IMG/VR virus record: IMGVR_UViG_3300036716_001445
Coordinates: 1-25,969 of that record
Length of the DNA: 25,969 nt
Reading direction: 5' to 3' (one strand)
Origin: a virus
Shown: piece by piece, positions 1-25,969 of the stretch
How the letters are laid out: each line of letters starts with the position of its first letter
Numbering within the stretch: position 1 is the first letter of the stretch
Position numbers and translations under genes: made by a program
Notes under the pieces: generated by a model
What the model was told of the DNA's origin: nothing
Seen by the model: the letters and a program-made list of their open reading frames with translations, nothing else
Database searches by the model: none

Positions 1-128
1 TTAGATCCGTTCCGTTTAATTGTCCGTTTGCCATTGTTTTTTATTTTATAAATTTATAATTCTATTTGTTTTGATTCATCCTTTGAATCTTTTTTCTTTG
101 ATTTTTTTTCTTTTTTATCATATCCGTT
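1..128. repeat. Terminal redundancy, left copy
   Basis: Bases 3-128 are identical to 25844-25969. Base 1 also matches 25842, and base 2 (T) differs from 25843 (C). The copy holds the first 11 codons of the tail tube gene (start codon at 32-34) and the 3' part of the 58-residue gene at 54-230. An exact overlap at the two ends of a contig is the usual sign of a circular assembly graph, from a circularly permuted or cos-ended phage genome. It is less likely to be a real terminal repeat, because it lies inside coding sequence. Confidence 0.95.
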
Positions 129-230
129 TTCAGAAAGCCAATTCCACATTTCTTCTGTAACTTGTAAAACTTGCCCAGCTTTCAAAATTTTCCCGTTTCT
201 GTTGTAATCTTTTTTTAATTTAAAGTCCAT
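54..230 (-). CDS. Small conserved-type phage protein between tail completion and tail tube genes (58 aa)
   Basis: This 58-codon frame begins MDFKLKKDYNRNGKILKAGQ and ends in TAA. The first 37 residues (lysine-rich strand, KAGQVLQVTEE, then WNWLSENGY) resemble short phage proteins with a 'K-x-G-x-x-x-x-V-x-x-x-x-A/W-x-W-L-x-x-x-G' pattern, often encoded between head-completion and tail genes. Residues 39-55 are a highly charged Lys/Asp/Glu tail, probably disordered. The start lies 5 bases after the stop of the 133-residue gene, and the tail tube start follows 19 bases after its stop, so it sits inside the head-tail operon. A minor role in head-tail joining or tail assembly is an inference from position; no catalytic motif is visible. 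It is repeated in part at 25895-25969 because of the assembly overlap. Confidence 0.8.
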   Translation of the reverse strand: MDFKLKKDYNRNGKILKAGQVLQVTEEMWNWLSENGYDKKEKKSKKKDSKDESKQIEL

Positions 231-235
231 TTTTT

Positions 236-637
236 TTATGTATTTATTATTCTAATTTTAAAGTCTAAAGATTTTCTGTAAATCCCATCGCTTCCACTCA
301 TGTCATCAAATGCATCATTGTAACCATCAAAAACAATTGTGTTAATTACAACTCCAGAATTCGTTCCTGAATACCTATCCAATGCATCTCTTATATAATT
401 TCCAAGTTTAGTTGCTTCTGCATAAGAATCTGAATAAGATGAAACCATCATGTTTGTAATATCAAGGTTTGCAACCCCATCTTTTGTATCTTCTGGAGAA
501 TCATTTTGAACATCATAAATGATGAACGGAAATGCTTCACTTTGCGCAGCTACATTCGGAAATATTCGTGTTCCGACTAAGTTATTTATTGCAGTTGTAG
601 TGCTTAAAATATTATATATTGATTTTCCTATGTCCAT
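236..637 (-). CDS. Tail completion protein, DUF3168-like
   Basis: This 133-residue protein begins MDIGKSIYNILSTTTAINNL and continues with V-G-x-R-I-F-P-N-V-A, followed by FPFIIYDV. That arrangement (short helix, 'V-x-x-R-I-Y/F-P', then 'P-F-I-V-Y') is typical of the DUF3168 / tail-completion (lambda gpU-like terminator) family of HK97-type siphophages. The length fits the family. The position is also canonical: after the gp10-like protein and one small gene before the tail tube. Such proteins cap the tail tube at its head-proximal end and stop tube growth. The start follows the upstream stop by one base, so the two genes are probably translationally coupled. Family assignment rests on N-terminal pattern plus synteny. 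Confidence 0.85.
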   Translation of the reverse strand: MDIGKSIYNILSTTTAINNLVGTRIFPNVAAQSEAFPFIIYDVQNDSPEDTKDGVANLDITNMMVSSYSDSYAEATKLGNYIRDALDRYSGTNSGVVINTIVFDGYNDAFDDMSGSDGIYRKSLDFKIRIINT

Positions 638-638
638 T

Positions 639-1169
639 TTAATATCCTAAAGTTCCATATTTGTTAATTCTCTTTTCATGTGATTTCACTACTCTTGCAA
701 ATATTATTTCCGCATCTTTCATTCCGTTTGCAACCACAATGTCCTTTTTTGCTTTCCATGCTTTTTTCATAAATGGATTTGCTTTTCCTTTAAATTTTCC
801 ATAATGCATAACTTCATTTCCATATTCAATCCAAGCACCAAAATATCCACCTTTATTTTTTTTGAAAGCCCCTTTAACTCTTGGCCCTACATAACCACCA
901 TGAACTTCTTTTGAAGATTTTGTTCTAAAGAATCCCAATGATTTTTTTAGTGTTCCTGATTTTATCATTAAACTTTTATCCGCAGGATACGGAACATCTT
1001 TAGAATGTGTTGGAGCATTTGATTTTGCTCCATCAACTAATGGTTTTGAATTCTTTCTCCAAAATTTTGCCCAAATTTTATCCTGATCCAATTGTTTCGG
1101 TAATTGCATAAACATTTGATTGATTTCTTCCAATCCTTTTAACTTTATTGAAATTGCTGGCTCTGCCAT
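639..1169 (-). CDS. HK97 gp10-like neck/tail component
   Basis: This 176-residue basic protein begins MAEPAISIKLKGLEEINQMF. The opening 'I-x-x-x-G-L-x-E-L-x-x-x-L-x-x-L-P' signature is typical of the HK97 gp10 family, here KLKGLEEINQMFMQLPKQL at residues 9-27. A later segment, AWIEYGNEVMHYGKFKGKAN (about 112-131), matches the family's 'W-x-E-F/Y-G-T-x-x-x-x-A-x-P-F' motif, completed by PFMKKAW (132-138). These proteins sit at the head-tail interface and are needed for tail joining. The gene overlaps the head closure gene by one base (TAATG) and is followed by the tail completion gene. Confidence 0.88.
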   Translation of the reverse strand: MAEPAISIKLKGLEEINQMFMQLPKQLDQDKIWAKFWRKNSKPLVDGAKSNAPTHSKDVPYPADKSLMIKSGTLKKSLGFFRTKSSKEVHGGYVGPRVKGAFKKNKGGYFGAWIEYGNEVMHYGKFKGKANPFMKKAWKAKKDIVVANGMKDAEIIFARVVKSHEKRINKYGTLGY

Positions 1170-1492
1170 TATTCTTTTTCTTTTGTTTCTATTTCCAAAA
1201 ATCTTTCTCTTCCATCAATTTCTTTTACGCCATTAACATAATAATATTTTGAATCATATAAAATTCTCATTTCAGGATCAATTGTAATGTCTATATTTCT
1301 AATATAAAAAACAACATCTGAAACTTGAACTCTTTGATCTGATTCTTCTTTTTCTGAACTTCTTTTCCAATCTACTTTTGCCCATACATCTTTATATAAA
1401 GAATAACTTTTTGTTCTTTCCCCATAATCATTGATTGCGTTTTCCGATTGTTCAATTCTTATTCTTCTGTCAAGATCTCCCGCAATTAACAT
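1169..1492 (-). CDS. Head closure protein (SPP1 gp16 / Phage_H_T_join-like)
   Basis: A 107-residue protein beginning MLIAGDLDRRIRIEQSENAI. The family signature is evident: 'I-G-x-L-R/D-x-R-I-x-I-x-x' at the N-terminus, 'W-A-K-V' at about residues 37-40, and 'I-R-x-x-I-D-I-T-I-D-P-x-M-R-I-x-Y-D-x-x-Y-Y-x-V' near 65-90. Head-closure (head-tail joining) proteins form the ring below the connector that retains DNA and binds the tail. The gene overlaps the upstream connector gene (stop at 1486) by 7 bases and ends on the start of the gp10-like gene, indicating tight co-translation. Confidence 0.88.
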   Translation of the reverse strand: MLIAGDLDRRIRIEQSENAINDYGERTKSYSLYKDVWAKVDWKRSSEKEESDQRVQVSDVVFYIRNIDITIDPEMRILYDSKYYYVNGVKEIDGRERFLEIETKEKE

Positions 1493-2064
1493 ACTTGAAT
1501 TTTATATTGATCTAATAAAAATTTTGATGTTTGTGGAACTTCTGTTGCTGTTCTTCCTGTTATAACTGATTCTCTGTTTGCATACCAATTCCCAATTGTT
1601 AAGAGAATAGCTTGTTTAATTCCATCAGGAACATCTGAAGCGGCATCTCCATATCCAACTTTATATCTAACCTCAACAGCGTTTATTCTGTTTGCTAATG
1701 TTGGAAATGATTGATTCACATCCAATGCAATTCTTGCGGGCTCTGATTCCAAATCCTCCAAATAAATTGATGAACTTAATGTTTGAAGTGTATTATCAGA
1801 ATCATAATATTTTATTGTAACAATATCTGAAACGGGAGATTTGTATAATTGAACAGCATCTTCCCATTTGTCGCAATATTGTTTTATTTCAGTTTCAATG
1901 AAATATTGATTTGTAAATATTTCACAACTTTGAGTTGCAGCAACAATTAAACTTGTTATCAATGTATCATCCGCATCCGTATCAACTTTCAAATGATTTT
2001 TTGCTTCTGTTAAAGAAACAGGATATGATGTTGCCGCTGTTAAAACTGAAATTGCTCTTTTCAT
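1486..2064 (-). CDS. Head-tail connector protein (HK97 gp6 / phiE125 gp8-like)
   Basis: A 192-residue protein whose N-terminal half matches the phage connector family: 'P-V-S-L-x-E-A-K-x-H-L-K-V-D' at residues 15-28, 'D-D-x-L-I-x-x-L-I-x-x-A' at 32-43, and an aromatic/Cys helix near 'C-E-x-F-T-N-Q'. The C-terminal part has 'V-R-Y-K-V-G-Y' and 'V-P-x-x-I-K-Q-A-I-L-L-x-I-G-x-W-Y-x-N-R-E', also standard for the family. These proteins form the ring docked on the portal. The start lies 12 bases below a terminator hairpin at 2076-2103 that separates it from the capsid gene, so it should be expressed at lower level than the capsid. Confidence 0.9.
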   Translation of the reverse strand: MKRAISVLTAATSYPVSLTEAKNHLKVDTDADDTLITSLIVAATQSCEIFTNQYFIETEIKQYCDKWEDAVQLYKSPVSDIVTIKYYDSDNTLQTLSSSIYLEDLESEPARIALDVNQSFPTLANRINAVEVRYKVGYGDAASDVPDGIKQAILLTIGNWYANRESVITGRTATEVPQTSKFLLDQYKIQVC

Positions 2065-2075
2065 TTTTTCTTTTT

Positions 2076-2103
2076 AAAAAAGGAGCGAGCCGAAACCCGC
2101 TCC
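2076..2103 (-). terminator. Rho-independent terminator after the capsid gene
   Basis: In minus-strand RNA, GGAGCG (2103-2098) pairs with CGCUCC (2087-2082). The stem extends by one G-U and one G-C pair around a six-base loop (2095-2090), giving 8 bp in all. It is followed by six U (2081-2076). It begins 20 bases after the capsid stop and ends 12 bases before the connector start. GC-rich sequence is rare in this genome, so the hairpin stands out. It probably lets only part of the transcripts pass into downstream genes. Confidence 0.85.
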
Positions 2104-2122
2104 AATAATATTCAAATTAAAA

Positions 2123-3346
2123 TTATGCTTCTATTAAATTAACAAATGCTGATCCGTTTTGACACGCATCTCCATCAACTAAAGAAGTAACAATCATTCT
2201 TGGCTCTCCAGTTGCTCCACCAGTATAAGGATCAAATAATATGTCTAATCCACCAAATTGAGCAATATGTACTTTAGAGAAATCTCCAAACAATGCATGT
2301 GCTTTTGCAGAAGTTCCATTTGAAGCAACATTTCCTGAAACAAATCCATAGTATCCATTTAATCTTTTATCAAAATTATCCCATATTGGAGAAACAGAAG
2401 CAACTTGAGCTAATCCTTTAACAGTTTTATAAGCATCAGTATCTAATAAATAAGCCATTCTTGCACCCTCTAATTGAACACCAGCCTCAAGAACTGTTGC
2501 TTCCATATCTAACCAATCAGAAGCAGTTACTGTTGTTGGCCCAGTTGCAGCGTCAGCAAATATAGACAATGGAGCATTAGTTACATCTCCCGTATCTAAT
2601 AAAGCAGCCTCTAAAGTTGAAGCAATGTTTTGCGCCATGTTTCTTTGAAGTGCAGCTTCTAAAGAAGGATTTTGGATTAAAGATTCATTTGAAACATTAA
2701 CAACAGAAATCAATTTCTTTGGAGTTAAAGTTATAGATGAAGCAGTTCCAGTTGCAGTTGAAGCAGATCCACCAGCTTCAGGAACAAAATAAGAATTTAC
2801 ACCTGAAACAACTGGGAATTTCATATTATTGATTCCACTGTAAAAATTTGCTCCTGCTGATGCAAGAACTAAATTCGCCTCAAGTTGATCCGTGAAACTC
2901 ATTGTTTCTGTTGCATTAACAGCAGAAGTTCCAACAGCAGCTCTTGATTCTAAAATTGAAGAAGGAATTCCGATTCCTTTAAAATTTTGTCCAGTATATC
3001 TTGATTCGTTTCTTGCTTCTTGATCCATTTCTTTAACTACTCCAGAAAGTGTTCCAGTATAAGCTTGACGCATTGCTTCTTGGAATGTGAATTTTTCAAG
3101 ATCTTTGTCTTTCTTTGGCTCAACAATATTTCCTGAAACTTTTGCAGCATCTCTTAAAGATTTTTCAACCTTTTCAGCTCTTGTAATTTTTACATCAACA
3201 CCATCAATTTCTTTTAAAATTGAATCCATTTCTGTATTTTCATCAGTACTTAAATCTCTTTCTTCAGCAGTTGCAGTTTCTTTTATAACTTCCAACTTGC
3301 CAACTAAATCAGATCTAAATTCTTTTAATTCTTTTGAATTTTTCAT
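2123..3346 (-). CDS. Major capsid protein, HK97 fold
   Basis: This 407-residue protein begins MKNSKELKEFRSDLVGKLEV. Residues 1 to about 75 form a charged, predicted coiled-coil delta domain of the HK97 type, which acts as a built-in scaffold and is normally removed by the prohead protease. The mature part shows family features: 'S-R-A-A-V-G-T' near 133-140, an 'F-P-V-V-S-G' strand, a Ser/Ala/Thr-rich segment, and 'L-x-x-x-x-L-I-S-V-V-N-V-S-N-E-x-L' near 210-222 (P-domain spine helix). The C-terminus has a 'L-F-G-D-F-S-K-V-H-I' then 'F-D-P-Y-T-x-G' pattern. It lies directly below the protease and is the only head gene followed by a strong terminator. Confidence 0.96.
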   Translation of the reverse strand: MKNSKELKEFRSDLVGKLEVIKETATAEERDLSTDENTEMDSILKEIDGVDVKITRAEKVEKSLRDAAKVSGNIVEPKKDKDLEKFTFQEAMRQAYTGTLSGVVKEMDQEARNESRYTGQNFKGIGIPSSILESRAAVGTSAVNATETMSFTDQLEANLVLASAGANFYSGINNMKFPVVSGVNSYFVPEAGGSASTATGTASSITLTPKKLISVVNVSNESLIQNPSLEAALQRNMAQNIASTLEAALLDTGDVTNAPLSIFADAATGPTTVTASDWLDMEATVLEAGVQLEGARMAYLLDTDAYKTVKGLAQVASVSPIWDNFDKRLNGYYGFVSGNVASNGTSAKAHALFGDFSKVHIAQFGGLDILFDPYTGGATGEPRMIVTSLVDGDACQNGSAFVNLIEA

Positions 3347-3372
3347 CTTTTTTTTATTTGTTTTTGTTATTA

Positions 3373-3987
3373 CTATTTTCTTTTAGCTATTTCAATCTTT
3401 AGTTTTGCTAATGAACGCATAACTAAATCTTTTTCTTCTTTTTCGTTTTCTTTTTGTTCTTTATATTTTGCCAAACTTCTTTGAGCAACAACCAAATCAG
3501 ATTCAGCTTGAGAATAAGCTGGATAAACAACTGGAGAAATATCATAAAGCCTTTCAATTTTTGTTATTGTTCTAATATCATTCCCGTTTTCGTCAGTGCT
3601 CCATTCATCTCCATTTGATGCCACAATAAAAGCAAAACTTGATTGTGAAATATTTCCGTTTTTCATGTTAATTGCCAAATCTTTTCCATAAGAAGTTTCT
3701 GGAATATCAAATTCATATTTCAAACCTTTTTCATCAACATCAAGTTTTAATGTTCCACTTGTTGAACGAGCAAGAACAAGATTTTGATCATGGTTAATTA
3801 AAGCTCTAACATCTGATTTTTCAATAGTTTCAGAAGTTATTGCATCTGGAGAAATGTATTCAAAAAATCCTCCTAAATTTTCGCTTCTGCTATTAAATAC
3901 AGCACCATATCCAGCAACAGATTCCGATCCATCTTCCCTTGTTTCAAATCTTGATTCTAAATTAAATATTCTTTTTTCAGTTTTCAT
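3373..3987 (-). CDS. Prohead protease, HK97 family (U35-type serine protease)
   Basis: I choose the start at 3987 (MKTEKRIFNLESRFETREDG), giving 204 residues. Earlier in-frame ATGs at 4044 and 4026 overlap the portal gene and precede the conserved start of the family. The sequence has 'G-Y-G-A-V-F-N-S' then 'L-G-G-F-F-E-Y-I-S-P-D-A', the family's beta-strand opening. The likely catalytic His is in 'A-L-I-N-H-D', followed by 'L-A-R-S-T-S-G-T-L-K-L'. The likely catalytic Ser is in 'G-N-I-S-Q-S-S-F-A-F'. The protease digests the capsid delta domain during prohead maturation. The C-terminal 30 or so residues are rich in Lys/Glu. It lies between portal and capsid, as in HK97-type phages. Confidence 0.92.
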   Translation of the reverse strand: MKTEKRIFNLESRFETREDGSESVAGYGAVFNSRSENLGGFFEYISPDAITSETIEKSDVRALINHDQNLVLARSTSGTLKLDVDEKGLKYEFDIPETSYGKDLAINMKNGNISQSSFAFIVASNGDEWSTDENGNDIRTITKIERLYDISPVVYPAYSQAESDLVVAQRSLAKYKEQKENEKEEKDLVMRSLAKLKIEIAKRK

Positions 3988-4012
3988 TTTGTTATATTTT
4001 TTGGCCCAGATG

Positions 4013-5200
4013 TTAAACTTCTTCATCTGTTCCGATTTTATCAATTGTTGTCATGTTTAATTGCATGAAGTGTTTATCCCCTCCATCAATATTATTCATA
4101 TCTTCTTTTCCTCTTATTTCATTTATACTTAACGCCCCAATGTTTAGCATTGTTCTGTAAAATTCAGAACGATCTTTAATGTTTCCTCTTAACAAACCAT
4201 TTGTGTTGAATTTAACATATTTTTTTCCAAGTTCGTTTTTCCTGAAAAGTTTTGTGTTCATTTCCAATTCAATCTTGTTTAAGTACGGCATCAAACTATA
4301 AATTACAAATTCTTGAGATTGCATTTCAATATTGTTGAAACTTGATTTTGTTAAATCCTTTAATAAATGCGGAGGAACATTGAAAATTCTGCTCACTTCA
4401 GCAATACTAAATTCCCTTGATGCCAAAAACTGGGCCTGATCTGCACTTATTGAAATTGGTTTGAATGAAAGCCCCTCTTCTAAAACAGCAGTTTGATTTG
4501 ATCCACTTAAATTTGAATAATTACTGTTGAAACTATTTCTTAATCTATCAATTGCTTGTTCAGAAAGTGCTCTATCTGTTTGTAAAACACCACTTAATTT
4601 TGCTCCATTTTTGAAAAATGTTCTTCCGTATTCCTCAACATCTTGAGCCCAACCAATTGCATTTGCACATTGTGTTATTGGAGATAGCCCGTTTATTCCA
4701 TCGCTTCCTGTTATTAGTTTAAAATGTAAAACATCATCTGAATCAAGCATTCCTGAAGTTTCACTTTGATAATATAACTTATTGTCATTTATAACAACTT
4801 TGGTTGTATCATAATCAAGCGGCAATAATTCAATTGGTTTTGATGCTCCATTTCTAACAATACGAACATAAGAATTTCCGTTTGAAAGCATCCCCATCAT
4901 TACAGTTTCTAAAAATGTAATTTTATTTTGATAAGTATTCGGTTGGTATTTCAACAAAAAAGAAAGATCATCTGTTAATTCTTTTTTATTTCCGTTTGTT
5001 TCTTTTTCATAAACATTAACAGGAAGAGTTGAAATTGATTCACTTAATAATCTCATTGCAGCCCATACTGCTGAAAATGTTAAAGCTGTATCAGCTGAAA
5101 CTTGTGTGTTTGGTCCAAATGGAGTTGTAAAGTTTATTCCTCTTTGCTCTGGAATTGGTTTTGAAATGAAGATGTTTTGAATTGAATTCAGTATGCCCAC
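4013..5200 (-). CDS. Portal protein, HK97 family
   Basis: This 395-residue protein begins MGILNSIQNIFISKPIPEQR. It has the characteristic opening 'V-S-A-D-T-A-L-x-F-S-A-V-W-A-A-M-R-L-L-S-E-S-I-S-T-L-P-V', then 'L-L-x-x-x-P-N-x-Y-Q-N', 'G-N-S-Y-V-R-I-V-R-N' and 'P-I-E-L-L-P-L'. The central region has 'D-D-V-L-H-F-K' and 'G-L-S-P-I'. The clip/stem region has 'F-x-I-A-E-V-S-R-I-F-N-V-P-P-H-L-L', all standard for HK97-type portals. Twelve copies form the DNA channel at the head vertex and bind the terminase. The length is normal. It precedes the protease with a 25-base gap when the later protease start is used. Confidence 0.95.
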   Translation of the reverse strand: MGILNSIQNIFISKPIPEQRGINFTTPFGPNTQVSADTALTFSAVWAAMRLLSESISTLPVNVYEKETNGNKKELTDDLSFLLKYQPNTYQNKITFLETVMMGMLSNGNSYVRIVRNGASKPIELLPLDYDTTKVVINDNKLYYQSETSGMLDSDDVLHFKLITGSDGINGLSPITQCANAIGWAQDVEEYGRTFFKNGAKLSGVLQTDRALSEQAIDRLRNSFNSNYSNLSGSNQTAVLEEGLSFKPISISADQAQFLASREFSIAEVSRIFNVPPHLLKDLTKSSFNNIEMQSQEFVIYSLMPYLNKIELEMNTKLFRKNELGKKYVKFNTNGLLRGNIKDRSEFYRTMLNIGALSINEIRGKEDMNNIDGGDKHFMQLNMTTIDKIGTDEEV

Positions 5201-5229
5201 TTTATAATTTTTTGCAATTATACGAAAAA

Positions 5230-5442
5230 CTAACTCTTATTTTCTGTAACATTGTTTCCTTTGTGTTTTCTATCTCTGCAAACTCTGAATGAATTATAAT
5301 CAGAATATTTTCTTTTTCCGAATAAAGTAATATGTTCCTGTTCGGCAGCTTCATATGCATCTTTTAATTTTTTATGAAGTTTTGCTTTCTCCCAAAATTC
5401 CTGAACAAAACCATCTGCCGAATATATATAAATTTTAATCAT
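5230..5442 (-). CDS. Small hypothetical protein between terminase and portal (70 aa)
   Basis: I do not recognise this 70-residue protein. It begins MIKIYIYSADGFVQEFWEKA, with a short beta-strand-like start and then a helical, Lys/Glu-rich region. It ends in a basic, polar tail with no zinc motif (a single Cys). The start overlaps the terminase stop by four bases (ATGA), a coupling used throughout this genome, which supports it as a real gene. Small genes between the large terminase and portal are common in siphophages and are variable. There is no basis for a function. Confidence 0.7.
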   Translation of the reverse strand: MIKIYIYSADGFVQEFWEKAKLHKKLKDAYEAAEQEHITLFGKRKYSDYNSFRVCRDRKHKGNNVTENKS

Positions 5443-6983
5443 AACACCAATAAACCTCTTCCATCATAAACAGAATTCAAATCTCCTGTTGTCATATATT
5501 CTCCCAAGCTCATAATTAAAGCAACAACTCCATCAATCTTTTCTGTTGATTTTGCTTTATTCGGTTTAATATCCCCAGCTGGAGATTCCTGAAGTGCAAC
5601 ATTTGAAAGCATCCAATTCATTGCTGGATTTCCATCATGAATAATTTGTTTCCCCAAAATTAGTTTTTCAAGTTCTTTTGTTGGAGCACTCATTGATTGG
5701 AATCCCTGCCCAAATGGAGCCATGTTTGCTCCATCATTTTGCAAATCAATAACAAGTTGAGATGCATTCCATCTGTCATAAGCAATAGAATTGATTCTAT
5801 ATTCCAAACTTAAATCTTTTATTTTCTGTTTTATAAAATTATAATCAGCAACATCTCCACTTGTTGCAATTACATGGTTTTGTTTTATCCAAGTTAAATA
5901 ATCAACCTTATCCCGTTCGCTTCTTTTCTTTGCATTCATTTCTGGAATAAAGAAAAATGGAACAATTTGAAAAACATCATCTTCTTTAAATATCAAAACA
6001 AGTGCAGAAATATCTCTTGTTGATGCCAAATCCAAACCAGCCCAACATTCTTTTCCTTTTAATTTTTGTAAATCAATTTTTCCTTTGCATAACTCCCATT
6101 CTTTATTTCCAATCCAAGCTGTTTGTGAATCTGTCCAAATATTTAACATCAATCTTTTGAATGTGTTTTGATATGATGGAACATCAACAGCCCTTTGGGA
6201 TTCTCTTTCCATATATTCTTTTCTCAAACTGATTTCGTAATTGGGATTTGCTTTTTTCCAAGTTTCTTCTGAAGTTAAATCGTCCTCTTCATCAGCTTCA
6301 TAAATTACAGATAAAAAACTTTCATCTTCAATTGCTCCACTTTGAACTTTCTTTGCATAATCGTAAATCTCATAACAAATTGATTGTCTATCATATCCCG
6401 CTGTTGTTATTGCAATGCACAATGGTTGCCTTCTTGATCCTGTTGATGTTAAAAGCGTATCCCATAAATCCCGATTCGGCTGAGTGTGTAATTCATCAAA
6501 AATTATACAGTTAGCATTGAAACCATGTTTTGTTTTTGAATCAGATGAAATAGCTTGATAAAAATTTCCTTTACTTTCATTCGTTATTGAATTACGAAAA
6601 ACTTTAGATCTTGATGTTAATTCAGGATTATTTAAAATCATTTGTTTTGCAATCTCAAAAACAATTCCTGCTTGAGCTCTATCTCCTGCAGCAGAATAAA
6701 CTTCTGATCCTCTTTCACTATCTGCAAATAACATATATAAACCTATTGCAGCGCATAAAGTTGATTTCCCGTTCTTCCTTGGCACTTCAATAAAGCATGT
6801 TCTATATTTTCGTAATTGTGTTTTACTATTTTTCCAACCGAATAAATTTGAAACAATTTCTTTTTGCCAATCTTCCAAATTTAACGGCTTCATTGCCAGT
6901 TCTCCTTTTGTATGAGTTATAAAAGTTTCAATAAATCCAATTGCCTTTTGAGCGGCTTGTTCATCAAAATAATATTTATTCAA
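5439..6983 (-). CDS. terL: Terminase large subunit (HK97-type, Terminase_1)
   Basis: This 514-residue packaging motor has an N-terminal ATPase and a C-terminal nuclease. Walker A is P-R-K-N-G-K-S at residues 68-74, preceded by 'T-C-F-I-E-V'. Walker B is C-I-I-F-D-E-L-H at 159-166, followed by an ITTAG coupling motif at 192-196. RNase H-like nuclease acidic residues are likely D318 (GLDLAST), D403 (AYDRWNA) and D484 (KIDGVVALI). It binds the portal, cuts concatemers and pumps DNA into the head. The 'PRKNGKS' version and the nearby HNH gene are typical of HK97-like cos-type phages, suggesting cohesive ends; this is inference. It overlaps the small terminase by 8 bases. Confidence 0.96.
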   Translation of the reverse strand: MNKYYFDEQAAQKAIGFIETFITHTKGELAMKPLNLEDWQKEIVSNLFGWKNSKTQLRKYRTCFIEVPRKNGKSTLCAAIGLYMLFADSERGSEVYSAAGDRAQAGIVFEIAKQMILNNPELTSRSKVFRNSITNESKGNFYQAISSDSKTKHGFNANCIIFDELHTQPNRDLWDTLLTSTGSRRQPLCIAITTAGYDRQSICYEIYDYAKKVQSGAIEDESFLSVIYEADEEDDLTSEETWKKANPNYEISLRKEYMERESQRAVDVPSYQNTFKRLMLNIWTDSQTAWIGNKEWELCKGKIDLQKLKGKECWAGLDLASTRDISALVLIFKEDDVFQIVPFFFIPEMNAKKRSERDKVDYLTWIKQNHVIATSGDVADYNFIKQKIKDLSLEYRINSIAYDRWNASQLVIDLQNDGANMAPFGQGFQSMSAPTKELEKLILGKQIIHDGNPAMNWMLSNVALQESPAGDIKPNKAKSTEKIDGVVALIMSLGEYMTTGDLNSVYDGRGLLVL

Positions 6984-7452
6984 AATAATTGTTTATTTGA
7001 GTGTTTTGTATTTTAGCAGGAGCAGAAATTGAAGCTCTTGCAACTGGAGTTAATCCAAATTGAGCAGCTAATTTTAAAGAGTTTGCAAGTGCATCATTCT
7101 TTATTTTCACTAATGGTTTTGATTGCCTCCTTAATATTTCCCCCTCTGAACTCATAAATTCATCAACTCTTCCAACTTCTCTCAACTTCATTTCTGATTC
7201 TATATATAAAGAAATCTCATTGCAATATGCTTCAATCAATTTCAAATCTACCGAATGAAGCATCCCAATATTATGAAGCTGATTCGTTACTTTATTCCAT
7301 TCTCCTTTTCCAATTTCAGAAAGCCATTCAGGAGCATCTGGAACTGAAACAACAACATCAACTTGCATTTCATTTTCCAATGTTCTGCATGGGATGCTTG
7401 TTCCTTGCATCTCCTTTATTTTAGATGGAAGTTTCTTTCTTCCTTTTCCCAT
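6976..7452 (-). CDS. terS: Terminase small subunit (P27-like)
   Basis: This 158-residue protein begins MGKGRKKLPSKIKEMQGTSI, with a basic N-terminal 'G-R-K-K-L-P-x-x-x-K-x-x-Q-G-T' signature of the phage terminase small subunit P27 family. It continues with 'P-x-A-P-E-W-L-x-x-x-G-K-x-E-W' and a helical middle containing 'D-x-x-L-I-E-A-Y-C-x-x-x-x-x-Y'. The C-terminal part 'A-x-x-x-L-K-L-A-A-Q-F-G-L-T-P-V-A-R-A' is also family-typical. It recognises the packaging site and regulates the large subunit. It follows a 32-codon membrane peptide gene without any gap (TAAATG) and overlaps the large terminase. Confidence 0.92.
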   Translation of the reverse strand: MGKGRKKLPSKIKEMQGTSIPCRTLENEMQVDVVVSVPDAPEWLSEIGKGEWNKVTNQLHNIGMLHSVDLKLIEAYCNEISLYIESEMKLREVGRVDEFMSSEGEILRRQSKPLVKIKNDALANSLKLAAQFGLTPVARASISAPAKIQNTQINNYFE

Positions 7453-7551
7453 TTATTTTTTCTTTATTCTGTTGTTTATTCTTTTCTGAATTTGTGTTGT
7501 TATGTACATTCCTAAAACTAATCCAGATCCAAAAACTAATAATATTCCCAT
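7453..7551 (-). CDS. Micro-peptide with one membrane segment (32 aa)
   Basis: A short frame of 32 codons starts at 7551, encodes MGILLVFGSGLVLGMYITTQ and then IQKRINNRIKKK, and stops directly before the small terminase ATG. Residues 2-17 are hydrophobic with Gly spacing, long enough for most of one membrane helix. Residues 22-32 are strongly basic, so an N-out/C-in topology is expected. It starts 6 bases after the stop of the zinc-ribbon gene, so it fills an otherwise unexplained 105-base gap with no loss of spacing. That tight packing and the clear amphipathic design are the evidence that it is a gene. Function is unknown; possible roles include membrane perturbation or superinfection effects. 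Confidence 0.6.
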   Translation of the reverse strand: MGILLVFGSGLVLGMYITTQIQKRINNRIKKK

Positions 7552-7557
7552 TTTATT

Positions 7558-7884
7558 TTATTTATATTTGTCATTCGGTGCTTGAAAACTTGTTCCAAAT
7601 CCCTTGTATTTAGTTTTATCTTTCATGTAATTTCCACATCTGCATTTAGCTTCTTTTGTTTCTGTTTTCCCATTCACAAAAATAATTGTTTGTTTTTTTA
7701 AATCCTTTTCATTTCCGCAATTTTCACATTTGTATTTTGCCACTTTTTTTTTTGGTTTTGGTTTGAACTTGAACTGATTTGGTTTGAACTGACACCCAGT
7801 TATCCAATTTTGCATGTAAAAAAACAAAAGGGAATCACGGATGTATAGAAAAACACCTTTTAAGATGTTAAACACCCCTCCCAT
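7558..7884 (-). CDS. Zinc-ribbon-like hypothetical protein (108 aa)
   Basis: The protein begins MGGVFNILKGVFLYIRDSLL, with a hydrophobic N-terminal stretch (residues 4-28). A basic Lys/Pro/Phe linker (about 32-50) follows, then C53-x-x-C56 in Y-K-C-E-N-C-G-N and C81-x-C83 in A-K-C-R-C-G-N, separated by a beta hairpin. This is the layout of a small zinc ribbon. The start is 9 bases after the HNH stop; an internal ATG at 7815 is a possible alternative that would remove the hydrophobic part. It could bind nucleic acid or act in packaging beside the HNH and terminase genes, but this is position-based inference only. Confidence 0.7.
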   Translation of the reverse strand: MGGVFNILKGVFLYIRDSLLFFYMQNWITGCQFKPNQFKFKPKPKKKVAKYKCENCGNEKDLKKQTIIFVNGKTETKEAKCRCGNYMKDKTKYKGFGTSFQAPNDKYK

Positions 7885-7893
7885 CAGTTTTTT

Positions 7894-8232
7894 TTAGTTT
7901 TTTTTTCTTTTATAGTCTTTAACTCCCTTTCTGAACTCTGCTCCCTCTTGTCCTGATTTCTTTGCATGGCATTTATTACATAATGATTGAAGATTCAATT
8001 GATCCACTGGGCTCCCTCCTTTTGTTATTGGTTTAATATGATCAACCATCTCAGCTCCTTTAGTTATTCCTTTCCTTTTACATATATTGCATAAAGGATT
8101 CTTTTGAATAAAGTAATTCCTTAATGAACGCCATCTCTTTGAGTTGTAGAATGAACTGTTATCAACTTCCCTAAGATGTTCTGGCTTCTCTGGAATCCAT
8201 GGCCTCTTTCTACTCTTTGGCAATATCGGCAT
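7894..8232 (-). CDS. HNH endonuclease next to terminase
   Basis: This 112-residue protein begins MPILPKSRKRPWIPEKPEHL, a start typical of phage HNH proteins. The nuclease core is complete: C48-x-x-C51, D64-H65 (M-V-D-H-I-K-P), N80 (D-Q-L-N-L-Q-S-L) and C85-x-x-C88-H89 (N-K-C-H). The four Cys form the structural zinc site, and the H/N/H residues form the beta-beta-alpha metal active site. HNH proteins beside terminase genes in HK97-like phages are needed for cutting at cos with the terminase and for head morphogenesis, so this is probably a packaging factor rather than a homing enzyme. It overlaps the preceding 64-residue gene by 23 bases. Confidence 0.93.
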   Translation of the reverse strand: MPILPKSRKRPWIPEKPEHLREVDNSSFYNSKRWRSLRNYFIQKNPLCNICKRKGITKGAEMVDHIKPITKGGSPVDQLNLQSLCNKCHAKKSGQEGAEFRKGVKDYKRKKN

Positions 8233-8404
8233 CTTTATTTATTTTATTTAATAATTGTTCAGGAGTGAACAAATGTTCTGCTCCTTTAGGAATCATTTCA
8301 TATATGCAAATAAACTCATTGCCAACCCAGCACCATCTTGCTTTTGATTTGAGTTCAATTTGTTTATTTAATATCCATATAATGTTTTTGTATTTTAATA
8401 CCAT
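8210..8404 (-). CDS. Small hypothetical protein (64 aa)
   Basis: Unrecognised. It begins MVLKYKNIIWILNKQIELKS. The first half looks like beta strands (KARWCWVGNEFICIYEMI), and the C-terminal part is a charged helix with 'F-T-P-E-Q-L-L-N-K-I-N'. It overlaps the upstream 41-codon gene by 10 bases and the downstream HNH gene by 23 bases, consistent with the compressed gene packing of this segment. No motif gives a function. Confidence 0.6.
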   Translation of the reverse strand: MVLKYKNIIWILNKQIELKSKARWCWVGNEFICIYEMIPKGAEHLFTPEQLLNKINKDADIAKE

Positions 8405-8520
8405 ACGGCATAAACTTTAACTTTGTTTTTCGTTATACAACATAACACTCTTTTCTTTTCTATTGGTTTGTTATCCAATAAGTATTTAGGATTCTTTGAA
8501 TTTAGTTTTTTCTTTTTCAT
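8395..8520 (-). CDS. Small basic protein (41 aa)
   Basis: A 41-codon frame beginning MKKKKLNSKNPKYLLDNKPI occupies a 110-base gap. Its ATG at 8520 overlaps the TGA of the HNH/NinG-like gene in an ATGA arrangement, and its stop overlaps the next start by 10 bases. The product is very basic (Lys-rich throughout) with a Cys-Cys pair near residue 27 and an aromatic C-terminus (V-Y-A-V-W-Y). The start/stop coupling on both sides is the main evidence. A basic peptide of this kind could bind nucleic acid; no family is recognised. Confidence 0.6.
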   Translation of the reverse strand: MKKKKLNSKNPKYLLDNKPIEKKRVLCCITKNKVKVYAVWY

Positions 8521-8846
8521 TCGCTTATTAAAAAATAATATTCAGGATCAACTTCCAGAATGTATTCCATATTCTTTGGATAGTCCAACAACCTATCTCT
8601 TTTAATTCCCTCCCATATATCATGGCATCCTGTTCTTTCTCCCATACTTAAACAATGATATGTTATGTTTCTTTTATCTGTTATTAAGTCTGGCCTTCTA
8701 CTTCTTGGAATCAAATGTGAATGAGACAATGGAACATCTGAACGGCCACATCCTGAACAATAGTGCCCTCTTTCCAATTCTATTTCTTTATAAACTTTCT
8801 TGAGTTCTTTGTTTATATTGTTTTGTTTTTTACTTATCTTTCGCAT
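8517..8846 (-). CDS. HNH-type nuclease, NinG-like
   Basis: This 109-residue protein has a charged helical N-terminus (residues 1-26), then C30-x-x-C33 (Y-C-S-G-C-G), H42-S-H44-L-I-P-R-S-R-R, N60 and C65 ... C74-H75. This is a zinc-bound HNH/beta-beta-alpha fold. The 'S-H-L-I-P-R-S' plus 'H-C-x-x-x-x-x-x-x-x-C-H-D-I-W-E' layout resembles the NinG/Rap-like recombination nucleases of lambdoid phages and related HNH proteins. It lies directly after VRR-NUC and NinB-like genes, so a branched-DNA processing role is reasonable but inferred. A plain HNH enzyme of other function remains possible. Confidence 0.75.
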   Translation of the reverse strand: MRKISKKQNNINKELKKVYKEIELERGHYCSGCGRSDVPLSHSHLIPRSRRPDLITDKRNITYHCLSMGERTGCHDIWEGIKRDRLLDYPKNMEYILEVDPEYYFLISE

Positions 8847-9175
8847 AAGTATTCATTTATTGTTTCCATTGTTTCATCTATTCCCTTACATATTATTGCT
8901 TTATATCCTCTATCATTTAAATCTTTAATCCATTCCTGTTGAACTTTAGTTGCTCTTCCTTTGTTTGTTTTGAGTTCAATGAACAGCCCATGAAATCCTT
9001 TTCTTGCTTCTGTAATCTGTAGATCAGGAAAGCCCCGAACATATCCAGTTAGTTTTGCTTTTCTTGCTTGAGTTGGGGATGTGTGTATTCCTCCTAATGA
9101 TGCACAATAACGAACTTTGGGAAACTTTAGTTTCAAATATTTAATTACAGATATTTGAAGCTTCATCTCACTCAT
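8834..9175 (-). CDS. VRR-NUC domain nuclease
   Basis: I place the start at 9175 (MSEMKLQISVIKYLKLKFPK; 113 residues), overlapping the upstream NinB-like gene by 8 bases. An upstream ATG at 9202 lies inside that gene, and an ATG at 9166 is also possible. The core has an N-terminal helix with 'E-x-x-L-Q-x-x-V-I-x-Y-L', 'A-S-L-G-G-I-H', then G-F-P-D (catalytic Asp), 'L-F-I-E-L-K' (catalytic Glu and Lys) and the 'Q-Q-E-W-I-x-x-L' helix. These are the PD-(D/E)XK signatures of VRR-NUC nucleases. Stand-alone phage VRR-NUC enzymes are known to cut branched DNA, including Holliday junctions, so this is a candidate resolvase that clears replication intermediates before packaging. Confidence 0.9.
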   Translation of the reverse strand: MSEMKLQISVIKYLKLKFPKVRYCASLGGIHTSPTQARKAKLTGYVRGFPDLQITEARKGFHGLFIELKTNKGRATKVQQEWIKDLNDRGYKAIICKGIDETMETINEYLCER

Positions 9176-9548
9176 TCGGCAAATTGATTTGAAAAGTATC
9201 ATTGGCCCAATAAAAAACTTCCTGTGTTAATTTATTGAATTCTGATTTTGTTAATGTTGTAGTTGATTTTAAACTCTGATGAATTTCTCCATCAATCATC
9301 TCTTCTTTTAAAAGGAATTTATATTTTGCAATCTCATGAATTTCTGTTTTAGAATATCCCAAATCATCCCCAATTATTTGCATCCATTGCCACCATAATC
9401 TGTTTTGAGCATTTGTTCGAACATCTTTCGCTTCCCGAACTTCAATAATTATTCTCACATCATTATCAAACTTAGCAACTTCATCAATGAACTTTGCCTT
9501 ATCATCAAATATGATTTTACCTTTTAAGACTTTTCCAAATGCTTTCAT
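9168..9548 (-). CDS. NinB/Orf-like recombination mediator
   Basis: This 126-residue protein contains the segment R-T-N-A-Q-N-R-L-W-W-Q-W (residues 44-55), followed by 'I-x-D-D-L-G-Y-S-K-x-E-I-H-E'. A 'R-S/T-x-x-Q-N-x-x-x-W' motif preceding a helix is the hallmark of the NinB (YbcN, lambda Orf) family. The C-terminal 'T-L-T-K-S-E-F-N-K-L-T-Q-E-V-F-Y-W-A' helix is also typical. Lambda Orf is an ssDNA-binding recombination mediator that replaces host RecFOR. Its position between two membrane peptide genes and the VRR-NUC/HNH nucleases mirrors a nin-type recombination block. The start region overlaps the 46-residue membrane peptide by 32 bases. Confidence 0.8.
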   Translation of the reverse strand: MKAFGKVLKGKIIFDDKAKFIDEVAKFDNDVRIIIEVREAKDVRTNAQNRLWWQWMQIIGDDLGYSKTEIHEIAKYKFLLKEEMIDGEIHQSLKSTTTLTKSEFNKLTQEVFYWANDTFQINLPNE

Positions 9549-9657
9549 AAGTTTTTGCTAAAAATATAAATAATAAAACAATCAATATAAAAGGAATAGC
9601 AAGAATTGCAATGATTGTATATAATATAAGTTCAAAAAATAGTTTTAATAATTCCAT
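9517..9657 (-). CDS. Small membrane peptide (46 aa)
   Basis: The frame starts at 9657 and encodes MELLKLFFELILYTIIAILA, then a further hydrophobic stretch to about residue 34 and a short basic end (K-T-Y-E-S-I-W-K-S-L-K-R). One long membrane helix is obvious. It overlaps the preceding 35-codon gene by 13 bases and the NinB-like gene by 32 bases, so it is in a different frame from both. A TATATTTG promoter-like element lies 21 bases upstream. The extreme hydrophobicity with a polar C-terminus makes a random open frame less likely, but AT-rich DNA easily encodes Leu/Ile/Phe, so caution is needed. Function unknown. Confidence 0.5.
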   Translation of the reverse strand: MELLKLFFELILYTIIAILAIPFILIVLLFIFLAKTYESIWKSLKR

Positions 9658-9752
9658 AATAATATTGTTATTATTGACAAATATATAAAAATAAATAATA
9701 TATAAGGAAATAGTTGTTTCAATCTGTGTATAAGAATATCAATTTTTTTCAT
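9645..9752 (-). CDS. Small membrane peptide (35 aa)
   Basis: A 35-codon frame begins MKKIDILIHRLKQLFPYILF and continues with IFIYLSIITILLWNY. Residues 1-13 are basic and amphipathic; 14-32 are one continuous hydrophobic helix. The ATG overlaps the TGA of the Fis-type gene in the ATGA arrangement used at many real junctions here, and its stop overlaps the 46-residue gene. This coupling is the best evidence that it is translated. It could be a membrane-active toxin-like or anti-host peptide, or a fortuitous frame in an AT-rich control region. Confidence 0.5.
   Translation of the reverse strand: MKKIDILIHRLKQLFPYILFIFIYLSIITILLWNY
9678..9710 (-). promoter_or_regulatory. Possible Bacteroidota-type promoter for the second gene block
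   Basis: On the minus strand TATATTTG (9685-9678) fits TAnnTTTG exactly. TTTC (9710-9707), one base off TTTG, lies 21 bases upstream. It would start transcription about 15 bases before the 46-residue peptide gene, just after the Fis-type regulator. Such matches are common in AT-rich DNA, so confidence is low. Confidence 0.3.
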
Positions 9753-9964
9753 TGTTTGCTAGGTTTAAGTTTTTCACATAATGTTGTTAATAAATCATTT
9801 TTTTTATTTAGAAATGCATTAACTTTATTTTGTTCTTGTTTCTTTTTAAAGGAATAAACAGTTCTTGCTGAAACTTTCAAATCCCAAGCCGATTTTTCTG
9901 CATTACCATTATTTCTTTTTAAAGCTTCTGTTATTGCTTTTTCTTTTAATTCGTTTAATGTCAT
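9749..9964 (-). CDS. Fis-type helix-turn-helix regulator
   Basis: This 71-residue protein begins MTLNELKEKAITEALKRNNG. Residues 5-42 match the HTH_8 (Fis) motif: 'L-K-E-x-A-I-x-E-A-L-K-R-N-N-G-N-x-x-x-x-A-W-D-L-x-V-S-A-R-T-V-Y-S-F-K-K-K'. Here the recognition helix follows V-S-A-R-T-V. The rest is a Lys-rich helix. This is the DNA-binding tail found in Fis and sigma-54 activators, without their partner domains. It is the best candidate for a transcription switch in this genome. It sits after the methyltransferase gene and directly before a promoter-like element, so it may activate middle or late genes (inference). Confidence 0.82.
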   Translation of the reverse strand: MTLNELKEKAITEALKRNNGNAEKSAWDLKVSARTVYSFKKKQEQNKVNAFLNKKNDLLTTLCEKLKPSKQ

Positions 9965-9974
9965 ATATGTTTTT

Positions 9975-10790
9975 TTAATAATTCATAATCAAAAGTTCAG
10001 TTCCTTTGTTTTGCTTCTTTCCTTTCTGTGCTCCTGCTGCCTTTGAAAATTCTCTTTCCTCCCATTTATATTCGTTTTTAGGAAGCCACTCATTCAACAA
10101 TGGGAAATCATAATAACTTAACGCAAACTTTCCTTTTATCAACTTTAAATGAGTTATCAATGTGTTATGATCTTCCGAATCAAAATCATGATTTGAATAA
10201 TAATTTTCCGTTTTCCAATAAGGAGGATCAACATAAAAGAAAGTAGTTGGAGAATCATATTTCAAAATTAAATCTGTATAATCTAAATTTTCAACTTTTG
10301 TTATTTTATTCATCTTTTCTATTATTGAATCCTTTTGCAGTTTTCTTTTTAAAGCATCAAATTTTGATCCATACTTTCCTTTTAAATCAATAAACTTTGA
10401 TTCCAATATTTTAGATCCTGAAAATACTTGAGTTGCACAATATGCATATTTTGTTGCAAGATCATAATCATTTAAATTAAATTTTGTTTTGCTATCAGCC
10501 AAACTGTTTAATCCATTTTGAAACATATTAAAAATCATTTTGTCTTGGGATTCATATTTATTAAGTTCAATCAACATTCTTTCAGGATTTCTGAAACATG
10601 AGAATAAGTTTGCCATATATCTGTTTTTGTCATTATAAATAACTTCTTTCAATTTTGGTTTTTCATTTATGTTTCCATTAACATAAACCCAGAAAGCACC
10701 CCCAAAAACTTCAACATAAGTTTCACATTCTGGAATGTATTCTCCAATCCATTTCGCCATTCGGCTCTTTCCTCCAATATAACTAATCAT
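9975..10790 (-). CDS. Adenine-specific DNA methyltransferase, D12 class (Dam-like)
   Basis: I set the start at 10790 (MISYIGGKSRMAKWIGEYIP; 271 residues). It overlaps the preceding stop as ATGA and begins at the family's 'Y-I-G-G-K-S-R/K' motif; 27 extra in-frame upstream codons lie inside the preceding gene. Motif X is I-G-G-K-S, motif I is Y-V-E-V-F-G-G-A at about 25-32, and motif IV is D-P-P-Y at 188-191. The order (SAM motif first, DPPY later) is that of the alpha group. It transfers a methyl group to N6 of adenine. Target specificity cannot be read from sequence. With two other methyltransferases, a role in protection against host restriction is likely. Confidence 0.93.
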   Translation of the reverse strand: MISYIGGKSRMAKWIGEYIPECETYVEVFGGAFWVYVNGNINEKPKLKEVIYNDKNRYMANLFSCFRNPERMLIELNKYESQDKMIFNMFQNGLNSLADSKTKFNLNDYDLATKYAYCATQVFSGSKILESKFIDLKGKYGSKFDALKRKLQKDSIIEKMNKITKVENLDYTDLILKYDSPTTFFYVDPPYWKTENYYSNHDFDSEDHNTLITHLKLIKGKFALSYYDFPLLNEWLPKNEYKWEEREFSKAAGAQKGKKQNKGTELLIMNY

Positions 10791-11008
10791 TTTATTTCGT
10801 TTATTGAGTAAATAAAATCTTTGAATTCTCGGTTTCTGTTGTATTGTGAAATCAATGGTTGATATATGCAATCATTATCGCATATTTCCCTTTCTCCACA
10901 TTCATCACATCTTTGATGTTGTTCGCAAAATGTATCAAAATCAATTGCTTCATCCCAACACATTTCACATCTGATAAATTTTCTATCTGGCTCATTCAGT
11001 TCTCTCAT
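10787..11008 (-). CDS. Cys-rich small protein, putative zinc binding (73 aa)
   Basis: The protein begins MRELNEPDRKFIRCEMCWDE. It has C14-x-x-C17, C28, H31 (F-C-E-Q-H-Q-R), C34-x-x-C37 (R-C-D-E-C-G-E), C43 and C47. That is enough ligands for two zinc sites in the first 50 residues. The C-terminal 25 residues are polar. It lies between the C5 methyltransferase (2-base gap) and the D12 methyltransferase (ATGA overlap). The surrounding genes suggest nucleic acid or protein interaction, but no specific family is recognised. Confidence 0.68.
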   Translation of the reverse strand: MRELNEPDRKFIRCEMCWDEAIDFDTFCEQHQRCDECGEREICDNDCIYQPLISQYNRNREFKDFIYSINEIK

Positions 11009-11009
11009 A

Positions 11010-11660
11010 TTAAAATATTGTTAGTTGTTCTTTGTTGTTGTTATTTATTATTCCTAAAGCAGTTTGAAATATAGTTTTACCCGCTTCATAGTCAACTAAG
11101 TTTCTAGCTATTTTTGTTTTACTTTGTTCCCCTTTATATTTATTAAAGTTATAATCATGAAATTTACAAAGAGATTTCAATTCATTTTTTGTTTGACTTA
11201 TTGAAAATCTTCTATCGTTCAATTCGTTAGGTAAATTAAAATTTGTCCAATATAAATGCCTCCCTCTTTTTTTAGGATTTAGCATATACTCATAATAAGG
11301 AATAACATTTTCTACAACATACTTTCCTTTAAAATGATGTTCTAAAAATATAATTTCTTCATATAATTTTAAATCAGGATAAACAGAATTCTTTCCGTTT
11401 GCTCCAAATCCCCAAAATCTTGCGCGGGAATGTGTTGGGCACGGCGGAGATGTCCAAATAAAATCAAATTTTTTATAATTATTTAATAAATATTGATGAG
11501 CATCATCAATAATTACTTTATCATCAGGAAATCTTTCTTTGTAAAGTTTTGCAAGTTCTTCATCTCTTTCAACAGCTGTTACCTCAATATCATTTTTTAC
11601 TTCATTCCATTTATATCTATTGCCACCAATACAAGAATATAAGTTTAATATTTTTATCAT
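11010..11660 (-). CDS. Compact cytosine-C5 DNA methyltransferase
   Basis: This 216-residue enzyme has motif I as L-N-L-Y-S-C-I-G-G-N (residues 5-14), an acidic residue at A-V-E-R-D (motif II), D-D-A (motif III), the catalytic-loop motif IV S-P-P-C-P-T-H-S around 71-78, and V-V-E-N-V (motif VI). A late 'R-R-F-S-I-S' resembles motif VIII, and Q-T-A-L-G-I resembles motif X. The proline after the catalytic Cys replaces the usual Gln. It is much shorter than typical Dcm-type enzymes (over 300 residues), so the target recognition region is reduced. It would put m5C into phage DNA. The ATG overlaps the preceding stop as ATGA. Confidence 0.85.
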   Translation of the reverse strand: MIKILNLYSCIGGNRYKWNEVKNDIEVTAVERDEELAKLYKERFPDDKVIIDDAHQYLLNNYKKFDFIWTSPPCPTHSRARFWGFGANGKNSVYPDLKLYEEIIFLEHHFKGKYVVENVIPYYEYMLNPKKRGRHLYWTNFNLPNELNDRRFSISQTKNELKSLCKFHDYNFNKYKGEQSKTKIARNLVDYEAGKTIFQTALGIINNNNKEQLTIF

Positions 11661-12034
11661 AATAGTTTTTTAATAGTCAATAGTCCAGTTCCTTTTCTTG
11701 ATCGATATGAAACTCTTTTATCCTCCCGATATGTTGCTAAGTTATTCTTATTCCATTCGTTTTCATATAAGATTTTCTTTTGCATCTTTAACCATTTATA
11801 ATAAGTTTTTACATTCAAAACAAATTCTTCTGTATTTCTTATTCCATTTCTGAATGCTTCTTGAACATCTTCAAATTCCATATTACTGAAATCCCTTTGC
11901 AAATCATTTATTAAAATTCTTGCAATTGTTGCTTGATCCTCTGCACTCTTTGTTTGCCCCAATTGAATTAAAGTATCTCTAACTAAAGAAATTCCAAATA
12001 TATTCAACTCATCTTTTGTTTTGTTTTTAATCAT
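11657..12034 (-). CDS. Helical hypothetical protein, possible helicase loader
   Basis: The start at 12034 (MIKNKTKDELNIFGISLVRD; 125 residues) overlaps the upstream TGA as ATGA. The open frame extends further upstream, but only inside the preceding gene. The protein is mostly helical: 'A-T-I-A-R-I-L-I-N-D-L-Q-R-D-F', 'E-D-V-Q-E-A-F-R-N-G-I-R-N' and 'V-K-T-Y-Y-K-W-L'. The C-terminus is basic. A helical protein right after a winged-helix replication protein is where many phages encode a helicase loader (P- or G39P-like), and the 'L-x-x-x-F-x-x-x-x-x-x-D-V-x-x-A-F-x-x-G' pattern is seen in such small proteins. The assignment is tentative. Confidence 0.6.
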   Translation of the reverse strand: MIKNKTKDELNIFGISLVRDTLIQLGQTKSAEDQATIARILINDLQRDFSNMEFEDVQEAFRNGIRNTEEFVLNVKTYYKWLKMQKKILYENEWNKNNLATYREDKRVSYRSRKGTGLLTIKKLL

Positions 12035-12663
12035 TGCATTCTGTTTAATATTTCCAAAGCATTTTCTGAAGTTGCAATTTGTTGATGTATTTTTGATGTT
12101 GATTGTTTTGAGTTTCTTTTCCATCTTTTCATTCTCAAATTCAAATCCCAAGTTTTTTGCATTTCAAATCTCATCTTTCCATTTTTATTTGTTTCACTCC
12201 AATAATCAATAAAACTTTCTGATTCAAACTTATCTAATGTTCCATTCTCCAAAACTTCAATTGAAAATTTTTCTTTATCTATCTTTTTTAAATTAGTTCT
12301 TAATTTATTATTAGTCTTTAATTGTGTGCAGTTTTCCACATCTGGTTTTTTAAGATCTGGTTTTTTGGTAAGTGGTTTTTCATAAACTATTAACTCCCAT
12401 TTTAAAACCTTTCCAGTGTTATCTGTTATTCTGTTTCTTTCTACATATCCAAACCCATTAAGTTCCTTTAAGATTGAGTAAATAGTGTTTTTAGACTCTT
12501 TAACTATTGCAACCAAACCATTAACTGACAATTCCCAAGAATCAGGAAATGATAAAATTAAACTCATCAATCCCTTTGCTTTTAAACTCAAGTCTTTTCT
12601 TTTCAATATTTCGTTTGAAATGATTGAATAATTTCCTGTTTTCTGAATTCTTTTTATTTCCAT
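12031..12663 (-). CDS. Winged-helix replication protein (initiator-like)
   Basis: This 210-residue protein begins MEIKRIQKTGNYSIISNEIL. Residues 10-85 form a winged helix: 'Y-S-I-I-S-N-E-I-L-K-R-K-D-L-S-L-K-A-K-G-L' (first helices), 'L-S-V-N-G-L' then 'K-E-S-K-N-T-I-Y-S-I-L-K-E-L' (recognition helix) and 'G-Y-V-E-R' wing. This is the opening of many phage replication proteins that bind the origin and recruit the host helicase. The rest (about 100-210) is polar and lacks a nuclease or ATPase motif. With the loader-like gene next to it and no phage polymerase, it probably recruits host replication proteins. The origin is often inside such genes but I cannot identify it here. Confidence 0.78.
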   Translation of the reverse strand: MEIKRIQKTGNYSIISNEILKRKDLSLKAKGLMSLILSFPDSWELSVNGLVAIVKESKNTIYSILKELNGFGYVERNRITDNTGKVLKWELIVYEKPLTKKPDLKKPDVENCTQLKTNNKLRTNLKKIDKEKFSIEVLENGTLDKFESESFIDYWSETNKNGKMRFEMQKTWDLNLRMKRWKRNSKQSTSKIHQQIATSENALEILNRMQ

Positions 12664-13304
12664 TTGAACAAATTATTTTCAATTTTATTTAATCTTTGTT
12701 TTGTAATTTCAAAAGCTTTTTCCGAAATATCGCAACCAATATATTTGAATCCTAATTTTGAAGCAACAGCAAGAGTTGTTCCTGATCCCATAAATGCATC
12801 AAATATAACTTCATCATTTGCAGTTGTTTTTATAATATTTCCAATTACTTTTTCTGGAATCTGATTTGAATAATTTTCTTTTTCTTTTGAAACATTTTTT
12901 ACTAAATTTATATTCCACCAATCATATATATTAACTTTTTGATTTACTCGTATGTCTTCGGGGTTCTTAGGTTTTTGTTTTACTTTTGAAAAGTCTGGCT
13001 TGCAATTAAAAAATGCAATGCTTCTGTGTTGTTTTCTCATATTACTATTATAAACCCATTGAACAACCTTTTCAGGAACTCCCATTGTTGGAACTATATA
13101 TTTAATAATATCTTCAATATAATGAATTACAACTAACTTGAATCCCTTAAAACTTTCAAATAATTTTAAATATTCATCTTCTGAAATCTTATCTTTATAA
13201 GTATCATATTTCCAACCAACATTATAAGGAGGATCAATAATAATTAAAGTTTTTTCTTTTTGTAATTCTTTTATTATTTCTCTAAAATCTTTATTGTAAA
13301 TCAT
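12654..13304 (-). CDS. DNA methyltransferase, DPPY-first (beta-like) type
   Basis: This 216-residue enzyme has the catalytic motif IV near the N-terminus (I-I-I-D-P-P-Y-N-V-G-W, about residues 20-30). The SAM-binding motif I is near the C-terminus (D-A-F-M-G-S-G-T-T-L-A, about 169-179), with G-C-D-I-S as motif II. That order is typical of the beta group, whose members modify adenine N6 or cytosine N4; DPPY does not decide between the two. It is shorter than most stand-alone enzymes, with a small recognition domain. The start overlaps the upstream stop by one base (TAATG). No matching restriction enzyme is nearby, so it is an orphan enzyme. Confidence 0.92.
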   Translation of the reverse strand: MIYNKDFREIIKELQKEKTLIIIDPPYNVGWKYDTYKDKISEDEYLKLFESFKGFKLVVIHYIEDIIKYIVPTMGVPEKVVQWVYNSNMRKQHRSIAFFNCKPDFSKVKQKPKNPEDIRVNQKVNIYDWWNINLVKNVSKEKENYSNQIPEKVIGNIIKTTANDEVIFDAFMGSGTTLAVASKLGFKYIGCDISEKAFEITKQRLNKIENNLFKWK

Positions 13305-13675
13305 TATTCAAATATTGATAATTGCCCAACCCCTCCAAACATAATTGTTTGATTTTCAAGTGCGTTTAATATTTCAACTTGAGATGCAATTCTTTGTTTC
13401 AAACTTATATTGTTTTCCTCCAATTCCTTAAGATTTGCAGCAACATAATATCCTTTTGAATTGGAACAAAGCCCAGATAATAAATTATTCACTCTAATAA
13501 AGTGTATTATTTTTCTTAACCTAACTCCAATAATTCCCATCTTTTCACAAATCACACTGGATTTAACTGCATTTGCTTTTCCTTTTCTTGCACCAATTCC
13601 CCTCACTACATCAGGAACAATTTGCAGTTCCTGATCTGTGAGTTCTTCCGTTAGTTTTTCAAATCCTTTTAACAT
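13304..13675 (-). CDS. Hypothetical protein with winged-helix-like region
   Basis: This 123-residue protein begins MLKGFEKLTEELTDQELQIV. After 'L-T-D-Q-E-L-x-I-V-P' it has a helix-turn-helix-like segment (V-K-S-S-V-I-C-E-K-M-G-I-I-G-V-R-L-R-K-I-I-H-F-I-R). This is followed by 'G-L-C-S-N-S-K-G-Y-Y-V-A' (a wing-like strand pair) and a C-terminal coiled helix. The layout 'choose-helix, recognise-helix, S-x-x-G-Y-Y/F' is found in phage proteins of replication modules. It lies between the SSB and a methyltransferase. A DNA-binding role is likely; anything more is not supported. Confidence 0.68.
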   Translation of the reverse strand: MLKGFEKLTEELTDQELQIVPDVVRGIGARKGKANAVKSSVICEKMGIIGVRLRKIIHFIRVNNLLSGLCSNSKGYYVAANLKELEENNISLKQRIASQVEILNALENQTIMFGGVGQLSIFE

Positions 13676-13677
13676 AA

Positions 13678-13986
13678 TTAAAACGGCATATTATCAGATT
13701 CCTCAACCTTTGCTGAATCTTGTAATGTTATTTCCCAAGCCGAAATATTATGATAATATCTTCCATTATATTCTTTTGAACTAACATTTAATTTCACTTC
13801 AATTTCTGCTCCATTCTTCAGATTCTGGATTTGTTCAATCTTTTCTCCAAATGTATCAATGCAAATTTGATTGTTAAATTCCGCTCCCGTATCTAAAACG
13901 AAACTTTGTTTTTGCCAATTCTTTCCTGCTTTTGAAACTCCCTTTTGTAATTCCAAAATTTTAACTAATTTTCCCGTAATTTTCAT
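13678..13986 (-). CDS. Single-stranded DNA-binding protein, DUF3127-like
   Basis: This 102-residue OB-fold protein begins MKITGKLVKILELQKGVSKA. The segments 'I-x-G-K-L-V-K-I-L-x-x-Q-x-G-x-S-K-A-G-K-x-W-x-K-Q-x-F-V-L-x-T' and 'S-K-E-Y-N-G-R-Y-Y-H-N-I-S-A-W' match DUF3127, a family of short SSB-like proteins frequent in Bacteroidota and their phages. The C-terminus (V-E-E-S-D-N-M-P-F) is an acidic tip ending in Pro-Phe, as in bacterial SSB, where it binds partners such as exonucleases and polymerase-associated proteins. It works with the annealing protein and nuclease upstream. The start overlaps the DnaA-IV-like gene by 26 bases. Confidence 0.92.
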   Translation of the reverse strand: MKITGKLVKILELQKGVSKAGKNWQKQSFVLDTGAEFNNQICIDTFGEKIEQIQNLKNGAEIEVKLNVSSKEYNGRYYHNISAWEITLQDSAKVEESDNMPF

Positions 13987-14383
13987 ATTTATTTAATTTA
14001 TTTAAGTTATCTCTCAATTTTTTTGTTCTTATAATATCATCCAATTCATCAATTGGAAATCTCATATCTATTTTTAATTTTTGCCATTCTTTGTGATCCG
14101 CATAATATAAAAATGAAATCCATTCTTTTCTTATTTCTTTATATTGTTCAACTTCAAATTCAAACTTTCTGCAATGATGAATGCTTGTTGCATGATGTGC
14201 TCCAATAATAAATTCTTTCATTTTAAGATGTTTAATATTGCAATGTTTCCAAAGATAATAAATAAAGAATCTCCTTGCAATCATAACATTTCTTTTCCTT
14301 GTTTCCATTAGAACAATTTCATGTTCCTCACAATCGTACATTTTAGCAAGAACAAATCTTGCAATTTCAATATTTACTTTCAT
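13961..14383 (-). CDS. DnaA domain IV-like DNA-binding protein
   Basis: This 140-residue protein has a helix-turn-helix core that fits DnaA domain IV. 'N-V-M-I-A-R-R-F-F-I-Y-Y-L-W-K-H' (residues 32-47) corresponds to the basic 'R-x-x-x-M-Y-L-x-R' helix. The segment from G61, A-H-H-A-T-S-I-H-H-C-R-K (62-73), corresponds to the DnaA signature 'R-D-H-T/S-T-V-x-H-A-x-R-K', which reads DnaA boxes. No AAA+ ATPase domain is present. The C-terminal half (about 75-140) is charged and helical. It could bind phage origin sites or compete with host DnaA. It sits between the nuclease and SSB genes in the replication block. The match is by motif only. Confidence 0.78.
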   Translation of the reverse strand: MKVNIEIARFVLAKMYDCEEHEIVLMETRKRNVMIARRFFIYYLWKHCNIKHLKMKEFIIGAHHATSIHHCRKFEFEVEQYKEIRKEWISFLYYADHKEWQKLKIDMRFPIDELDDIIRTKKLRDNLNKLNKYENYGKIS

Positions 14384-15136
14384 TTAATATAATATTTGCT
14401 GTATTTCTGGTTTTAGAGTTCGTTTTTCACACAATACAGAACACTTTCTACATTTTGAATATGATTTCATTGGTTTTGGAATAAAGTTCTTTAAATCGTT
14501 TCTAAATCGTTTTAATCTATCCCGATAACTTTCAATTGTTTCTTTTGTTGGCTCAATCATTATGAATTTGCACCATCCACTTTTTCCAAAAATAAGATAA
14601 AAGAACGGCAAATATATTCCATGTTCTTGATAATACATTTCAATATAGTGAATTGCTTGAGTAAAATCTTTATAAATTTCTCCAGTGCTTTCATCAACTA
14701 TATTTCCCCAAGCATAAGGATTCCATTTGCAATTTTCATCTTCTTTCATTGCTGTATATTTCAAATCCATTATTGCAAGCTCTCCTTTATATTTAATTAA
14801 AGCATCAGGATGCCCAATCAATTCAGTTGTTTCCCATTCTGGTTGTACATCAATCAATTCAATTTCCAAATCATTCATCATTTCCTTTGATTTCTCAGCA
14901 AGAGAAAGAAGATCTGTTTCCCTTTTCAATGGTTTTCCAGTCTTTCCTTTTGGTATTTCATAAACATCGCCTCCCCTACTCATTCCAATAACATTCTGTT
15001 CAAAAACCAACCCATCCAACATTGCAGCAGTTGGCCCAGTTCTGAAACCATTCAAATAAGTTTCTTCCCATTTTATTTTACAATATGTTTTATCGTAAAA
15101 ATCCCTCAACATTGATTGGCTAATTTTTAGTTTCAT
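14384..15136 (-). CDS. PD-(D/E)XK nuclease, Cas4/RecB-like, probable Fe-S cluster
   Basis: This 250-residue protein begins MKLKISQSMLRDFYDKTYCK. The nuclease core has E46 (G-L-V-F-E-Q-N), D111 (G-H-P-D-A-L), D124-L-K126 (A-I-M-D-L-K-Y) and Q160 (D-F-T-Q-A-I-H-Y), the order seen in RecB/Cas4-like exonucleases. Four cysteines, C19 near the N-terminus and C229-x-x-C232-x-x-x-C236 near the C-terminus, are placed as in Cas4 and AddB, where they hold a 4Fe-4S cluster. The enzyme probably resects DNA ends to give 3' single strands for the annealing protein two genes upstream and the SSB downstream. It overlaps the 86-residue gene by 17 bases. Confidence 0.86.
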   Translation of the reverse strand: MKLKISQSMLRDFYDKTYCKIKWEETYLNGFRTGPTAAMLDGLVFEQNVIGMSRGGDVYEIPKGKTGKPLKRETDLLSLAEKSKEMMNDLEIELIDVQPEWETTELIGHPDALIKYKGELAIMDLKYTAMKEDENCKWNPYAWGNIVDESTGEIYKDFTQAIHYIEMYYQEHGIYLPFFYLIFGKSGWCKFIMIEPTKETIESYRDRLKRFRNDLKNFIPKPMKSYSKCRKCSVLCEKRTLKPEIQQILY

Positions 15137-15380
15137 ATGCCATTTTTTTTGCTTCTGAAATAGAATCCATTAAAGCATCATAAACTGCTTCAATTCCATA
15201 TTCTCCACTGATTTCCATTGATTTCATAACTTCCTTTTCATATTGCCCTGAAACTTTTAAAAGCTTATTAAACTTTCTTTTTAAGTTTAAATTATGTTGA
15301 TCCTTTAACACATGAATTTGCTCATCCAAACAAAGCACCAAAGCCAACAAGATTGAGATTTCAACTTCTTTGTTTATCAT
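15120..15380 (-). CDS. Helical hypothetical protein (86 aa)
   Basis: Unrecognised. It begins MINKEVEISILLALVLCLDE. The sequence is almost wholly helical: a hydrophobic first helix (residues 6-18), a basic middle (N-L-K-R-K-F-N-K-L-L-K) and an acidic/Ala C-terminal helix ending in A-K-K-M-A-Y-E-T-K-N. It overlaps the annealing protein gene by 4 bases (ATGA) and the nuclease gene by 17 bases, so it belongs to the recombination cassette. A small accessory factor is possible; no motif supports a specific role. Confidence 0.7.
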   Translation of the reverse strand: MINKEVEISILLALVLCLDEQIHVLKDQHNLNLKRKFNKLLKVSGQYEKEVMKSMEISGEYGIEAVYDALMDSISEAKKMAYETKN

Positions 15381-15763
15381 CTTGCTTTTGTTTTTGCTTT
15401 CTCTTGGAAATCCATTTCATCCTTTCCATGAGTATTCGTTAACCCCATTGTTTTGATTATAACCCGAGCTAATGCTCTTTTCTCAGCAATCTCAACTGGA
15501 AATTTTTGAATGCAATTTGATGTTGTAGCGCTTGCAAATGTTTCTGTTTTCTTAACACCATCCTGAAATGATGTTGCTTTAATTATAACATTTCCAACTT
15601 CATGAGATATGATTTCAAAACAAACATCAATCTTGTTATTCCATTGGATTTGCTCAATTCCTGATCTTGTTATAATTGTGAAACCTCTTTTATCAGTATA
15701 AACATCATCTTTTGTTAATGAGTTATCTTTATATAAAACCCTTAAAATTTCATTTTTATTCAT
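15377..15763 (-). CDS. Putative ssDNA-annealing protein (Rad52/Sak-like)
   Basis: I favour the start at 15763 (MNKNEILRVLYKDNSLTKDD; 128 residues), overlapping the upstream gene by 8 bases. An ATG at 15790 would add nine residues. The segment 'S-G-I-E-Q-I-Q-W' followed by beta strands and then 'A-T-T-S-N-C-I-Q-K-F-P-V-E-I-A-E-K-R-A-L-A-R-V-I-I-K-T-M-G-L' (about 88-117) resembles the 'E-x-A-E-T/K-R-A-x-x-R-A-x-x-x-x-G' signature of phage annealing proteins of the Rad52 superfamily. Its genetic context strengthens this, with a RecB-like nuclease and an SSB nearby. It would anneal complementary single strands during recombination-dependent replication. The family call is tentative. Confidence 0.68.
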   Translation of the reverse strand: MNKNEILRVLYKDNSLTKDDVYTDKRGFTIITRSGIEQIQWNNKIDVCFEIISHEVGNVIIKATSFQDGVKKTETFASATTSNCIQKFPVEIAEKRALARVIIKTMGLTNTHGKDEMDFQEKAKTKAR

Positions 15764-15983
15764 TGATCCATTGATTTGTTTCCGCTCCAAAATAAAGGAA
15801 AGAAAAAGTTAATATTAAAACTATTGCGCAAGCAGTAAAAAACCAAAATAAATTTTTAATATCGAAAGTTTCAATCTCTTCAATATTATATTTTTTATGT
15901 GGATTAAATTTAATAAAGTTTGTTAAATCTTTTGCATTTCGGTATTGAAAAAAGCCCGTTTTTTTGTTTGTAATTTTATACAT
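15756..15983 (-). CDS. Small membrane protein (75 aa)
   Basis: The protein begins MYKITNKKTGFFQYRNAKDL. Residues 1-43 are basic and polar, probably cytoplasmic. Residues 44-66 (D-L-less stretch F-W-F-F-T-A-C-A-I-V-L-I-L-T-F-S-F-L-Y-F-G-A) form one clear transmembrane helix, and a short acidic end follows. Its start carries the same A/T-rich leader as the two earlier genes, so it belongs to the first-expressed set. Early membrane proteins of phages often act on host functions such as superinfection, but no evidence here selects a function. Confidence 0.72.
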   Translation of the reverse strand: MYKITNKKTGFFQYRNAKDLTNFIKFNPHKKYNIEEIETFDIKNLFWFFTACAIVLILTFSFLYFGAETNQWINE

Positions 15984-16013
15984 AATTTTAATTTTTAGTT
16001 TTAATTCGTTTAA
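15984..16013 (-). repeat. Repeated A/T-rich leader, copy 3
   Basis: The minus strand just before the ATG at 15983 reads TTAAACGAATTAAAACTAAA then AATTAAAATT. The same TTTAACGAATTAAAA element followed by AATTAAAATT precedes the 59-residue gene, and a shorter AAAATT version precedes the 53-residue gene. Likely translation-initiation leaders. Confidence 0.7.
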
Positions 16014-16175
16014 TTATTTTTTTAATTCATCTTTTGAATCATAAAGCTTTTCTAATAATTGAGAAGCAAGAGATTCTGGTTTTTCTTCTAATGTTCCAAA
16101 ACCCCATCTAACATATAAAGCGTCAGTTAATAGATTTAATTCTTTTTCAGTAAGTTGTAATTGTGTAGTTTTCAT
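16014..16175 (-). CDS. Small early protein (53 aa)
   Basis: The start at 16175 (MKTTQLQLTEKELNLLTDAL) gives 53 residues and follows the repeated A/T leader. A longer reading from 16238 would begin inside the hairpin region and translate the leader as K-I-K-I-K-I, so I reject it. The product is a compact helical protein (T-E-K-E-L-N-L-L, then S-L-A-S-Q-L-L-E-K-L-Y) with one aromatic patch (Y-V-R-W-G-F-G). No family is recognised. Being the second gene after the main promoter, it is probably an immediate-early product. Confidence 0.72.
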   Translation of the reverse strand: MKTTQLQLTEKELNLLTDALYVRWGFGTLEEKPESLASQLLEKLYDSKDELKK

Positions 16176-16205
16176 AATTTTAATTTTAATTTTAAATCTT
16201 ACATT
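16176..16205 (-). repeat. Repeated A/T-rich leader, copy 2
   Basis: On the minus strand AAAATT is repeated three times directly before the ATG at 16175. The last 12-18 bases are the same as in the leaders of the 59- and 75-residue genes. The upstream TTTAACGAATTAAAA part is missing in this copy. Confidence 0.65.
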
Positions 16206-16229
16206 ATTGTAATAGACGCCCGAAGGCGT
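16199..16229 (-). promoter_or_regulatory. Tandem RNA hairpins between the first two early genes
   Basis: In minus-strand RNA, ACGCC-UUCG-GGCGU (16229-16216) forms a five-pair stem with the very stable C(UUCG)G loop. It is followed two bases later by UUACA-AUAA-UGUAA (16212-16199), a second five-pair stem. No U-run follows the first, so it is not a standard terminator. RNA processing, stability or attenuation between the first two early genes is plausible. Confidence 0.6.
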
Positions 16230-16257
16230 TTCGCTCATTCAGAACTCATCAGTATTA

Positions 16258-16437
16258 CTATATTGTTGTTAAGTCGTAAACTATATCTTCTAAAGTTTCA
16301 TTTACATTAAAAGTCTTATACATTGGATAATCTTCAGAATTTGTTGGAGTTACTCCTAATGGTGTTATTCTGATAACCATTTTATCTAAGTAGTAATTTA
16401 CAATTTTGAACTCGTAGTTGTTTTTAGTAATTTTCAT
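16258..16437 (-). CDS. First early protein (59 aa)
   Basis: The frame starts at 16437 and encodes MKITKNNYEFKIVNYYLDKM, then a beta-rich middle (V-I-R-I-T-P-L-G-V-T-P) and an acidic C-terminus (N-E-T-L-E-D-I-V-Y-D-L-T-T-I), ending in TAG. It is the first gene after the main promoter, with a leader of about 40 bases holding the shared A/T element, which argues strongly for a real gene. The fold may be a small alpha/beta domain. The family and function are unknown. As an immediate-early product it may act on the host or regulate phage transcription. Confidence 0.72.
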   Translation of the reverse strand: MKITKNNYEFKIVNYYLDKMVIRITPLGVTPTNSEDYPMYKTFNVNETLEDIVYDLTTI

Positions 16438-16473
16438 AATTTTAATTTTAATTGTTTTTAATTCGTTAAACTT
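16438..16473 (-). repeat. Repeated A/T-rich leader, copy 1
   Basis: The minus strand reads GTTTAACGAATTAAAAACAA followed by TTAAAATTAAAATT and ATG. It shares TTAA(A)CGAATTAAAA and the AAAATT repeats with the leader at 15984-16013. It lies directly downstream of the main promoter, so it is the 5' untranslated region of the whole early transcript. Confidence 0.7.
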
Positions 16474-16477
16474 GTTG

Positions 16478-16508
16478 TAAATATACTAAAGATTTTAACA
16501 ATACCAAA
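16478..16508 (-). promoter_or_regulatory. Main early promoter, Bacteroidota type
   Basis: On the minus strand TTTG (16508-16505) is followed after 19 bases by TATATTTA (16485-16478), one base from the TAnnTTTG -7 consensus of Bacteroidota primary sigma factors. The spacing is normal. It lies in the only long intergenic region, downstream of the late terminator and 41 bases before the first early ATG, so the context is convincing. Confidence 0.68.
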
Positions 16509-16620
16509 CTTTTTTTAAATTATTTTTTAACCTAGCAAATCAATGTTTTTTGTGTTTTTAGCTATGTTAACAAGTGAAATTTTAGTCAATTTTTCGTCAA
16601 TTGATGCGCCACTTTGGTAT
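16501..16620. promoter_or_regulatory. Non-coding control region with inverted and direct repeats
   Basis: ATACCAAA (16501-16508) and TTTGGTAT (16613-16620) are perfect inverted copies about 104 bases apart; the first overlaps the -33 element. Between them GTCAATT occurs at 16585-16591 and 16596-16602, an 11-base period equal to about one helical turn. The second copy is part of the palindrome TCAATTGA (16597-16604). This looks like operator or origin architecture, but no protein can be assigned to it. No gene is seen in 16438-16708. Confidence 0.45.
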
Positions 16621-16629
16621 TTTTATCGT

Positions 16630-16676
16630 AAAAAAAAAGAGAAACTGAATCCCCTTTATAAATTCAGCCCCTCTTT
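16630..16676 (-). terminator. Late operon terminator (G.U-dependent stem)
   Basis: In minus-strand RNA AAAGAG-GGG-CUGAAU (16676-16662) pairs with AUUCAG-UUU-CUCUUU (16650-16636), with three G.U pairs in the middle, an 11-base loop, and U continuing to 16631. The plus-strand RNA would have A.C mismatches at those places, so the signal is directional. It lies 33 bases after the phosphoesterase stop. Confidence 0.85.
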
Positions 16677-16708
16677 CTAACTAAAAAACACATATTACTA
16701 TTGCAATA

Positions 16709-17938
16709 TTATACAATTATTTTAAATATAGTTTCTTTTTTGTGTGTTTTCTCTAAACTTTTGGTATTATAGGAAGCTAACTCCATGTCTATATCATAAC
16801 CATTCCACCCATCAACATCTTGTAAATCTATCCTTACATCTTGCCTCCCATCATTAGTAAAGATATAAATGTTTTGAGCAGCTCTTCCAGAAAGATTTAA
16901 TGCTTTTTCTGAATAACTGTTTGATCCAACTAATGAAGCACTTCTTGCAATGTTATCTCTTATCATTGTTTCATGTAGATGCCCACATATAATGAAATCA
17001 ATTATAATTCCTTTTGAACTGTATTTTGAAATAACTTTCCCAACTTGATTGGAATCCATTTTTCCAAGTTGATGCCCATGAATAACAAGCATATTTTTCC
17101 CGTTAATATTAACAACAACTTCCAAAGCATCCCCTCTTATGAATTCAATATCTGGAAGCAATAATCTCAATATTTCAAATATTGTGAAATCATAATTATC
17201 GCTTGCAACAATATCAACCCAGCCACAAAATTCCGTTATTCTTGATTCATTTCCAGTAACACAACAAACCCGAACATTCGCTTGTTCCTGTAAATCCAAA
17301 ATAAAATGTTTTAATAAATGAACAGCAAGAAAAGTTGCTTTTGATCTGTTTGTAGCCATTGCAAGTTTCTCATCAAGCCTTCTATCAGAATTCATTAAAT
17401 CCCCCGTTATAGCAACTAAAAATGAACTTGCGTTATGTAGTTCGGCATATTGTTTAATATAGTAAGCAAATTTTTGCAACCTTTTGGAAGCAATTTTGAA
17501 ATCATATCTGTTAGTTTGTAAATCAACCAATTCGTTAAAATGAGTATCAGCAACTTGAACAACAACAACTGATTCGGAATCTTTCTTTTGTTCAACCAAT
17601 TCAACATTGATTGAATTCTCTTTCAATACTTTAATCAATTCCTTGTTGTATTCCTCCAATGCGTTTTCTTGCCTTGCATATTCTCTGAAACTTTTGTTTG
17701 CAATACGATTTAAATCTTGGGCCTTTTGTTTTTGTTTTGCTAATCTGAGATTGTATTCTATTATTTCCTTATCAGCAATTATAAAAGAAACAACATCTGC
17801 AACTTGTTTTCTTAAATAATCAACTGAAACATCAAGTAAATATTTTTCGTTAAGATGTCTTGCAATATCAGTATATCCAACACCTGATTCAAATAAATTT
17901 ATGATTTCATCTTTGTATTCAAGATATTTGTTTTTCAT
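16709..17938 (-). CDS. Metallophosphoesterase with N-terminal helix-turn-helix
   Basis: This 409-residue protein has three parts. Residues 10-48 look like a helix-turn-helix (S-G-V-G-Y-T-D-I-A-R-H-L then V-S-V-D-Y-L-R-K-Q-V). Residues 55-115 are a charged coiled coil. Residues 125-370 are a calcineurin-like phosphoesterase with D131-x-H133 (V-A-D-T-H-F), G-D180 (T-G-D-L-M-N), G-N-E-S at 229-232, H287-G-H289 and G-H320-L-H322. The usual Gly-Asn-His is replaced by Gly-Asn-Glu-Ser. The substrate could be a nucleic acid or a phosphoester; unknown. It is the last gene before the late terminator and overlaps the holin stop by 4 bases. Confidence 0.88.
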   Translation of the reverse strand: MKNKYLEYKDEIINLFESGVGYTDIARHLNEKYLLDVSVDYLRKQVADVVSFIIADKEIIEYNLRLAKQKQKAQDLNRIANKSFREYARQENALEEYNKELIKVLKENSINVELVEQKKDSESVVVVQVADTHFNELVDLQTNRYDFKIASKRLQKFAYYIKQYAELHNASSFLVAITGDLMNSDRRLDEKLAMATNRSKATFLAVHLLKHFILDLQEQANVRVCCVTGNESRITEFCGWVDIVASDNYDFTIFEILRLLLPDIEFIRGDALEVVVNINGKNMLVIHGHQLGKMDSNQVGKVISKYSSKGIIIDFIICGHLHETMIRDNIARSASLVGSNSYSEKALNLSGRAAQNIYIFTNDGRQDVRIDLQDVDGWNGYDIDMELASYNTKSLEKTHKKETIFKIIV

Positions 17939-18324
17939 TTTCTTTTAATCTTTTCCAAAGATCGGCCTCCAAAATATGATCCAATAACTGCAATCAAAAC
18001 AAGTTCTAATAATGACACCCAATTTGATTCAACATGAAATTTTATTGTTCCAGCATCAATAAAAACCAATATCATTGTTGAAACTACTAAAAAAATCAAC
18101 ACCATTGGCCGAACATTTTTAGCAAGTTTTGAATCAGAAGCCATATCAGCTTTCCATCTTTCTGAAATTTCTTGTTGCATCTTTGATTCATATTCCAGAA
18201 TCTTTTCTTCAATCTGTTGTTTAAGAATTAGTTTTTCCTCTTTGGTTGTTATTAAATCATCTGCAATTTCTCCAATTTCTTCAATCAGTTCAGATGTTCC
18301 AAATAGTTCTTTTAATATACCCAT
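17935..18324 (-). CDS. Holin, 3TM/GTA-holin-like
   Basis: This 129-residue protein has a long acidic-basic coiled coil (residues 10-60), then a conserved-looking 'E-R-W-K-A-D-M-A-S-D-S-K-L-A-K-N-V-R-P' segment. Two strong membrane helices follow (73-92 and 103-122), and the end is basic (R-S-L-E-K-I-K-R-K). 'W-x-x-D-x-x-S-D-S-x-L-x-x-x-x-R-P' before two helices is the signature of the holin family found in gene transfer agents and many phages. It would form membrane lesions that let the endolysin reach the wall. It overlaps the endolysin gene by 13 bases, as expected for a lysis cassette. Confidence 0.86.
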   Translation of the reverse strand: MGILKELFGTSELIEEIGEIADDLITTKEEKLILKQQIEEKILEYESKMQQEISERWKADMASDSKLAKNVRPMVLIFLVVSTMILVFIDAGTIKFHVESNWVSLLELVLIAVIGSYFGGRSLEKIKRK

Positions 18325-18707
18325 AATTTAGGAGATTTTTTTGTTTTATCAATGTCAATATGCACGAAATTTCCTTTTGATTTCCCAGCAACTCCAACTC
18401 TAAATGGAAGATTCAATTCATGTGTTAATTCCATAGCATAAAAAACAAACTTTGCTCTTTTTTGTGAATCACTTAAAGCAATATCTGCAGCCAATCCTTT
18501 CAAATGTGCTGATGTTTTTATAGTGTGATAACCTCTTTTTGTTAAATCATCATGATATGCTTGGGATCTGTAACCGCTTGTAATTCTAAACGGGAAACCA
18601 CATCTTTTTCTTAATTCATCCAAAAAGAAAAGGAATTCTCTATCCATATATAAACCACTTCCTTTTTCATCTGGAGAATCAAACTCTGAAATTTTAAAAT
18701 ATTTCAT
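18312..18707 (-). CDS. Endolysin, peptidase M15 (M15_3-like)
   Basis: This 131-residue protein begins MKYFKISEFDSPDEKGSGLY, an opening typical of the M15A phage lysins. 'R-I-T-S-G-Y-R-S-Q-A-Y' at 41-51 and 'S-A-H-L-K-G-L-A-A-D-I' at 66-76 give zinc ligands H68 and D75; H116 in 'F-V-H-I-D' is the third ligand. These enzymes cut peptide cross-links of peptidoglycan (D-Ala-type carboxypeptidase or endopeptidase activity). No signal peptide or cell-wall-binding domain is seen, fitting a holin-dependent enzyme of a Gram-negative phage. It lies between a 56-residue membrane peptide and the holin. Confidence 0.95.
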   Translation of the reverse strand: MKYFKISEFDSPDEKGSGLYMDREFLFFLDELRKRCGFPFRITSGYRSQAYHDDLTKRGYHTIKTSAHLKGLAADIALSDSQKRAKFVFYAMELTHELNLPFRVGVAGKSKGNFVHIDIDKTKKSPKLWVY

Positions 18708-18767
18708 GCGTTAAATATACAAATTATATTTATAAAATAAAAGATTCGTTTGTAAGTTCTTAACAAA

Positions 18768-18938
18768 CTATTGTTTAAGAGTTTTCACAATCTTAAGAAT
18801 AGCAAGAGTAATTGCCAAAAAAATGGAAATTGTTGTCAATATTTCGTTTGCATTTGCAAGCGTTAAACCACCAGCAAAAACATTTGCCAATGCCACTTCT
18901 GTTAAATCTTTAGTTGTATCTTTCATTCTTGTTGTCAT
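18768..18938 (-). CDS. Small single-span membrane protein in lysis cassette (56 aa)
   Basis: A 56-codon frame begins MTTRMKDTTKDLTEVALANV. Residues 33-50 (I-L-T-T-I-S-I-F-L-A-I-T-L-A-I-L-K-I) are a clear membrane helix followed by a basic end (V-K-T-L-K-Q). The first 30 residues are polar to mildly hydrophobic with Gly-Gly. It starts one base after the stop of the structural gene at 18940 and fills most of the gap before the endolysin. Its position and design suggest a second holin, antiholin or accessory lysis protein, but this is inference. Its first 12 bases are the same as those of the 266-residue gene. Confidence 0.72.
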   Translation of the reverse strand: MTTRMKDTTKDLTEVALANVFAGGLTLANANEILTTISIFLAITLAILKIVKTLKQ

Positions 18939-18939
18939 A

Positions 18940-19740
18940 TTATATAAGAGTAACTTTCCCTCCCCAAACCCTATGATTTGATGAAGTTACAATTACTTTA
19001 ATTAGTAAAAAATTAGTTGCAGTTGAAATTGTGTCTGTAATATCAACCACTGAATTCAATGTTCCTGTTCCAATTGCTGTTCCAAGCCCGTTTGTATCAA
19101 TATCCATTTCATAAACATCAACCACTTTTGATGAATTGTTTGAATAAATTATAACTTCAGTTGCTGTTTTTCCATAAGGAATTGCAATTGATGCAACCAT
19201 TTCTTGAGATGGATCTTCAACAACCATTCCTGTATTTGTTCCATCTACAAATTGCAAAGCGCTTCCAGTAACATCATCATTTGCAACAAAATCCCTTGGC
19301 AATATTTTAATGTAATCCAAATCAACTCCAATAATATAGTTTGAATCAATTGTGTATTCCCCTCCCTTATAATTTATCGGCCCCAAATCATCATCATCAA
19401 CGGGCATTCCAGCAATTGTTCCTTGTGTTTTTCTTTGGTATTGAACAAAAAGATTTTCTTTGCTTATTTGCAATTTATCTCCAATTTGTATTGGAATTTC
19501 TGGAGTTATTGAATCAACACTTATTGAAGTTGCAGTTGCAGCAGCATCAGCACTCACTGTAAATTCAACCCCAGAAATAATAAATTTATCTCCATCTTTT
19601 AAATCAATAGATGTTCTTGTAACTGCTATTGAAGTTATTGCTGTTGAATCATCATAATCGGCTGTTAAAACTCCAACTATAAATGAATTTGATAATTCAT
19701 TATTATTTATTTGCTTTATTGGATTTACTCTTGTTGTCAT
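18940..19740 (-). CDS. Structural (tail tip associated) protein, 266 aa
   Basis: The protein begins MTTRVNPIKQINNNELSNSF. It is rich in Thr, Ser, Asp and beta-strand segments, with few charged helices. Repeated 'D-G-D-K-F-I-I-S-G-V-E-F' and 'I-G-D-K-L-Q-I-S' strands appear in the first half, followed by an acidic D-D-D-D near 117-120. The C-terminal half has a jelly-roll-like pattern (A-S-I-A-I-P-Y-G, V-I-I-Y-S-N-N). It follows the tail tip gene (ATGA overlap) and precedes the lysis genes, where receptor-binding or tail accessory proteins are normally encoded. It is a candidate receptor-binding or tip decoration protein. No family is recognised. Confidence 0.72.
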   Translation of the reverse strand: MTTRVNPIKQINNNELSNSFIVGVLTADYDDSTAITSIAVTRTSIDLKDGDKFIISGVEFTVSADAAATATSISVDSITPEIPIQIGDKLQISKENLFVQYQRKTQGTIAGMPVDDDDLGPINYKGGEYTIDSNYIIGVDLDYIKILPRDFVANDDVTGSALQFVDGTNTGMVVEDPSQEMVASIAIPYGKTATEVIIYSNNSSKVVDVYEMDIDTNGLGTAIGTGTLNSVVDITDTISTATNFLLIKVIVTSSNHRVWGGKVTLI

Positions 19741-22139
19741 CCTTGGCTTTTTATTGTTTTACTCCCAGAAATTACTGTTGTTGGAACTACATATTTAACT
19801 TCAACCATATTTAAATTCCATTCATCCATTGACATATTAAATGTTCCCCTCATTAACATAAATTCTTTTCCATCCGAATCTTCTAATTTTGATAATGGAT
19901 TTAAATACTTAAGTTTTGTTGATCCACTATAATATTTGTCCGTTTCACTTAAAGCAGAAGTTGAACTTAATGTTAAAATTGATTCACTTTGATTGTATAA
20001 AATATTTGTACTTAATAAATCAATTATTTTTTTGTCATAAGTTAGAACAGAATAATCAAATTGAGATGTTCCTGAATTCCAAGCATAAATTCCTTGAGCC
20101 CATTTTCCGTTTTCATTAACAAAAACCCAACTTGATCCATTATAAACTTGTATTGTTGTAAATGTGTTTGCTCCTGTTCCATCCCCAAAATTCAATTCTC
20201 CAATATTATAAACAAAAGTATCTGATGAATCTTGTGTTGTTACTGTTTCCGTTGAAGCTGTTCCAAAAGTTGAACTTCCTGATGCAATTGGAACAAATTG
20301 ACTGATGTATTGTGGGCTCATATTTAAATCAACAGAATCCGAATAATCAAAAGCATATTTTGTTGGAACTTTCTTTTTTTCAACTGCTGTTCCATCTTCA
20401 TTCAATCCCCCAGAACTTGGATTTGTTTGAACAATTCTCCCATGAGAATAAAGAGCTGTTTGTCCTTGAGATTCAACTTGATTTGTAGCTAAAGCATCGA
20501 ATCCCGTATAAGTATAAAATTGAAAATCCCATTCCCCTTCAAAAATTGAATCTGTTGGAATTAAATTTGAAGTTGTGTTTGTTGTTGTGTTTGTTGTGGA
20601 ATTAAAAACTTCAATTGTAACTGGAGCGTTAATTCCTGAGTTTGCTGGAATCCATATTGATTCTCTTACATATTGTTGATTGTTATCCAAAGGAAATTCT
20701 CCAACTGAACTCATCCATCTAAATTCCGAATAAGTTGCAGCTTGATGTTTGTACATGGTCATATTATCAGAAGCTCCCCATCCAGAATCTGTTGGCTTTG
20801 CTCTAATTGTCCAAAGAGTTTCCATTTTTAAATCTGCTGTTGATGTATTTGAAAAGTCGCAATATATTTTACAAACAAACCCCTCCAAATCTTTTGCATT
20901 AGTTAATTGCATTGTTTGTGCCACTCCATTAAAATTTGATTTCTGTATATATTCAAAATAAGCTCCTGATGTTGTTGGCCAAGTTGTGGGAGTTATACTT
21001 CCAGTATTATGAGTTATAAACAACGGAAATCCATTAAATAAATTCATCCCAGCATTTTCAATATATGTTCCTTTTGTTTTTTTAATAGCTGGCAAAGCTT
21101 GATAACTTGATCCGCTTAATTTCTGAAGTCCAGCACCAACATTTGTTCCATTTTCAAAAGCCATTTTATACAATGAATAATTTGTATTCCCCAAATAATT
21201 TCTGTTTGCTCTTAAACCACCACTATAATAATATTCCCTTGTTGGAATATTTATTGGAGTTGTAAATGGAGCTGATCCTGCTTCATCAGTGTTATATTCA
21301 TTAACTTGAATAAAATGAAACTGATTTTGCCAATATATTAAACGCATTCCGAAATTGTTGCAAATATCTTTTAGTACATCATAACAAGTAGGAACTTTCA
21401 TAAATCCATTTTCATCCTCAGAATAAAAAGGACGCATTGAAATTTTCATTAGTGCCAACGGATCTTCTTCTGCACTTGGCGTCATCTCTTCATTCCACCA
21501 ATTAAAAGCAGTTTGAATTGTGTAATTTTCAAGCTCTCCACCAGTATCATCTGAAGCTAATAATTGCCCAGTATTATCCAATAATAATTTCAACCATGAA
21601 CTTGAATTTCCAATAATTTGTTGAAAACCTGCATTATCCCAAGTGTCAGCTCTTACATAAGGATAGGATGGAACAGCGCTTGTTGATGAATTTGTTTCTC
21701 TTAAAAAAGGAATTTCTTTTAATGTTGCCAATCCATCTATTGCTTTTAAAGTAGTTTCATAAGGAAATGAAACATCTTCTCTTGTTTCCAAATCCATTAT
21801 TACATATCCGCTCCAAATATAACTTCCAGATGTTCCAATTCTAATTGTTATCCAAACATCTTTTTCTTGATAACCAGTTCTTAATCCATCAATAAAAGCT
21901 TGTTGGCTTGAATCTTCAATCATAAGAGGAAAATTTAAACTTGAAGTAATTATTGGGGAATTTTTATCATCAACAGTTTCACTTTCATAACTTATTTCCG
22001 CCCCGCTCTGCCCTAAAGTCCAATCTTTTGGTGGCCCAGATGGCCCATTCCACCAAAGCGTTGCTGTGTAAGTAGTTCCATTAGAACTCTTTATTGTAGT
22101 GTTTGCATATTCACTTAAACCATAAGCCGATCTTGCCAT
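19737..22139 (-). CDS. Tail tip / baseplate hub protein (800 aa)
   Basis: The protein begins MARSAYGLSEYANTTIKSSN. Residues 1-150 have beta-rich hub-like features: 'Y-T-A-T-L-W-W', 'E-I-S-Y-E-S', 'I-I-T-S-S-L-N-F-P-L', and 'W-S-G-Y-V-I-M-D-L-E'. A middle domain contains 'D-V-L-K-D-I-C-N-N-F-G-M-R-L-I-Y-W-Q-N-Q-F-H-F-I-Q-V', resembling the tail hub's 'domain III' segment. The C-terminal third is Ser/Thr/Asn-rich. It sits immediately after the tape measure gene, where siphophages encode the distal tail and tail-associated hub. No separate Dit, Tal or long fibre gene exists, so this single protein may combine those roles. Confidence 0.78.
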   Translation of the reverse strand: MARSAYGLSEYANTTIKSSNGTTYTATLWWNGPSGPPKDWTLGQSGAEISYESETVDDKNSPIITSSLNFPLMIEDSSQQAFIDGLRTGYQEKDVWITIRIGTSGSYIWSGYVIMDLETREDVSFPYETTLKAIDGLATLKEIPFLRETNSSTSAVPSYPYVRADTWDNAGFQQIIGNSSSWLKLLLDNTGQLLASDDTGGELENYTIQTAFNWWNEEMTPSAEEDPLALMKISMRPFYSEDENGFMKVPTCYDVLKDICNNFGMRLIYWQNQFHFIQVNEYNTDEAGSAPFTTPINIPTREYYYSGGLRANRNYLGNTNYSLYKMAFENGTNVGAGLQKLSGSSYQALPAIKKTKGTYIENAGMNLFNGFPLFITHNTGSITPTTWPTTSGAYFEYIQKSNFNGVAQTMQLTNAKDLEGFVCKIYCDFSNTSTADLKMETLWTIRAKPTDSGWGASDNMTMYKHQAATYSEFRWMSSVGEFPLDNNQQYVRESIWIPANSGINAPVTIEVFNSTTNTTTNTTSNLIPTDSIFEGEWDFQFYTYTGFDALATNQVESQGQTALYSHGRIVQTNPSSGGLNEDGTAVEKKKVPTKYAFDYSDSVDLNMSPQYISQFVPIASGSSTFGTASTETVTTQDSSDTFVYNIGELNFGDGTGANTFTTIQVYNGSSWVFVNENGKWAQGIYAWNSGTSQFDYSVLTYDKKIIDLLSTNILYNQSESILTLSSTSALSETDKYYSGSTKLKYLNPLSKLEDSDGKEFMLMRGTFNMSMDEWNLNMVEVKYVVPTTVISGSKTIKSQG

Positions 22140-24700
22140 TATACTGTTCTATTTCTGTTAAATTTTGTTCTTGCGTTTGAAAGGAAAATGTCATTTCCTG
22201 CTAATTTTCCCTCAACAACTATGTTTTGACTTCCCGTTCCAATCATTGATTTTAATTTGTCTAATGGAGCAACAACTTCAGGATTCCCAGCATTCGTTCC
22301 AGCCCCCTCTCCAATCAATCCTAATGTTGGCCCTGTTACTAATCCCCCCTCTGCAAATTGTGGAATCAATGAATTGAAAGCTGTTTTTGCTAATCCCGCA
22401 GCCGCTCCCGCAACAACTGGAATTGCCCAAACTGGAAGAAATGAATCTTTTAAAGCGTTTGCAACTGCCGCAGCAATCCCTTGAGAAATTAACCCCCCAA
22501 TTATATCTCTAAAAACTCCCAATGCAGATTTCCCAAACTCTTCAAATGATTCTGCTCCCTGAGCTAAATTATCTCCTAATTTATTAACCATTGATTCCAA
22601 TCCCGCTTCCAACTCCCAAACTGTTGTTCCAAAAAAATCTGCTATCTCACTCCCAAAAAATCCAAATATTTCTCTATATTTATTCACTGGCTCAGTATCA
22701 AAAATCTCTTCTAAAGGAAGGGATTCTGCAAGTTTCATTTCCCCATTATAATCCGCCAGGTTTTCCGTTACTTTTTTTATAGAAAGAGAAAGTAGTTCAG
22801 TTTGTTTTACTTTTCTATTACTTGGCCCATTATCTCCATCATCTCCATCATCATCTGGATCATTATCATCTCCATCCCCATGATCAACTTTTAATATTAT
22901 TGGTGCTTCTGTTGTTTTATTTAATTCTGCTATTTTGGTTGTTAATTCATCCGTTAGCTTAGTTAGCTCAGAAATTTCTTTTGTATCAATATTTTCTTGA
23001 ACGCCCTCTTGGAATTCCGTTACTTTTCCTGTAGCTAAATCAAAAATTTTCACTAATGGAGCTAAATTACCCAAAGCAATCTGTGTCCCAACATTTACTT
23101 CAGTTGAAACATTTCCTGTTTCTTCAAGATCTATGATTTGCCTTTGTATTTCTGTAAGTTTATCTTGGTATGCAGTAACTTTTGCAACATTTATTAAACT
23201 TTCCTTTAATCTTTCCGTTGATTTATTAAGCATGTCCGAACTGTAAGTCGCCTCATCAATTTCATCATAATAGCCCGGATAAGTTGATTTCAATAAATCC
23301 AATGCTTTTTTCTTCTCTTCAAGAGATGTTGTTTCAGATTCAATTGCTCCTGTTAATAAATCTATATTGACTAAGTCAGCAGCAACTGATTTTTGTGCAT
23401 CGTTATTTAAATCATTTAATTCTTTTTGAACATCAACTTGAACTGAAAATGCTTTTACAAGTTTATAAACACCTGTAACAACAACTGCAATTGCCGCAGC
23501 AGCCAAAGCCCAAGGATTTGCCATCATAAATTTGTTTACATCAATGATAGCAGTTTTTAATTGTCCGTAAGCAAGAATTGCTTTTCCAACTATTAAAAGA
23601 ACAGGGCCAATTGCCGCAAGAATCAACCCCCATTGCACAATATTTTTCTTTTGTTCGTCTGATAATGTTCCAAACCATTTTACAGCAGATTCAATTTTCT
23701 CAACAAATACTTTAAACACTGGAACTAAATGTTCTCCCATTTCAATTGCAACTCCCTCAAGTTGAGATTTCATTCTCCTCATTGATCCAGCAACACCAGA
23801 ATCCATAATATCAGCCATGTTTTTGGCTTCTCCAGCTGAATCAATAAAATCATCTGTTAAATTCTGAATTTCAACACCACTTTGAGCAAGAATTGTTGCA
23901 ACATTTGCCCCTCTTTTACCAAATAAATCCATTGCAGCAGCTAAAGGATCGGATGCATTGTTTATTTCATCCATTGCTTCTCCCCAAGTCATTCCGTTTT
24001 TCGCAAGATCTAAAAAGATATTTCTTAAAGCTGTTCCAGCTGTTGAAGCTTCAACTCCATTATTAACAAGAACTCCCAAAATTGCAGATGTTTCTTGAAT
24101 ACTTGCTCCCGCTTGTTTTGCAACTGGAGCAACCGAAGCCATTGCAGTTTCAAATTTCGTCATATCCAAAGCAGTTGAACTGAATGAATCCGCCATAACA
24201 TCAGCAATCATGTTCATATCCTCAGCTTCTAATCCAAAAGCATTCATTGTTTTTGCCGCAACTGTTGCAGCTTGTCCAAGATCTGAATCTGTTGCTTGAG
24301 CTAATTGCAAAATTGATTCTGTTGATTTGTTTATTTCTTGTGGAGTTAAACCAAGTTTTGAAAGATTCAACTGCAATTCTGCAACTTGCGAAGCTGTAAA
24401 CATTGTAGTTGATCCAAGAAGTTTTGCCGATTCTGTTAATTTTTCAAATTCAACTTCTGTTGCTCCTGAAATTGCTTTTACTTTTAACATTGATTGTTCA
24501 AAATCAGCAAAAGTTTTTAATGAAACAGCACCAAGCGCAACAATTGGAAGAGTTAAATTTGTACTTAAACTTTTTCCAGTTCTTTCAACACTCTTTCCAA
24601 ATTTACGAAGTTTCTTTTGAGCTTTTTTCATTGCTCTATCAAAACCGCCTAAATTTGCCCCGAAATTAAAAGTTAATAAACCAACTGCTTTACTTGCCAT
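22139..24700 (-). CDS. Tape measure protein (853 aa)
   Basis: The protein begins MASKAVGLLTFNFGANLGGF. Residues 40-330 carry the phage minor tail/TP901 tape-measure core: 'F-E-Q-S-M-L-K-V-K-A-I-S-G-A-T', 'L-G-S-T-T-M-F-T-A-S-Q-V-A-E', 'A-A-T-V-A-A-K-T-M-N-A-F-G-L', and 'A-G-T-A-L-R-N-I-F'. Hydrophobic helices near 360-410 and 755-780 may become membrane-active during DNA entry. Residues of about 609-629 are an extremely Asp-rich, Gly-containing linker. The C-terminus has G-G-L-V-T-G-P-T, common in these proteins. Tape measures set tail length; by the usual ratio about 0.15 nm per residue, a tail of roughly 130 nm is expected. Confidence 0.94.
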   Translation of the reverse strand: MASKAVGLLTFNFGANLGGFDRAMKKAQKKLRKFGKSVERTGKSLSTNLTLPIVALGAVSLKTFADFEQSMLKVKAISGATEVEFEKLTESAKLLGSTTMFTASQVAELQLNLSKLGLTPQEINKSTESILQLAQATDSDLGQAATVAAKTMNAFGLEAEDMNMIADVMADSFSSTALDMTKFETAMASVAPVAKQAGASIQETSAILGVLVNNGVEASTAGTALRNIFLDLAKNGMTWGEAMDEINNASDPLAAAMDLFGKRGANVATILAQSGVEIQNLTDDFIDSAGEAKNMADIMDSGVAGSMRRMKSQLEGVAIEMGEHLVPVFKVFVEKIESAVKWFGTLSDEQKKNIVQWGLILAAIGPVLLIVGKAILAYGQLKTAIIDVNKFMMANPWALAAAAIAVVVTGVYKLVKAFSVQVDVQKELNDLNNDAQKSVAADLVNIDLLTGAIESETTSLEEKKKALDLLKSTYPGYYDEIDEATYSSDMLNKSTERLKESLINVAKVTAYQDKLTEIQRQIIDLEETGNVSTEVNVGTQIALGNLAPLVKIFDLATGKVTEFQEGVQENIDTKEISELTKLTDELTTKIAELNKTTEAPIILKVDHGDGDDNDPDDDGDDGDNGPSNRKVKQTELLSLSIKKVTENLADYNGEMKLAESLPLEEIFDTEPVNKYREIFGFFGSEIADFFGTTVWELEAGLESMVNKLGDNLAQGAESFEEFGKSALGVFRDIIGGLISQGIAAAVANALKDSFLPVWAIPVVAGAAAGLAKTAFNSLIPQFAEGGLVTGPTLGLIGEGAGTNAGNPEVVAPLDKLKSMIGTGSQNIVVEGKLAGNDIFLSNARTKFNRNRTV

Positions 24701-24965
24701 TTTCTTCCATTTTTTTAATGTATTCTGCTCTCTCTTTTAATTTTTTAAAATCAATATTCTTTTTCTTTTCATCCCATTCAAACTCAATCAATTCAGTTGG
24801 TTTGATAGTTTTGTGTTTTGGAAGTTGGATGTTTAATAATAAACAAGTGCTCCATCTTATTCTTTCCCAATCATTTCTTTGCCTCAAGTTTTCCAATTCA
24901 TAAAATCCATCAACCTTGTTCCAAAATTCTCTTGGCAACATATCATAAAATTCATCAACTCCCAT
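24690..24965 (-). CDS. Tail assembly chaperone, T-like second frame (open to 25046)
   Basis: From its own ATG the frame encodes 91 residues, MGVDEFYDMLPREFWNKVDG and so on, ending in a Lys/Glu-rich helix. The same frame stays open upstream to 25046 and encodes T-W-Q-K-I-E-K-L-A-F-G-Q-L-G before the ATG. That is the conserved-looking part of second-frame chaperones ('lAf-x-x-L-G-x-x-x-x-E-F-x-x-M-x-P-x-E'). So the functional product is probably the G-T fusion of about 220 residues made by -1 frameshifting near the end of the first frame, not a protein starting at 24965. It overlaps the tape measure start by 11 bases. Confidence 0.82.
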   Translation of the reverse strand: MGVDEFYDMLPREFWNKVDGFYELENLRQRNDWERIRWSTCLLLNIQLPKHKTIKPTELIEFEWDEKKKNIDFKKLKERAEYIKKMEENGK

Positions 24966-25006
24966 TCCTAATTGCCCGAATGCAAGTTTTTCAATCTTTT
25001 GCCAAG

Positions 25007-25351
25007 TTAGCTCTTCTTTTTCGCTCTCTTGGCTTTTGGCTTTCCCTCATTTCCTGAACTCATTGATCTTGTTAAAATTTCAAATGCTTTTTCCATACAT
25101 TCCATGTTTCCATCAAATAAATCTGTAACTTCATCAATGTTCATTCTGAACTCTTGTTTTGCCGCCCTGTGCCCATCTTCAATTCCGCAATATATCAATG
25201 TAAATGCATCATTGAAAGTTATTTTTCCATTTCCAAGTTTATCAAGATCTGCCATTGTTGATCCTGTTTTTAAACTGTATTTTCTTAATGCATTAAATCC
25301 AAATCTAACTGGAAGTTTTGTTTCTCCTATTTCTAAAATTTCGTATTTCAT
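25007..25351 (-). CDS. Tail assembly chaperone, G-like first frame
   Basis: I set the start at 25351 (MKYEILEIGETKLPVRFGFN; 114 residues). A longer reading from 25399 would run through the terminator stem at 25379-25425. The opening 'Y-E-I-L-x-I-G-x-x-x-L-P-V-R-F-G-F-N-A-L-R-K-Y' is characteristic of siphophage tail chaperones of this type ('x-F-x-x-N-A-L-x-x-F/Y'). The end is very basic (K-P-K-A-K-R-A-K-K-K-S), produced by the A-rich slippery region. It binds the tape measure during tail assembly and is not part of the virion. It follows the tail tube gene and terminator, so its level should be lower. Confidence 0.88.
   Translation of the reverse strand: MKYEILEIGETKLPVRFGFNALRKYSLKTGSTMADLDKLGNGKITFNDAFTLIYCGIEDGHRAAKQEFRMNIDEVTDLFDGNMECMEKAFEILTRSMSSGNEGKPKAKRAKKKS
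25010..25024 (-). other. Probable -1 ribosomal frameshift site
   Basis: The zero frame reads GCG AAA AAG AAG AGC TAA. The downstream frame is -1 relative to it. G-AAA-AAG (25022-25016) is the most likely slip site, allowing the second tRNA to re-pair perfectly (AAG to AAA) and the first at two of three positions (AAA to GAA). A fusion would read K-R-A-K-K then E-E-L-T-W-Q-K. The slippery sequence is not the best known type, and no downstream stem was found by eye. Confidence 0.65.
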
Positions 25352-25378
25352 TTTCTTTCTTTTCTCTTTTCTGTAATT

Positions 25379-25425
25379 AAAAAAAACCAACCGCCGCACC
25401 CAGAAAAGAAAAACGCAGCGGCTGG
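25379..25425 (-). terminator. Rho-independent terminator after the tail tube gene
   Basis: In minus-strand RNA CCAGCCGCUGCG (25425-25414) pairs along its full length with UGCGGCGGUUGG (25398-25387), 12 pairs including three G.U. The loop is 15 bases, followed by eight U (25386-25379). It is the most GC-rich spot in the genome. It sits 16 bases after the tail tube stop and 28 bases before the chaperone start. Confidence 0.92.
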
Positions 25426-25440
25426 CTCAATATCAATTAA

Positions 25441-25875
25441 CTATGAAATTGTTTGTGTTAAAGCACCTGATCCTGTAAAAGAAGCACTATATGTTGAAGT
25501 ATCTTCTAAAGGAGCAGTTAAAGATAAACTTGTTATCCATGCTGTTCCTGTATATTTAGTATCTTCAGTTGATGTTGTTGTAACTCCAAAAGTTAATTCA
25601 AAACTTGTTCTTGTATCAATATATGATGAAAATAATTCACTCATTGTTAATCCTGAAATTGCTGATCCATCAGGAGCAAGCCATGCATATAATGCATCGC
25701 AAGAAACATCCCAGTTTCTCATTCCTTCCATGTTTTCATCCCAACCACCGCTTTCTTTTGAAGATGTTGATCTTAATGAATGATTGATGTTGATTGAACA
25801 GTTTGTTGAATATGCAACTAATGTTCCAGCAACATAAACTTTCAGATCCGTTCCGTTTAATTGTCCGTTTGCCAT
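25441..25875 (-). CDS. Major tail tube protein (TP901-1 type)
   Basis: This 144-residue protein begins MANGQLNGTDLKVYVAGTLV. 'G-T-D-L-K-V-Y-V-A-G-T-L-V-A-Y-S-T-N-C-S-I-N-I-N' at 8-31 is the hallmark of TP901-1-type major tail proteins, followed by 'S-S-K-E-S-G-G-W-D-E-N-M-E-G-M-R-N-W-D-V-S-C-D-A-L-Y' with the conserved tryptophans. The C-terminal half has alternating strands (G-T-A-W-I-T-S-L-S-L-T-A-P-L-E-D-T-S-T-Y-S-A-S-F-T-G-S-G). It polymerises as hexameric rings around the tape measure. It is the most abundant tail protein, and a strong terminator follows. Its first 34 bases are repeated at the other end of the window. Confidence 0.95.
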   Translation of the reverse strand: MANGQLNGTDLKVYVAGTLVAYSTNCSININHSLRSTSSKESGGWDENMEGMRNWDVSCDALYAWLAPDGSAISGLTMSELFSSYIDTRTSFELTFGVTTTSTEDTKYTGTAWITSLSLTAPLEDTSTYSASFTGSGALTQTIS

Positions 25876-25969
25876 TGTTTTTTATTTTATAAATTTATAA
25901 TTCTATTTGTTTTGATTCATCCTTTGAATCTTTTTTCTTTGATTTTTTTTCTTTTTTATCATATCCGTT
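25842..25969. repeat. Terminal redundancy, right copy
   Basis: Identical to bases 1-128 except for the base at 25843 (C, against T at 2). It includes the start of the tail tube gene and the last 25 codons, with stop, of the 58-residue gene (25895-25969), whose full copy is at 54-230. Joining the two ends restores intact gene order between the head and tail modules. Confidence 0.95.

Follow-up and report, generated by a model that had tools for sequence, protein, structure and literature searches.

The window analysed here, an IMG/VR virus record of 25,969 bases, encodes on its minus strand at 13961-14383 a protein of 140 amino acids with an ATG start, which the open reading frame, Pfam matches, alignment and predicted structure together identify as a stand-alone DnaA domain IV-like protein. 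The ORF is a real, conserved gene that belongs to the core of the early operon. We give a probability of about one half to the reading that the DnaA domain IV fold alone serves this phage as a dedicated sequence-specific binder of its early region, where the protein would be a regulator and/or a marker of the origin.

The Pfam family Bac_DnaA_C (PF08299) matched residues 13-73 of the window protein with E=1.3e-4 and 22.3 bits, which is below the curated cut-off of 31.5 bits, and it matched 24/24 family members, the best with E=5e-10. In NCBIfam DnaA models, the part that aligned with residues 3-88 was limited to the ~85 C-terminal residues of DnaA (E=3.5e-5), and the top PDB match of the family profile was domain IV of E. 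coli DnaA (E=4.4e-5). Weak matches to Phage_RpbA (E=0.13) and DUF6231 were taken as noise. A first AlphaFold model, built from 9 sequences, was poor (pLDDT 62), and a second model with pLDDT 88-97 in ten-residue blocks over residues 1-100 was used instead. Its first 12 matches in the PDB were all DnaA structures (prob 0.99-1.00), and it superposed on the DnaA-DNA structure 1j1v with TMt 0.85 and an rmsd of 1.5 Å. Profile, family and structure matches together indicate that the likeness to DnaA is no chance result, and by profile and model the 140-residue protein has the helix-turn-helix fold of DnaA domain IV. The first-pass annotation, which had placed such a protein at this ORF from the letters alone and had named a predicted structure unlike the DnaA helix-turn-helix as the outcome that would speak against it, is borne out on this point.

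The same annotation had put the box-reading domain at residues 32-73; the domain is of the kind it named, but it spans residues ~2-90. Residues ~97-138 form a helical tail, modelled at lower confidence, which replaces any AAA+ domain. An ATPase domain is missing, as had been noted: in the Pfam and NCBIfam comparisons the DnaA C-terminus alone matched and the AAA+ ATPase domain III was absent from the 140-residue ORF, and DnaA domain I had neither a match nor room there.

Seven residues (A8, R29, A36, H64, T66, C71, and F91) were invariant in the 24-member alignment, and R29, H64, and T66 align with R399, H434, and T436 of DnaA. The codon of Arg29, whose counterpart in E. coli DnaA is the minor-groove arginine Arg399, lies at 14297-14299 (minus strand), and the recognition-helix stretch A62-K73 (AHHATSIHHCRK), which contains H64, T66, and C71, at 14165-14200 (minus strand). 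The DnaA signature read earlier from this stretch therefore holds in part: the equivalents of H434 and T436 never vary, but that of D433 is H, N, D, or C and that of T435 is always A or S in the 24 homologues, both being substituted in the window protein. In E. coli DnaA, R399 contacts the minor groove; the R399A substitution impairs box binding, and T435M abolishes it (PMC5742627). The fact that the T435 equivalent is never T in the family counts against the reading of host DnaA boxes.

Widening the profile raised the number of IMG/VR contigs with homologues from 8 to 13 and then to 24. Fifty-eight loci were retrieved through a neighbouring conserved early gene (15377-15790, minus strand), which has a probable recombination function by position and no confident family match. 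The DnaA-like protein is encoded in 50 of them; four lack the gene although at least 3 kb of downstream sequence is present, and four were too short to judge, so that the gene occurs in 50/54 evaluable contigs carrying the conserved early gene. A sister clade (loci L063-L069) has neither the DnaA-like gene nor the adjoining PD-(D/E)XK nuclease gene, and in L066 the gene for the single-strand DNA-binding protein (SSB) directly follows the early gene. Scans of bacterial genomes returned no prophage homologue of the DnaA-like protein.

Bases 1-128 of the record match bases 25842-25969 with one mismatch, at base 2. With this 128-base end overlap the genome looks complete, and the record very probably represents a closed genome of about 25,841 bases (~25.8 kb), which is probably either circularised or terminally repeated. 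Every gene identified is on the minus strand. The late genes run in the order terminase, portal, protease, capsid, tail, endolysin/holin, and phosphoesterase-type exonuclease, and are followed by the early block: the probable recombination gene, PD-(D/E)XK nuclease, DnaA-like protein, DUF3127 SSB, phrog_2113 protein, methyltransferases, HTH_36 initiator-like protein, NinB, VRR nuclease, and HNH, after which the terminase is reached again. The virus is a tailed phage whose host probably belongs to Bacteroidota; the grounds for this host are solely the hosts of the DUF3127 relatives, which among named phages are nearly all from Bacteroidota, and the promoter type described below.

The DnaA-like gene is thus surrounded by early recombination and replication genes, in agreement with the core replication block that had been proposed for it. 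The PD-(D/E)XK-type nuclease gene (14384-15136, minus strand) lies directly upstream in the operon, and the gene for the DUF3127/single-strand DNA-binding protein (13678-13986, minus strand) overlaps the end of the DnaA-like gene; both were assigned by Pfam/PHROG scans, and the nuclease also by synteny. Four genes downstream, at 12031-12663 (minus strand), is a gene for an HTH_36 replication-initiator/DnaD-like protein, kept in most relatives, which scored 25.5 against HTH_36 (PF13730; cut-off 25) and matched phrog_4707 (8.4e-22) and phrog_186 (1.4e-13). It is likely the phage's initiator or helicase loader. Pfam and PHROG scans recognised no polymerase or helicase in the apparently complete genome; this part of the first-pass annotation stands, but the initiator-like gene had been overlooked. 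In most of the 24 loci, synteny of the DnaA-like gene extended to the nuclease, SSB, and initiator genes. A phrog_2113 protein gene (13304-13675, minus strand) adjoins the SSB gene and is present in most relatives, at 47-63% identity in most. A conserved small protein without a confident family match is encoded after the initiator (11657-12151, minus strand), and its position suggests a replication accessory. Three DNA methyltransferase genes on the minus strand (9975-10871, 11010-11660, and 12654-13304; Dam-type N6A, C5, and N6/N4) are variable among relatives.

The early operon is preceded by a putative promoter, TTTG-N19-TATATTTA (16478-16508, minus strand), located by the alignment of relatives, which we take to be of the Bacteroidota type. 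A putative intrinsic terminator of the late operon (16631-16673, minus strand) consists of a GAGGGGCTGAAT / ATTCAGTTTCTC hairpin with an 11-nt loop and a T run; the hairpin is kept in relatives, with its stem changed on both sides. It had escaped the terminator scan. An element TTTACTAGGTT (window form TTTGCTAGGTT, non-coding 16520-16545) lies upstream of the early promoter and is kept even in loci without the DnaA-like gene.

In several relatives, the non-coding stretch between late terminator and early promoter contains a tandem DnaA-box-like site with a period of 11-12, made up in some of them of canonical or near-canonical boxes. L019 has two exact TTATNCACA boxes (TTATTCACA/TTATACACA), L020 has TTATTAACA twice, and L029 has TTATTCACA/TTATTAACA, all with period 12. 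Each of these three pairs is in the same orientation, and no such pair appeared in 30 shuffles. Close variants were seen in L018, L022, L031, L072, and L077, and L028 has TTTTTGACCA twice with period 11. In the window, sequence comparison gave the candidate binding site at 16579-16600 (minus strand), a diverged tandem repeat TTGACGAAAA / TTGACTAAAA of period 11, which comprises the only TTGAC[G/T]AAA matches in the window; the window and its near relatives have TTGACKAAAA twice with this period. Both copies vary together between subgroups, being TTGACKAAAA in the window group, TTATTAACA types in others, and TTTTTGACCA in L028.

The tandem-repeat score exceeded that of shuffles across 14 early gaps with a Fisher p of 7e-8, compared with 0.26 for 17 other non-coding gaps, the combined p being no true probability because the loci are related and the period range was picked after the first examples had been seen. 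In half of ten loci, the pair was the strongest tandem 9-mer of the entire locus. The window's own pair was weak (p 0.06-0.12) and ranked 20 among the window's tandem pairs, and several subgroups with the DnaA-like protein (e.g. L033, L081-L096, and L030) had no pair. In L063-L069, where the gene is absent in the four evaluable loci, the promoter region is kept with only one copy or a mutated copy; since the nuclease gene is missing from this clade too and its upstream part is different, the joint loss of gene and pair counts as one confounded event. The subgroup pairs, few in number, yielded no code linking residues to boxes. Among unrelated phages that encode proteins of this kind (Danklef_1, P12002L, HTVC203P, phiGT1, and a Microcystis phage), tandem boxes showed no clear excess, and the pair near the early gap of Danklef_1 overlaps a hairpin. 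Given related loci, a marginal pair in the window, subgroups without a pair, and a confounded clade, we treat the tandem site as a good lead and as a candidate only.

DnaA domains I and III are the parts that contact the helicase and form the ATP filament. A protein without them is unable, on its own, to melt DNA or load helicase in the manner of DnaA. Beyond fold, conservation, domain content and gene neighbourhood, the target and the role are what we infer; most simply, the protein would be a site-specific DNA binder at the early promoter/origin region. The DnaA-like protein would bind the tandem 9-mers immediately upstream of the early promoter, a phage-specific pair derived from DnaA boxes, one protomer per box. 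Bound there, it would autoregulate the early operon and/or mark the phage origin, with the HTH_36 initiator beside it as the loader of the host helicase. The DnaA-like protein would then be no full initiator, and contact with host oriC would not be needed; its role may be transcription regulation, origin marking, or both. More tentatively, this lineage may have made DnaA domain IV a dedicated regulator or origin binder whose tandem target and reader diverged together, from canonical boxes to TTTTCGTCA-like sites here. The pair could instead be bound by the HTH_36 protein or host DnaA.

The first-pass annotation had proposed that the protein recruits host initiation or blocks host DnaA. Both proposals are weakened by the absence of domains I and III, by the phage's own initiator, and by DnaA boxes that are not enriched, and the best candidate target for the protein is a single tandem site before the phage's own early promoter. 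Recruitment, in which the protein would bind the phage origin and bring host DnaA or the host replisome, seems unlikely to us. The gene does sit with SSB, nuclease, and an initiator-like gene, the two canonical tandem boxes of L019 would also be readable by host DnaA, and annotations of related phages name such proteins replication initiation proteins. However, the protein has neither domain I nor domain III and carries no further recognisable domain, and the phage encodes an initiator-like gene of its own. Canonical DnaA boxes numbered 4 in the window (6.65 expected) and 14 in the window and 23 loci together (19.8 expected), and no iteron array was found near the initiator gene.

By analogy with GafA and GafY, the protein might activate transcription of phage late or structural genes, which we consider improbable. 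The two activators are precedents for DnaA-like domains acting as transcription factors (PMC9638019, PMC11150451): the DnaA-like N-terminal domain of GafA is required for activation and is a separate small gene in Hyphomicrobiales (PMC9638019), and GafY, the Caulobacter counterpart of this domain, regulates about 18 promoters (PMC11150451). Likewise, the activity of the tailocin rhizoviticin requires a DnaA-HTH gene (PMC10811719). However, the gene of the window lies in an early operon, the early promoter has the only candidate site, one per genome, and the Pfam scan recognised no polymerase-binding or sigma-like part in the protein. It is also improbable that, in infected cells, the protein shuts off host initiation by sitting on the host's DnaA boxes (oriC, dnaA promoter): the domain IV fold does keep the R399, H434, and T436 equivalents, but the positions of D433 and T435 carry other residues in the window protein (that of T435 in 24/24), the inferred sites of the window-group phages (TTTTCGTCA) differ from the DnaA box, and the gene is part of the operon's core and is not a variable host-takeover gene.

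Phages frequently encode stand-alone DnaA-C proteins, which are routinely labelled 'replication initiation'; in the literature searched, we came across no functional test of such a protein from a lytic phage. The candidate target site, divergent and yet alike in position in relatives, makes this label testable by binding and promoter assays, and it bears on how DnaA-box specificity can drift once the domain is freed from DnaA.

The window protein shares the fold and the R399/H434/T436 equivalents with bacterial DnaA domain IV; in contrast to bacterial DnaA, it lacks domains I-III, its D433 and T435 equivalents are replaced, and the glycine of the helix-turn-helix turn (IG) is lost. GafA and GafY, activators of gene transfer agents, likewise have a DnaA-like DNA-binding domain outside DnaA in a phage-derived setting (PMC9638019, PMC11150451), whereas GafA activates structural genes and has sigma-like and omega-binding parts, of which no counterpart was recognised in the window protein. 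The novelty implied in the first-pass annotation does not hold, since stand-alone DnaA-C proteins are a known kind, widely annotated in phages, to which the window protein adds a member. A tblastn search with a DnaA-C consensus returned 92 phage records, a few of which look like host DnaA in mislabelled entries, and many were annotated DnaA/replication initiation (Polaribacter, Cellulophaga, Tenacibaculum, and Pelagibacter phages). A Foldseek search against viral models returned dozens of 'Chromosomal replication initiator, DnaA C-terminal' proteins from uncultured Caudovirales. Annotated examples are ~107-191 amino acids long, with a longer protein of roughly 396 in Aurantimonas phage AmM-1, and many are near RecT/single-strand-annealing genes, NinB, and primosomal or DnaC-like genes, as in Gundel_1 (NinB - DnaA_C - primosomal protein - replication protein).

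The proteins of Polaribacter phages Danklef, Freya, and P12002L, Cellulophaga phi19:3, and Tenacibaculum Gundel_1 have the same domain IV-only architecture with short extensions as the window protein, and so do those of Leeuwenhoekiella Arctus_1, Pelagibacter HTVC203P, and Sulfitobacter phiGT1; like the window protein, such proteins lie in the early recombination/replication region and lack AAA+. Profile-profile comparison linked the window family to them with prob 96 and E=4.4e-9. The family gave no confident match to PHROG and only two marginal tblastn matches among 50,697 phage records, and it forms a subgroup separate from the other phage DnaA-C proteins, with a C-terminal helical tail and with HATS replacing DHTT.
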